This document shows positions 1 through 49,482 of a DNA stretch of 49,482 bases, in pieces. The position numbers were made by a program, and so were the translations under genes. Below the pieces are notes generated by a model, which saw only the letters and a program-made list of their open reading frames with translations, was not told where the DNA came from and ran no database searches. Origin of the DNA: Acidimicrobiales bacterium (GTDB lineage: Bacteria; Actinomycetota; Acidimicrobiia; Acidimicrobiales; GCA-2861595); contig JAUJNQ010000001.1 in NCBI GenBank assembly GCA_030448025.1, positions 149,776 to 199,257 on the forward strand, written 5' to 3'. Numbering within the stretch: position 1 is the first letter of the stretch; each line of letters opens with the position of its first letter.

Positions 1-325
1 TGCTCGTCACTCCGCCGCCACAGCGGTCCTCGTGCTCCTCGCTCGCAGGGGGCCATGAGCCCAGCCAGCTCGTCGTCGGTGAGCACCAGGCCGTGCAGGG
101 CCCGACCCACGAGGCCCGCCAAAGGGTGGTGCCCGGCAGCCTAGGAGGTCGCCCGGCCCATCCGCCCGTTGCCGGGGCCTTGGCATCAGCCTGGGGAGAG
201 TTGGTTCGACGGTTCCAGAGGACAGCCCGGAGGATGAACCAACCAGACACCCGCCTCAGTCGTGGGAGTTCGTAGGTAGGTGCCGCCCTGGCGAACCGCC
301 GCCACCTGGGGTGGACGGGCGCTGA
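1..325. other. Left-edge stretch without an intact gene
   Basis: No convincing complete gene is visible. On the minus strand, roughly 1-165 can be read as a short protein-like segment with the motif VLTDDELAGLM. This resembles the C-terminal part of NAD(P)H-binding epimerase-like oxidoreductases, but it breaks before a natural end and runs off the window. It may be a remnant or the tail of a gene to the left. The rest looks non-coding. Confidence 0.3.
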
Positions 326-1117
326 TCACTCGTCGCCCATCTCGTCCCTCAGCGCCTCGAACGCGGCCTGATCCGGCGCCACGAACGCTTCCATGGTGCA
401 GATCTCCACCATGGACGTCATCAGCGTGGTGGTCTTTCCGTGGGCGAGGACGCCGTGCGAGCTGAGCAGCAGGCTCGGGTCCAGTCGGCGCAGCTCGTAC
501 AGGGCGCGGTCGAGCGTGGGCGGCTCAACGAGGCTGACCCAGGGATGGTTCAGGCGGTTGAACTCGGCGAAGCCCGAGTGCAGGTCGCCTTTGGAGACAT
601 CGGAGACGTCCTGGACCAGTTCGGGCAGGTAGGTGCCGAAGGCGTCGGCGGTGAGGGCCACGCCGGTTGCGGGGTCGTAGAGGCCCACCGTGCCCGGCGA
701 GTCGAACACCGGCGGCCGGAGCACGGTGAGGCGGCGGGCTCCGGTGTCGAACTGCTGGCCGGGGTTCACCACCGACACCCGGTCCAGCGGCAGGGACCAC
801 TCCTCGCTCAGCTTGGACAGGGCCACGTAGTTCATGACCAGGCGAGCCTGAGGGGCGGCGTCGAGGACCCGGAGCAGGTTGCCGGCGTGGTCGCGGTCGT
901 CGTGGGTGAGGAAGATCCACGCCAGCCGGTCGGGCTCCACCAGTGACCAGAGGGTGGCGAGGAAGTCGTCGCCCTCGGTGGCCAGGCCGGTGTCCACGAG
1001 GACGGGCCGGTCGTCGTCGATCAGGAAGGCGTTCACGGGCAGGACCCCGAACCCCGGCGCCTCCTCGGACGAGGGCAGGACGTGGATGTCCCCGGCGGCC
1101 CGGTAGGGCGGCTCCAT
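326..1117 (-). CDS. MBL-fold metallo-hydrolase
   Basis: A 263-residue metallo-beta-lactamase-fold protein, probably a cytosolic metal-dependent hydrolase or a flavodiiron-like oxygen-binding domain. The strand before the metal site reads VLVDTG (residues 39-44). The core motif is THDDRDHAG (71-79), in which the second metal-ligand position, normally His or Glu, is Asp. A later Asp (TADAFG) and His (LLSSHG) fit the remaining ligands. The ATG start at 1117 overlaps the stop of the methyltransferase by one base (TGATG), so the two are translationally coupled. Reading further upstream would only run into the partner gene. The substrate cannot be told from sequence. Confidence 0.85.
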   Translation of the reverse strand: MEPPYRAAGDIHVLPSSEEAPGFGVLPVNAFLIDDDRPVLVDTGLATEGDDFLATLWSLVEPDRLAWIFLTHDDRDHAGNLLRVLDAAPQARLVMNYVALSKLSEEWSLPLDRVSVVNPGQQFDTGARRLTVLRPPVFDSPGTVGLYDPATGVALTADAFGTYLPELVQDVSDVSKGDLHSGFAEFNRLNHPWVSLVEPPTLDRALYELRRLDPSLLLSSHGVLAHGKTTTLMTSMVEICTMEAFVAPDQAAFEALRDEMGDE

Positions 1118-1887
1118 CAGCCGTAGACGGACACGTGCGTGGTGCTGGTGGCGACGAAGGGCGACTTGTCCCACCCACCCCACCGAGCTTGCAGCCGAAG
1201 GCCGGCCAGGCGGGCCATGAGGTCGAGCTCGGACGGCCAGGCGTAGCGGTGGTTCACGGCGTGGAGCCGTACCCCGCTCTCCCTGAGGTGTACCTGGGTG
1301 GTGTTGATCCGCTGCCGCACGGGGTCGTGCTCGGCGAGCACCAGGGCGACCCGCTTGTCGCTCACGCTGCGGGGCCGCACGCTCGGGCCGTTGGCGAACT
1401 GGGCCAGGTCGGGGACCCAGGCGTCGAGCACGAAGCGCCCGCCCGACGCCAGGTGGGCAGCGGCGTTGGCGAAGCAGCGGACCTGGGCGTCCTGGTCGGG
1501 CAGGGCGTAGATGGTGTTCACGGCCAGGATCACCAGTGAGAAGGTGCCGGGGACCGTTACCTCGGCGAAGTCACCGACGACCACGGGGATGTCAGCCCCG
1601 TCGGGTTTGGCCCGGAGCAAGGTGACCATCTCCTCGGACGCCTCGATTCCGTGGACCTCGAGGCCGGTCTGAACGAGGGGCAGGGCAAGGCGACCGGTGC
1701 CGATGCCGAGCTCGAGCACGGGACCGTCGCCCGCGAGCTCGGTCAGGCAGGCGACGGCGGAGTCCGTCTCGAACATGTCGTCATAGAGCTCGTCGTACTC
1801 GCTGGCGATCTCGGTGCCGTACGCGGTCGGGTCGTAGGCCGTGGGGTCGTCGGTTTGGTCCACCGGTTCTCCTCGGTCGTGAGTCAC
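1117..1887 (-). CDS. Class I SAM-dependent methyltransferase
   Basis: A 256-residue cytosolic methyltransferase. The glycine-rich SAM-binding motif ELGIGTGR is at residues 59-66, followed by the acidic second strand HGIEASEEM, and the Rossmann core continues to about residue 160. The C-terminal part is a small beta-rich region of the kind seen in small-molecule methyltransferases. A tandem five-residue repeat (DPTAY twice) lies near the N-terminus, from a 15-bp duplication. It is the first gene of a two-gene unit with the MBL-fold protein, coupled by TGATG. The methyl acceptor is unknown. Confidence 0.85.
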   Translation of the reverse strand: MTHDRGEPVDQTDDPTAYDPTAYGTEIASEYDELYDDMFETDSAVACLTELAGDGPVLELGIGTGRLALPLVQTGLEVHGIEASEEMVTLLRAKPDGADIPVVVGDFAEVTVPGTFSLVILAVNTIYALPDQDAQVRCFANAAAHLASGGRFVLDAWVPDLAQFANGPSVRPRSVSDKRVALVLAEHDPVRQRINTTQVHLRESGVRLHAVNHRYAWPSELDLMARLAGLRLQARWGGWDKSPFVATSTTHVSVYG

Positions 1888-2216
1888 GAAGTCGGGCCGG
1901 CCGGCTCGCTCCGGAGCCCACCCTAAGCGCAGCCCAACGGAACTACGGACACGTTCGTCTCTTGAAAGAGTTCACTCGCGCCAAGGGTCTGCTCCTGCGG
2001 CGAACGTGTGCGCAGTTCCAACGGGCTGCACTCAAGCGGCGCCGGCTCGCGATACGGGTGGCAGGGTCTGAGGCAGGATGACCCATGGCCCCATGAGCGC
2101 ATCTGAGCGGCTATCCATGACACTGGCACGGGGTATGGCGGCCGGGCCGGCTGGCGCGGCGGTGAGGACGGCCTGCCAGCGGTTCGTCGAGATGCCGCTG
2201 TCGGGGCGGGCCCAGA
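1888..2216. other. Intergenic stretch with no gene seen
   Basis: About 330 bases lie upstream of the methyltransferase (minus strand) and the frameshifted small gene (plus strand). I see no protein with natural composition, no RNA gene and no clear terminator. It probably holds the promoter for the methyltransferase unit. Confidence 0.4.
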
Positions 2217-2520
2217 GTGAGGCGCCGGCCAAGCTGGCACCAAGCTCCTTCCCTTCGGCCCAACGATCCGCCGTGGCGCTGGTCGCGCCGGAGCCTCGTC
2301 ATCGACGTGGTCGACAAGCTGGTGTTGGCCGAGGCGACGAAGGTCGTCTACGAGGGCCTGACGCCCACCCCGGCGCGCCGCCTTCCTGGCGGGGGATCCT
2401 TACAAAGCGGCGAACACCGCCGTGCAGGTCGTCCGACGCACGCGTTCTGGGCAAGACTTCGGCGTGGCTGAATTCCTCCAGCTCGCCTGCGCCGCCGCCG
2501 GGCGCGGGGTCGAAGAGTGA
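2217..2520 (+). pseudogene. Frameshifted small gene upstream of the VKOR-like protein
   Basis: Two protein-like segments in different frames join into one plausible small protein. The first runs from about 2217 to 2378 and includes IDVVDKLVLAEATKVVYEG. The second runs from about 2378 to the TGA at 2518-2520 and includes AGDPYKAANTAVQVVRR. Reading on from the first to the second needs a single-base shift near 2376-2382 (GCGCGCCGCC). The reconstructed end overlaps the next gene in a GTGA, the normal arrangement in this genome, which supports the second segment as the true C-terminus. I do not recognise the family. It could be real decay or a sequencing indel. Confidence 0.5.
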
Positions 2521-3113
2521 CCGGGCCAGGCGAGCGGAGCCGACCAGCGGGCCCCGTCGCCCGCACCGTGCGCTCGTCGAGTGGTGGCGTCGGGCGGGAC
2601 AGCTCGGCTGCAGCCGAGGCCGTGAGCGACGACCTCCGCCGGGGCGCGGGTCCACTACTCGACCGCCGCCGCCGTGTGGTGGCCCTCTCGCTCGGGGCCA
2701 TGGGCGCCCTCGGGGTGGTGGCCGCCTACCAGAACGGGCTCCTGCGTCACCTGCCCGAACCGCCTCTGCCCGGGCTCGGCGCCGACGACGTGGACGCGTC
2801 AGGCGAGGCCTACCAGTACCTGAAGACGCCCGACGCCGCCCTCGGCCTGGCCAGCCAGGCCGTCACATTGGTGCTGGCCGGCATGGGTACCCGCCGGCGG
2901 GCCTCCGAGCGGCCGTGGGTCCCGCTGGCCATGGCGGCCAAGGTGGTCCTCGACGCGGCGGGCGGCGCCTACCTCACCGTGGAGCAGGCCACCAAGCACC
3001 GGCGATTCTGCTCGTGGTGCCTGGCAGCGGCGGTGGCCAATGTCGCGGCCGTGCCCCAGGTGCTTCCCGAGGCCCGTGCCGCGTGGAGGGCCCTAGTCGG
3101 CCGAGGTGGCTGA
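2517..3113 (+). CDS. VKOR-family-like four-helix membrane protein
   Basis: A 198-residue predicted membrane protein. After a basic N-terminal tail there are four hydrophobic segments, at about residues 52-75, 103-123, 130-155 and 163-185. The last begins with a CxxC pair (FCSWC), the redox motif position of vitamin K epoxide reductase-like thiol oxidoreductases. The extra loop cysteines used by classical VKOR are not visible, so the redox partner is unclear. The GTG start overlaps the TGA of the upstream broken gene (GTGA), and its own end overlaps the GH15 gene by 8 bases, so all three form one transcription unit. The family assignment is from memory of short actinobacterial VKOR-like proteins. 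Confidence 0.6.
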   Translation: MTGPGERSRPAGPVARTVRSSSGGVGRDSSAAAEAVSDDLRRGAGPLLDRRRRVVALSLGAMGALGVVAAYQNGLLRHLPEPPLPGLGADDVDASGEAYQYLKTPDAALGLASQAVTLVLAGMGTRRRASERPWVPLAMAAKVVLDAAGGAYLTVEQATKHRRFCSWCLAAAVANVAAVPQVLPEARAAWRALVGRGG

Positions 3114-4992
3114 CCGCGCCGAGGACCCCCCGTCCCGGGTCCTCGACCCACCCATCGCCGCCCACCGCCTCCTCGGTGACGGTCGCTCGACGGCACTGAT
3201 CCGACCGGGCGGGGAGATCGACTGGTGGTGCGCACCGGAGGTCGACTCGCCACCGGTGCTGTGGTCGCTGCTGGATCCCGCCGGCGCCGCCGCCCGCTGG
3301 ATGGATGTGCGCATGGTGAGCCGCTCGCAGGAGCCGGCCGGTCCCACGACCCGTACCGTGGTGCGGGCAGCGGGTGGCGCACGGGTGGAGTGCCGGGACG
3401 GGCTGGTGGCCACCGGGGGCGGGGTGGCCCTGGTGCGGGCGGTCAGGGCCATAGCCGGGGTCACGGCGGGCTTCGAGGACATCACCGAGCTGACCCACGA
3501 GCTTGCCCTCGGTGGCTTCGACCAGTCCTGGGCCGCATGGTCGAATGGAGCGTCGTGTGCGTCGTCGCTCGGCGCCATGCCCGTCCGGGTGCTGGGCGAC
3601 GTGGCTGATGACGTGGCCGATGACGTGGTCCACGCCACGGTCGACGGCCAGTGGTTGCGGTCCACCGTCCGCGTCGCGCCGGGACGGTGGACCGGTGTGG
3701 CCATCGTCCTCGGGACAGCCGTCGGCGAGTCGTTCGAGGATCTTGTGGAGGCGCTTGCGTCCGCCGAGGAGCACCAGGCGGCAACGCTTCGTTCGGCCCG
3801 CCTTCCCCGTCACCATCCGGAGAGGGCCCGCGACGCCCTGGCCGTGCTCGGCGCCTGCACCGTGCGGGCCACGGGAGCGGTGGTGGCCTCTCCCACCACG
3901 TCGCTGCCCGAGGCGCCCGGCGCCGATCGCCAGTTCGACTACCGCTTCACCTGGCTCCGCGATGCTTCTCTGGCGGTGTCGGTGGCGGCGCTGCTCGGTC
4001 GCCGGGCCGACGCCGAGGCCTACCTCCAGTTCCTGCACGGCATCGTGGGCGGCGATGAGCCGCCACCGCCGGTGACCGACGTCCGGGGTGCTCCTGTGCC
4101 TGATGAGCGTGAGGTCCCCGGAGTGCGCGGCTGGGCCGGCTCTCGCCCCGTGAGGGTGGGCAACGCCGCCGGCGACCAGCTCCAGTTCGACGCCCTGGGC
4201 TTGGCGGTCGAGGCCATCTCCGTCCACCTCCAGACCGGGGGTCGTCTCGATCCGAAGAGCTGGGCACTGGTGCGGCGTATCGCCGACCACGTGGTCGAGC
4301 ACAACGGTGAGCCGTCGGCGGGGATCTGGGAGTTCCGTGAGGATGCCCAACTGGTGAGCGCCGACCTCGGCTGCTGGCTGGCCCTGGACCGCGCCATCTG
4401 GATCGCCCGCATACGCCACCCGTTCACGCCGCGGCGGCGCTGGAAGCGGGCGCGCCGCAAGGTTCACGAGCGGCTCGTGGGCGCCCTCACCGAACGCGGC
4501 GGGTTGCCGCAGCGCCACGGCGAGGATCCTCCCCGCGCCGACGCCGCCACGCTGATGGCGGCGTTGTTCGACACCTTCAGGAGTCGATCCCGGCGGGCGC
4601 GCCGCCTGGTGGACGCCACCCTTCACGACCTGGACGCGCCCCCGTTCCTGTACCGCTACGAGCCGGGCGGCGATGACGGCTTCGCCGGACGGGAAGGGGC
4701 GTTCCTGCCGGTGTCGTGGTGGGCGGTCATCGCCCTGGCAACAACCGGTCGGGTGGACGAGGCCCGCGCCCGGGCCGATGCCATGTGCGCCGCCCTGCCC
4801 CGGCTGCTGGCCGAGGAGATCGACCCCGAGACCGGCGAGTCCCTGGGCAACGTCCCCCTGGTGTGGTCCCACATGGAGGCGGCGCGGGCCATGTACATGC
4901 TGGACGCGGCCACGCTGCGGCGCCGCTACACCAGGGTGGGCCTCAGCCTGTGGCGGATCGGGCGCTACGTGTCGCTCAGCCTGCGGGGTTGA
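3106..4992 (+). CDS. Glycoside hydrolase family 15 (trehalase/glucoamylase-like)
   Basis: A 628-residue cytosolic enzyme with the trehalase-like N-terminal domain (about 1-230; signature ALIRPGGEIDWWC) and an (alpha/alpha)6 barrel. Family motifs are visible: FDYRFTWLRDAS at the barrel entrance, GIWEFR with the likely general acid Glu409, REGAFLPVSWW with the likely general base Glu530, and the terminal GNVPLVWSH block. In actinobacteria such proteins are often trehalases and otherwise glucoamylases or glucodextranases; sequence alone does not decide. The GTG start lies inside the end of the VKOR-like gene. A trehalose-making enzyme (TreT) is encoded near 45 kb, consistent with a trehalose role. 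Confidence 0.88.
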   Translation: MADRAEDPPSRVLDPPIAAHRLLGDGRSTALIRPGGEIDWWCAPEVDSPPVLWSLLDPAGAAARWMDVRMVSRSQEPAGPTTRTVVRAAGGARVECRDGLVATGGGVALVRAVRAIAGVTAGFEDITELTHELALGGFDQSWAAWSNGASCASSLGAMPVRVLGDVADDVADDVVHATVDGQWLRSTVRVAPGRWTGVAIVLGTAVGESFEDLVEALASAEEHQAATLRSARLPRHHPERARDALAVLGACTVRATGAVVASPTTSLPEAPGADRQFDYRFTWLRDASLAVSVAALLGRRADAEAYLQFLHGIVGGDEPPPPVTDVRGAPVPDEREVPGVRGWAGSRPVRVGNAAGDQLQFDALGLAVEAISVHLQTGGRLDPKSWALVRRIADHVVEHNGEPSAGIWEFREDAQLVSADLGCWLALDRAIWIARIRHPFTPRRRWKRARRKVHERLVGALTERGGLPQRHGEDPPRADAATLMAALFDTFRSRSRRARRLVDATLHDLDAPPFLYRYEPGGDDGFAGREGAFLPVSWWAVIALATTGRVDEARARADAMCAALPRLLAEEIDPETGESLGNVPLVWSHMEAARAMYMLDAATLRRRYTRVGLSLWRIGRYVSLSLRG

Positions 4993-5068
4993 CGATCGCG
5001 TCGCGTCCAGCGGCGTTGTGGAGCTATCGACCTCGACCGCATCCACCGAGGCGCCTGAAGAGGCCCCG

Positions 5069-5587
5069 TCACGCGAGGCCGGCCAGTCGGTAGAGCACGA
5101 GTGACCCGGCGACGGCGACGTTGAGGCTGGCGCCCTGGCCGACCATTGGGATCTCCACGACGTCGTCGAGGAGCGGCCATGCCTCATGTGGCACGCCGTG
5201 GTGCTCATGGCCGAGAAGGATCATCGTCCGTTGCCGTGCCGGTTCGAGCCACGTCAGGGGTGTGGCGTCCTCGGCGAGCTCGACGGCGATGACCACGGTG
5301 CCTCGAGCGCGTTGGCGCCGGATCCAGGCCAGCTTCGAGCGGTCGACCCAGTGGATGTGTGGCCACCGGCGGAGTGTGTCGCCCTGCGCCAGTGCGCCTC
5401 GGTAGTGGTCGGTGTCCGGGACGGCCATACATGCGCCGACGGCGTCGCAGGTGCGCAGCAGTGTCCCGAGGTTCGCCCCGTAGGCCACCCAGAGGGGAGC
5501 GACGATGAGGTGGTCCCAGCAACCGTGTTGTTGCGATCGCCGGGCCCGCCGGAGGTCCCGCGGCCGGGACTTTGCGCCGGCCGTCAC
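5069..5587 (-). CDS. SpoU/TrmH-family RNA 2'-O-methyltransferase
   Basis: A 172-residue SPOUT methyltransferase of the compact kind without an N-terminal RNA-binding extension. The three knot motifs are present: NLGTLLRTCDAVG, with the Asn and Arg of motif 1; ILLGHEHHGVP (motif 2); and IPMVGQGASLNVAVAGSLVLY (motif 3). It should transfer a methyl group from SAM to a ribose in tRNA or rRNA; the position cannot be assigned. The start is GTG at 5587. It converges on the GH15 gene with a 76-bp gap and runs away from the tRNA-Arg gene. Confidence 0.85.
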   Translation of the reverse strand: MTAGAKSRPRDLRRARRSQQHGCWDHLIVAPLWVAYGANLGTLLRTCDAVGACMAVPDTDHYRGALAQGDTLRRWPHIHWVDRSKLAWIRRQRARGTVVIAVELAEDATPLTWLEPARQRTMILLGHEHHGVPHEAWPLLDDVVEIPMVGQGASLNVAVAGSLVLYRLAGLA

Positions 5588-5804
5588 CGGGCCGGAGTTG
5601 GCGTCCTTCCAGCAGTCATGCGTGGCGCGCTTGGCGGTGGCGCCCGACCATCGACGGGGCCGCTCGGTGGCGGGCCGAGGCGTTTGAGTCTAGAACTGGC
5701 CGGGCCAGGCGGCGAGCAAACTCGGCGCCAGCGCGGCGAGGCCATGGCCCCACGTGGTCGAACCGGATCCGCCACCCGCTTCTAGGCTGGAACGATCAGC
5801 CCCC

Positions 5805-5877
5805 GCCCCCGTAGCTCAGAGGATAGAGCGTCGGTTTCCTAAACCGTGCGTCGCAGGTTCGAGTCCTGCCGGGGGCG
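5805..5877 (+). tRNA. tRNA-Arg (anticodon CCU)
   Basis: A cloverleaf can be folded by eye. The acceptor stem GCCCCCG pairs with CGGGGGC, the D stem is GCTC/GAGC, the anticodon loop is TTCCTAA (anticodon CCT), and the T arm is GCAGG-TTCGAGT-CCTGC. The discriminator is G73 and no CCA is encoded. The outermost anticodon stem pair looks like a T-T mismatch. An IS element begins 48 bp after the 3' end. Confidence 0.95.
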
Positions 5878-5925
5878 CCCCAGGAGTCCAGCTCAGCCCG
5901 GGTGACGAGGAGCGCCCTTCCCTAA

Positions 5926-5940
5926 CTACTTCGACCTGAA
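5926..5940 (+). repeat. IS left terminal inverted repeat
   Basis: CTACTTCGACCTGAA, whose last 14 bases are the perfect reverse complement of 7692-7705. It is preceded directly by the target duplication CTAA. Confidence 0.85.
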
Positions 5941-6092
5941 GAACTCGGCCTGTTCGGGTCCTGGCCTCCCCTGAGATCGGTCCGAGACCCCTTGCCGCGC
6001 CCGCTCTCGACCCCTCGCTTCGACATCCGACTCCCGTTCGGCCCGTTTCCGGGCTGTCGGGGCGTTCCGGGTGAAGCGAGGAGGGAGCGGAC

Positions 6093-7596
6093 TCAGGGTG
6101 CGGAAGTTGTTCGTCGTCGTGTCGGTGGTCCGGTGCCAGGTCGTGCGGGTGCGTCGGGTGTCTGCCCCGGCCCAGTAGTGGTAGGTGCGGGCTCGGCGCT
6201 GATGAGGGCGCCGATCTTGGTGGCGTTGTTGGCCAGTACGCCCCAGGCGCACCACGTCTGGGCCCGCCGATGCCATCGGTCAGGCTGCGCCGCCAGCCGT
6301 GGTCGCGCTTGAGCGAGGAGATGCGTGCTTCCGATCCGGTCCGCCACTTGACGAGCTTGCGGAAGCTGCGACGGCCCTGCACCTCTCGTCGGGCTGCGCC
6401 CGGCTTGCCCTTGCGGGGGATCACCACCTTCTTGACGCCCATCGCCTGCAGCCCGGCGTCGACGCCCGCTTCGCCGTAGCCGCGATCGGCGGTGACGGCC
6501 CGGGGCACCTTTGCGAAGCGGGCCGCGATGCGGGCCATGGCGGGCACCAGCATTGGAGCGTCGGGCGGGTTGCCCTTGACCACGTGGTGGTCACCACGAT
6601 CCCGTCGGCGTTGTCCACCACCTGGGCCTTGTAGCCGAACTCCACCGGCTTGCCCAGGCGCCCCTTGGCGATGGGCCGGGCGTCGGTGTCGTGCAGGGAC
6701 ACGACCCGGGTGGAGCCGTCGGGCACCTCGCCGCCGAGTCGGACCCGGGTCTGGGCCGCGATCGCCTCCAGCACCTCGGCGCCTCTCTCCAGCTCGGCCA
6801 CCAGCGCCGCTGCCTTGGGCGACGCCCCCCGACCGGCCCGGGCTAGGCCCCGCCGGGCGTTGGCGGCCAGGTGGCGGGCGTCGGTGACCGCGGTCTCGGC
6901 GATGCCCGCCATCTCGGCGGTGATGGCCTTGACCTCGGCCTTGGCGTCGTCGTTGCGCCGGCGCAGCCAGGCGGCGATGGCATGGGCCCGGCGGCGCACC
7001 GATCGGGTGCGGTCCCGGGCTGTGGTGCGGGTGGCCAGCCCGCAGTCCTTGATCTTCTTGGTGAGCCGGGCCAGCTTGGCCACGCCCTTGGCCAACAGCC
7101 CTGAGTCGGTGGGATAGGAGACGTTGGCCTCCACCACCGTGGTGTCGGCCCGAAGCTTGTCGAGGCGGATCACTTTGGCCTCCGCCGCCTTGGCCAACAG
7201 GGCCTCGTTGAGCCCGGCCACCGCCTTCTCGCCACAGCGGGACGTGATCTTCATGAGCGTGGTCGGGTGCGGAGCCGACGTGCCGAGCGGCACCCGGCAG
7301 AACCGCCTCCAGGCCAGGGAGTCGGCCACCTCGGCGCACAGCGGCTCGAAACCGAGCTTGTAGCGGTACTTCAAGAACATCATGCGCAGATAGGTCTCCA
7401 TCGGGATCGACGGCCGGCCTATCACCGGGTCGAAGAAGGCCCGGAAGGGCTCGAAGAACACCGGGTCGTCCAAGAGGACGTCGATCTGAGCCAAGTCCCC
7501 GGGCAGGCCCATGAGGCATTCGGGGATCAGCGACTCCCACAGGGTGGGCTGGGGGCTTACGGTACGTAGCACGATGGCCTCGACTCCTTCTCGCAC
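6093..7596 (-). pseudogene. IS5-like DDE transposase with two frameshifts
   Basis: The N-terminal part is a DUF772-type domain (FFDPVIGRPSIPMETYLRMM), followed by a long helical region and a DDE domain. The three acidic residues are visible but in different frames: the first Asp in LRADTTVVEAN, the second in TADRGYGEAG, and the Glu in RTGSEARISSLKR. Reading 7596 to 6093 needs two compensating shifts. One is near 6588-6592, where VVDHHVVKGN is out of phase with the upstream frame. The other is near 6265-6272, in a G run before the conserved C-terminal WCAWGVLANNATK. Each looks like loss of one base. With both shifts unrepaired no full-length transposase is made. Confidence 0.85.
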
Positions 7597-7691
7597 AAGG
7601 GGTTGAGGCCATCATGTCAACATTCGGGCCAGATCGCGAGCACCCTCGCCACTGGAAACCCTTGTCCCACAAGGATTTGGGCTTCGACTAT

Positions 7692-7706
7692 TTCAGGTCG
7701 AAGTAA
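7692..7706 (-). repeat. IS right terminal inverted repeat
   Basis: Read inward on the minus strand this is TTACTTCGACCTGAA, matching the left end at 14 of 15 positions. The following four bases (CTAA, 7707-7710) repeat those before the left end. Confidence 0.85.
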
Positions 7707-7768
7707 CTAACACATCCTCTGGGCATCGGGTCCACCAACTCCACCGTCCGGCGGAGTACAACGACGCG

Positions 7769-8458
7769 ATGGATGACCAAGAGCTGTTGGCACAGGTAAG
7801 AGCCTTGCGCAGCGAAGGCCGTACGCCCAAGCAGGTGGCCCGTGTCTTCGGGGTGACCTCGGCCGAGGCGTCCCGCCTGGTGCGCCATGTCGCCCGTGAG
7901 GACGCCTCCCGCGCCCCGGAGCCGCCGGTCGTGGGGTGCTGGGTGAGCCCTGGCTGGAGTGAGGGACTACAAGCGCCGGCTGACTGGCCGGACACGGACG
8001 TGCCAGATGGAATCGGCCATGGGATCGTCAGCGTGCTCGTGGCGCGGCAGCATCGGCGCGGCAAGGTCTCCGTCGCCGGCTACCTCGTCGACGTCTATTG
8101 CCTGGGCGTCAAGGACGCGCTCGGGCCAAAGGTGATGGACGATGCGGACCTGCGCGCCTACGTGCGCACCTACTTCCTCGTCTACGAGGCGCCCGCGATC
8201 GCCGCTCCGATCCAGATGGGACGGGAGCTCGTGTGGGGCGCAGTTGCCTACGCCAGGGACCTCGGCTTCGAGCCCCACCCCGACTTCGAGCGAACCTCCG
8301 GGCACCTCGGGGCCTGGGAGCCGACCGGCGCCGTCCGGTTCGGTCGGGGAGGCAAGCCGTACTTCGTCCAAGGCCCACGGGACAACGCCACACGCATCCT
8401 GGGCACCTTGGAACGCTCCGTGGGGGAGGGCAACTTCCACTTCCTCGTGGCCGTATAG
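7769..8458 (+). CDS. HTH-containing uncharacterised protein
   Basis: A 229-residue cytosolic protein. Residues 1-45 look like a helix-turn-helix (KQVARVFGVTSAEASRLVRHV). The remainder is a conserved domain of unknown function with the markers DVYCLGVKDA, AYARDLGFEPHPDFER and a closing GNFHFLVAV. I have a general memory of this second domain in hypothetical proteins of many bacteria, sometimes without the HTH. The ATG start gives the full HTH. It stands alone between the IS element and the minus-strand 473-aa gene, 62 bp beyond the IS end, so its promoter lies next to or partly within the IS flank. Confidence 0.75.
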   Translation: MDDQELLAQVRALRSEGRTPKQVARVFGVTSAEASRLVRHVAREDASRAPEPPVVGCWVSPGWSEGLQAPADWPDTDVPDGIGHGIVSVLVARQHRRGKVSVAGYLVDVYCLGVKDALGPKVMDDADLRAYVRTYFLVYEAPAIAAPIQMGRELVWGAVAYARDLGFEPHPDFERTSGHLGAWEPTGAVRFGRGGKPYFVQGPRDNATRILGTLERSVGEGNFHFLVAV

Positions 8459-8506
8459 CGGCCCCAGAGGGAGGAGCTCGCGCCGGCTCAACGGGCGCTC
8501 TCGGGC

Positions 8507-9928
8507 TCAGAACGGGCCGGTGAGGTAGAGCGAGCGCCTGGCGGCGCGGGCCACGGTGGGATGGGCGGGACCGGTGGCGATGGCCCGCAGCACGCGCGTG
8601 GCATCGGGATGACCTGATCGGGCGACCACCCCGACGGCGGCGACCTGTTCGTCGGGCGGGCCCAGGCCGGCCAGGAGATCTACCACCTCGTCGCGGTCGG
8701 CGTCGGCGCCCAGCGCCAGCGCTTCCACCAGGGCGGCTGCCGTGTCCTCAGGAGAGATGGCGTCGGGTGCCTCGAGGCCCTGGTTCACCAGCCACACGCT
8801 GGCGAGGGGCCGCAGCCTGGGGTGCTCCCGCAGTCGGCGAACAGCCGGCTCCCCAGCCGGAGCCAGCATGGAGAAGGCCTCCAGGGCCATGGCGGCAAGG
8901 GCCGGCTCCGGCAGCTCCAGCACGGCCCGGCACAACTCGTCGGCTGCCTCCTCGGGCCGGCGGGCCTGGCACCAGCGGGCCAGTTGCTCGAAGGCTTCGT
9001 CCTCTCCGAGCTCGCCGCAGACCTCGAGGAGCGACAGGGCGTCCTCCTCGACCAGGTCGAGGTCGTCCTCGTCCTCGTCGCCGAGACCGGCGATCACATC
9101 GACCAAGCCGGCCAGGACACCGCCCAACGGGGTGAGGGTGATCTCGTCTCCGTCTCGGGCCACGACGCCGGCGTCGGCCAGCTGGGCAACGAGGCCCTCG
9201 ATCACCACGTCGACGCGATGGCGCTCCCGCTCGTTGTCCTTGCGGTAGCCGTACTGGCCGGCGACGTCCTCCCAGGCCGACTCCTGCACCAAGCCGAGGG
9301 CGACGGGTTGGCCGGCTCCGGCCAGGGCGACCAGCAGGCCGGGGACGCTGCCGTCGAGCATCTCGACATAGCCCGGCCGCCAGCCTTCCTGGAAGCCGCC
9401 GAGCACACCGTTCTCCAGCAGAGCGAAGGCAACCTTCAGCCAGGCGGTGAGCGGGTCGGTCTCGAGCGCTTCGCCAAGCGGTCCGGGCAGGAGGCGCTGC
9501 CCTCGCACGGCCAGGAGCTCGGCCGACACCGCCCACCGGAGAGCGTGGGCCACGTCAGGCAGGTCGCCCATGCTGCGGACCTCGCCGTCGACCGTATCGC
9601 GGGTACCCAGCACGGCGACAAGCTCCCTTGCGTCGGCCAGCTTCAGGTTCCCCGCCTGGGTGGCGGGGCGGCCCTTGCCGACGAAGGCGAGCAACCGGCG
9701 AAAGCGAGCGACCGCCGGCACCTCCCGGACTTCCTGGACCAGGGCAGCCGCCTCGGCTGCCTCCTGCTCACCGGAGTCTTCCAGCAGCTCGTGCAGCGGG
9801 GTGTCGAGCACCCGCTCGATCTCGGCGACGGCCACCTTGAGCTCGGTCTCCGGCTCTGGCTGCGGCGCCCTCCGAACGTGACTCTCCACTCCACGGGCCG
9901 GGCCCTTGCGTCGGTGTCGACCGGTCAT
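8507..9928 (-). CDS. Uncharacterised 473-aa helical protein, divergent from jetA
   Basis: I do not recognise a named family. The start is ATG at 9928. The N-terminus is basic and probably disordered (residues 1-30), followed by alternating amphipathic helices. A central stretch has a winged-helix-like feel (GLVAQLADAGVVARDGDEITLTPLG without the middle residues). An acidic linker is rich in Asp and Glu (DEDEDDLDLVEEDALS). The C-terminal 180 residues read like HEAT-type helical pairs (AVGVVARSGHPDATRVLRAI). It has no transmembrane segment. It is transcribed away from the Wadjet operon across a 184-bp divergent region. A defence link is possible only by position. Confidence 0.7.
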   Translation of the reverse strand: MTGRHRRKGPARGVESHVRRAPQPEPETELKVAVAEIERVLDTPLHELLEDSGEQEAAEAAALVQEVREVPAVARFRRLLAFVGKGRPATQAGNLKLADARELVAVLGTRDTVDGEVRSMGDLPDVAHALRWAVSAELLAVRGQRLLPGPLGEALETDPLTAWLKVAFALLENGVLGGFQEGWRPGYVEMLDGSVPGLLVALAGAGQPVALGLVQESAWEDVAGQYGYRKDNERERHRVDVVIEGLVAQLADAGVVARDGDEITLTPLGGVLAGLVDVIAGLGDEDEDDLDLVEEDALSLLEVCGELGEDEAFEQLARWCQARRPEEAADELCRAVLELPEPALAAMALEAFSMLAPAGEPAVRRLREHPRLRPLASVWLVNQGLEAPDAISPEDTAAALVEALALGADADRDEVVDLLAGLGPPDEQVAAVGVVARSGHPDATRVLRAIATGPAHPTVARAARRSLYLTGPF

Positions 9929-10005
9929 GGTGGTGGCTCACCGCCCATCGACCAAAGGCTACGACCACACGGCCTGTAGCGCCGCGAGCGAAGGGAGCGC
10001 AAGGC

Positions 10006-10046
10006 GTTGAAGATGGGGCACCTGAGGGCAGAGTTGAAAATGGGCT
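10006..10046 (+). repeat. Two direct repeats upstream of jetA
   Basis: GTTGAAGATGGGGC (10006-10019) and GTTGAAAATGGGCT (10033-10046) are near-identical copies 27 bp apart, in the divergent region before jetA. Repeats of this GTTGAARATGGG type are typical of terminal regions of IS21-family elements, so this may be a transposon-end remnant. They could also serve as operator sites. Confidence 0.5.
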
Positions 10047-10112
10047 CAAAGTGACCACGTGGATGTAATTACGCCCTTGTGCTCTGTCACACTTACCTGG
10101 TTCGATGGGGGC

Positions 10113-11726
10113 GTGCAGAGCGGGGTGCGATCGTGGCGGCGGTTGTCGGCCGACCTCTTCCGTTTCACCACCACCGACCTGCGGGAGCTGCACATGGCGG
10201 TGATGACCGCCTTCGAGGAGTCGGCCGTGGTCCAGCCCGCCCTCCGGTTCGAGGAGGTCCGCCACGGCCTGAGCCGCCTGGGCTGGGACGAGCCTCTCGA
10301 CGACGACCACCTCTCCCACACCCTGGGCGCCCTGGTGGGGTGGGGCCTGCTCGACGTCACCCAGGATCACGCCGCCCACTACGCCACCCCCGAGGAGTTC
10401 GAGCGCCGCAACCTGCAGTGGTCGCTCACCGCCGAGGGCCAGGCCGCCATCGGTGGCGTGCTGCACGCCGTGGCCGAGCTCCGCCGGGCCGTGAGCCTGC
10501 AGCCGGCGGTGCTCGACGCCATCGCCGACGGCCTGGTCGACCTGCACCGGCTCCTGACCCTGCCGGTGGCCAACGCCGCGTCCGACAGGTCGGACGACCC
10601 CGCCGCCGCGGACTCTGGAGGTAGCCACGCGGGTCGCGTCTCGACCACGCTGACGGCCGTAGAGGGCCACCTCGAGTCCCTCGTGGCCAGTGTGCGGGCG
10701 TTCAACACCCACCTCCAGCGCCTGCTCCGCGACGACGCCACCGCCGACCACGTGTTCCTCGACGTGAAGCGCCGAACCATCACCTACCTCGAGGACTACA
10801 TCGCCGGCGTCGAGCGACCGGCCCGGCGGGTAGCTGTCGCGGCCAAGAAGCTCGAGCGCGACGTGGGCGTGGCCGTGTTGCACGACCGTGCCCTGGCCGG
10901 CGCCAACCTGGCGCCCATGGCCGGGGGCGACCCGGCGCCCGCGTGGCTCGAGGAGCGGGCCCGGCGGTGGGCCGCCCTGTTGGCATGGTTCGCCCCCGAG
11001 TCGGGCGAGGCCAAGATCACCTCCCTGGTCGCTGTCGGCCGCCAGGCCATCATCCAGCTGCTCCGGGTGCTGGAGCGCCGCTTCGAGGCTCGCCGCCGGT
11101 CGGCGTCGGTGGTCGAGGACTTCCGTGCCCTGGCCGGCTGGTTCTCGGCCGCCATCAGCGAGGAGGAGGCCCACCGCCTGTTCAACGCCGCCTTCGGCCT
11201 CTGGCCCGCCCGCCATGCCCACCTCCTGCAGGACGACGAGGAGGCGCTGCCCGCCACCACCAGCTGGCTCGAAGCGCGCCCGGTGGAGGTGGCACCCGCC
11301 CTGCGCACCTCGGGCACGCTCACCAACCGGGGCCGGCCCCGCCCCATCGGTGACCCCTCGGTGGTCCGGGCCCGCCGCCAGCGCGAGCAGGCCGAGGCGC
11401 TCGCTCGCCACCACCGGCTCCGGAGGGCGCTGGCCACCGACGGCTCGGTGCCGTTGTCGAGCTTCGGGCGCCTCGACGCCACCGCCTTCGCCGAGTTGCT
11501 GGCGCTGCTGTCGGAGGCCCTGGCCGCCGTGCCTTCCGGTGACGGCGCCCGGCGGGCTCTGAGCGCGGACGGCCAGGTGGAAGTGGTCCTTGTCCCGCCC
11601 TCGCCGGGGGCTTCTCCCGTGCGGTTGTCCACCGAGGCGGGCATGCTGACGGCGCCCGACTTCGGGATACGCATCGATCTGGTGGCCGTGCCCGCCGGCG
11701 CGCAGCAGGAGGCCTCCAGTGCCTGA
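10113..11726 (+). CDS. jetA: Wadjet JetA (TIGR02677/DUF2397 family)
   Basis: A kleisin-like subunit of an SMC complex that blocks plasmids. The N-terminal block (SADLFRFTTTDLRELHMAVM, then a winged-helix-like segment to about residue 120) and the long helical middle are typical of the DUF2397 family. The length of about 537 residues fits. Starts at 10059 and 10125 are also in frame. I chose GTG at 10113 because family members begin shortly before the SADL block. No strong ribosome site decides it. The gene ends inside the start of jetB with an 8-bp overlap. By family knowledge JetA bridges the JetC heads, like MukF. Confidence 0.9.
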   Translation: MQSGVRSWRRLSADLFRFTTTDLRELHMAVMTAFEESAVVQPALRFEEVRHGLSRLGWDEPLDDDHLSHTLGALVGWGLLDVTQDHAAHYATPEEFERRNLQWSLTAEGQAAIGGVLHAVAELRRAVSLQPAVLDAIADGLVDLHRLLTLPVANAASDRSDDPAAADSGGSHAGRVSTTLTAVEGHLESLVASVRAFNTHLQRLLRDDATADHVFLDVKRRTITYLEDYIAGVERPARRVAVAAKKLERDVGVAVLHDRALAGANLAPMAGGDPAPAWLEERARRWAALLAWFAPESGEAKITSLVAVGRQAIIQLLRVLERRFEARRRSASVVEDFRALAGWFSAAISEEEAHRLFNAAFGLWPARHAHLLQDDEEALPATTSWLEARPVEVAPALRTSGTLTNRGRPRPIGDPSVVRARRQREQAEALARHHRLRRALATDGSVPLSSFGRLDATAFAELLALLSEALAAVPSGDGARRALSADGQVEVVLVPPSPGASPVRLSTEAGMLTAPDFGIRIDLVAVPAGAQQEASSA

Positions 11727-13005
11727 CCTCCTCGCCGGCCCCGCCGGGGAGGTCGGCGAGCGGTCCCTGGCCGTTCGCACCCTCCTCGGGACCCCGTTCC
11801 TGGTGGCCGACGCCGACCCCGATGGCTTCGCCGCAGTCGCCCGCCACCGGAGCTGGCTCATCGAGTGGTTCGAGGACACGTGCGGCTGGGCCCTCGCGGT
11901 CGACCTCCCCGGCCGCTTTGCCCGCCTCACCAAGCGCTCGGCTCGTCCCGACCCCACCCGTCCGGCTCGGCGCAGCCGGGGCCAGAAGTTGCCTTTCGAC
12001 CGTCGCCGCTACGAGCTGCTGGCCCGTCTGTGCGCCGAGCTGGCCACCCACCAGGTGACCACCATCGGCATCCTGGCCGGCGCCCTGGCCGGCGAGTCGG
12101 CCGGGGCCTTCGACTCCAGCCTTCAGCGTGAGCGGGCCGCCTTCGTGGACGCCTTCCGCCAGCTGGGCGCCTGGGGCGTCGTCCGCTTCGAGGGAGGCGA
12201 CCTCGACGGGTACGTGAGCGACCGGCAGGGCAACGCCCTGGTGTTCGTGGACAGCGGCCGGGTTCACCGCCTGCTCGCCCCTTCGCTGGCGCCCTGCCGG
12301 GTCGAAGCCGACACCACCGCCCAGGCCGTCGACCGGTTGGCGGCCGAACCCCGCTACGGGCCAGGCGATGACGTCGACGATGAAGACGAGGTCGAAGACT
12401 TTGGCGTCGATGACCGCCACCGGCCCGGCGACGAGCGGCGCCGCCGGCGGGCCCGCCACGCCCTCGCCCGCCGCCTGCTCGACGACCCGGTCGTCCACGT
12501 GGACGAGCTGGACGAGGAGGAGCGGGCCTACCTCGCCTCACCATCGGGCCGCCGCTGGCTTCGCGACCGGGTGGGCGAGGCCGGCTTGGTCCTCGAGGAG
12601 CGGACCGAGGGGCTGCTGGCCGTGGACCCCGACGCCGTGGCCACCGACCAGCGGTTCCCGGCCCCCAACAGCACGGTGCGCCAGGTCGCCCTCATCCTCG
12701 TGGACCACCTGGTCACCGGAGTGGCGGGATCCCGCGTCCTCGCTGAGCGGAGCAGCGCCGAGTTGGCTTCCCAAGTGGCCAGGTTGCTCGGCGACCACCC
12801 GAACTGGGCCCGCGACTACCAGGATGACGACGGCGCGGCGCGCCTCGTTGCCTCCGCCCTCGACCTGCTGGCCTCCCTGGGCCTGGTGGTACTGGAGCGC
12901 ACGCCCGGCGGCGACCCCGACGGCGTCTCCGGCGGTGTTGTGGCCCGCCCCCGCCCGGCCCTGGCCCGCTACGCCGTCGCCCCGCTGGAGGGGGCCCTGC
13001 TGTGA
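11719..13005 (+). CDS. jetB: Wadjet JetB (TIGR02678/DUF2398 family)
   Basis: A 428-residue protein of the DUF2398 family, the MukE-like partner that binds the kleisin JetA. Features include an N-terminal winged-helix region (residues 1-60), the RRRYELLARLCAELA block near residue 95, a basic segment (ERRRRRARHALARRLL), and a C-terminal winged-helix repeat (VRQVALILVDHLV). A long acidic stretch (GDDVDDEDEVEDFGVDD) lies in the middle. GTG at 11719 overlaps jetA by 8 bases. Its TGA is shared with the first GTG of the 15-bp repeat array that separates it from jetC. Confidence 0.9.
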   Translation: MPDLLAGPAGEVGERSLAVRTLLGTPFLVADADPDGFAAVARHRSWLIEWFEDTCGWALAVDLPGRFARLTKRSARPDPTRPARRSRGQKLPFDRRRYELLARLCAELATHQVTTIGILAGALAGESAGAFDSSLQRERAAFVDAFRQLGAWGVVRFEGGDLDGYVSDRQGNALVFVDSGRVHRLLAPSLAPCRVEADTTAQAVDRLAAEPRYGPGDDVDDEDEVEDFGVDDRHRPGDERRRRRARHALARRLLDDPVVHVDELDEEERAYLASPSGRRWLRDRVGEAGLVLEERTEGLLAVDPDAVATDQRFPAPNSTVRQVALILVDHLVTGVAGSRVLAERSSAELASQVARLLGDHPNWARDYQDDDGAARLVASALDLLASLGLVVLERTPGGDPDGVSGGVVARPRPALARYAVAPLEGALL

Positions 13006-13104
13006 AGCGACTCGCCGTCAAGGAACTCGCTGTGAAGCGACTCGCCGTCAAGGAACTCGCTGTGAAGGACTCGCTGTGAAGGAACTCGCTGTGAAGGAGC
13101 CGTC
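13002..13104 (+). repeat. 15-bp tandem repeat array carrying repeated ribosome sites before jetC
   Basis: Seven head-to-tail units fill the whole jetB-jetC gap: GTGAAGCGACTCGCC, GTCAAGGAACTCGCT, the same pair again, then GTGAAGGACTCGCT (14 bp, one base lost), GTGAAGGAACTCGCT, and GTGAAGGAGCCGTC leading into ATG. The GTG at 13002 overlaps the jetB TGA. Units with AAGGA place a Shine-Dalgarno core about seven bases before the next GTG. The last unit gives AAGGAG five bases before the jetC ATG. Read from 13002 the array encodes VKRLA/VKELA pentads for 25 codons and stops at 13079 because of the 14-bp unit. A second reading starts at 13076 and stops at 13108, overlapping the jetC ATG. Confidence 0.95.
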
Positions 13105-16100
13105 ATGACCGCAACCGCCGGAACCACCGCAACCACCGCCCGCCTCGGCCGCGGACAGCGGTGGCAGCCGGTTCGGGCCGGGCTCGTCAACGTGTGGCGC
13201 TACGCCGAGGAGGAGCTCACCTTCCACCAGGGCCGGGTGCTGCTGCGCGGCGCCAACGGGTCGGGCAAGTCTATGGCCCTGGAGCTGCTGTTCCCATTCC
13301 TCCTCGACGCCAACGCCCAGCCCGGGCGCCTCTCGTCGGCCGCCAAGTCCCGGGGCGGGCTGTTCGAGCGGCTCATTTCCGGCCTCGAAGGGCGCGACCG
13401 CGTGGGCTTCCTGTGGGCCGAGTTTGCCCGCCACGGCGAGATGGGAGAGCAGACCTTTACCGTCGGCGTGCGTCTGCGGGCCTCCAGCGCCACCCGCAAG
13501 GTGGACTACGCCTGGTTCACCACCACCCTCGCCGTGGGCCGGGGCCTAGAGCTGTTCGACGAGCACCGCATTCCCTTGTCGAGGGCCGGCCTCGACGAGG
13601 CCCTCACCGGCGCCGGCAGCGGCACCGTCCACTCTGGCCCCGACGACTACCGCCGTACGGTGCGCACCACCCTGTTCGCCGGCTGCGATGAGCGCCAGTA
13701 CGACGCCGCCATCAACACCCTGCTCGCCCTGCGGCGGGAGAAGATCTCCCAGGATCTCAATCCCGAGAAGCTCTCCAACGTCCTCGGCGCGTCGCTGCCG
13801 CCGCTCGACGAGTACGACATCGCCGAGGTGGCCGAGGGCTTCGAGAAGCTCGAGCGCCGCAAGGACGAGCTGGAGCACCTGGAGGCCGACCTCCACCAGG
13901 TCCGCCGGCTGGGCCGGCGCCAGCGCGACTACGCCCGGGCCGTGATGGCGGGGGTGGCGAGCCGAGTGCGCGCCGCCACCACCCGTCGCGACGACGTAAC
14001 CCGGCGGGAGCGCCAGGCAGCGGAAGCGCTGGCCGGAGCCCAGGCCGAGGTGACCCGGGTGGAGTCCGATGACGCCGCCGCCGACCGCCGCACTGCGGAG
14101 CTGCGGGCTGAGGTCGACGCGCTCAAGAGCCTCGACGCCTACCGGGCGGGGGGCCAGATCGAGCTGCTCCGGGGAGAGGCCCACCGGGCCGAGCGCCGCG
14201 CCGTGGAGGAGCAGGAGGCGGTGCTGGCCCGTCGCCACGAAGTGGGGGGCCGGGAGGAGGCGCTCGGGGAGCGGCGCCAAGAGAAGGAGGACGCCGCCGC
14301 CGCCGTCGGGCGGGCCGGCGCCGAGCTGGTTGCAGCGGGCGACGCGGCCGGAGCCATGGCCGTGGTGGAGGAGGCCGCGGCGGCACCGGTCGACGAGGCC
14401 GAGACCCTGCTCACGGCGTGGACCGAGGGTCGCCGGCGCCAGCTGGTCGAGGTGCGCCACGCCCTGGGCGTCCTCGCGCGGGCCATCGACGGCCGTGATC
14501 GGGCTGAGCGGGCGCTCGAGGAGGAGCGGTCGGCGCTCGCCGGCGCGTCCGGGCGCCGTGACGAAGCTGAGGAGTCGGTCAGCGTCGCCGTGGCCGACTA
14601 CACGGCGGACATCTCGGCATGGGCCGGGTCCTGCACCACCCTCGCCGCCACCACCTTGCGGGCCGCCCTGCCGTCGCCGCCCGACGACCCTGCGGCCGTG
14701 GTCACGGCGGTGGGCGAGGTGGCCGTTGCGGCTCGGTCTGCCATGGCGGTGGCGGCCGACCGGCTGGCGGCGGCGGTGGCTGAGTCCAAGGAGCGGGAGG
14801 CCGGCCTTCGCGCCGAGCGGGACGAGCTGGCCGCGGGCAGGGTGGGGGAGCCGGATGTTCCCGCCTGGCGTTCGCCCCGCTCCGAAGAGCGCGCCGGCGC
14901 CCCGCTCTGGCGGCTGGTCGACGTGGCTGATGGAGTGGGCGCCGCCGGCTTGGAAGGGGTCGAGGCCGCCCTGCTGGCCAGCGGCCTGCTCGACGCCTGG
15001 GTTACGCCTGACGGCCGGGCCACCCTGCCCGCAGAGGCCGACGTGGTGGTGGACCGGGACGACCAGTCGGGCGCGGGCGGCGCCGGGCGGTCCCTGGCCG
15101 ACGCGCTGGTCCCGGCCGAACTCGACGCTCCGCCCGTGCCGGCGCCCGTGGTGGCCGGGCTGCTGGCCGCCATCGGCCTGGTCGATTCCGTGCAGCCCGG
15201 GCGCACCGCGGGGCCGGCCATCGGCCTCGACGGCACCTTCCGGATCGGCCCGTTGGTCGGGCGGGGAGCAGTGCACGCGGCCGCCTTCGTGGGCGCCGCG
15301 GCCCAGGAGCAGCGCCGGGCCCGCCGACTGGCCGAGCTGGACGAAGCCTTGGCCGAGCTGGTCGGCGCCCGGGCCGGGCTGGAGCGCCGCCTCGACGACC
15401 TGAGGCGGGATCAGGCCGCCCTTGAGGCGGAGGTGGCCGCCCTTCCGAGCGGCGAGCCCATCGAGCGGGCGGATCGGGCCTTGGCTGTCGCCGAGCAGCG
15501 TGTGGCCGACGCCAGGGCCCGGGTGGACCGCTCGGAGAGAGCCCGGTCCGAGGCCGAGGCTTCGGCCCGAGCCGCCCAGCGTGACCTCATGCAGCTGGCC
15601 GCGACCTCAGGGCTACCCACCGAGGCGGGCGGCTTGGAGGAGCTGGACGGGCGGCTCCGAGCCGTCGAGCGCCTGGCGCCGGCCTGGGCCCAGCGGCGGC
15701 GCCACCTGGCCGGCAGCGAGCGGGTCCGGCGACGGGCCGAGGACGACGTGGCCCGGGCCGGGGCCGAGCTGGAGCGAGCCGAAGCGCGCCACGCCGCTGC
15801 AGCGAGGGAGCACCAGGAGCTGGCCGCCCGCCTGGCCGCCTTGGAGGAGACCGTCGGCGCCGAGTACCGAGAGGTGGTGGGGCGCATCCGGGGGGCGGAG
15901 GGTGAGGTGACCCAGCTCGACGAACAGCGGTTGAGCCACGGTCGCCGCCTGCGAGAGCTGGCGGGGGAGATGGGCCGGTTGGCAGCCGACCTCGACAAGG
16001 CGGAGGTCGAGCGCCAGGCCAGCGAGGCTGAGCGGGACCAGGCCAACGTCGCCTTCCAGGCTGCCGTCAACGATGGTCTGGCCGCCGATGCCGAGCTGCC

Positions 16101-17262
16101 GGTCGGCGTCGGCCCCGGTGAGAGAGCTGGCGAGAGCGCCGCGGGCAGCGCCAGCGCGGTGCTCGACGCCGCCCGCGCCGTGGTCTCGGCGCTGGGGGAG
16201 GGCGCGGCGTCACGGTCCGGAGGGCCCGCCTCACGGGCCGCAGGTCCGGGGTCACGGGCCGAGCACGACCTGCGCTCGCGCGAGGCCCGCCTCCAGGAGG
16301 CCCTCCACCAGGCCAAACAGTCCCTGGGGGGTGGCATCGAACTGGTCCTCGACCAGGCGGACGGTGGGTGGTGGGTGCTACGTGCCGTCAGCGACGGTCT
16401 TCGTCGCCGGGTGGGTGAGCTGGCCGGCGGCCTCGCCGATTCCCTGGCCACTGCACGTGAGGAGCTGCTCGACGAGGAGCACCGCCTCTTCGACGAGACC
16501 CTCACCGGCAGCGTGCGCCGGGCCGTGGCCGAGCGGATCCGACGGTCCAACGCCCTGGTCGACGGCATCAACGCCGAGCTCGCTGAGGTGCGCACTGCGG
16601 CCGCGGGCGTGGGCGTGCGCCTGCGGTGGGAGGTGCACCCCGATCAGCCCGACGCCGTGAAGGCGGCCCGGCGCCTGTTGCTCAAGGACCCCGCCGACCT
16701 GGGCGAGGAGGAGCGGGCCTCGCTATACAGCTTCTTCCGAGCCCGCCTCGACCACGCCCGCCAGGCCCTGGACGGCACGGCCGGCTGGGAGGAGCGCCTG
16801 CGCGACGCCCTCGACTACCGCCGTTGGCACCGCTTCGCCCTCGAGGTGGCCCATCGCGACTGGGACGGCTTCGTCCCCGCTACCGCCAACCGACTGGCCC
16901 GCCTGTCCACCGGCGAGCGCTCGGTGGCCCTGCACCTGCCCATGCTGGCCTCAGTCGCTGCCCACTACGACGGCTTGGGCAGTCCCGGCGCTCCATCGCG
17001 CTGCCCGCGCCTCATTCTCCTCGACGAGCTCTTCGCCGGCGTCGACGTGGCCAACCGGGGCCAGCTGTTCGGGCTGTTCGTCACCTGGGACCTCGACGCC
17101 GTGGTCACCAGCGACCACGAGTGGTGCGCCTACGCCAGCCTCGATGGCATCGCCATCCACCACCTGCACGCCGCCGAACCCGGCGAGCCCGTCACCACCT
17201 CGCGCTTCGTGTGGGATGGCAGGCAGCGGCGGGCCGCCCCCTTGGCCCTGGTGGGCGGATGA
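13105..17262 (+). CDS. jetC: Wadjet JetC SMC-type ATPase (TIGR02680 family)
   Basis: A 1385-residue SMC/MukB-like ATPase, the motor of the complex. The Walker A motif GANGSGKS is at about residues 49-56 and is preceded by the usual WRYAEEELTF strand. The ABC signature LSTGERSVALHLPM starts at about residue 1267, and Walker B LILLDELFAGVD at about 1303. The middle 1000 residues are coiled coil rich in Arg, Glu and Ala, with a globular hinge-like part around residues 590-730. A Ser/Arg/Gly-rich linker from a 21-bp tandem repeat sits near residue 1036. The ATG start has an AAGGAG ribosome site supplied by the last unit of the upstream repeat array. The gene is intact and of normal family length. 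Confidence 0.95.
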   Translation: MTATAGTTATTARLGRGQRWQPVRAGLVNVWRYAEEELTFHQGRVLLRGANGSGKSMALELLFPFLLDANAQPGRLSSAAKSRGGLFERLISGLEGRDRVGFLWAEFARHGEMGEQTFTVGVRLRASSATRKVDYAWFTTTLAVGRGLELFDEHRIPLSRAGLDEALTGAGSGTVHSGPDDYRRTVRTTLFAGCDERQYDAAINTLLALRREKISQDLNPEKLSNVLGASLPPLDEYDIAEVAEGFEKLERRKDELEHLEADLHQVRRLGRRQRDYARAVMAGVASRVRAATTRRDDVTRRERQAAEALAGAQAEVTRVESDDAAADRRTAELRAEVDALKSLDAYRAGGQIELLRGEAHRAERRAVEEQEAVLARRHEVGGREEALGERRQEKEDAAAAVGRAGAELVAAGDAAGAMAVVEEAAAAPVDEAETLLTAWTEGRRRQLVEVRHALGVLARAIDGRDRAERALEEERSALAGASGRRDEAEESVSVAVADYTADISAWAGSCTTLAATTLRAALPSPPDDPAAVVTAVGEVAVAARSAMAVAADRLAAAVAESKEREAGLRAERDELAAGRVGEPDVPAWRSPRSEERAGAPLWRLVDVADGVGAAGLEGVEAALLASGLLDAWVTPDGRATLPAEADVVVDRDDQSGAGGAGRSLADALVPAELDAPPVPAPVVAGLLAAIGLVDSVQPGRTAGPAIGLDGTFRIGPLVGRGAVHAAAFVGAAAQEQRRARRLAELDEALAELVGARAGLERRLDDLRRDQAALEAEVAALPSGEPIERADRALAVAEQRVADARARVDRSERARSEAEASARAAQRDLMQLAATSGLPTEAGGLEELDGRLRAVERLAPAWAQRRRHLAGSERVRRRAEDDVARAGAELERAEARHAAAAREHQELAARLAALEETVGAEYREVVGRIRGAEGEVTQLDEQRLSHGRRLRELAGEMGRLAADLDKAEVERQASEAERDQANVAFQAAVNDGLAADAELPVGVGPGERAGESAAGSASAVLDAARAVVSALGEGAASRSGGPASRAAGPGSRAEHDLRSREARLQEALHQAKQSLGGGIELVLDQADGGWWVLRAVSDGLRRRVGELAGGLADSLATAREELLDEEHRLFDETLTGSVRRAVAERIRRSNALVDGINAELAEVRTAAAGVGVRLRWEVHPDQPDAVKAARRLLLKDPADLGEEERASLYSFFRARLDHARQALDGTAGWEERLRDALDYRRWHRFALEVAHRDWDGFVPATANRLARLSTGERSVALHLPMLASVAAHYDGLGSPGAPSRCPRLILLDELFAGVDVANRGQLFGLFVTWDLDAVVTSDHEWCAYASLDGIAIHHLHAAEPGEPVTTSRFVWDGRQRRAAPLALVGG
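16211..16260 (+). repeat. 21-bp imperfect tandem repeat inside jetC
   Basis: Two 21-bp units beginning CACGGTCCGG and CACGGGCCGC, and a partial third (CACGGGCC), encode an in-frame Ser-Arg-Gly-Pro-Ala linker within the JetC coiled coil. Because the unit is a multiple of three, copy changes would keep the frame. Confidence 0.7.
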
Positions 17263-17278
17263 GGTTGACGGGCAGGCG

Positions 17279-18562
17279 GTGACGAGCGTGCCGGGTGTGT
17301 CATCGGCTGCCGCTCGGGCGGCCCGGCCCGAGCTGGCGGCGCTGTGGGACGAGCTGGCACGCCGCATGAGCGCGTCCGACCGCCCGGTCACAGCGGTGAC
17401 CCTGCGGGGCCTCGACGACCGCCAGCGAGCGGGCGTCGCCGACCTTCTGGGGAGGGAGCGGCTGGTTCCCCCCACGTGCCGGGTGCCCATCGGTGCCGTG
17501 GTCGCTGCGCTCGGACTGGGCCAGCAGGGCTCGGACCGCGATGGCTGGTACCAGGACGCGGCGCTGCGTGGCCTGGTGGAGGAGCTGCGAGGACCGATCG
17601 TGAACAGGACAGAGGCCCGCCGCCGCCAGCAGGCCGAGCGGGTGGCGCTGTGGTCCTGGCTCGAGGTCGAAGCAGCCCGGCTCGGTGTTCCGGGCTGGGC
17701 CGCCGGGTTGCGGGCCGCTGGGGTCCCGGGCAGCGACGTGGGGCGCCACCGGAGCCGGCTTGAGGCGGCGGTGGCCGTGGTCGACGGGGTCCTGGAGGAG
17801 TCGGACAACATGGCGCTTCCCGTCCTGGCCAACGCCGTGCTCGGCGACCCTCATGCTCTGGACCCGGGGACGGCTCTTGCGCCGCTGGTGCTCGGGGCCC
17901 TGGCCGAGCGGTTTGGGCTGGGCCCGCCGCGATCGGCCGAGGAGGCACGGGAGGTTTGGGCCGCGGCGGGCGTGGTGGCCGACGAGCTGTCGTCCAAGGT
18001 GCTCGTGCTGGGCCTTGGGTGTGATCGTTCGGACTCGCCTCTCGGGGCAGCCCTGGGCGCCTTGGCCGAAGGTGGGGAGCCGGCCGTCGTCACGCTCTCC
18101 CAGCTCCGACGCTGGCCTGTGCACCTGGCCGGAACCGCCCGGGAGGTGAGGGTGGTCGAGAACCCCTCGGTGGTAGCCGAGGCGGCGCGAGCTGGTAGAG
18201 GACGGGCAGCCGAGGGGGCGCCGCTGGTGTGCACGTCGGGGTGGCCCAACGTGGCCGTGATGACCCTACTTCGTCAGCTCGCGTCAACGGGAGCGCGGCT
18301 GCGCTGCCATGCCGACTTCGACCCGCCGGGGATCCTCATCGTCCGTCACCTGGTGGCCCGGCTGGGGGCCGAGCCGTGGGGGATGGGCGAGGCCGAGTAC
18401 CTCTCGGGCGCAGGCCAGGCCCGGGTCACCTTTGCCGGCTCAGTGGCCGACACCCCCTGGGATCCCGGCCTGGCTCGGGCCATGCGCGCCCGGCGTCGAG
18501 CCGTGTTCGAGGAGGACGTGAGGGGCACCCTCCTCGGCTTGGACAACCGGGGGAGAACGTAA
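17279..18562 (+). CDS. jetD: Wadjet JetD Toprim-type nuclease (TIGR02679, DUF3323/DUF2399)
   Basis: A 427-residue DNA-cleaving subunit, related to topoisomerase VI A/Spo11. The N-terminal two thirds match the DUF3323-type arm. The C-terminal Toprim domain shows the metal-binding residues: Glu294 in VVENPSVV and the DxD pair Asp346/Asp348 in CHADFDPPG, with the conserved LVCTSGWPN between them. All residues expected for nicking or cutting DNA are present. I chose GTG at 17279, 16 bp after jetC stops. An in-frame reading extends back into jetC but overlaps it without family support. The gene closes the four-gene Wadjet set. Confidence 0.92.
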   Translation: MTSVPGVSSAAARAARPELAALWDELARRMSASDRPVTAVTLRGLDDRQRAGVADLLGRERLVPPTCRVPIGAVVAALGLGQQGSDRDGWYQDAALRGLVEELRGPIVNRTEARRRQQAERVALWSWLEVEAARLGVPGWAAGLRAAGVPGSDVGRHRSRLEAAVAVVDGVLEESDNMALPVLANAVLGDPHALDPGTALAPLVLGALAERFGLGPPRSAEEAREVWAAAGVVADELSSKVLVLGLGCDRSDSPLGAALGALAEGGEPAVVTLSQLRRWPVHLAGTAREVRVVENPSVVAEAARAGRGRAAEGAPLVCTSGWPNVAVMTLLRQLASTGARLRCHADFDPPGILIVRHLVARLGAEPWGMGEAEYLSGAGQARVTFAGSVADTPWDPGLARAMRARRRAVFEEDVRGTLLGLDNRGRT

Positions 18563-18591
18563 GTGTCACACCCGGTCCGTACGGTTACGGC

Positions 18592-19038
18592 ATGCGCTGC
18601 TGGACGCCGGAACCCGATGACACGCACCTTCTGGACTGGTGGTTGCCCCTGGTGCGAGTGGCGCGCCGAGCCCTCGACGAAGAGGTGCCTTGGCTCATCG
18701 TGCTCGACGAGTGGGCGTTGGCCTTCCGGGTCGAGCGCCCGGGGCGGCCGGATGTCTGGGTCTACGTGCACGACCGGAGCCGTCGCGAGTTGTGCGTTGA
18801 TCACACCGGTCAGCCGTACCGGTTCATCGCCAACTCGCGCGGCCCGTCCCCGGGGCGGTTCAAGGAGATCGAGATCCGCTCCGCCGTATGGCGGGCAGGT
18901 CTGCCCGACGTCAGCGACGGCGTCTGGTTCGAACGACCCGTCTGCCCTTTCCACCCGCCCGACCGGTACGAGCCGCTCGCCGATGACGACGAGCAGTTCG
19001 AGGACCGGCCGGGCCTACACCTGGTGAGGCAGCCATGA
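18592..19038 (+). CDS. Uncharacterised 148-aa protein in the Wadjet operon
   Basis: I do not recognise this protein. It starts at ATG 18592, 29 bp after jetD, and ends in an ATGA overlap with the DUF2786 gene, so it is almost certainly cotranscribed with jetABCD. It is soluble, rich in Trp, Asp and Arg, with segments such as DDTHLLDWWLPLVRVARRAL and ERPGRPDVWVYVHDRSRREL. The pattern suggests an alpha/beta fold with several beta strands in the middle and an acidic tail. No catalytic motif is evident. Its position suggests a Wadjet accessory, or a helper of the DUF2786 protein. Confidence 0.75.
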   Translation: MRCWTPEPDDTHLLDWWLPLVRVARRALDEEVPWLIVLDEWALAFRVERPGRPDVWVYVHDRSRRELCVDHTGQPYRFIANSRGPSPGRFKEIEIRSAVWRAGLPDVSDGVWFERPVCPFHPPDRYEPLADDDEQFEDRPGLHLVRQP

Positions 19039-20486
19039 GCATCAACAACCGCCAGCGCCGGCGGGCCAAGAAGCACAAGCGCCAGAGGGACCGACGCGAC
19101 GCGGCCCAGAGGGACCAGACACGACAGAGAGACCAGCCGGCCCGGGGCGCTTCGAGCGACCAGCGCCCGGAACAGCCAGACCCCCGCACCCATGGCCGCG
19201 ACTGCTTCGGGGAGGCAAACCCCAGCCCCGGCCCTCGATGGCCCGGCGGGAGGAGGAGCGTCCCCGGCGATGAGGTGGTGCGGGCGACGGTGCTGGCCGC
19301 GGCCGAGGCGTTCCAGCTGGGTCCCGGGCCCGCCTACCAATCACGGCTGGAGGCAGTGCGGGTCCTGGATGCCCGGGCCGGTCGTCCCTCCGTCGATCGT
19401 GCGCTGGCCTGGTGGGTGGAGCGCGGCCTCGACAAGGCGTGGACCTCGGGCTGGCAACCGGCCGACGTGCTCCGGATGCTCCGCCGAAGGCTGAGCCCGG
19501 CCCACGCCGACGCTGTGGCGTCGTCCGTGGCCGAGAGCGGGGCTCGCCGGCCCGAAGCCGCCACCGACCAGCGGTGGGCGGGCCAGGTGGAGGCCATCCG
19601 CCGTGACCTCGGGTCCAGGTCTCCCCGTCCGCTGGGTCACCACCTGGCGCTAGCCGTGGAGGCGGTATCGGTGCTGCTTCGCCTGCCGCCCCTTCCGCGC
19701 CTGGGTGCCACCACCAGGGGTCCCGCCAACGGGCGGACCCGCGCCGGCGGGGATGGGTCGGGCGCCATGCTCGAGCGGGTGCGAGCCCTGCTGGCCAAGG
19801 CCGAGTCCACCACCTTCCCCGAAGAGGCCGAGGCCCTGAGCGCCAAGGCCCAGGAGCTGATGGCCCGCCACGCCATCGACGAGGCCGTGCTCGACGCCGG
19901 GCGCACCGGCGGGCCGGGCGGCGTGGTGGGCTGGCGCATCGGTGTCGACGACCCATACGCCTCGGCCAAGTCGCTCCTCCTCGACCGCATCGCCTCGGCC
20001 AACCGCTGCAGCGCCGTCTGGTGCAAGAACATCGGCTTGAGCACTGTGTTCGGGGTCCCATCCGACCTGGAGATGGTCGAGCTCCTCTTCACCTCGCTCT
20101 TGGTGCAGGGCACCGACGCCATGCTGCATTCCGGCAGTTCCATCGACCGCTCCGGTCGGTCGCGTACCCGCTCCTTCCGCCAATCATTCCTGGTCGCCTA
20201 TGCCGAACGTATCGGTGAGCGCCTGTCGGCCACGGCGGCGCAGGTCGTGGCCGAGGGGGCCGAGCGCTACGGCGACGGCCTCCTCCCCATGCTGGCCAGC
20301 CGGGAGGAGGCGGTCGAGAAGGAGGTGCAAACCGTCTTCCCCACTCTGGTCACGAAGGGCACCGCGGTCAGCAACTACTCGGGCTACGTGGCGGGCCGGG
20401 CCGCGGCCGAGATGGCGTCCTTGGCCGTGGGCGGTGAGGTCACTGCCAGCCCGATGGAGGCAGGAGACGAGGCGATCAGAGGATGA
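19035..20486 (+). CDS. DUF2786-domain protein
   Basis: A 483-residue protein. It has a very basic N-terminus (residues 1-45, many Arg/Lys), a helical middle (about 75-200), and the DUF2786 motif at about residues 247-275 (RALLAKAESTTFPEEAEALS, then AQELMARHAID). A conserved C-terminal domain follows (LVAYAERIGERLSATAAQVV; SNYSGYVAGRAAAEM). The function of DUF2786 is not established. Proteins of this kind occur in actinobacteria and phages. The ATG overlaps the stop of the 148-aa gene (ATGA). It is the last gene of the apparent six-gene Wadjet transcription unit. Confidence 0.85.
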   Translation: MSINNRQRRRAKKHKRQRDRRDAAQRDQTRQRDQPARGASSDQRPEQPDPRTHGRDCFGEANPSPGPRWPGGRRSVPGDEVVRATVLAAAEAFQLGPGPAYQSRLEAVRVLDARAGRPSVDRALAWWVERGLDKAWTSGWQPADVLRMLRRRLSPAHADAVASSVAESGARRPEAATDQRWAGQVEAIRRDLGSRSPRPLGHHLALAVEAVSVLLRLPPLPRLGATTRGPANGRTRAGGDGSGAMLERVRALLAKAESTTFPEEAEALSAKAQELMARHAIDEAVLDAGRTGGPGGVVGWRIGVDDPYASAKSLLLDRIASANRCSAVWCKNIGLSTVFGVPSDLEMVELLFTSLLVQGTDAMLHSGSSIDRSGRSRTRSFRQSFLVAYAERIGERLSATAAQVVAEGAERYGDGLLPMLASREEAVEKEVQTVFPTLVTKGTAVSNYSGYVAGRAAAEMASLAVGGEVTASPMEAGDEAIRG

Positions 20487-20610
20487 GGTAACCGAGCGCG
20501 TCGACGCCAAACCGTGGGGGCCCTATGACCGCTGAGGTGTCGGCCGCCGAGGCCACCGCGGCGCTGAGCCTTGGTTTTTACGGTGCACGGTTGGAAGTTG
20601 AGGCCTCGAC

Positions 20611-20985
20611 TCAGATAATTCTTACCGATTCAGCATCGGCGAGGCGACTGGCGACGAGCTCGGTCGCTCGCTCACGGGGGAGGCATTCGAGAGAACTTGA
20701 GACCGTCGATGGCTTCGGCGGTGATCCACGGAGCGAGCACCAGCTCGAACGGGTCGGCCTCGTGTAGCGCTGCCTGCGGGCAGCGGATTCAGCATCGGGA
20801 TCGAGGCTGATGGCCAGGTCGTCGAGCTGTTGACGCTGTCGCGGAGGCCGGCGGCGCTGGCGATAGCAGCCAGCCAGAGGTTGGCCTTCCTGCCGGCGAA
20901 GGTCCACCAGAGTGTCTTGCCGGTGGGCTCGCGGACGATGGTCGTGTTGATGCGTTGAAGGGTCGCCTCACCACCGCGCAACCGC
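20611..20985 (-). pseudogene. Remnant of a DEAD/DEAH helicase C-terminus
   Basis: Three frames must be combined to read a coherent sequence. The first is about 20975 to 20850 (RINTTIVREPTGKTLWWTFA, then GRKANLWLAAIASAAG). The second is about 20845 to 20790 (LDDLAISLDPDAESAARR). The third is about 20770 to 20690 (ADPFELVLAPWITAEAIDGL, KFS), and a final shift leads to CLPRERATELVASRLAD, ending at 20611. These blocks match the C-terminal end of actinobacterial Lhr-like DEAD/DEAH helicases as I remember them. Nothing of the ATPase part is left. With at least three shifts in about 120 codons this is true decay. Confidence 0.65.
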
Positions 20986-21171
20986 CGCCGTCGACGCTCC
21001 CGCTGAGCGGGGCGGGCGATGGTTGTGGCCTTGTGGACCGGCGGATTCCATCCCTGTGCGTGGCGGTACCACGACGAAAAGGGCTGATTCATTCGAAGTG
21101 TTCGCCGTCGAAGACTGTTTTCGGTCACGCAATGTGGTTTGTTGTCCGTCAGTCAGCGGAAAGGAATCAGC

Positions 21172-21999
21172 ATGAGAGTCATGAAGCGCTTGGGTGCCGG
21201 AGTCGCATCTCTGGCGGTCACGGCGGCGGCCGTCGGTGTGGTCGGCACCAGTGCCGCCGCGGCCCAAACGGTTGACTGCAGCACGAACGCAGCCATCACC
21301 AGCGTCAGCTACACGGTGACGCACCTCGACGGCACCAGAACCGTTACCCAGGTCCTCTCCAATGAGAGGATCGCGGGCACGGTGCGTCCCGGCGACGTCA
21401 TCGTGGGCACCTTCGGCCTCAACCCCGCCTGTGAGACGGTGGTCGTTTCCGGAGCGTCGTACTGGGCACCATCGGCGATCTTCAGCGACGCGAACCAAGC
21501 GCAGCAGGTCCTCTTCGACAGCACGACCAAGACGGTCACCACGGGCGGCAGGGCGACCACTGTCTCGTTGACCCTGCGCATCCCGCTTACGGCGACCTCG
21601 TCCGGAGGAGACTGCCCCAACAAGCACAACTCGGGGCCGAAGGCCTTCAACGGCAACGGAGGCTCGGCTGACAGCGGGAATCAGTACGCCAGCACGTGCG
21701 ACCGTCGGGCGTCGCAGAACGGCAAGGGCGGGGGCAGCGCCAACGGGCGGCCGTGCCAGGGCTGCGTCGGCAACGCCGACAACAAGAACCCTCGGGGCCA
21801 GGCTCCGAACGGCGGCGACAGCAACAAGGGCTATGAGTGCGACTTGAACCTAGGCGTCGGCAAGGGGAATCCGGCGCACACGAGTTGCTCGATGCCCAAC
21901 TTCCAGATGGAGTTCGTCGTCGGTCCGGTAATCTCGAGTTTCGTCGCCGGGGGCTACGCCGAGAACGTCAAGATTCCGGGCGGTTCGACCCTCGGTTGA
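21172..21999 (+). CDS. Secreted protein with Asn/Gly-rich cysteine motif
   Basis: A 275-residue predicted secreted protein. The signal peptide is at residues 1-33 (basic MRVMKR, hydrophobic core, AAAAQT cleavage region), with start ATG at 21172 behind AAAGGA. Residues 35-150 form a Thr/Val-rich beta domain. The C-terminal half is rich in Asn, Gly and Cys. Its block, CVGNADNKNPRGQAPNG then GYECDLNLGVGKGNPAHTSC, is a motif I have seen in secreted proteins of high-GC Gram-positives. Six or more Cys suggest disulphides outside the cell. It converges on the CAP-domain gene. Function unknown. Confidence 0.75.
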   Translation: MRVMKRLGAGVASLAVTAAAVGVVGTSAAAAQTVDCSTNAAITSVSYTVTHLDGTRTVTQVLSNERIAGTVRPGDVIVGTFGLNPACETVVVSGASYWAPSAIFSDANQAQQVLFDSTTKTVTTGGRATTVSLTLRIPLTATSSGGDCPNKHNSGPKAFNGNGGSADSGNQYASTCDRRASQNGKGGGSANGRPCQGCVGNADNKNPRGQAPNGGDSNKGYECDLNLGVGKGNPAHTSCSMPNFQMEFVVGPVISSFVAGGYAENVKIPGGSTLG

Positions 22000-22310
22000 C
22001 CGGCCGGCCATGAGCCAAGGGCCCCGCGTGCCAGCCCGGTTCGGCGTCACCATGGAGCAGCGGCGGTGGGACCTTGGAAGGTCTCGACTTGTCTCCGGCC
22101 CCGGTCCTGTCACTGTCCTTGCTCTCTTGGGGTCACCCTCGCCCAGTTGCGTCCTCGTGATGTCGCGGGGTGAGACGCTCCTGCTGGGTGACCACGTCGA
22201 GCAGCTCGTTGCACGGCCGCTGGACGGGGATCTCACATTCAACTCGAGGCGGGCCAGACGCGACGAAGCGGGGCCCGAAGACCCCGCTTGGTCGCCTGTC
22301 CGCTGGGGGG
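22000..22310. other. Convergent intergenic region with hairpins
   Basis: This lies between the secreted protein (plus) and the CAP protein (minus). A weak plus-strand hairpin at 22068-22085 (GGGACCT-TGGA-AGGTCTC) could end the left gene. A stronger hairpin at 22266-22289 serves the right gene. An open reading continuing from the CAP gene through this region has biased, unnatural composition and is not a real extension. Confidence 0.5.
22266..22289 (-). terminator. Hairpin after the CAP-domain gene
   Basis: AAGCGGGG at 22266-22273 and CCCCGCTT at 22282-22289 form a perfect 8-bp stem around an 8-base loop. It lies 22 bases after the frame-restored stop of the CAP gene. No U-tract follows, which is common in GC-rich actinobacteria. 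Confidence 0.55.
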
Positions 22311-22950
22311 TCAGCGGCGACTCCGGCGCACCGTACGGCGAGCGGTGGCGGCCTTGCGGGCCTTGGTCACCTTGGCTCGCTTGCACACCACGCGGCCTCG
22401 GCCGAGCTTGCGACACGTCGTCGCCGGCCGGGGGGGCGGGCGGAGGCGGCGGGGTGAAGGAGCGGTGGGCAACAGGGGCGGCCGCGGGGGCCGGGGCCGC
22501 TTGGGTGGCCATGAAGTTGAAGGTCACGAAGATGGTGCTGCCCGACTGCACCACACCCACGCCCACCGAGTCGTAGTGGCCGTTGACCATGTTGGCGTAG
22601 TGGGAGGGGCTGGCCACGAAGGCGTTGTGCAGCGAGTCGACGCTTGGGCCCATGCCCACGTTCTCACCCAGGCGGGCCCAGTTGGCCGGCGCCTGAGCTG
22701 CCATGTTGGGGTTGTGGGAGATGGAGCCAACAGAGGCCATGTGCGACGACCAGCCACGGGCCATGTTCACCAGGCCCCCATGCACACCGAGGGGACGAAG
22801 CCCCTTCGACGCCCGCAGGCCGTTGAGCTTGTTCACGAAGGCCGCCTCGTCGGAGCCGGTGTCGGCCATGGCCGGGGCGGGAACCACGCTCAGTGCCATC
22901 ACGCTGGCCAGCCCGGCGCCCATGGCGATGCGAATCCTCTTGGTGTTCAT
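22311..22950 (-). CDS. CAP (SCP/PR-1)-domain secreted protein, probable frameshift
   Basis: A secreted protein with a signal peptide (residues 1-29, ending PAPAMADT) and a CAP domain (about 32-150) showing the family blocks ARGWSSHMAS, ISHNPNM, LGENVG and HYANMVNGHYDSVGVG. A Pro-rich linker follows. Within it a run of seven G (22430-22436, plus strand) puts the reading out of frame. Continuing in the next frame gives a natural basic tail with two Cys (CRKLGRGRVVCKRAKVTK) and a stop at 22311. Staying in the original frame gives an odd 190-residue extension. The start is ATG at 22950 with GGAGG at normal spacing. A c-di-GMP riboswitch controls the leader. Confidence 0.85.
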
Positions 22951-22956
22951 TGTCTT

Positions 22957-22997
22957 GCCCTCCAGTGTTGGTAAGACCCACGGAGGGCGAGGCCCCC
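22957..22997 (-). promoter_or_regulatory. Riboswitch expression platform with SD/anti-SD switch
   Basis: On the minus strand the Shine-Dalgarno GGAGGGC (22957-22963) is perfectly complementary over 7 bases to GCCCTCC (22982-22988). That anti-SD can instead pair with GGGGGC (22992-22997), directly after the aptamer. The two exclusive pairings would switch translation initiation of the CAP gene. No U-rich terminator is present, so control is probably translational. Confidence 0.7.
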
Positions 22998-23085
22998 ATT
23001 CGGTAGCTCGGCTGCCTTGGGAGCGAGGTGCTCCTACAGGCCCGTGGCTTTGCGTGTTCCGGGTTTCCCCGGGTTTGCCGTTTCG
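22998..23085 (-). promoter_or_regulatory. Cyclic di-GMP-I (GEMM-I) riboswitch aptamer
   Basis: Read on the minus strand, the consensus elements appear in order. GGCAAACC comes first, then the hairpin CCGGGGAAACCCGG with a GAAA tetraloop. CGCAAAGCCACGGGCC holds the conserved CGCAAAGCC, and a second arm ends AAGGCAGCCGAGCTACCG. This is the GEMM-I architecture (tetraloop arm and receptor arm around the ligand site). It sits about 48-135 bases upstream of the CAP-domain ATG. It should sense cyclic di-GMP and control synthesis of that secreted protein. Confidence 0.9.
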
Positions 23086-23344
23086 TGGGATCGGTCTTGG
23101 TTGCTGTACTCATGATCGGGCGACCACTGTGAGTACTTGAGTAACACGATGGGTGAATTTATTGCCGACGTCCCATCGCCGTCGGCGCGGGGCCTCTCAG
23201 TCACAGTCGGAGGCGGCTCTCACCGCCCGTTGCTCGAGTAGTGCCACGCTTCGGCGGAATCGCCGCAGCAGCCTGCCCGCTTCATGGACGTGCTTCGACG
23301 CCCCCAGACGACATTGCGTCTGGGACGTACGGTCGCACCTAGAC

Positions 23345-23633
23345 ATGAGCCCGATCAGGATCAAACGCCTCGCCATGGAGCTGCAGATGCGGCGTCGCCG
23401 CCTCGACTTCTATGCACGCTCACCAGCTTGGCCCGGCAAGGATCCCGCTTGGCGGTCCGAGCTCACCCGTTATGACTACCTCCTGACCGTGGCCGCCGGC
23501 ATGCTGGAAGTCGCCGCAGTCCGTGTCCGGCCGCCGCTTCACCCCCGCGGCGCGAGCCGCATTGGAGGACCGCCTGGCTCTGGCTGGCCTCGACGTCCTC
23601 GCCCCGGCCGACCGAAGAACGGCACCATCGTGA
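23345..23633 (+). pseudogene. Small uncharacterised gene with a frameshift
   Basis: From ATG at 23345 there is a natural-looking start (MSPIRIKRLAMELQMRRRRL, then SELTRYDYLLTVAAGMLEV). After about 23510 the natural sequence moves to another frame (SGRRFTPAARAALEDRLALA, then GLDVLAP) and stops at 23631-23633. One shift near 23508-23525 would restore a protein of roughly 95 residues, soluble and helical. I do not recognise the family. It lies between the riboswitch promoter region and the metallophosphoesterase. Confidence 0.5.
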
Positions 23634-23809
23634 GGGACAGGGACCCCAACCCATGAGCGTGCCGCTCTGGAACCGGAGCCCTCAGGAGGTGAACTTCCAA
23701 GATCGTAGGATCGCTTCGAAGTCAGGCCGCGCCGCTTCGAAGCCCACCTCGAGGCTGGAACTTCCACGTCGTACAGGCGGCCACATGGAGGAATGTCCTA
23801 ACCGGCCGG

Positions 23810-24417
23810 CTACTTGGCGGTTGACTCCTTCTCGGGAGCTCGCCCCGATGGCCCGGCTCTGACCAGCTGGGCGATGGCCTGCTCGCTGACTGGGCGGTAG
23901 CCCCACACGTCCACGCCCACGTTGATCATGCGGCCCCATTGGCGCCAGCGTTCGTGGACGTGGCCGTGGAGAAGCCACTGGCCCCGATCGGCGGGACGGT
24001 GCTCTGCGTAACGGTCCCGGTCCTGGCTGTCACCGCGGTAGGGGAAGTGACAGGCGAGGACGTTTCTGCCGGCGACAGGAAGGTGGACATGGCCCTGGTG
24101 GACTTCGGCGAAGCCGGCGTCGAGGTAGCGCTCGGACACCCCTCGGCCCGGCGACCGTGGCCGGCCCAGCACCGGTCGTGATTCCCGGCGACAAGCAGCT
24201 TGCGTCCGCTGAGAGAGGAGACCAAGGGCAGGGTGTGCGAGATCTTGCCGAGCGCCACGTCGCCCAACACCCACACCGTGTCATCGGCGCCCACCGTGTG
24301 GTTCCAACCTTGGACGAGGGACCGGTCCATAGTCTGGGCGTCGGCAAAGGGGCGTTCGCAGTACCGGATGATGTTCTCGTGCCCGAGGTGGAGATCGGCG
24401 GTGAACCAGGTGGCCAT
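23810..24417 (-). pseudogene. Calcineurin-like metallophosphoesterase with a frameshift
   Basis: Start ATG at 24417 (the second in-frame ATG), beginning MATWFTADLHLGHENII. The metal-binding blocks are the DxH pair in ADLHLGH, the GDVALGK block, GNHD (in LLVAGNHDRC), and, in a second frame, CHFPYRG and GHVHERW. The last two complete the active site, so the shift near 24145-24150 interrupts an otherwise complete enzyme of about 200 residues. The pattern is that of small single-domain phosphoesterases. The shift looks like loss of one base and could be decay or a sequencing error. If it is an error, the gene is functional. Confidence 0.8.
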
Positions 24418-24653
24418 GCCCTCCATGGTGCCTCGGCCAGAGAATCCTGGTCGTCCGCGGCTGATCGTGTTCGACGAATGCGACCTCGGGGCCTAAGTCC
24501 TGCGACAGCGGCGCCCGATGTTTGGGTGCCACGAGCAGCAACGGAGCGAGGGAGCGAAGCTTCGTCGCCACGGACGGTTTCGGTGGGTTCGCCGACCTCC
24601 CCCGCGTCGTGACAAGCCAACCGGTCAGGGCAGTGAGCGTCGGACCTTCGGAG

Positions 24654-25613
24654 TCAGGGTGTAGCCGGGAAGGCGCGGTCGATGGTGGTCGAGGCTCCAC
24701 TGGTGGTGTCGAGCACGACGACTCGTGAGTACAGGACACGAAGCAACTGCGGTGCCTCCCCTGACGGGCAGGAGACGCTCGCGGGGGCGGGTGGCACGAG
24801 CGTCAGCTCAGCACGAGCCTCTCCGTTGACAGTGGCGAACCGGCGTCCCGCTTCGCTCACGCCCACCACGCTCGCTTCCTTGCTGGGCCTCTCGTTCCTG
24901 CCGTTTCGATTCACGCATCCGTACGTGGCGGTGGCGTCGGCTCGGGCGGTGACCGTGACCGCATCCGCTCCCACGCCTGTCTCTTGGAAGCTGACCACGA
25001 GTTGGCCCCCCGACACCTTCGCATCGGCCCGGAGGATCGCCTTTGCCGCCTGCTTCGCCCGCCCGGGGGACGTCTTCGGTGCCTGCTGTGGCCCGGGTCC
25101 CTTGCCCTCCGGCGAGCTGGATGGACCTCCCGGGACAGCTTCCCGTTCGGATGGGCCGGGGTCAGGGCCGGGTTGGGGACCCGCAGCCTCCCCTGACCCC
25201 TGGGCTGCGTCCCCATTCGGCGATCCGGGCGACGAGTCGTCCAAGGAAGGCACCACATCGGAGGCAATGGACTGCAACGGGTCGGGCAACAGACCGGCCG
25301 CAGCCAGCCCAGTGGTCAACAACACAGACGTGGCCGCGGCCAGAACACCCACTCGCATGCTCCGTCGTCGCGCCAGGCGCCCGGCCCAGGTCGGTGACGA
25401 AGGATCGATCCCTTCGCCGCCCCCACGCCTGGCTGCGGCCATCGCTCGAACGGTGTCTCCTTGACGTGCCAGCTCGGATGCCGACGGCTCAGCTCGGGCA
25501 GCAGCGAGAAGGGTGGCCACCTGGCGGTGGCCGGCCGTGGCTTCGTCGGGCGCGAGCTCGCCCGCCAAGAGCCGATCAGCCGCCTGTTCGTCGAGCTCGT
25601 CGTTCACGTCCAT
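24654..25613 (-). CDS. Membrane anti-sigma-like protein
   Basis: A 319-residue protein paired with the ECF sigma factor. The N-terminal part (residues 1-80) has no zinc-binding His/Cys pattern, so it is not a classical ZAS-type anti-sigma. It does have the acidic helix DELDEQAADRLLAGELAPDE common in such regulators. One transmembrane segment is at about 86-108 (RVGVLAAATSVLLTTGLAAAG). Next comes a long Pro/Gly/Ser-rich external linker (120-190) and a C-terminal extracytoplasmic domain rich in Val and Thr with two Cys. The ATG at 25613 overlaps the sigma gene stop by 10 bases. It probably holds the sigma factor at the membrane until a signal arrives. Confidence 0.75.
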   Translation of the reverse strand: MDVNDELDEQAADRLLAGELAPDEATAGHRQVATLLAAARAEPSASELARQGDTVRAMAAARRGGGEGIDPSSPTWAGRLARRRSMRVGVLAAATSVLLTTGLAAAGLLPDPLQSIASDVVPSLDDSSPGSPNGDAAQGSGEAAGPQPGPDPGPSEREAVPGGPSSSPEGKGPGPQQAPKTSPGRAKQAAKAILRADAKVSGGQLVVSFQETGVGADAVTVTARADATATYGCVNRNGRNERPSKEASVVGVSEAGRRFATVNGEARAELTLVPPAPASVSCPSGEAPQLLRVLYSRVVVLDTTSGASTTIDRAFPATP

Positions 25614-26200
25614 GTCCTGTCTGTGTGAGTCGTCACCGGCCGTCGTGGCGTTACACCCTCGGCGGTCAAGTCCCGGGCCAGCCGCTTCAGGGCGCGGTGT
25701 TGGAGGACGCGCACCGTCCCTGGCGGCTTGCCGACGATGTGGCCCACCTGGTCAGCGCTCAGCCCTCCGAGGACTCGTAGGAGCACGATCTCGGCCTGAT
25801 CAGCCGGAAGCCGACCGATGCGGGCGAGCGCCTCCTCGGTCTCCACCCCTGCCATCGCCGTCAGTTCAGTGTCGTCGGGCGCCGGACCATCGTGTGCTTC
25901 GGCCATGGGCCGGTAGTCACCCGGCCGCCTCGATGATCGCCTGATGTGATCGACCACGCGCCGGCGAGCGATGGTGAAGACCCAGCTTCGAAAGGCGCCC
26001 TCGTCCCCGCTGAAACGGTCAAGCGCCGAAGCGACGTTAATCCACGTCTCCGCGGCCAGGTCCTCTGCTTCACGCGGTGCCTGCAGTCTGAGGTATCGCA
26101 GAACGTAGGCGTGCAGGCCCCGGTACAACTCCTCGAAGCCCCACTCCTCGCCCGCCTGGGCGGCTCGCAGAACCGACTCGAAGCGTTCGTCCCCTGTCAC
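25604..26200 (-). CDS. ECF sigma factor (sigma-70 family)
   Basis: About 198 residues. Region 2 is clear (FEELYRGLHAYVLRYLRLQ, DLAAETWINV, FRSWVFTIARRRVVDHIRR). Region 4 is also clear (LPADQAEIVLLRVLGGLSAD, QVGHIVGKPPGTVRVLQHRA). The linker between them is of normal length. I chose GTG at 26200 because the reading frame further upstream, open to 26368, has unnatural composition. A GGGA lies about eleven bases before the GTG. The stop overlaps the anti-sigma start, so the two are coupled. The target promoters are unknown. Confidence 0.88.
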   Translation of the reverse strand: MTGDERFESVLRAAQAGEEWGFEELYRGLHAYVLRYLRLQAPREAEDLAAETWINVASALDRFSGDEGAFRSWVFTIARRRVVDHIRRSSRRPGDYRPMAEAHDGPAPDDTELTAMAGVETEEALARIGRLPADQAEIVLLRVLGGLSADQVGHIVGKPPGTVRVLQHRALKRLARDLTAEGVTPRRPVTTHTDRTWT

Positions 26201-26439
26201 CGAGGCCCTGTTCCCGTCTGACTGCCACCGGTCGGCGAAGTCGCCGGACTTTCTAGTCCACGCGGCGGCCGGAGCCAGGAGCGCATCAGTCAACTTGGGC
26301 CTCCGCCTTGAACGCAGGCCGAGCCCACCCGTAGGTGAGCCCGGCCCGAACCGATCCCCTTCCGCCATTGCGCCCCATTGCGCTACCGGAGAGCGATCGG
26401 ATCACGCCCTGACGCTCGGCGTGTTGAGCGAACCTCTTC

Positions 26440-26607
26440 TCACCACCGCGCCCCGACGCGGCGGCCGCCGCCGTGAAAGGCGCCGGAGATGACGCTGGCC
26501 ACCAGCAACACCACGGCGATGACGAGGAGCCACTTCAACCCCTCGACGAAAAGGCCGACACCGCCGAAGAGCAGCGCCAGTATCAGTAGAAGAGCGACCA
26601 GTCCCAT
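26440..26607 (-). CDS. Small two-helix membrane protein
   Basis: A 55-residue protein with two hydrophobic helices (GLVALLLILALLFGGVGLFV and LKWLLVIAVVLLVASVISG) and a short basic tail with GGGRRVG. The ATG at 26607 is preceded by AGGAGG at ideal spacing, which decides against the upstream start at 26643. It resembles the short hydrophobic Lmo0937/DUF5670-type membrane peptides in composition, though I cannot assign it. It lies just upstream of, and in the same direction as, the sigma factor gene, separated by about 240 bp. Confidence 0.75.
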   Translation of the reverse strand: MGLVALLLILALLFGGVGLFVEGLKWLLVIAVVLLVASVISGAFHGGGRRVGARW

Positions 26608-26728
26608 TTGTCCTCCTGTCCCTTGCCGATGATCTCGCTCCATCGGCCTTTTGTGGTTGGCGGAACAGTGATCGCCGGTCGTCGACGAACCGTTACACGT
26701 TGCTTGCGGTTACTCGAGACAGACGACG

Positions 26729-27382
26729 ATGCCGGACGTCGCCGGCGGCGCGCGAGGTCTGGCTGGTGAGTCAGGATGGTTACTGGTGACCGGGTTGATC
26801 GTGCTCCTCGTCGTGGCCGCTGCCGCCGTGGCGGTCGTCATCCTTGCCCGCCGGGCTCAGCGAGCCCGGCAGGCCCAGCAGGATCGGGCCTCGGTGCCGG
26901 TCGATCCCTTCGGCGCCGACCCCCGCGGCATCAGTGCCCGCGACATCGGCGTCGGCGCGGTGGTGACCCATGAGGGACGGGACTGGGTCGTCCGCGGCAC
27001 CCTCGAGCTCGAGGAGGACGGCTTCACCTGGCACGAGCACCATCTCGACGACGCGAAGACCCGTCGCTGGCTCTCAGTGGAGGACGACGAGGAGCTGGAG
27101 GTCTGCCTCTGGGAGAAGGTCCTGGCGCCCGAGCTCGATCCGGGCCCTCCGACGCTCGAGCACGCCGGCGTGGCCTACACGCTCGACGAGCACGGTCGGG
27201 CGCGGTACCGGGCAACGGGCACCACCGGCACCCCGCCTCAAGGGTCGGTGGAGTACTACGACTACGTGGCCGGCCACCAGCGACTCTCCTGTGAGCGTTA
27301 TGGCGGCCAGAGCTGGGAGGTCTCGATCGGCAGGGTGGTCGGAGAGCACGAGCTGGACATCTACCCGGCGCCGTCAGGGTGA
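26729..27382 (+). CDS. DUF4178-domain membrane-anchored protein
   Basis: A 217-residue protein with one N-terminal transmembrane segment (about 17-40, LLVTGLIVLLVVAAAAVAVV) and a cytosolic domain with DUF4178 features: IGVGAVVTHEGRDWVVRGTL at the start, then VEYYDYVAGHQRLSCERYGG and WEVSIGRVV at the end. DUF4178 genes commonly sit beside DUF350 and aminopropyltransferase genes, as here. It is the first gene of a seven-gene operon whose members almost all overlap. It ends in GTGA with the next gene. Confidence 0.85.
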   Translation: MPDVAGGARGLAGESGWLLVTGLIVLLVVAAAAVAVVILARRAQRARQAQQDRASVPVDPFGADPRGISARDIGVGAVVTHEGRDWVVRGTLELEEDGFTWHEHHLDDAKTRRWLSVEDDEELEVCLWEKVLAPELDPGPPTLEHAGVAYTLDEHGRARYRATGTTGTPPQGSVEYYDYVAGHQRLSCERYGGQSWEVSIGRVVGEHELDIYPAPSG

Positions 27383-27666
27383 CGCAGACCCTCGAGGAGG
27401 CCCGCCGGGCCGAGCTGGACCTCCGGCGGCGACTCTCCCGGCTGGTGACCGAGCGGCGACGGGCGGAGTCGGAGGTCGAGCGCCTACGCCACCTGTCGGC
27501 CCGACCCCACGCAGTGCCGGAGATGGACGCGACCAGGCGGCGCCAGCAGGACCGCCTCGAGCTGCTCGGCAAGGAGATCGACGGCGTCCGGCTGGCGCTG
27601 CGGGCACAGGAGGCGGCGGTCGCGTCGCTGGAGGCCGACGCCGACGGTGCCCCGCCTGCTCGGTGA
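27379..27666 (+). CDS. Small coiled-coil protein
   Basis: A 95-residue protein that is mostly one long charged helix (EEARRAELDLRRRLSRLVTE, then RRRAESEVERLRHLS), with heptad spacing suggesting a coiled coil, and a second helix after a short break (QQDRLELLGKEIDGVRLALR). GTG at 27379 overlaps the DUF4178 stop. Its own stop overlaps the next GTG. No family is known to me. It is likely a structural or scaffolding part of the operon product set. Confidence 0.75.
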   Translation: MTQTLEEARRAELDLRRRLSRLVTERRRAESEVERLRHLSARPHAVPEMDATRRRQQDRLELLGKEIDGVRLALRAQEAAVASLEADADGAPPAR

Positions 27667-28166
27667 GGGTCTTCGTCGGCACTCCGTTCGTGGACGCGTC
27701 GGCGCTTCGCCTGTCGTGGCGCCTGGTCGAGCGGCGGCGCCCGGCGCTGGAGGTTCTCGAGCTGGCCACGGCCGGAGGCACGCTCGAGCTCGGCGTGCTG
27801 GGCTCCTCGCACCAGGTGTCCCTGTTCGCCGATGGTCAGCGCTGCACCGAGGTGGTGGCCTGCGACGGCGGACCGGGACCGGGGCTGCCCTCGCAGGCGA
27901 CCCGCCGCATGGGGCACGTGGCCTACGCCTTCCGGGCCACGGTTCGCTCCCTCGACGATCACGAGCTCGCCGCCGCCGTGGTGAGCCTCGTGGCCCGCTA
28001 TGGGGACGACCCCTCCGGTCTGGTCGCCGTCTTCCCCGGATTGCCGCACGCGGCGACCATCCTCGCCGCCGAGGTGAAGGGGCCCACCGTGGGCTGGCGC
28101 ACATGGCACGCCTACCCGCAGACCGCCGAGCTGGTCGAGACGTGCACCGAGGTGGTCATCGGATGA
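27663..28166 (+). CDS. DUF2617-family protein
   Basis: A 167-residue soluble protein starting at GTG 27663 in a GTGA overlap. Family-like blocks include FVDASALRLSWRLVERRRPA, ELGVLGSSHQV, and GLVAVFPGLPHAATILAAE with the following KGPTVGWRTWHAYPQ. DUF2617 has no established function but recurs in this operon type in Actinobacteria. It ends in an ATGA overlap with the DUF4247 gene. Confidence 0.85.
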   Translation: MRVFVGTPFVDASALRLSWRLVERRRPALEVLELATAGGTLELGVLGSSHQVSLFADGQRCTEVVACDGGPGPGLPSQATRRMGHVAYAFRATVRSLDDHELAAAVVSLVARYGDDPSGLVAVFPGLPHAATILAAEVKGPTVGWRTWHAYPQTAELVETCTEVVIG

Positions 28167-28588
28167 GCAACCGAGCGCACATCGTGCTGGGCCTGGTCGT
28201 CGCCGTCCTGGGTGCCGCGCTGGTGCTGGGCGTCATGGTCTTCGGCCGCGGCAACGTCCGCGACCACGTGAGCCAGCGGTACCGGTTCGTGCAGCGGGAT
28301 GGCCGGTCGGCCGTCTACTCATCTCCGGAGGCACCGTCCAAGGTGGCAGGCGACATCGCCAAGAAGTGGGAACCGGCGGATCGGCTGAGCGACCCTTCGG
28401 GCTTCTTCCTGCGCTACCGCAGCGACATCGTCGCCGTCACTCCCGAGCCGGGCGGCGGCTCTCGCATCTTCGTGGACGACGAAGACCGGGGTTACGCCCG
28501 CTGGTACCCAGTGGTGGGGGGCAACTGGGGCACCTACTCGGGCGGCGGCGAGGGCTTCCGCGGCGGAGGACCGGGGGCCGGGAAATGA
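28163..28588 (+). CDS. DUF4247-family membrane-anchored protein
   Basis: A 141-residue protein with an N-terminal transmembrane segment (residues 5-27, HIVLGLVVAVLGAALVLGVM) and an external domain with AVYSSPEAPSKVAGDIAKKW and FFLRYRSDIVAV, matching DUF4247. A Gly-rich tail follows. It starts in ATGA with the DUF2617 gene and ends in ATGA with the next gene. The domain is probably outside the cytoplasm. Confidence 0.83.
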   Translation: MSNRAHIVLGLVVAVLGAALVLGVMVFGRGNVRDHVSQRYRFVQRDGRSAVYSSPEAPSKVAGDIAKKWEPADRLSDPSGFFLRYRSDIVAVTPEPGGGSRIFVDDEDRGYARWYPVVGGNWGTYSGGGEGFRGGGPGAGK

Positions 28589-29319
28589 GGGCCGCCTCGG
28601 CCCGCGCCGCCGCCCTGGCGGCCTTCTTGTCGGTCTTGTCGGTGGCGATGGCGGTGGTGGTTGCGTCGCCGGCAGCAGCCCTACCGGTGCTGGAGAGAGC
28701 CGACGCCGAGGAGCTGGTCACGTTGCTGGCCGAGGCCGCCGAGGAGCAGGACGTCTGCTACGGCTGGCGCATCGAGGTGAACGACGAAGAGAGAGGGCTC
28801 CCAGGCTGGGACGAGGGGTCGAACCTCGGCCTGAACAGGGGACCGGAGTCGTGCGCCCGCTTCGTCCAGTTGGTGGGCCGGGTCCGGTTCACCGCCGAGT
28901 CCTCGGAGTCGGAGGACAGCGCCTCGTGGCGCTTGGAGACCAACATCCCGGCCGGACCGCGCACTCCCGACCTCGAGCGGGCCGGTTACTCCGCCGACGC
29001 CCTCGTGGGCCCGAGGGACGACGTGGCGCTGTTCAATGCCACTCTGGCCCTCCCTCTGTTGACCGCTGAGGCAGGGGTGGCGCCGGCCATCACCGCCGAG
29101 CCCGACGCCCAGCCCGTCGCTCCGGGCGACATGCCCACGGGCAGGAGCGGATCGGACTGGCTGCGCCAGAACGGCGAAGTGCTCGCCCTTGGGGGCTTCG
29201 TCGCCGCCGCCGGCTTGTGCTGGGCCGGCTACGGCGTGGTCAAGCCTTACTTCGAGGGCCAGCACACCAACGGCCGGCAGGACGAGCAGGACGGCGAGGA
29301 ATCGACCGAAGACACGTGA
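28585..29319 (+). CDS. Uncharacterised exported protein with C-terminal anchor
   Basis: A 244-residue protein with an N-terminal signal sequence (residues 1-36, Ala-rich, AAALP cleavage region), an external domain with two Cys (QDVCYGWRIEV and GPESCARFVQ), and a C-terminal transmembrane segment near residue 202 (LALGGFVAAAGLCWAGYGVV) followed by an acidic tail. This predicts type I membrane topology. The start is in ATGA with the DUF4247 gene. I do not recognise the family. Its place in the DUF350 operon suggests part of the same envelope function. Confidence 0.75.
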   Translation: MRAASARAAALAAFLSVLSVAMAVVVASPAAALPVLERADAEELVTLLAEAAEEQDVCYGWRIEVNDEERGLPGWDEGSNLGLNRGPESCARFVQLVGRVRFTAESSESEDSASWRLETNIPAGPRTPDLERAGYSADALVGPRDDVALFNATLALPLLTAEAGVAPAITAEPDAQPVAPGDMPTGRSGSDWLRQNGEVLALGGFVAAAGLCWAGYGVVKPYFEGQHTNGRQDEQDGEESTEDT

Positions 29320-29329
29320 GGAGATGCTC

Positions 29330-29758
29330 GTGGACGTGAACGAGATGGTGCGCGATGGCCTGTCCGGGCTGGCCTACGGGGTGCTCGGACTCGGCCTGTT
29401 GATGGTCGGCTACTTCGTCCTCGACCTCTTGACGCCAGGCCACCTGGCGCAGCTGATCTACCGGGGCCGTAACCGGAACGCGGCCATCGTGTTGTCGTCG
29501 TGCCTGGTCTCGGTGGCCACAGTCACCACCACGGCCATCGTGACCTCCGAGGACCGATTCGTCGACGGCATCGTCGGCGCCGCGGCCTACGGGGCCATCG
29601 GCATCTTCCTCCTGGCCGTGAGCTTCGCCGTCGTCGACAAGCTCACGCCCGGGAGCCTGGGGGTCATCTGCACTGATCCCGACCGCCATCCGGCCGTGTA
29701 CGTCACGGCCACCGCCCAGCTGGCGGTCGGCGCCATCGTTGCCGCCGCCATCTCATGA
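29330..29758 (+). CDS. DUF350 membrane protein
   Basis: About 142 residues with four transmembrane segments: LAYGVLGLGLLMVGYFVLDL; AIVLSSCLVSVATVTTTAIV; IVGAAAYGAIGIFLLAVSFA; VYVTATAQLAVGAIVAAAIS. This is the DUF350 topology. I chose GTG at 29330 because GAGGAG stands six bases before it. The ATG at 29324 is in frame but directly abuts that ribosome site. The stop overlaps the aminopropyltransferase ATG (ATGA). DUF350 proteins often travel with spermidine synthase homologues. Confidence 0.85.
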   Translation: MDVNEMVRDGLSGLAYGVLGLGLLMVGYFVLDLLTPGHLAQLIYRGRNRNAAIVLSSCLVSVATVTTTAIVTSEDRFVDGIVGAAAYGAIGIFLLAVSFAVVDKLTPGSLGVICTDPDRHPAVYVTATAQLAVGAIVAAAIS

Positions 29759-31338
29759 CCGTCCCCGCCGTCCCCGCCGTCCCCGCCGGCAGGGCGACCG
29801 CCAGACCGGGGGTCGCCCGCTTCGTGGTGCTGGCCGCCACCTTCGTCTGCGCCGCCTGCGGCTTGGTGTACGAGCTGGCCCTGGTGACGCTGGGCAGCTA
29901 CCTCATCGGAAACACCGTTCAGCAGGCATCGATGGTCCTCGGGGTCATGGTCTTCGCCATGGGCATCGGCTCGCTGGCGGCCAAGAGGCTGTCCCGGGTC
30001 CCGGTGCCCGCATTCGTCGTCATCGAGGGCCTGCTCGCCGTGGCCGGGGGGCTGTCCGTGCTCGTCCTCTACGCCGCCTTCGCCTGGCTGAACGTGTACC
30101 AGCCCGCTCTGGTGGCCGTAGCCCTGGTGGTTGGAGGTCTGATCGGCGCCGAGATCCCGGTGCTGGTGACGCTCGTGCAGAGGATCCGAGCCCAGGCCGC
30201 CAGCGACACGGTGGCGGACCTCTTCGCTGCCGACTACATCGGTGCGCTGGTCGGCGGCCTGGCCTTCCCGTTCCTCCTGCTGCCCCAGTTCGGCCAGCTC
30301 CAGGGCGCCCTTGCCGTGGGCGTGGCGAACGTGGCCGCGGCGGCCGTGGTCACTGCCGTGTTCGGTCGTGAGCTCGGACGGCGGGGCCGAGCCGTCGTGG
30401 CGGCGGTCCTGGCGGCTGCTCTGGGCATCCTCGCCGGCGCTGCGGTACTGGCCGGCCCGATCGAGGTCTCGGCCCGCCAAGAGCTCTACGACGACCCCAT
30501 CGTGCACGCCGAGCGCACGCCCTACCAGGAGATAGTGCTCACCGAGAGCAGAGGCTTCTCCACTCCGCCCGACCTGCGCCTGTTCCTGAACGGCGACCTT
30601 CAGTTCTCCTCCCTCGACGAGTACCGCTACCACGAGGCGCTCGTTCACCCCGCCATGGCGGGCCGGCGGGTGAAGGTCGCCATCCTGGGCGGCGGCGACG
30701 GGCTCGCCCTCCGCGAGGTCCTCCGGTATCCCGACGTCGAGAGGGTGGTGGAGGTGGAGCTGGACCCGGGCATGGTCCGTCTGGCTCGCCATGACGATCG
30801 GCTCCGCCGTCTCAATGCCGAGGCCATGGAGGATCCTCGGGTCGAGGTCGTCACCGAGGACGCCTTCTCGTGGCTCCGCCATCAAGACGAGCGCTTCGAC
30901 GTCGTCATCGCCGACCTTCCCGACCCCGACCAGGCGGCCACGGCCAAGCTCTACTCGGTCGAGTTCTACGGGCTGATCGCGGCTCGAGCCCTTACCGCCG
31001 AGGGCCGCCTCGTGGTCCAGGCCGGCTCGCCCTACTTCAGCCGTGAGGCGTTCTGGTGCGTGGAGCGCACCCTGGCCGAGGCGCGGCTGGCGCCGACGCC
31101 CTATCAGGCCGAGGTCCCCTCCTTCGGGAACTGGGGATTCTTCCTCGTCGGTCGCCAGGGGCCGGTCCGCCCGGAGCTGGCGACGCAGGTGCGGGGCCGG
31201 CTCCGCTATCTCGACGACTCGGTGCTGGGCGCGGCCACGGTATTCCCCCCCGACCGGGACCGCGTTCCAGTGGAGCCCTCAACGCTCGCCCGGCCACGGA
31301 TCCTCGACTACGAACGCAAGGGCTGGCGCGCCTACTGA
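29755..31338 (+). CDS. Membrane-bound polyamine aminopropyltransferase (spermidine synthase-like)
   Basis: A 527-residue protein. The N-terminal half (residues 15-235) has about seven transmembrane segments. The C-terminal half is a spermidine-synthase fold, with SAM-binding AILGGGDGLALREVL, the acidic EVELDPGM, and the catalytic-type DLPDPDQAATAKLYS where soluble SpeE has DSSDP. It would transfer an aminopropyl group from decarboxylated SAM to an amine; whether the substrate is putrescine is unknown. The N-terminus has a VPA triplet from a 9-bp tandem repeat. It is the last gene of the DUF4178-DUF350 operon and converges on the aldo/keto reductase with a 17-bp gap. Confidence 0.88.
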   Translation: MTVPAVPAVPAGRATARPGVARFVVLAATFVCAACGLVYELALVTLGSYLIGNTVQQASMVLGVMVFAMGIGSLAAKRLSRVPVPAFVVIEGLLAVAGGLSVLVLYAAFAWLNVYQPALVAVALVVGGLIGAEIPVLVTLVQRIRAQAASDTVADLFAADYIGALVGGLAFPFLLLPQFGQLQGALAVGVANVAAAAVVTAVFGRELGRRGRAVVAAVLAAALGILAGAAVLAGPIEVSARQELYDDPIVHAERTPYQEIVLTESRGFSTPPDLRLFLNGDLQFSSLDEYRYHEALVHPAMAGRRVKVAILGGGDGLALREVLRYPDVERVVEVELDPGMVRLARHDDRLRRLNAEAMEDPRVEVVTEDAFSWLRHQDERFDVVIADLPDPDQAATAKLYSVEFYGLIAARALTAEGRLVVQAGSPYFSREAFWCVERTLAEARLAPTPYQAEVPSFGNWGFFLVGRQGPVRPELATQVRGRLRYLDDSVLGAATVFPPDRDRVPVEPSTLARPRILDYERKGWRAY

Positions 31339-31355
31339 TCGCTGACTTGCCGCCG

Positions 31356-32345
31356 CTACACGTTGACGCGGGCCATCTGCGACGGGGCGTAGCGGTCGCC
31401 GGCGGCCACGCCCACGGGGGCGACCTCCTCGATGGCGTCCAGGTCTTCGGCGTCGAGCTCGATGTCGAGGGCGGCCAGGTTCTGCTCCAGGTAGGAGCGC
31501 CGCTTGGTGCCGGGGATGGGCACCACGTCGTCGCCCTGAGCAAGGACCCAGGCCAGGGCCAGCTGCGCCGGCGTGTAGCCCTTGGCCTCGGCCAGCTCCT
31601 TCACCCGCTCCACCACCTCGAGGTTGCGGTCGAAGTTCTCGCCCTGGAACCGGGGGGAGGTGCGGCGGAAGTCGCCCATCTCGAGCTGGTCGACGCTCGT
31701 GATCTCCCCGGACAGGAATCCTCGCCCGAGCGGGCTGTAGGCCACCAGGCCGATGCCCAGCTCCCGCAGCGTGGGAAGCAGCTCGTCCTCCGGGTCACGG
31801 GAGAACAGCGAGTACTCGTACTGGCCGGCGCTGACGGGGTGCACACCGTGGGCTCGGCGGAGGGTGGCGGGGGAGGCCTCCGAGATGCCGAGCCAGCGGA
31901 CCTTGCCCGCATCCACCAGCTCGCTCATCGCCCCCCACGTCTCCTCGACGGGGACCTTGGTGTCGATGCGGTGCTGGTAGTAGACGTCGATGTGCTCCAC
32001 ACCCAGACGGCGGAGTGACTCGTCACAGCACCGGCGCACGTACTCAGGACGGCCGTTGACCCCCACCCAGCTGCCGTCGGCGCGCCGCTCGTTGCCGAAC
32101 TTGGTGGCCAGCACCACTTCCTCCCGCCGCCCGGCGAGGGCCCGCCCCACGAGCACCTCGTTGGTGAAGGGGCCGTACATGTCGGCCGTGTCGAAGAACC
32201 GCACGCCCAGGTCGAGAGCCCGGTGGATGGTGGCGATGGCTTCGCCCTCGTCGGCCGTCCCGTAGGACTGGCTCATCCCCATGCAGCCCAGACCCAGGGC
32301 GGGGACTCGCAGGCCCTGGCTCCCCAATGCGCGTTCTTGCATCAC
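31356..32345 (-). CDS. Aldo/keto reductase
   Basis: A 329-residue NADPH-dependent oxidoreductase with a TIM barrel. The catalytic tetrad is visible: Asp and Tyr in FFDTADMYG, Lys in VLATKFG, and His in YYQHRID. The cofactor region near the C-terminus reads [20 protein letters not shown]. It resembles AKR13-type reductases. Two adjacent ATG codons (32345, 32342) can start it. It is transcribed toward the aminopropyltransferase and follows the SGNH lipoprotein gene by 33 bp, so it may be the tail of the ABC/lipoprotein operon. The substrate is unknown. Confidence 0.9.
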
Positions 32346-32378
32346 GTTCCCTCATCCGTTCCCCGCCCTCGAAGCAGG

Positions 32379-33218
32379 CTACGCGGGTGCGCTGGGCAGG
32401 GGGCCGCTGCGCCGGAAGGCGTCGGCGAACGCGGCTCCCACGGCGGCGTGGCCGGCGGTGCTCGGGTGGAAGCCGTCGTCGGACACCAGGCCGGCATCGC
32501 TCCCCCCCTGACGGGCGGCCAAGCCCATGGTGTGGAGGTCGACCACCAAGGCGCCCTGGCGCTCGGCCACTCGGGCAGTGGCCCGGTTGTAGGCGTCCAC
32601 CACCTGGACGACCGCCTCGGGCGCGGGCAGACGGGCAGCCACCCGGCAGGGCGGGCCTTCGGGCGGCGGGTTCGGGCGGCAGGCCAGGTAGGAGGGGAGC
32701 CGTTCCAGGGGTGGGACGTTGGCCACCAGCACCCTCGTGGCCCCGCCCCGGCGAAGGGTGGTCACCAGCGTGTCGAGCTGGCGCTCGAACTCCCCGGCCG
32801 GGACGCCGGCGACGATGTCGTTGACGTTGGTCCACACCGTCACCAGGTCGGGGCGCAGGTCCACGGCTGCGGGCGCTTCCTCCCGGATGGCCTGAGCCAC
32901 CGTCGCCCCCGGGATGGCGGTGTTGACGAAGACCGTCGACGTGGGCAGGGCGGCGCGGAAGAAGACCCGGGGCCAGGCGTCGCGCAGGGGCTGGGTGCTC
33001 CCCGTCCCCACCGTCTCGCTGGCGCCCACGGCCACGTACACCGGGCCGAGGCGGGCGGGGGCCGTGGGGGGCGGAGCCAGGCTCTGGCTGGCGGAGGTGG
33101 TCGTGCCAGAGTTCGAGCAGGCGGCCAGGACGAGCGCGAGGGCCAGACCGACACCGGCCCAACCGGCCCGGCCGGCCCGGCCGATGGCTGCCGGGCGTCC
33201 ACTCGGCACCGCCGTCAC
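32379..33218 (-). CDS. SGNH-hydrolase lipoprotein
   Basis: A 279-residue exported esterase-like enzyme. The signal peptide ends in a lipobox (LALVLAACS), so the mature protein is lipid-anchored at the Cys. The catalytic blocks are VAVGASETVG (Ser nucleophile), VWTNVNDI (Asn), and DDGFHPST near the C-terminus (Asp and His). GTG at 33218 overlaps the permease TGA (GTGA), so it is translationally coupled to the ABC transporter. It could act on lipids or cell-wall acyl groups handled by that transporter. The substrate is unknown. Confidence 0.87.
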   Translation of the reverse strand: MTAVPSGRPAAIGRAGRAGWAGVGLALALVLAACSNSGTTTSASQSLAPPPTAPARLGPVYVAVGASETVGTGSTQPLRDAWPRVFFRAALPTSTVFVNTAIPGATVAQAIREEAPAAVDLRPDLVTVWTNVNDIVAGVPAGEFERQLDTLVTTLRRGGATRVLVANVPPLERLPSYLACRPNPPPEGPPCRVAARLPAPEAVVQVVDAYNRATARVAERQGALVVDLHTMGLAARQGGSDAGLVSDDGFHPSTAGHAAVGAAFADAFRRSGPLPSAPA

Positions 33219-34645
33219 ATCCCCTCCATGGCCTCGCGGGCCGGCAGCTTGGCTGCTCGACGGGCCGGGAACGTGCCCGCCACCAGGGCCAGGACGGTGG
33301 AACCCACCACGGCCCCCGTCAGGATGAGCACGGGGAACCCGAGCGCCACCCCGACCAGGCCCTGGTCGGCGAGATAGCCGTTCACCACCGCGCTCATGGC
33401 CAGGGAGATGGCGTAGCCTCCGGCCGCGCCCAGCACACCTCCCACGGCTCCGAGCGCCGCCGCCTCGCAGAGGAACACCCGCGCCACGTCGCCGTCGCGG
33501 GCGCCGATGGCCTTGAGCACGCCGATCTCTCGCCGTCGCTCCCGAACGGCGGCCAGCAACGTGTTGGTGATGCCGAGGGAGGCGATGACCACGGCGATGA
33601 GGCCGATCCCGCCCAGCACGATCTCCACCACCCGCAGGTAGCGCTGCACCGACGCCAGGAGGTTCTCGGGCGCGCTGGTGGAGTACCCGAGGTCGGTGAT
33701 CTCGGCCCGCACCTCGCTCACCCGGTCCAGGCCCCGCGCCACGACGAACAGTCCGCTGTAGGGGGAGGTGGGGATCTCGATGCGCCCGTCCCCGTCGGTG
33801 CCGGCGGCGGTCCAGTCCCGCGCCGCCTGGCTCTGCTCGAGGGGGGCCAGGAGCTGACCGGGGGCCGTCTCCTGGGCCACCACGCCCACGATGGTGGTGC
33901 GCATCCAGCGGCCCCGGAACCGGGGCCGTGGCCCGGAGCCGAACACTCGGGGGGCGCCCAGCATCAGCTCGGTGCCCACCACCGCCGGCGCCTGCTTCTT
34001 GGTGAGGCCCAGGCGGGACAGGTAGCCCTGGGTCACGGCCACCTCGTTGACGGCGTGGTTCACGGGGAGCCGCCCGGCCAGCACCGTGATCGGCAGCTTG
34101 GCCGACCGGCCGAGGTCCACTCCCACCAGGCTCTCGGGGAAGGGGTCCGGCGCCCGCAGCGGGCTGGGCGCCCCGGCCGTGCCCGGCGACCCGGTGCTGG
34201 GCGGACTGTTGACCGGCGGTTGGGTGGTGGACGGCGGGAGGGTGGTGGCCACGGGGGGAAGGGTGGCGAGGACGTCCTGGCGCACCGGAGGGTCGGGGGG
34301 CACCACCAGCATCTGGCTGCTCACCACGGGCACGATCGAGGCCACGCCGTCGAGGTTCTCGATCCGCTGCCTGGCCGCCTCGTCGAGGTCGCGCGGCGCG
34401 CCGGGACGGGCGTTGTCGTTGTCGATCTGCGATGGGTCGGGGGCGGCGGCGGCCACCTTGATGCCGGCCAGCGGGCCACCCTGGGACAGCTCGTCCAACA
34501 CCTTGGTCCGAGCCGTCCCGGCGATGGTTACCAGGGCGGTGAGCAGGGTGGCGGCCAGGGCTACCGCTGCCACCGTTAGCACCGAGCGCCCGGTCCGGCG
34601 CCGCAGGCTCGTCACGGCCAAGGCCAAGGCGTCCCGCCACGTCAT
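33215..34645 (-). CDS. ABC transporter permease (FtsX/MacB type)
   Basis: A 476-residue membrane protein with the MacB/LolC fold: a first transmembrane helix at about 20-42 (SVLTVAAVALAATLLTALVT), a large external domain (about 45-320) with a Pro/Thr-rich insert, and three C-terminal helices (VVEIVLGGIGLIAVVIASLG; FLCEAAALGAVGGVLGAAGG; VALGFPVLILTGAVVGSTVL). The conserved RERRREIGVLKAIGA lies on the cytosolic loop. The ATG at 34645 overlaps the ATPase stop (ATGA). It likely works in export or mechanical signalling across the membrane together with the lipoprotein. Confidence 0.88.
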   Translation of the reverse strand: MTWRDALALAVTSLRRRTGRSVLTVAAVALAATLLTALVTIAGTARTKVLDELSQGGPLAGIKVAAAAPDPSQIDNDNARPGAPRDLDEAARQRIENLDGVASIVPVVSSQMLVVPPDPPVRQDVLATLPPVATTLPPSTTQPPVNSPPSTGSPGTAGAPSPLRAPDPFPESLVGVDLGRSAKLPITVLAGRLPVNHAVNEVAVTQGYLSRLGLTKKQAPAVVGTELMLGAPRVFGSGPRPRFRGRWMRTTIVGVVAQETAPGQLLAPLEQSQAARDWTAAGTDGDGRIEIPTSPYSGLFVVARGLDRVSEVRAEITDLGYSTSAPENLLASVQRYLRVVEIVLGGIGLIAVVIASLGITNTLLAAVRERRREIGVLKAIGARDGDVARVFLCEAAALGAVGGVLGAAGGYAISLAMSAVVNGYLADQGLVGVALGFPVLILTGAVVGSTVLALVAGTFPARRAAKLPAREAMEGM

Positions 34646-35337
34646 GCCGCGTGCCCGGTCCGGCCCGACCGACCCGCCCGGAGGACGAGCTGGTGCCCGG
34701 CGCGGGACGCCAGCGCGGCGTCGTGGGTGACCATCACGAGGGTGCACCCGTGCTCGAGGCGAACCTCTTCGAGCAGCTCGATCACCCGGGCCGTGGATCG
34801 GCCATCTAGGTTGCCCGTGGGCTCGTCGGCGAGTAGCAGGCGAGGGCAGTTGGCCAGGGCCCGGGCGATGGCCACCCTCTGGCGTTCCCCACCGGACAGG
34901 GCGGTCGGGCGGTGGCCGGCGCGTTCGGACAGTCCCACGGCGGCCAGCAGCTCCGCCGCCCGGGCCCTTCGCTCGCCCCGAGCCGTGCCGGCCAGCGTGG
35001 TGGCCAGCTCCACGTTCTCGGCCGCCGTCAGGGTGTCGAGCAGGCCGAAGTGCTGGAAGACGAAGCCGACCGTCGAGCGGCGGTAGGTGGCCAGCTCGTC
35101 GCCGCTCAGGCGGGTGATGTCCTGGCCACCCACCTCCACCCGCCCCTTTCCGGCTCGCTCCAGGCCACCGAGGACGGCGAGGAGGGTGGTCTTGCCTGCC
35201 CCTGACGCGCCGGTGATGGCGGCGTAGCCCCCGGCGGGGACGTCGACGTTCACGCCGTCCAGCACCCGGAGCGGCCCGTTGGAGGTCATGTAGTCGTGAC
35301 TCAGGCCACGGACCCTGACGTCAACGCCCACGCTCAT
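34642..35337 (-). CDS. ABC transporter ATP-binding protein (LolD/MacB type)
   Basis: A 231-residue ATPase. Walker A is GASGAGKT, the Q-loop is VGFVFQHFGLLDTLTAAENV, the signature is LSGGERQRV, Walker B is LLLADEPTGNLD, and the H-loop is MVTHD. It energises the permease encoded next to it (ATGA overlap). It is the first gene of the ATPase-permease-SGNH lipoprotein operon and is divergent from the GCS2 ligase gene, with 62 bp between the starts. Confidence 0.93.
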   Translation of the reverse strand: MSVGVDVRVRGLSHDYMTSNGPLRVLDGVNVDVPAGGYAAITGASGAGKTTLLAVLGGLERAGKGRVEVGGQDITRLSGDELATYRRSTVGFVFQHFGLLDTLTAAENVELATTLAGTARGERRARAAELLAAVGLSERAGHRPTALSGGERQRVAIARALANCPRLLLADEPTGNLDGRSTARVIELLEEVRLEHGCTLVMVTHDAALASRAGHQLVLRAGRSGRTGHAA

Positions 35338-35399
35338 CGGGCACCACTCTGGCGCACTCGTCGCCGGGAAGGTTGGCGGCGGTCGGCCACAATGAGCGG

Positions 35400-36506
35400 A
35401 TGGCCATGCCGCAAGCCGGGGACTTCACGCTGGGAATGGAGGAGGAGTTCTTCCTCGTGGACGCGGCCACGCGCTCCCTCCGCCGGGGCTCGGACGCCGT
35501 GATCGACCGGGCCCGGGAGGCCGTGGGCGGCCATGCCGACCATGAGCTGCAGCTCTCGCAGCTGGAGTCGGTGACGCCCGTGTGCCGAACCCTGCAGGAG
35601 GTGCGCGGCCACCTGTCCCGCCTGCGTCGGGAGCTGGCGGCGGCAGCCGAAGCCGAGGGCAGCCGGCTGGTGGCGTCGGGCACCCATCCCTTCTCCCACT
35701 GGGACGAGGACCGGATCACGCCCAAGCCGGCCTACCTGGGCCTCGAGCGGGACTACCAGCAGGTGGCCCGGGAGCAGCTCGTGTGCGGGAGCCACGTACA
35801 CGTTGGGCTGAGCGAACCCGACGCCGCCATCCAGGTGATGAACCGCATGCGCCCGTGGCTGTGGCCCGTCCTCGCCCTGTCGGCCAACTCGCCCTTCTGG
35901 CTGGGCTCCGACACCGGGTACGCCAGCTTTCGAACCGAGGTGTGGACCCGCTGGCCCATGGGCGGGATCCCCGAGCACTTCGACTCCAGAGCCGAGTACG
36001 ACGCGGTGGTGGAGACGCTGCTGGCCGCGGGCGCCATCGACGATCGGGCCCGCATCTACTGGGACGTGCGGCTCTCGGCTCGGTTCCCCACCGTGGAGGT
36101 TCGGGTCAGCGACGTGTGCCTCAGCGTGGACGAGGCGGTCATGGTGGCCGGCCTGTGCCGGGCCCTGGCCCGGACCTGCCACGGGGAGGCCGTCCGGGGC
36201 GCGCCGGAGCCTCGCCCTCGCCACGAGCTGCTGCGGGCGGCCAAGTGGCGGGCGGCCCGCTACGGGTTGGGCGCCGATCTCATCGACGTGGCCGGCCACC
36301 GGTCCGTTCCGGCCAAGGAGCTGGTCGCCGAGCTGCTGGCATGGGTGCGCCCGGCCCTCGAGGAGGACGGCGACTGGGACGAGGTGTCGGCCATCGTGGA
36401 GGAGACCGTCGCCGGCGGCACCGGCGCCGCCCGCCAGAGAGAAGCGCTCAGCCGCAACGACCGCCTCGAGGACGTGGTCGATCTGGCCACTGTCTCCGGC
36501 ACCTGA
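35400..36506 (+). CDS. Carboxylate-amine ligase, GCS2/YbdK family
   Basis: A 368-residue ATP-dependent ligase of the glutamate-cysteine ligase type 2 superfamily. The N-terminal FTLGMEEEFFLVD carries the metal/ATP glutamates. Further blocks are HELQLSQLES, ASGTHPFSHW, CGSHVHVGL and VEVRVSDVC. YbdK-type enzymes make gamma-glutamyl bonds weakly; in actinobacteria some family members act in glutathione- or ergothioneine-like pathways. The true substrate here is unknown. I chose ATG at 35400; a second ATG at 35406 and a TTG at 35373 are also in frame. Confidence 0.88.
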   Translation: MAMPQAGDFTLGMEEEFFLVDAATRSLRRGSDAVIDRAREAVGGHADHELQLSQLESVTPVCRTLQEVRGHLSRLRRELAAAAEAEGSRLVASGTHPFSHWDEDRITPKPAYLGLERDYQQVAREQLVCGSHVHVGLSEPDAAIQVMNRMRPWLWPVLALSANSPFWLGSDTGYASFRTEVWTRWPMGGIPEHFDSRAEYDAVVETLLAAGAIDDRARIYWDVRLSARFPTVEVRVSDVCLSVDEAVMVAGLCRALARTCHGEAVRGAPEPRPRHELLRAAKWRAARYGLGADLIDVAGHRSVPAKELVAELLAWVRPALEEDGDWDEVSAIVEETVAGGTGAARQREALSRNDRLEDVVDLATVSGT

Positions 36507-36517
36507 GCCCGTGCGCC

Positions 36518-36950
36518 CTACGGACTCCTACATCTCCTACATCTCCCGGCACTGAGCGGCACGCCGGCAGGCGGACCTTCCACCTCCAGGCCTCCCTCGG
36601 CGCGGGCCCTGGCGCTCACTGAGCCGCCGTGGGCGCCGGCCGCCGACCGGACGATGGACACGCCCAGGCCGACGCCCTGCCCGCTGCCACCGGTACGCTC
36701 GGCGCCCAGGCGACGGAAGGGCTCGAACAGAGCGTCCACCTGACCAGCAGGCACCACCGGCCCGGTGTTGCTCACCCGGAGCACGACCCTGCCTTCAGGG
36801 GGGCTTCCAGCGGGGCCGCTCGCAGCGCCGCCTTCGGGGAAGAGCGCCACGTCGACTCGACCGCCGCCATGGTTGTGGCGCACGCCGTTCTCCACCAGGT
36901 TGGCCACCAGCCGCTCGAGCAGGGCCCGGTCGCCGAGCACCGTCACCGGT
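36518..36950 (-). pseudogene. Histidine kinase C-terminal remnant (HATPase domain)
   Basis: Only the ATP-binding end of a sensor kinase is left. The N-box is ALLERLVANLVENGVRHN, the G1-like region is LRVSNTGPVVP, and the G2 box is GVGLGVSIVRSAAGAHGG. There is no start codon, no sensor and no dimerisation His. The sequence stops being kinase-like at about 36940-36955, exactly where a permease remnant begins on the other strand. The last residues before the stop at 36518 also look slightly out of frame. Confidence 0.8.
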
Positions 36951-37247
36951 GAGCGCCGCTCGGAGATCGGCCTGCGCCGGGCCCTCGGCGCCAACCGCAA
37001 CCACGTCCGCATGCAGTTCCTCTCCGAGGCCCTGCTCCTGTCCGTCATCGGGGGCGGGGTTGGGGTGATGGCAGGCGCCCTGGTCACGGCGGCCTATTCC
37101 CAGAGTCGCTCGTGGGCGGTCGTGGTGCCCCCGGTCGCCGTGCTCGGAGGCGTGCTGGGCGCCGTCACCGTCGGCGGCCTGGCCGGGCTGTGGCCGGCCA
37201 TGCGGGCGGCCCGACTGTCGCCCACCGAGGCGCTCCGCACGGCCTGA
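36943..37247 (+). pseudogene. ABC permease C-terminal remnant (FtsX/MacB type)
   Basis: This is the last 100 residues of a MacB-type permease. It carries the cytosolic motif GERRSEIGLRRALGA, two hydrophobic helices (EALLLSVIGGGVGVMAGALV and VAVLGGVLGAVTVGGLAGLW), and the closing block AARLSPTEALRTA. No ATPase or N-terminal part is present and there is no start codon in a sensible place. It is joined head-to-head with the kinase remnant. Confidence 0.8.
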
Positions 37248-37341
37248 GGAGGAGATCGTCAGCTTCTGGTAACCGAAACGACACACGACGGGGCACGTTC
37301 CAACTACCAGAAGGCGCCCGGCTCTCTTACAGTTCGCGGGA

Positions 37342-40098
37342 GTGGACGTGAGCCCGACGTCGGATTCCGAGCACGCATCGCTACGGGCGGACATTCGCCG
37401 CCTGGGCAACCTGTTGGGCCAGACGCTCACCCGCCAGGAAGGACCGGAGCTCCTGGCGCTGGTAGAGCGAGTCCGCGCCCGCAGCAAGGCCCAGGGCGAT
37501 CTCGACTCCGTGCTGGAGGAGCTGGCCGACGCCACCGACCTGTCCACCCTTCTGGGCCTGGCCCGCGCCTTCGGCACCTACTTCCAGCTGGCCAACGTGG
37601 CCGAGCAGGTGCACCGGGCCAGGGACGAGGAGGCGGCGGTGGCCGGGGCGGGAAGCGCGCTGGCCCGGACCGTCGAACGCATCCGTGACGCTGGGCTCGC
37701 GCCCGAGGAGGTCGCCGCCATCCTCGCCCGCCTCGAGCTGCGGCCGGTCTTCACCGCCCATCCCACCGAGGCCGCCCGGCGGTCGGTGCTCACCAGGCTG
37801 GCCGACATCGCAAGACTCCTCGACATCGACGCCGACCCTGCCGCCGGGCCGGCGGTGCACGGCCGTGTGGATCGGCGCCTGGCCGAGCTGGTCGACCTGC
37901 TGTGGCAGACCGACGAGCTGCGCCGGGACCGTCTCACCCCCGTCGACGAGGCGGCGGCGGCCATGTACTACCTGGCCCGCACCTGCTCCACCGTGGCCCC
38001 CGAGGTGGTGGAGGATCTCGAGGTCGAGCTGGAGTCCCTGCAGCTCGAGGCCGACGTCGGATTCCGGCCCCTGCGCTTCGGCACCTGGGTCGGGGGTGAT
38101 CGCGACGGCAACCCCAACGTCACCCCCGAGATCACCGCCGAGGTGCTGCGCCTCCAGCACGACCGGGCCCTGGCCGTCCTCATCGAGGGCGCCGACCGCC
38201 TGGTGGACGAGCTGAGCTGCTCGACCGAGGTGGTGGACATCTCCGAGGAGCTGGCCAAGACCCTGGACCGCGACCGCGCCCTGCTGCCCGAGGTGCACGA
38301 GCGCTACCACCGCCTGAACGCCGAGGAGCCCTACCGGCTGGCCAGCTCGTACGTCCGCTGCAGGCTGGAGCGCACCCGACGGCGGTTCTGGGACGCCGGG
38401 GCGCACCAACCGGGGCGCAACTACACGGAACCCGAGGAGCTCCTCGCCGACCTGGCCGTGCTCCGCCGGTCGCTCCTCGCCAACAGAGGCGAGCTCCTGG
38501 CCCGAGGCGCCCTCGGCCGCTTCTCCCGGTTGGTGGGAGTGGTCGGGTTCCACCTGGCCGTGATGGACGTGCGGGAGCACGCCGAGCGTCACCACAGCGC
38601 CCTGGCCGCCTTCTACGAGGGCATCGAGGACCCTCGCCGGCCCTACGCCACCCTGGAGCCCAAGGCCCGCCTCGAGCTCCTCGGCACCGAGCTGGCGGGG
38701 CGGCGGCCCCTGCTCGGTCCGAGGGCCGGAACTGATGGCGAGGCCGGAGCCACGCTGGCCGTGTTCCACACGGTTCGCGAGGCTCTGGACCGCTACGGCG
38801 ACGAGGCGGTGGGCAGCTACATCGTGTCCATGACCAAGGGGGCGGACGACGTGTTGGCTGCGGCGGTCCTGGCCCGGGAGGCCGGCCTGGTGGACGTGCA
38901 CGCCGGCGTGGCCCGCGTGGGTCTGGTGCCGCTGCTGGAGTCGGTGGACGAGCTGACCAGGGCGGGTGAGATCCTCGAGCAGATGCTGGACGAGCCGGCC
39001 TACCGGCGCCTGGTGGAGGCCCGGGGGGACGTGCAGGAGGTGATGCTCGGCTACTCGGACTCGAACAAGGAGGCGGGCATCACCACCTCTCAATGGGAGA
39101 TCCACCGGGCCCAGCGTCAGCTCCGGAACGTGGCCCGCTCCAGGGGCGTCACGCTGCACCTCTTCTACGGGCGGGGGGGCACGGTGGGTCGCGGGGGCGG
39201 CCCCTCCCACGACGCCATCCTGGCCCAGCCTCCTGGCACCCTCGACGGCGCCCTCAAGTTCACCGAGCAGGGTGAGGTGGTGTCGGACAAGTACCTGCTG
39301 CCGGTGCTGGCCCGCCAGAACCTCGAGCTGACGCTGGCCGCCGCCCTCGAGGCATCGGTCCTCAACCGCTCGCCGCTCGTGCCCCCCGCGGCCCTGCAAC
39401 GCTACGACGAGGCCATGGATGCCGTGTCGGGGGCGGCGTTCCGCGCCTACCGTGGGCTCGTCGAGCACCCTGACCTGACGGCGTACTTCCTCGCCACCAC
39501 GCCAACCGACCAGCTCCCCGCCCTCAAGATCGGTTCCCGGCCGTCGAAGCGCCCCGGGGCCACGGACGGCCTGGACGGCCTGCGCGCCATCCCGTGGGTG
39601 TTCGGGTGGACCCAGTCCCGCCAGATCGTGCCGGGCTGGTTCGGGGTCGGGTCCGGCCTGGCCGCCGCCCGCCTGGCGGGGTACGGCGGGGTGTTGGAGG
39701 AGATGTACCGGTCGTGGCACTTCTTCCGCACCTTCGTGGCCAACGTAGAGATGACCCTCGCCAAGAGCCGGATGGACATCGCCGCGTGCTACGTGTCCCG
39801 CCTCGCCGAGCCCCGCCTCCACCCGCTGTTCGACCGGGTGCGGACCGAGTACCAGACCACCCTCGACGAGGTGCTGCGCGTCACCGGAGACCGGAACCTG
39901 CTGGACCGCCAGCCGCTGCTCCAGACCACGCTGCCCATCCGGGAGAACTACCTGGCGCCGCTCAACCACCTCCAGGTCTCGCTCCTGGCCAAGTCCCGGG
40001 CGGAGGACAGCAGCGACCCGGACACCGACCCGGACCTGAGCCGCGCCCTCCTCATCACCATCAACGGCATCGCTGCCGGTCTCCGGAACACCGGCTGA
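37342..40098 (+). CDS. ppc: Phosphoenolpyruvate carboxylase
   Basis: A 918-residue cytosolic enzyme that carboxylates PEP to oxaloacetate to refill the TCA cycle. Conserved blocks are FTAHPTEA with the catalytic His (138-144), GTWVGGDRDGNPNVT, GYSDSNKEAG (about 568), LFYGRGGTVGRGGGP (about 609), IPWVFGWTQSR and the C-terminal RNTG. Length and order are normal. The start is GTG at 37342. It is followed after 33 bp by pyruvate kinase on the same strand, so the two PEP-consuming enzymes are probably cotranscribed. Confidence 0.96.
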   Translation: MDVSPTSDSEHASLRADIRRLGNLLGQTLTRQEGPELLALVERVRARSKAQGDLDSVLEELADATDLSTLLGLARAFGTYFQLANVAEQVHRARDEEAAVAGAGSALARTVERIRDAGLAPEEVAAILARLELRPVFTAHPTEAARRSVLTRLADIARLLDIDADPAAGPAVHGRVDRRLAELVDLLWQTDELRRDRLTPVDEAAAAMYYLARTCSTVAPEVVEDLEVELESLQLEADVGFRPLRFGTWVGGDRDGNPNVTPEITAEVLRLQHDRALAVLIEGADRLVDELSCSTEVVDISEELAKTLDRDRALLPEVHERYHRLNAEEPYRLASSYVRCRLERTRRRFWDAGAHQPGRNYTEPEELLADLAVLRRSLLANRGELLARGALGRFSRLVGVVGFHLAVMDVREHAERHHSALAAFYEGIEDPRRPYATLEPKARLELLGTELAGRRPLLGPRAGTDGEAGATLAVFHTVREALDRYGDEAVGSYIVSMTKGADDVLAAAVLAREAGLVDVHAGVARVGLVPLLESVDELTRAGEILEQMLDEPAYRRLVEARGDVQEVMLGYSDSNKEAGITTSQWEIHRAQRQLRNVARSRGVTLHLFYGRGGTVGRGGGPSHDAILAQPPGTLDGALKFTEQGEVVSDKYLLPVLARQNLELTLAAALEASVLNRSPLVPPAALQRYDEAMDAVSGAAFRAYRGLVEHPDLTAYFLATTPTDQLPALKIGSRPSKRPGATDGLDGLRAIPWVFGWTQSRQIVPGWFGVGSGLAAARLAGYGGVLEEMYRSWHFFRTFVANVEMTLAKSRMDIAACYVSRLAEPRLHPLFDRVRTEYQTTLDEVLRVTGDRNLLDRQPLLQTTLPIRENYLAPLNHLQVSLLAKSRAEDSSDPDTDPDLSRALLITINGIAAGLRNTG

Positions 40099-40131
40099 GA
40101 TGGGCAACACCGGCGTGGGCAACACAGGCTG

Positions 40132-41571
40132 ATGGGACGCAACGTGGGCCGACGTACCAAGATCGTGGCCACCATCGGTCCGGCCTCGTCGTCGCCGTCG
40201 GTGCTGGACGAGCTGATCGATGCCGGCATGGACGTGGCTCGGGTGGGACTGGCCCATGGCACGCCCGAGCAGCACGCCACCGTCATCCGGAGCATTCGTG
40301 GCGCTGCCGCAGAGCGCTCCGTCGCCATCCTGGCCGACCTGCCCGGCCCCAAGATCCGCACTGGGCCCTTCCCGCCCGAAGGCGCGGAGATGTGCAACGG
40401 TGAGACGGTCAAGCTGGTGGCAGGCGACGGGCCCAGCACCGCCGTCCAGCTCGAGGTCGACTTCCCCGGTGCGCTCGACGCTCTCACTGCGGGGTCCACC
40501 GTGGGTCTGGGCGACGGTGCCATGGTGCTGGAGGTCGAGGACTGCTGGTCCGGAGGCGCCACGGCCACGGTGGTGCGCGGAGGCGTTGCACGCGGGCGCC
40601 CCGGTCTGCAGGTGCCGTCGCAGGCCCTGGCCGTGAGCGTTCCCACCAAAGCCGACCTGCGCCTCCTCGAAGGCTGCCTGGCCGAGGGCGTGGACATGGT
40701 GGCCATGTCGTTCGTGCGCAACGCGGAGGAGGTGTGCGCCTTAGTCGAGGCCGCCGGCTCCGACCCGCCCATGGTGCTGGCCAAGGTGGAGACGGCCGAA
40801 GCGGTGGAGGAGCTCGACTCCATCCTGGCCGTGGCCGACGGAGTGATGGTGGCCCGGGGTGACCTCGGCATCCGCCTTCCCCTGGAGGACGTGCCCCACG
40901 TCCAGAAGCACATCATCCGCACGAGCATCGCCGCCGGGCGGCCGGTCATCACTGCCACCCAGATGCTCGAGTCCATGGTGACCGCGCCCACCCCCACGCG
41001 TGCCGAGGTCTCCGACGTGGCCAACGCCGTTTTCGACGGCACCGACGCCGTCATGCTCTCGGCAGAGACGGCGGTGGGCGTGGACCCGGCGAACGTGGTG
41101 CGCACCATGGCCCGGGTAGTGGAGCGAGCCGAGAGGGAGGCCGACTACACCCAGTGGGGCGGCAAGCTGGGCAAGCTCCGTCGCCAAGCGCAGGTGCCCA
41201 CGCCTCTGCGCATCACCGACGCAGTGAGCCACGCCGCATGGCAGGCGGCGGCAAGCGTCGACGCCGCCGCCATCGTGTGCTGCTCGCGCAGCGGGGGCAC
41301 GGCGCGGGCCATCGCCCGCTTCCGGCCCGTCGCCCCGGTGCTCACCGTGAGCCCGAGCCCTCGGACCGTGCGCCAGCTGGCTCTCACCTGGGGTGTGGAG
41401 GCCTTCATGGGCACCACCCATGACAACACCGACGAGATCGTGTGGTACGCCGTCGAGTCACTCGTCAAGCAGGGCGCCCTGACCAGCGACGACGTGGTGG
41501 TGATCCTGGCCGGCGACCCCCACGATCCCGAGCCGGCCACCGACGTGCTGCGGATCGTGCGCGTGCGCTGA
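40132..41571 (+). CDS. pyk: Pyruvate kinase, potassium-independent type by signature
   Basis: A 479-residue glycolytic enzyme (PEP + ADP to pyruvate + ATP). The metal site MVARGDLGI, the TATQMLESM loop and DAVMLSAETAVG are typical. Two active-site features depart from the common form. RLNFSHG is replaced by RVGLAHG (residues 37-43), losing the Asn and Ser that bind K+. The loop that is DTKGPE in K+-dependent enzymes is DLPGPK (69-74), with Lys at the position linked to K+-independent activity. The start is ATG at 40132. It lies directly after PEP carboxylase, suggesting shared control of PEP use. Confidence 0.93.
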   Translation: MGRNVGRRTKIVATIGPASSSPSVLDELIDAGMDVARVGLAHGTPEQHATVIRSIRGAAAERSVAILADLPGPKIRTGPFPPEGAEMCNGETVKLVAGDGPSTAVQLEVDFPGALDALTAGSTVGLGDGAMVLEVEDCWSGGATATVVRGGVARGRPGLQVPSQALAVSVPTKADLRLLEGCLAEGVDMVAMSFVRNAEEVCALVEAAGSDPPMVLAKVETAEAVEELDSILAVADGVMVARGDLGIRLPLEDVPHVQKHIIRTSIAAGRPVITATQMLESMVTAPTPTRAEVSDVANAVFDGTDAVMLSAETAVGVDPANVVRTMARVVERAEREADYTQWGGKLGKLRRQAQVPTPLRITDAVSHAAWQAAASVDAAAIVCCSRSGGTARAIARFRPVAPVLTVSPSPRTVRQLALTWGVEAFMGTTHDNTDEIVWYAVESLVKQGALTSDDVVVILAGDPHDPEPATDVLRIVRVR

Positions 41572-41605
41572 GCCTGCCCTCGCCCAGGCCGGCCGCCGGT
41601 ACCGG

Positions 41606-43048
41606 TTACTCGGGCTGCGAGCTCTCCGTCCGGTCGGCCGGCGACTGGCCGGAGTAGGTGTCGTCGAAGGTCCAGTCGGGCTGCTTGCGGGCATAGTGCT
41701 CGTCGAGGACGGCGTGGCCGTCGGCGAGATCGAGGATGGGAACGATGAGCTCGCGTCTGCCCGCGCCACGCCTCCCGTCGACGTGGGCGGCCAGCTCGTC
41801 GGGGAAGAGGCGAAGGATGCTTTCCACCACCCGCTGATGCTGGTGGGCCAGGTAACAGCGGGCCCGTTCGGACACGGTGCTCACCCGGTCCTCGATGGCG
41901 GCGAGGGCTTCCCTGTCGGACTCCGACCGGCGCAGGCCGTCCAGCAGCTGGGACAGGGCCAGGCCGTCCTGCTTGCACGGGGTGCACTGCCCGCATGACT
42001 CCACGGCGAGGAAGTGGGACACGCCCTGGGCTACGGCGGCGGGGTCGGTGGTGTCGTCGAAGACGATGAACCCGCCCGTACCGAGCCCGCTGCCGGCCGC
42101 CTCCATCCCCTCGTAGCTGACGGGCGTGTCGAGGGCCGACGCCGGCAGCAGGGGGGTGGCCACCCCAGACATCACGGCCATCAGCTCGTGCCCGGGCGCC
42201 GTCCCGCCCCCGATGGTGTCGATCACCTCCCCGAGGGGTGTCCCCATTGGGAACTCGGCCACGCCGTGGCGTCGGGTGTGGCCGGTGACGGTGCAGACGA
42301 TGGTGCCCGTCGACTGATCGGTGCCCACGGCGCGGAACCAGTCGGCCCCCTCGGCGAGGATGGCGGCCACGTTGGCGAAGGTCTCGGCGTTGTTCACCAG
42401 CGCCGGCGGCATGAGCTGGGCTTCGGGGCCGGCCATCTCGACGTTGGACGCCGCCGAGGCGACCGCCGTGCCCGTCTCGTCGACGCCGTGGCGGAAGGGG
42501 GGAGCGACGCGGGGGAAGGGCGGGCGCCCGGCGATGACCTCGAGCATGGCCGTCTCCTCGCCGAACAGGTACTCGCTCGGCCCTTCGACCACGAAGAGGT
42601 CTACGCCTTCGGCCCAGCCCGCGGCGCGCACCTCGTCCATGGCCGCCCGCACCAGGGCGATCTCCCGGTGGAAGGTCGCCTTCAGGGCAAGGATCACGCC
42701 GTCGGAGCCCAACGTCACCGCGGCCGCCAGCGCTCCCTCGAGGACCTGGTACGGATTTGCCCGGACGATGGCCCGGTCCTTGAACGTGCCCGGCTCTCCC
42801 TCGGCGGCGTTCACCACGATGGTGGCGGGCATGGCGGGGGAGAGGTTCTCGGCCACCGTGCGCCACTTGCGCCCCGTGGGGAACCCGGCGCCGCCCCGGC
42901 CCCGGAGCCCGGCCGCCTCCAGGTCCTCGATCACGCCCGTGGGCCCCAGGCGCCGGGCGGCGTCGAGCCCGCGGCCGCCTCCCTGGCGCAGGTAGTCCCC
43001 CAGGGTGGCGACCGGCTCGGGGGTGAGGACCCTCGACTCGACCGGCAT
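41606..43048 (-). CDS. NuoF-like NADH/FMN flavoprotein, stand-alone
   Basis: A 480-residue complex I 51-kDa-type subunit. NADH-binding GRGGAGFPTGRKW, FMN-binding NAAEGEPGTFKDR, the SLBB region (VCTVTGHTRRHGVAEFPMG), and the cysteines for one 4Fe-4S cluster (ESCGQCTPC plus RARC further on) are all present. Neighbouring nuoE and nuoG genes are absent. It could be a diaphorase subunit of a formate dehydrogenase or hydrogenase-like complex encoded elsewhere, or a free electron-transfer protein. ATG at 43048 is the first residue with natural composition; the frame stays open further upstream but without protein character. Confidence 0.88.
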   Translation of the reverse strand: MPVESRVLTPEPVATLGDYLRQGGGRGLDAARRLGPTGVIEDLEAAGLRGRGGAGFPTGRKWRTVAENLSPAMPATIVVNAAEGEPGTFKDRAIVRANPYQVLEGALAAAVTLGSDGVILALKATFHREIALVRAAMDEVRAAGWAEGVDLFVVEGPSEYLFGEETAMLEVIAGRPPFPRVAPPFRHGVDETGTAVASAASNVEMAGPEAQLMPPALVNNAETFANVAAILAEGADWFRAVGTDQSTGTIVCTVTGHTRRHGVAEFPMGTPLGEVIDTIGGGTAPGHELMAVMSGVATPLLPASALDTPVSYEGMEAAGSGLGTGGFIVFDDTTDPAAVAQGVSHFLAVESCGQCTPCKQDGLALSQLLDGLRRSESDREALAAIEDRVSTVSERARCYLAHQHQRVVESILRLFPDELAAHVDGRRGAGRRELIVPILDLADGHAVLDEHYARKQPDWTFDDTYSGQSPADRTESSQPE

Positions 43049-43142
43049 CGGCCGCCATCTTGTTGGCTCTGCGCCTCTCACGCCAGGGCCAAGCCGCCGA
43101 CAGCCGCCGACTCGTCCCCTGACCCCGTTAGGGTGGGGGGTC

Positions 43143-43268
43143 ATGGGTAGGGGAGACCGCTCGACGGTGCGCTGGAAGAACGACAGGGTCAAGAAGAAGA
43201 AGGCTCGGGATCGCCGCGCCCCGGAGTCGCCGGACGTGCCCCAGGAGGACACCGAAAGCTCGAGCTGA
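43143..43268 (+). CDS. Small basic conserved-type protein
   Basis: A 41-residue protein, MGRGDRSTVRWKNDRVKKKK at the start and acidic at the end. The RGDRST-x-RW-x-DR opening resembles short basic proteins I recall from many Actinobacteria, usually unannotated. A G-rich stretch (GGTGGGGGG) six to fifteen bases upstream may act as ribosome site. It is divergent from the NuoF-like gene. The basic half suggests nucleic-acid or ribosome contact, but that is a guess. Confidence 0.6.
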   Translation: MGRGDRSTVRWKNDRVKKKKARDRRAPESPDVPQEDTESSS

Positions 43269-43355
43269 GCCGAGCGTCCGCCTCTCGCACTGGTAACCCC
43301 TCTGGCGGTATGCAAGTCGTACCTACTAGCATCTGATTTCCTCCGTCTCGCAACA

Positions 43356-43386
43356 CCCTCCCCACCCCTCACCTTCCCCACCTCCC
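43356..43386 (-). other. G-quadruplex-forming tract in the L,D-transpeptidase leader
   Basis: On the minus strand this 31-base stretch contains five runs of three or four G separated by loops of 4, 7, 1 and 1 bases, which fits the usual G-quadruplex rule. On the plus strand it is an almost pure C/T tract ending 5 bases before the ATG, so no Shine-Dalgarno sequence is present. Confidence 0.7.
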
Positions 43387-43391
43387 GAGTT

Positions 43392-44633
43392 ATGCACCCC
43401 GCCGTCGCTGACGTCCTCGAGCCTGCTGCCTCCGCTCCGAAGGATCCGGGCCCTCCTGCCCTCCCTCCAGAGCCGCGGCGTCGCGTCCTGCGATGGAGCC
43501 TGATCGGGGGCCTGGTGCTACTGGTCCTCGTGGGCGGAGTAGTGGGCGCCGCCTACGCCTACGACCAGAGCACCGACGATCGGTTCCTCCCCGGTGTGCG
43601 GGTGGCCGACGTGGACGTCGAGGGCCAGCGGCCCGCCGACGTGATCGCCAACATCGACGCCCGCTTCCGCGCCGAGGGAACCAGGCAGGTGCCGGTCACC
43701 GTCGCCGGCGCCAAGGCCAAGGCCAGCCCGAGCCTCGAAGAGCTCGGCCTGCGCGCTGACACGGCCGCCGTGGTGGCCAAGGCCCAGGCCGACGAGAGGT
43801 CCATGGGGATGCCCTCGCGGGTGAGGCACCGGTTGCTCGGCAAGCCTGTCAACCGCAGCTATACCGTGCGCTTTGGTCTCGACGCCGCCCGGGCGACGGC
43901 GGTCATGGCCAAGCTGGCCAAGGAGGTCGACCGCAGGCCCGAGGATGCCAGGATCGACACCACCACCGGGCTGGTCACGATCGTGCCTTCGGTTCCCGGC
44001 CAGGCGCTCGACCAGAAGACCGGGGAGACCAAGCTCATGGAGCTCGGCGAGCGGCTGGCCAACGGCGAGGTACCCGGCACCGACACCAGCGCCGCCACCG
44101 GCGTCGAGGTGCCCCTCCAGACCCTCCAGCCCAAGGTCTCCACCTTCGCCGACGTCATCCTGATTCGCACCAACGAGAACCGCCTCTACCACTACGAGAA
44201 CGGCGCCCTGGCCAAGACCTACGCCGTTGCCACCGGGACGGCCCAGTACCCAACGCCCAAGGGCCGGTTCCAGATCACGCTGAAGCGGTTCCGCCCCACG
44301 TGGGTCAACCCCGATCCCGGTGGATGGGGGGCAAGCCTGCCCGCCAGCATCCCGCCCGGCCCGGGGAACCCCCTCGGCACCCGCGCTCTCAACCTCAACT
44401 CCCCGGGCATCCGCATACACGGCACGTCGAACGTGGCCTCCCTGGGCACGGCCGCCTCCCATGGGTGCATCCGCATGTCGATCCCCGAGTCCGAGGCCCT
44501 GTTCGACCGGGTGGAGCAGGGGACGCCGGTCATCATCATCCCCGGCCCTCCCGCAGCCAAGCCGCCACCGGCACCGGCGGTGCCGAACAGCACCTTCAAC
44601 CCCACCGCCCCCGTCGACCTCGAGGCGGGCTGA
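43392..44633 (+). CDS. L,D-transpeptidase (YkuD domain) with peptidoglycan-binding domain
   Basis: A 413-residue cell-wall enzyme making 3-3 peptidoglycan crosslinks. It has a short cytosolic tail, a transmembrane segment at about 36-57 (LIGGLVLLVLVGGVVGAAYA), and PG-binding-4-type repeats (about 65-240; GVRVADVDVEGQRPADV). The YkuD catalytic domain (about 255-385) includes IHGTSNVASLGTAASHGCIRM and nucleophile Cys359. A Pro-rich tail follows. The ATG at 43392 has no Shine-Dalgarno; the leader is a polypyrimidine tract, so initiation may be unusual. It belongs to the envelope group of this window together with the CAP and SGNH proteins. Confidence 0.92.
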   Translation: MHPAVADVLEPAASAPKDPGPPALPPEPRRRVLRWSLIGGLVLLVLVGGVVGAAYAYDQSTDDRFLPGVRVADVDVEGQRPADVIANIDARFRAEGTRQVPVTVAGAKAKASPSLEELGLRADTAAVVAKAQADERSMGMPSRVRHRLLGKPVNRSYTVRFGLDAARATAVMAKLAKEVDRRPEDARIDTTTGLVTIVPSVPGQALDQKTGETKLMELGERLANGEVPGTDTSAATGVEVPLQTLQPKVSTFADVILIRTNENRLYHYENGALAKTYAVATGTAQYPTPKGRFQITLKRFRPTWVNPDPGGWGASLPASIPPGPGNPLGTRALNLNSPGIRIHGTSNVASLGTAASHGCIRMSIPESEALFDRVEQGTPVIIIPGPPAAKPPPAPAVPNSTFNPTAPVDLEAG

Positions 44634-44736
44634 GCGCTCACACCGTTGCGGCTCGACGAGCTCCACGAGCTCGACGAAGTCGACAAGGCCACGATGATTG
44701 GCTTGCTGGTATGGTCCGCCGCTGGAGGCTCACGCC

Positions 44737-46260
44737 ATGTCATCGTTGTTCGGCCAATCGCCCTGGGAGCGAGCCGGCTCAACCAGCCCTGTTCTAAGAG
44801 AAGGACACGGACACGGACACATGATCAACGTCAGCGAGGTAGAGGTTCCCGAGCTCCAGCTGCGGCGGCTCGAGTCGGTCATCGGCGTGGACCGGATGAA
44901 GCGGCTCATGAGCACAGCGGAGGCGGCGCAGCGCATGTTCGCCGGGCGAACCCTCTGGAACGTGAACTCCACCGCCACCGGCGGCGGGGTGGCCGAGATG
45001 CTCCAGGTGCTGGTGGGCTACACCCGCAGCGCCGGCATCGGCGTGCGGTGGGCGGTCATCGCCGGCGACCCCGAGTTCTTCACCATCACCAAGCGCCTCC
45101 ACAACCAGATACACGGTGACCCCGGGGACGGCGGTGCTCTGGACACCGCTCAGGCCGCTCACTACACGGAGGTGACGGCGGCCAACGCCCGGCTGATGCT
45201 GGAGCGGGTGCGCAGCGAGGACGTGGTGCTCCTCCACGACCCGCAGACCGCCGGCCTGGTACCCACCATCCGGGCCGCGGGGGCCAAGGTGGTGTGGCGT
45301 TGCCACATCGGCAGCGACGTCGAGAACCGCTACACCAAGGCGGCATGGGACTTCCTGCGGCCCCACCTGGCCGGGGCCGACGCCATGGTCTTCTCTCGTG
45401 CCGAGTACGTGCCACCGTGGCTGCGTGACGGCAACGTCTCCATCATCCACCCGTCGATCGATCCCTTCTCGCCCAAGAACCAGGAGCTCGATGACAAGAC
45501 GGTGAAGACGATCCTGGTGCGCGCCGGGCTCATCGCCGGTAACAAGGGCGCCTCACCGGCCACCTTCACCCGTCGGGACGGCACCACCGGCCAGATCCTT
45601 CGCGCAGCCGACATCGTGCGAGCGGGCCCGCCGCCCGACCCGGCGGCGCCCATGGTGCTCCAGGTGTCGCGCTGGGACCGGTTGAAGGACATGGTGGGCG
45701 TGATGAAGGGCTTCGCCGCCCACGCCGCCGATCCCACCATCGGCGGGGGAGACGCCAACCTGGCCCTGGTCGGCCCCAGGGTGGCCGGCGTAGCCGACGA
45801 CCCCGAGGGTGGTGAGGTCCTGGCCGAGTGCATCGACGCCTGGCAGCTGTTCCCCACCGAGATCCGCGAGCGCATCCAGTTGGTGTGCCTGCCCATGGAC
45901 GACGTGGACGAGAACGCGGCCATCGTGAACGCCGTGCAGCGCCACGCCCAGATCATCACCCAGAAGAGCCTGGCGGAGGGCTTCGGGCTCACGGTGGCCG
46001 AGGGGATGTGGAAGGGACGACCGCTGGTGGCCTCCGCAGTGGGGGGCATCCTGGACCAGGTGACGGACGAGTGCGGCATCCTGCTCGGCGACCCGTCCGA
46101 CCTCGACACCTTCGGGCGCAGCCTGGCCGGGCTCCTCGAGGATCCTGAGGAGGCGCAGCGCCTGGGCGCCAACGCCCGAGAACGGGTGCAGGAGAACTTC
46201 GTCGGCGATCGCCACCTGCTCGAGTACGCCGAGCTGTTCGAGAGCGTGCTCGGCGCCTGA
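44737..46260 (+). CDS. treT: Trehalose glycosyltransferring synthase (TreT-like, GT4)
   Basis: About 507 residues. A GT4 glycosyltransferase that by family joins NDP-glucose and glucose to trehalose. Blocks typical of TreT are LWNVNSTATGGGVAEML, RCHIGSDVENR, VVWRCHIG, QVSRWDRLKD and the donor-binding KSLAEGFGLTVAEGMWKGRP. ATG at 44737 has GGAGG eight bases upstream. The ATG at 44821, at the core of the conserved N-terminus, is also possible but its AAGGA is 15 bases away across a GGACAC repeat. GalU follows after 33 bp and would make the UDP-glucose donor. Confidence 0.85.
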   Translation: MSSLFGQSPWERAGSTSPVLREGHGHGHMINVSEVEVPELQLRRLESVIGVDRMKRLMSTAEAAQRMFAGRTLWNVNSTATGGGVAEMLQVLVGYTRSAGIGVRWAVIAGDPEFFTITKRLHNQIHGDPGDGGALDTAQAAHYTEVTAANARLMLERVRSEDVVLLHDPQTAGLVPTIRAAGAKVVWRCHIGSDVENRYTKAAWDFLRPHLAGADAMVFSRAEYVPPWLRDGNVSIIHPSIDPFSPKNQELDDKTVKTILVRAGLIAGNKGASPATFTRRDGTTGQILRAADIVRAGPPPDPAAPMVLQVSRWDRLKDMVGVMKGFAAHAADPTIGGGDANLALVGPRVAGVADDPEGGEVLAECIDAWQLFPTEIRERIQLVCLPMDDVDENAAIVNAVQRHAQIITQKSLAEGFGLTVAEGMWKGRPLVASAVGGILDQVTDECGILLGDPSDLDTFGRSLAGLLEDPEEAQRLGANARERVQENFVGDRHLLEYAELFESVLGA

Positions 46261-46293
46261 GCGCGGCTGCCCGCTCACCGACCGCCCTCTCCG

Positions 46294-47202
46294 ATGACGG
46301 TCCGAAAGGCAGTCATCCCGGCCGCGGGGCTCGGGACGCGTTTCCTCCCTGCCACCAAGTCCACTCCGAAGGAGATGCTCCCGGTCGTGGACAAGCCCGC
46401 CATCCAGCTGGTGGTGGAGGAGGCGGTGCGGGCGGGGATTACGGACATCCTCATCATCTCGGGGCGGGGCAAGCGCAGCGTGGAGGACCACTTCGACCGG
46501 AGCCCCGAGCTCGAGCATCTTCTCGAGCGCACAGCGAAGTTCGAGCAGCTGACGGCGGTCCAGGCCATCGCCACCATGGCCAACGTCCACTACGTGCGCC
46601 AGGGCGAGGCCAAGGGGCTCGGCCACGCCGTTTGGACGGCCCGATGGCACGTGGGCGGCGAGCCGTTCGCCGTCCTGCTGCCCGATGACATCATGCACGA
46701 GCAGTCCCCGGTGCTGGCCGAGATGCTGGCCGCCCACGAGCGCCTGGGGGAGTCGGTCATCGCCCTCAAGGCGGTGGCCCCGAGCGAGATCTCCGCCTAC
46801 GGCTGTCCCCAGGTGGAGGACGTAGGTGACAACGACGCGCTTGGCAGGGACGCAATCGCCAACATCGTGCGCATCACCGCCATCGTGGAGAAGCCGCCTG
46901 CCGCCGTGGCCCCGTCGAACCTGGCGGTGATGGGCCGCTACGTGTTCACGGCCGAGATATTCGACGCCCTGGAAAGGATCGAGCCGGGCAAGGGGGGCGA
47001 GCTCCAGCTCACCGACGCCGTCAGCCTGCTGCTCGGAGAACGGACGGTGTACGGCTACACGTTCGAGAAGGGCCGCTACGACATCGGCAACAAGGACGAC
47101 TACCTGCGGGCCATCGTGGAGCTGGCGCTCGAGCGCGAGGACCTGGGCCCGCCGTTTCGCGCCTTCCTCGCCGGCCTCGTCCGCAGAGAGGGGCTGGCAT
47201 GA
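46294..47202 (+). CDS. galU: UTP-glucose-1-phosphate uridylyltransferase
   Basis: A 302-residue nucleotidyltransferase making UDP-glucose from UTP and glucose-1-phosphate. The start AVIPAAGLGTRFLPATKSTP, the KEMLPVVDKP lysine block, LPDDIMHE, EKPP and the closing GRYDIGNKDDYLRA are all typical GalU motifs. The ATG at 46294 gives full length. It is in line with TreT, which uses sugar nucleotides, and with MoaC 72 bp downstream. UDP-glucose also feeds cell-wall and glycolipid synthesis. Confidence 0.96.
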   Translation: MTVRKAVIPAAGLGTRFLPATKSTPKEMLPVVDKPAIQLVVEEAVRAGITDILIISGRGKRSVEDHFDRSPELEHLLERTAKFEQLTAVQAIATMANVHYVRQGEAKGLGHAVWTARWHVGGEPFAVLLPDDIMHEQSPVLAEMLAAHERLGESVIALKAVAPSEISAYGCPQVEDVGDNDALGRDAIANIVRITAIVEKPPAAVAPSNLAVMGRYVFTAEIFDALERIEPGKGGELQLTDAVSLLLGERTVYGYTFEKGRYDIGNKDDYLRAIVELALEREDLGPPFRAFLAGLVRREGLA

Positions 47203-47230
47203 GGCCGACGGATCCTCGAAGCGGTGACTC

Positions 47231-47274
47231 TGCACTCGACGGCCCTAGACTTGTCGGCCCTACACTTGACGGCG
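47231..47274 (+). repeat. 15-bp tandem repeats ending at the moaC start
   Basis: TGCACTCGACGGCCC, TAGACTTGTCGGCCC and TACACTTGACGGC run head to tail and end directly at the moaC ATG. The unit is 15 bp, the same length as in the jetB-jetC array but different in sequence. No clear Shine-Dalgarno is left in front of moaC. Confidence 0.75.
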
Positions 47275-47808
<534 letters not shown>

Positions 47809-47921
47809 TAGCAAGGGAGCCGGTCGCCCCTGAACCCGGCTGCCTTCCCCGGGCAGTATCCACCGCTCGCAGCCAGCGGCACGTTACGGTCCCCGAGTCA
47901 CAGAAGGTAGGTCGAGGAGCG

Positions 47922-48563
47922 TTGGTCATTGTGGTAGTGCTGATCCTCGCAGGGATCTGGGCTGCGGTTCTGATTCCGCCGGTACTCCGGTTTTTTGGCT
48001 TCCTGAGCAGCCCCGCCGACTCCATCGGTGACTTTCGTCGCCAGCTCCGGGTGCTGCAGCGCACCGGGCCCCCTCCGGGACTTGGTATGGAAGGCATGGG
48101 TGCCGGTCGGTACGTGGAAGCGGTGGAGCCTGTCCCGCTGCGGTCAATGTGGGAGTCGCGAACCGGAGCCCCTGACCGCCCGATCTCGCATCGCTTCCGG
48201 AACCAGCACGGTCCGAGTCACCTCGTGGCAGCGCCTCGGTCGGCTCACCGGTCAAGTGCTGCGTCCGTGCCCGCCGCGGGCGCGGCCAAGCGAGCCCGCA
48301 CCATCCGGCGCCGGCGGGACGTGGTGTTCACGCTGCTGATGGGAATGGGCACCACCTTCGTTCTGGCCATGGTGGTTTCCTCCTCGGCGCTGTGGATGCT
48401 CCACCTGCTGATGGACGCCCTGTTCCTCGGCTTCGTCGCCCTGCTGGTGCGAGTGCGGTCCGTCGCCGCCGAGAAGGAGATGAAGCTGCGGCTCCTGCCG
48501 CAGGCTGTGGGGCGCCCCGAGCCGGTGCCCGTTCTGGCCATGCGCCGTTCGGCCACGAACTAG
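47922..48563 (+). CDS. SepX/GlpR-like three-helix membrane protein
   Basis: About 213 residues. There is one N-terminal transmembrane helix (LVIVVVLILAGIWAAVLIPP) ending in a Pro-Leu-Arg motif, then a cytosolic region of about 100 residues rich in Arg, Ser and Pro. A close pair of helices near the C-terminus follows (VVFTLLMGMGTTFVLAMVVS and LWMLHLLMDALFLGFVALLV), then a short tail. This topology, and the place downstream of galU, match the actinobacterial SepX/GlpR membrane proteins that help cell division. The start is uncertain: TTG at 47922 or GTG at 47931, with GAGGAG at 47914-47919. The assignment rests on topology and context, not on a conserved motif. Confidence 0.6.
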   Translation: MVIVVVLILAGIWAAVLIPPVLRFFGFLSSPADSIGDFRRQLRVLQRTGPPPGLGMEGMGAGRYVEAVEPVPLRSMWESRTGAPDRPISHRFRNQHGPSHLVAAPRSAHRSSAASVPAAGAAKRARTIRRRRDVVFTLLMGMGTTFVLAMVVSSSALWMLHLLMDALFLGFVALLVRVRSVAAEKEMKLRLLPQAVGRPEPVPVLAMRRSATN

Positions 48564-48572
48564 GGCTTCCGG

Positions 48573-49226
48573 TTGGGCCTGGAGGCCGGCCGCGGCGACG
48601 AGCTTGCTCGCCTCGCCCAGCCCCTGCTCGCCGGTCTGGACGCCGCTCAGCGGGCCCGTGAGCAAGGGCTCACGGCGTGTCGGCGGACCATACGGGCGTG
48701 CGGACTAGCCATCAGGGCCGTGCACCGAGGTGAGCCCGACGCCGTGGTACGCCGCACAGCGGAGGCCGAGGAAGCCCTTCGAGAGGCTCAGGAGGCGCTG
48801 CGGCCGCATCCTCGAGTGGCCCACGCCGGCTTCCTGCACGACGCCGAGAAGGAGTACGCCGAGGCCATCCTCACGGCTGCCCTGGTGGACGGGCGGCCGC
48901 TGGCGGGGGCCGAGGAGATCGGCGTGGGGACGGCGGCATGGTTCGGCGGGTTGGCCGAGGCGGCCTCCGAGCTGCGCCGGCATCTGCTCGACCGAGTGCG
49001 GGCCGGCGAGCTGGAGCGGGGTGAGGAGCTGCTCGGGGCGATGGAGGACGTCTACGACCTGCTGGTCACCGTCGACTACCCCGATGCCCTCACCGGCGGC
49101 CTCCGTCGCATCACCGACGCCCTTCGGGCCGTCCTCGAGCGCAGCCGAGCCGACGTCACCACCACCGTGATGCAAGCCCGCCTCCAGGCTGCCCTGGAGG
49201 CCCACAGGCCAGAGGGAGCGACCTGA
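48573..49226 (+). CDS. Translin-family protein
   Basis: A 217-residue all-helical protein. The middle and end fit the translin fold (RTIRACGLAIRAVHRGE; FLHDAEKEYAEAILTAALVD; LLGAMEDVYDLLVTVDYPDA, then LTGGLRRITDALRAVLERSRAD). Translins bind single-stranded DNA and RNA, and partners (TRAX) can cut RNA. Bacterial and archaeal homologues are poorly studied and often mis-annotated. The acidic RNase residues of TRAX cannot be confirmed by eye, so a binding role is safer. The start is TTG at 48573, overlapping no gene; a later start is possible. The tRNA-Ala gene follows 28 bp downstream. Confidence 0.75.
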   Translation: MGLEAGRGDELARLAQPLLAGLDAAQRAREQGLTACRRTIRACGLAIRAVHRGEPDAVVRRTAEAEEALREAQEALRPHPRVAHAGFLHDAEKEYAEAILTAALVDGRPLAGAEEIGVGTAAWFGGLAEAASELRRHLLDRVRAGELERGEELLGAMEDVYDLLVTVDYPDALTGGLRRITDALRAVLERSRADVTTTVMQARLQAALEAHRPEGAT

Positions 49227-49254
49227 AGCCCGCGGTATCGTGAGGCCTCCAGCC

Positions 49255-49328
49255 GGGGGTGTAGCTCAGTCCGGTAGAGCGCTACGTTCGCAACGTAGAA
49301 GTCGTGGGTTCAAGTCCCATCACCTCCA
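49255..49328 (+). tRNA. tRNA-Ala (anticodon CGC)
   Basis: The acceptor GGGGGTG pairs with CACCTCC and includes the G3-U70 wobble pair that marks alanine tRNAs. The D arm starts GCTCAG, the anticodon arm is CTACG-TTCGCAA-CGTAG (anticodon CGC), and the T arm is GTGGG-TTCAAGT-CCCAT. The discriminator is A and no CCA is encoded. Confidence 0.96.
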
Positions 49329-49482
49329 CAGCAAAGTCCCTGGTCAACCGGCAGAAAAGTTCTCATCCGGGCGGTTCCGGTTCGCCAAGCTGCACCACAA
49401 CTGCACCACAGGACGCCTTCCATGGGGGCGGCGTGGACCCACCAGGCGTCCGGATCCTCTGTGTCAGCGCCGCCGTGGCCTC
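49329..49482. other. Right edge after tRNA-Ala
   Basis: No gene is visible in these 154 bases. An 11-bp unit, CTGCACCACAA then CTGCACCACAG, is repeated back to back at 49390-49411. The position just after a tRNA gene is where integrated elements often begin, but no integrase can be read within the window. Confidence 0.4.

What the first reader, a model, noticed from the sequence alone, without database searches (positions are those of the whole stretch)
13002..13104. Tandem array of ribosome-site/start modules between jetB and jetC
Seven 15-bp units (one of 14 bp) fill the gap. Each begins with GTG or GTC, most contain AAGGA, and the spacing from AAGGA to the next GTG is right for initiation. 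The first GTG overlaps the jetB stop and the last unit provides the jetC Shine-Dalgarno. The array also codes for VKRLA/VKELA pentads, ended by the one-base loss in unit five and re-entered by a second GTGA overlap. Copy-number change by slippage would switch the coupling frame and could tune or phase-vary JetC, the ATPase, against JetA and JetB. I know of no description of this in Wadjet loci.
Basis: partly seen in the sequence, partly recalled or inferred. Interest (0 to 1): 0.8.

Follow-up and report, generated by a model that had tools for sequence, protein, structure and literature searches.

The report
Repeat array between two defence genes
A short, probably recent stretch of repeated 15-letter DNA separates two genes of an anti-plasmid defence operon; it likely keeps their protein synthesis linked through tiny relay reading frames, but it is not the on/off switch that was proposed.

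Summary
The array is real: 103 bp (13002-13104) between jetB and jetC of a type II Wadjet operon, made of five 15-bp and two 14-bp units. It scores far above chance (TRF 175; best of 40 simulated windows 74). The proposed switch is not: units are 15 bp, a multiple of three, and in silico every single-unit gain or loss leaves the start/stop relay into jetC intact. The array is not a Wadjet feature. Of 47 JetB-confirmed junctions, 35 offer a 4-nt NTGA start at the jetB stop, including the closest sister (JetC 70% identical), where jetC starts at the position of this array's first GTG. Best reading: a lineage-specific minisatellite pushed the jetC start 103 nt downstream. Two chained mini-ORFs (25 and 10 codons), each with -4 overlaps, probably carry ribosomes from jetB to jetC; the last unit supplies the jetC Shine-Dalgarno. 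Translation of the mini-ORFs is inferred, not shown. Known kinds are close: mycobacterial MIRU arrays and synthetic leader ORFs upstream of a gene. No second strain was available to test copy-number variation.

The parts
10059..11726 (+). jetA (JetA2, DUF2397); stop overlaps jetB start by 8 nt
   Evidence: PADLOC JetA2 1.9e-149, Pfam DUF2397
11719..13005 (+). jetB (JetB2, DUF2398), ends EGALL*
   Evidence: PADLOC JetB2 7.9e-97, Pfam DUF2398
12987..12994 (+). GGAGGGGG inside the 3' end of jetB: strong SD for the GTG at 13002; a similar stretch (GAGGGGG) precedes the jetC start of the sister locus L007
   Evidence: duplex energy -11.1 kcal/mol; L007 sequence
13002..13104 (+). tandem array, five 15-bp and two 14-bp units (30-bp higher-order repeat u1u2/u3u4)
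13002..13079 (+). mini-ORF 1, 25 codons, VKRLAVKELAVKRLAVKELAVKDSL; starts in the GTGA overlapping the jetB stop, ends in the GTGA of u6 (translation inferred)
13076..13108 (+). mini-ORF 2, 10 codons, VKELAVKEPS; ends in the ATGA overlapping the jetC start (translation inferred)
13094..13099 (+). AAGGAG, Shine-Dalgarno of jetC, 5 nt before ATG, lies inside mini-ORF 2
   Evidence: duplex energy -8.7 kcal/mol; anti-SD CCTCCTTTCT
13105..17262 (+). jetC (JetC2, SMC-like ATPase)
   Evidence: PADLOC JetC2 E=0; SbcC_Walker_B
13108..13139 (+). 9-bp x 3.6 array (ACCGCAACC) in the jetC N-terminus, part of the same expanded junction
17279..18562 (+). jetD (JetD2, DUF3323/DUF2399); start uncertain (GTG 17279, 17288 or 17297)
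   Evidence: PADLOC JetD2 1.8e-103; Pfam; starts

Best explanation
A lineage-specific minisatellite has grown at the jetB/jetC junction of a type II Wadjet operon. The likely ancestral junction was a 4-nt NTGA overlap, with the jetC SD inside the end of jetB. In this lineage the jetC start lies 103 nt further down and the gap is filled by tandem copies of a 15-bp element. That element carries GTGA (a start that overlaps a stop) and AAGGA. The jetC protein starts at ATG 13105, driven by AAGGAG in the last unit. Ribosomes ending jetB can restart at GTG 13002, read mini-ORF 1, restart at GTG 13076, read mini-ORF 2, and restart at ATG 13105, always with -4 spacing. Coupling is therefore kept across a gap that would otherwise weaken it. 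Unit number changes the length of meaningless peptides, not the frame. SHOWN: the sequence anatomy, the NTGA-type junction in the sister and most relatives, the frame arithmetic, the anti-SD match. INFERRED: translation of the mini-ORFs, the ribosome relay, and that the array itself arose by replication slippage without being selected for.
For: Wadjet II: PADLOC and Pfam. Junction survey: 35 of 47 JetB-confirmed junctions offer a -4 start, 31 of these with an SD of -5 kcal/mol or better; 9 more have a start within -20..+25; only the window, L006 and L027 are further. Sister locus L007 (tree support 100/99; JetC 70%): jetB also ends EGALL and jetC starts at that same NTGA. Chain of NTGA overlaps and its robustness to unit changes. 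99 nt would be beyond efficient coupling in most studies (most efficient at -4 to +3, weak or none beyond 30-40 nt: PMC12548453). The junction RNA is less structured than 199 of 200 shuffles (z +2.30), which suits initiation. L006, same bacterial family, independently has jetB-ATGA-23-codon mini-ORF-ATGA-jetC without repeats.
Against: No expression, ribosome-profiling or reporter data. The internal overlaps follow automatically from a unit that contains GTGA, so they are not independent evidence for a relay; only the final ATGA match is, and by my rough estimate it has a 10-15% chance of arising by luck. Internal SDs are weak (-5.2 to -6.4 kcal/mol) against -8.7 for jetC, so jetC could start on its own. 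Predicted accessibility of the jetC start is similar with or without the array. Some E. coli constructs couple over larger gaps.
Confidence: 0.6

Rival explanations
1. Neutral spacer only: a minisatellite that does nothing. jetC is initiated de novo from its own AAGGAG and ATG, and the mini-ORFs are incidental.
For: Strong stand-alone SD with good spacing (-8.7 kcal/mol); accessibility of the jetC start does not depend on the array; array absent in all relatives; other tandem arrays in this genome show that such repeats arise here.
Against: NTGA overlaps are present at both ends of the array and the strongest SD of the junction (-11.1) still points at GTG 13002, so ribosomes probably do enter the array.
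Confidence: 0.24
2. Phase-variable or tuning switch: unit number changes by slippage and sets JetC level against JetA and JetB.
For: Identical adjacent 30-mers are prone to slippage. In another JetC-like clade a 14-bp repeat at the start differs between two species of one genus, 3 copies in L044 and 1 in L026, so start-site repeats do vary.
Against: Units of 15 bp keep the frame, and the simulated unit changes keep the chain to jetC. No copy-number polymorphism could be observed.
Confidence: 0.06
3. Decayed former N-terminus of JetC: jetC once began at GTG 13002 as in L007, its first codons were duplicated, and a frameshift forced use of ATG 13105.
For: GTG 13002 is at the position of the L007 jetC start; two neighbouring arrays (15 bp and 9 bp) sit on either side of the present start.
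Against: Even with u5 counted as 15 bp, the pentad frame runs into the ATGA stop and not into jetC, so at least one further indel is needed.
Confidence: 0.08
4. Assembly artefact.
For: The genome is a draft of 13 contigs, completeness 98%.
Against: The array (103 bp) is shorter than a usual short read, has unit-specific differences, and lies deep in a 740-kb contig.
Confidence: 0.02

Closest known systems
Mycobacterial interspersed repetitive units (MIRU) of the senX3-regX3 junction
   Same: Tandem repeats between two co-directional operon genes in Actinobacteria. Unit number or length differs between strains (H37Rv three 77-bp units, CDC1551 two 77-bp and one 53-bp: PMC4213456). From memory (Supply et al. 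1997): the repeats hold small ORFs overlapping the flanking stop and start, and coupling was proposed.
   Different: MIRU units are 53-101 bp and dispersed at many loci in one genome (from memory); here the unit is 15 bp, single-locus, and most units carry an SD-like core.
Leader mini-ORF upstream of a gene (synthetic nfORF, PMC13255528; bicistronic design, from memory; axe-txe minigene, PMC8708949)
   Same: A short meaningless ORF close upstream of the target gene, in the synthetic case with a strong RBS inside it next to its stop; shown to raise downstream translation in E. coli.
   Different: Those are single designed ORFs or a two-codon ORF; here a natural repeat array makes two chained mini-ORFs.
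NTGA (-4 nt) translational coupling of operon genes (PMC12548453)
   Same: The same overlap at each step of the chain, and the apparent ancestral state of the jetB/jetC junction.
   Different: Normally direct between two real genes, without inserted mini-ORFs.
TAACTGA direct repeats of Beggiatoaceae and others (PMC4679880)
   Same: Short tandem repeats directly upstream of start codons, with indels in whole 7-nt units between related strains.
   Different: 7-bp unit without SD character, dispersed at many genes, no mini-ORF relay described.

Membership tests
Type II Wadjet (JetABCD) | JetA2, JetB2, JetC2 and JetD2 homologues in one operon | tested here: met
   PADLOC best hits JetA2/JetB2/JetC2/JetD2; Pfam DUF2397, DUF2398, SbcC_Walker_B, DUF3323/DUF2399
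Type II Wadjet (JetABCD) | repeat array at jetB/jetC as a regular part | tested here: not met
   no comparable array at any other JetB-confirmed junction; TRF scan around all fetched jetC starts
MIRU-type intergenic repeats | tandem repeats in an operon junction with mini-ORF overlapping both flanking genes | tested here: met
   GTGA at 13002 and ATGA at 13105, chain (criterion itself from memory)
MIRU-type intergenic repeats | dispersed at many loci of the genome | tested here: not met
   unit pattern with up to 2 mismatches found only at this locus in the own genome
MIRU-type intergenic repeats | unit number varies between strains | not testable with these tools
   no second strain with this system found
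NTGA translational coupling | start and stop codons share bases at -4 nt | tested here: met
   GTGA 13002, GTGA 13076, ATGA 13105
NTGA translational coupling | downstream translation depends on upstream translation | not testable with these tools
   needs reporter fusions
Phase-variable repeat switch | unit gain or loss changes the reading frame or breaks the coupling | tested here: not met
   frame and chain kept in simulated unit gains and losses
Phase-variable repeat switch | expression of the downstream gene changes with unit number | not testable with these tools
   needs fusions or strains with different unit numbers

The most novel reading that the evidence does not exclude
A natural, copy-number-tolerant ribosome relay: a minisatellite whose unit is itself an SD plus overlapping stop/start, so that any number of units keeps two genes of a defence complex translationally coupled, with unit number giving at most a graded change of JetC output.
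Probability: 0.2. Interest if true: 0.5.

Novelty: new variant of a known kind. Interest (0 to 1): 0.3.

Why it matters
If the relay works, it shows how an operon junction can absorb a growing repeat without losing coupling between subunits of one complex. It would also be a natural counterpart of engineered leader-ORF designs. For Wadjet itself it matters little: the array was not found in the system in other hosts.

Tried and rejected
Frame-switch model: rejected by the frame arithmetic. Array as a conserved Wadjet element: rejected. Shared ancestry of the L006 spacer with the array: only a 9-nt match, 5.4% of shuffles as good, and its sister L012 has a plain -4 junction, so not accepted. 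Unit elsewhere in the genome: none with 0-2 mismatches; the 3-mismatch hits outside the array are scattered. Exact unit pattern in viral contigs: none; JetC relatives in viral contigs: none. Regulatory hairpin: the junction folds less well than shuffles. Coding selection on the pentads: by eye 2 of 4 variable unit positions are third codon positions, no signal. Artefact: unlikely (see rivals). Open library papers on Wadjet were seen mostly as titles and abstracts.

Full report
What is there. The window (G000, contig C4, 149776-199257) carries a complete type II Wadjet operon: jetA 10059-11726, jetB 11719-13005, jetC 13105-17262, jetD about 17279-18562. Between jetB and jetC lies a 103-bp tandem array. 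Its seven units are listed. The pairs u1u2 and u3u4 are identical 30-mers. u5 lacks one A. u7 matches in its first half and continues into the jetC ribosome site. TRF gives score 175 at period 30 and 137 at period 15. In 40 second-order Markov simulations of the window the best score was 74. In 400 kb of the same contig four arrays score higher. I checked 15 of the stronger arrays against long reading frames: 13 lie inside a long ORF on one strand or the other, and one (64037-66240, a 273-bp repeat) is not contained in a single long ORF. For the present array the only long ORF that covers it is an alternative frame of jetB. So the array is well above chance, and unusual in this sample for lying at a gene junction.

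Reading frames. jetB ends in GTGA (13002-13005), so a GTG overlaps its stop. From that GTG a 25-codon frame (VKRLAVKELAVKRLAVKELAVKDSL) ends in the GTGA of u6. From that GTG a 10-codon frame (VKELAVKEPS) ends in the ATGA of jetC. jetC has no other start codon upstream of 13105 before an in-frame stop. SD energies against the tail of 16S rRNA are -11.1 kcal/mol for GTG 13002, -5.2 to -6.4 for the internal GTGs and -8.7 for the jetC ATG; the organism's own 16S gene ends GGATCACCTCCTTTCT, the tail used. The -11.1 site, GGAGGGGG, lies in the end of jetB.

The switch does not follow. A 15-bp unit is five codons. I removed and duplicated units in silico, and the NTGA chain still ended on the jetC ATGA. 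The one case the script flags, loss of u1, destroys the present jetB stop; reading on, JetB gains five codons and ends at the next GTGA. Changing the number of 14-bp units only changes how many mini-ORFs share the gap. Copy number therefore does not matter for the frame of the coupling. This is the opposite of a contingency switch.

Relatives. I searched about 1,200 genomes of the family, order, class and phylum with the JetC N-terminus, the genus with JetB, public genome contigs, viral contigs and plasmids. No second strain with this system turned up; the one other genome of the genus has no JetB match. Of 47 distinct junctions with JetB confirmed, 35 offer a start at -4 nt (31 of them with an SD of -5 kcal/mol or better) and 9 more have a start within -20 to +25. 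Only this window (99 nt after the stop), L006 and L027 are further. That a -4 start is available does not prove that it is the one used. In a JetC tree the window pairs with L007 with support 100/99. L007 ends jetB with the same EGALL and starts jetC at the same NTGA, with no array. By parsimony the -4 overlap is ancestral, and the array arose on the window's own branch. L006, from the same bacterial family, has its own non-repetitive version of the anatomy: jetB, ATGA, a 23-codon mini-ORF, ATGA, jetC. Its sister L012 has a plain -4 junction, so this looks independent; the only DNA likeness to the array is 9 nt (5.4% of shuffles as good).

How it most likely works. Coupling is most efficient at -4 to +3 nt and weak or absent beyond 30-40 nt in most systems, with exceptions (PMC12548453). 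A bare 99-nt gap would thus loosen JetC from JetB. The mini-ORFs bring each step back to -4. The jetC SD sits inside mini-ORF 2 next to its stop, as in synthetic leader ORFs that raise downstream translation (PMC13255528). The junction RNA is less structured than 199 of 200 shuffles. The anatomy is shown; translation of the mini-ORFs and any effect on JetC are inferred. The internal overlaps are a built-in property of a unit containing GTGA, so they must not be counted as separate proofs. Predicted accessibility of the jetC start does not depend on the array, and jetC has a good SD of its own. A purely passive spacer therefore remains a serious rival.

Known kinds. The nearest natural precedent is the MIRU array between senX3 and regX3 in Mycobacterium tuberculosis, which differs between strains (PMC4213456). 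That MIRU mini-ORFs overlap both neighbours is from memory. The present unit is shorter and occurs at one locus only. TAACTGA repeats before start codons (PMC4679880) and minigenes in operons (PMC8708949) are further relatives in principle. I found no description of such an array among the Wadjet papers listed, most of which I saw only as titles and abstracts.

Verdict. Observation confirmed; phase-variation reading not supported; ordinary origin with a modestly interesting consequence.

Noticed in passing
13108-13139: A second short array (9 bp x 3.6, ACCGCAACC) begins three bases into jetC and gives the N-terminus TATAGTTATTA, absent in the sister L007; the whole junction has expanded.
   Followed up: partly
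L044 and L026 (two species of one genus): Directly before the start of a JetC-like gene of another clade, a 14-bp unit ACCGTGTTGCCGAT stands in 3 copies in L044 and 1 in L026. It contains TACCGT 7 nt before the ATG, like a leaderless -10 element; a start-site repeat that does differ in copy number.
   Followed up: partly
L006, jetB/jetC junction: Non-repetitive 23-codon mini-ORF with ATGA overlaps on both sides between jetB and jetC.
   Followed up: yes
6421-7596 (-): Transposase-like gene (DUF772) about 2.5 kb upstream of jetA, a hint that the operon sits near mobile DNA.
   Followed up: no
8507-9928 (-): 473-aa gene divergent from jetA without a Pfam or PADLOC match.
   Followed up: no
19035-20486 (+): DUF2786/DUF7168 protein of unknown function downstream of jetD.
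   Followed up: no
47233-47273: 15-bp x 2.7 repeat (CACTTGACGGCCCTA) close to the start of a predicted gene at 47224, another possible start-site repeat.
   Followed up: no

Follow-up and report, generated by a model that had tools for sequence, protein, structure and literature searches.

The stretch of DNA analysed here, a window of 49,482 nucleotides from the 2.7 Mb genome of an Acidimicrobiales bacterium (G000), carries two genes directly behind a Wadjet operon, which raises the question of whether these genes extend the system or only lie next to it. The operon itself encodes a complete type II Wadjet system, a bacterial defence against circular plasmid DNA: jetA, jetB, jetC and jetD are contiguous on one strand in that order, all four products exceed the NCBIfam cut-offs, and their best PADLOC versions are JetA2, JetB2, JetC2 and JetD2. 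The type II kleisin gene jetA (TIGR02677/DUF2397) occupies 10113..11726 on the plus strand and scores 322.5 bits against a cut-off of 165.85, its start having been picked by a crude gene caller in an open frame that could begin at 10059. It is followed on the plus strand by jetB (TIGR02678/DUF2398; 11719..13005; 219 bits, cut-off 124.65), by jetC, encoding the SMC-like ATPase (TIGR02680; 13105..17262; 814.6 bits, cut-off 462.85) with its Walker B region (Pfam SbcC_Walker_B, 64.3 bits, cut-off 27), and by the nuclease-subunit gene jetD (TIGR02679, with DUF3323 and DUF2399; 17144..18562; 248 bits, cut-off 196). The true start of jetD is probably nearer to 17366, the start picked by the gene caller; the TIGR02679 match begins at residue 80 of the frame from 17144.

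Behind the jetD stop codon at 18562, a gap of 29 bp leads to an ORF of 148 aa belonging to no known family (18592..19038, plus strand), which overlaps as ATGA at 19035–19038 with a gene of 483 aa containing DUF2786 (19035..20486, plus strand). Between 17000 and 22000 three terminator-like sites were found, all on the minus strand and none on the plus strand. The layout described by the initial annotation, with its short gap, its overlap, its common strand and its lack of a visible terminator, was thus confirmed from the sequence. Tandem 15-nt repeats (repeat family D1) were also observed at 12999–13102, covering the end of jetB and the gap between jetB and jetC. Upstream of the operon, a transposase gene (DUF772; 6421–7512, minus strand) lies about 2.5 kb from jetA, and a gene for a 460-aa protein (8507–9889), divergent from jetA, has no Pfam match and a single relative, on another contig of the genome G003; when this flanking gene was sought for an empty-site comparison with G001, of the same genus, it was found only in G003.

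The initial annotation had proposed that the two appended genes recur as a pair beside jetABCD and define an extended Wadjet variant. This proposal failed for the pair. The 148-aa protein matched nothing in NCBIfam, PADLOC or PHROG, and its only match in Pfam was below the cut-off, to an unrelated animal family. A first search gave matches at E 0.01 in 13 of 99 genomes, four of them besides that of the window below 1e-10, and a profile of six sequences found relatives in 12 of the 298 genomes of the order. In the 11 other genomes no relative lies near JetD or DUF2786, as judged by comparing their places and by tblastn of the fetched loci, which found neither. Three scanned neighbourhoods placed the relatives beside metabolic genes (an FAD-binding oxidase, an amidohydrolase and a PhoD phosphatase), and no such ORF separates jetD from the DUF2786 gene in G082, where the two are 1 bp apart. 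Because the relatives adjoin ordinary genes, and Wadjet in the window alone, the pair was rejected as a module. The AlphaFold2 model of the 148-aa protein has a mean pLDDT of 70 and no Foldseek match at E 0.001; the best rows of a second-look fold comparison include cystatin-like chains (Z 3.7–5.2). The ORF is most likely a passenger, which may have been inserted later between jetD and the DUF2786 gene.

The DUF2786 half of the proposal fared better. JetD was found in 35 of the 298 genomes of the order by TIGR02679 and in 44 of 397 by the JetD profile; among these 44 genomes, DUF2786 lies near the operon in five (that of the window, G003, G082, G117 and G191) and near no Wadjet operon in 39. 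In a sample of the phylum, JetD occurred in 36 of 396 genomes, including that of the window; 18 of the 35 others possess a DUF2786 gene, which lies near the operon only in G518. Counting both sets, five genomes beyond that of the window have DUF2786 no more than 10 kb from a type II Wadjet operon, in four arrangements. In G082 it follows jetABCD on the same strand, 1 bp after jetD, as the fifth gene of a sister operon; in G117 it is tail-to-tail with Wadjet, with an overlap of 9 bp; in G191 it precedes jetA on the same strand by about 246 bp; in G518 it likewise precedes jetA on the same strand, at about 1.2 kb, with small genes in between, among them a MazEF-like pair (PemK/MazF gene); and in G003 it is 4.4 kb downstream of jetD, the two being separated by three helicase pieces. 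These pieces (Helicase_C and the N- and C-terminal parts of UvrD; L083 11636–14782) resemble a decayed helicase island. A JetD alignment scan of genome contigs gave 17 loci, with DUF2786 only at L149, whose contig equals that of G117 in length and gene layout. G584, where a DUF2786 gene and an isolated JetD-domain fragment are about 17 kb apart and the stretch examined has no other Jet gene, was not counted as linked. A second group of JetD loci of the same order (L268 2627–10615 and L274 1850–10171) is arranged jetC–jetA–jetB–jetD where whole, and not jetABCD.

Whole-protein relatives of the DUF2786 protein occur in 111 of the 298 genomes of the order, mostly as stand-alone genes. Homologues found mostly without Wadjet, the observation that the initial annotation had named as speaking against its proposal, are the rule for the 148-aa ORF and for DUF2786 alike when each is taken singly. 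The settings of the DUF2786 relatives are often housekeeping ones, such as thiG–thiH, leuC–leuD and penicillin-binding-protein (PBP) genes, named by eye from their sequences. DUF2786 is an ordinary, widespread chromosomal gene of these actinobacteria that came to lie beside type II Wadjet several separate times. The genome of the window contains a second copy on contig C7 (about 235.2–236.3 kb; L207 7220–8307), adjoining apparent molybdate ABC transporter genes and split between two frames; the split may reflect either a broken gene or an error in the sequence.

The protein encoded in the window matches PF10979 (DUF2786) at residues 245–283 with 61.8 bits against a cut-off of 23.9 and phrog_421 at residues 245–464 with E 5.3e-31, while DUF7168 (PF23771) reaches 23.1 bits, just below its cut-off of 25.5. 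Its AlphaFold2 model, built from an alignment of 28 of 31 referenced sequences, has a mean pLDDT of 85 and consists of a basic helix (residues 3–33), a helical domain (79–214), the two long DUF2786 helices (240–289), a β-α-β-β-α core (298–366) and C-terminal helices. The model had no Foldseek match in the PDB at E 0.001, and sequence searches of the PDB with the 148-aa and DUF2786 families gave nothing below E 0.1. Among the many weak rows of the second-look comparison are KH domains, with Z of 3.5–4.2 and an r.m.s.d. of 2.4–5.8 over 68–98 residues, values which by the tool's own warning may mean only a common arrangement; the fold of these rows has the β-α-β-β-α order of the core. KH domains feature a GxxG loop, and GxxG is absent from the β1–β2 stretch (residues 303–330) both of this protein and of the consensus of 28 relatives; the structure prediction weakly suggests a KH-like core. 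Predicted structures of phage proteins match the model with E down to 6e-9, and short DUF2786 proteins are carried by phages and plasmids; on the Streptomyces plasmid pMDJK44.2 (L282 6974–9577), the gene after a short DUF2786 gene encodes a ParB N-terminal domain. From the anatomy of the model, the weak KH rows and the matches to phage structures, we infer that nucleic-acid binding through the basic helix and a possible KH-like core is plausible. The very basic N-terminus from which nucleic-acid contact had been suggested is real, with 14 Lys/Arg and four Asp/Glu in the first 35 residues, but it is not peculiar to this gene: most relatives start with MGxxNRxRRxxK, which makes the basic tail a trait of the whole family and hence no evidence of a role in Wadjet.

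The linked DUF2786 genes are polyphyletic in a tree of 31 of 32 rows (L068 was lost to a motif filter). Those of G000, G003, G005 and G082 group together (support 100/99, and 98/94 in a smaller tree); G005, from the window's own family, has its DUF2786 gene and a different Wadjet on separate contigs, and G082 comes from another family, the resident copies of which (G033, G239 and G117) form a group of their own. In the tree of concatenated JetA–D, built from gene-called proteins and including L151 without JetD, the Wadjets of G000 and G082 are sisters (clade support 100/100), with JetA–D 64% identical compared with about 50% to other Acidimicrobiia, and the data do not reject that their DUF2786 genes are sisters as well (p-AU 0.355). 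Since the Wadjets are sisters and the DUF2786 gene of G082 groups with the family of the window, jetABCD–DUF2786 looks like a five-gene unit that moved between families, which would explain G000 and G082 best. The history of G117 is different. Its linked DUF2786 gene is the resident, vertically inherited copy: in G239 the gene is neighboured by a PBP gene and a small Cys-rich gene, and in G117 both of these share its contig at a distance of 17.8 kb, as read on contig C6 (contig C74 ends before the DUF2786 site). It follows that here Wadjet came to a resident DUF2786 gene.

Two tests bear on whether the linkage exceeds chance. In a census of neighbours at 61 Wadjet loci with 579 called genes, DUF2786 was the commonest non-Jet family, at six loci, followed by two broad enzyme superfamilies (five loci each) and MazF (four); the census left out L090, which is the same place as L130, and L149, L150 and L152, copies of loci already included. 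The MazF-like toxin family was seen near L099, L129, L188 and L199. No DUF2786 was found in 17 further Wadjet loci, giving six of 78; for this set 18 of 19 fetched regions were searched (L267 was too short for the length filter), one being the extension of G117 and some being JetD fragments. The linkage counts are lower bounds, because the GC-frame gene caller is crude and contig ends truncate many of the loci. When genes were placed uniformly in the 36 genomes that possess both, with the window excluded, 0.31 linked cases were expected within 10 kb and five were seen (P 1.4e-5), and within 1.5 kb 0.06 were expected and four were seen (P 4.4e-7). The linkage exceeds this naive chance model, but accessory genes that cluster could produce it too, and against a tenfold denser null chance is not rejected (P 0.19). 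A pure coincidence of a common gene with a common defence system in compact genomes would fit the frequencies of both in the order and the outcome under the inflated density; it is poorly compatible with the cases within 1.5 kb and with the first place of DUF2786 in the census, and we consider it very unlikely. The idea that DUF2786 is simply a gene of defence islands is weakened by a PADLOC scan at E 1e-10 around 15 DUF2786 genes not linked to Wadjet, which covered 129 of the 131 proteins within 6 kb and yielded one clear methyltransferase and a few generic matches: unlinked copies are rarely near defence genes. DUF2786 alone is thus modestly supported as a sporadic companion of type II Wadjet.

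What such companionship means is more finely balanced. We tentatively prefer, at somewhat less than even confidence, to read the window as a type II Wadjet operon to which DUF2786 was appended as a fifth gene and optional accessory, the 148-aa ORF being a later insertion; the DUF2786 gene would be co-expressed with JetABCD, and a nucleic-acid-binding product could help JetABCD to engage, or to spare, particular DNA. Against an accessory role count the facts that most type II Wadjet loci lack DUF2786 and that Wadjet is distant from most DUF2786 genes, the polyphyly of the linked copies, the resident copy of G117, the denser null and the weak fold matches. Several of these observations fit the quite possible alternative that DUF2786 is a neighbour only, the flanks of resident copies being permissive spots for incoming genes and the unit of G000 and G082 having travelled together by linkage. 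G117 favours it, with Wadjet at the 3′ end of a resident DUF2786 gene whose PBP neighbour, adjacent in G239, is 17.8 kb off on the other side; the polyphyly of the linked copies also speaks for it, as do toxin genes at similar places, a MazF-like gene starting 4 bp after DUF2786 in G033 and the MazEF-like pair of G518 lying between DUF2786 and jetA. It is countered by the lack of a single target site, Wadjet lying 5′ of DUF2786 in G000 and G082 but 3′ of it in G117, G191 and G518, and by the scarcity of PADLOC matches around the unlinked copies. It is improbable, in our estimate, that the protein is instead a regulator or brake, restraining JetABCD, for example to protect circular DNA of the host, or controlling transcription of the operon. 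The same-strand position upstream of jetA in G191 and G518, the putative nucleic-acid-binding anatomy and the short proteins of phages and plasmids would suit such a role, but most type II loci manage without the gene and no regulator-type DNA-binding motif was recognised in the protein. Taken together, the functional roles, helper or brake, stand about level with the readings as neighbour or chance; an optional nucleic-acid-binding accessory is our best guess as to what DUF2786 provides.

No described function for DUF2786 was found in the literature searched, where DUF7168 is not mentioned, and within it the papers mentioning DUF2786, PMC10433963 among them, do not overlap with those on Wadjet. 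DUF2786 is widespread in actinobacterial chromosomes, in plasmids and in many phages, and a link to Wadjet, a defined machine against plasmids, would for the first time suggest a role that can be tested. The same link would show that type II Wadjet, described in a 2023 review (PMC10586767) as less studied than type I, can have optional parts. In its boldest and rather unlikely form, DUF2786 would be an optional, nucleic-acid-binding fifth component that type II Wadjet recruited on several occasions and that alters which DNA is cut by JetABCD; the resident stand-alone gene would then be a chromosomal partner usable by Wadjet in trans, and the short copies of phages and plasmids could be counter-factors. 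If the association is merely neighbourly, it is a caution against defining a system by short gaps behind jetD on the same strand.

Compared with known systems, the DUF2786 protein weakly resembles KH domains and secretin N-domains, in fold only, through the β-α-β-β-α order of residues 298–366, but the Z scores are too low for a claimed relation and GxxG is missing. With the PF10979/phrog_421 proteins of actinobacteria and phages it shares profile matches and predicted structure, whereas the chromosomal form adds the basic N-terminal helix and the helical middle domain, and the copy in the window adjoins Wadjet. Unlike JetA–D, it is matched by no PADLOC model. The operon in the window has the same four components as type II Wadjet (JetABCD), in the same order and above curated cut-offs, and differs from it in having two additional genes on the same strand 3′ of jetD.
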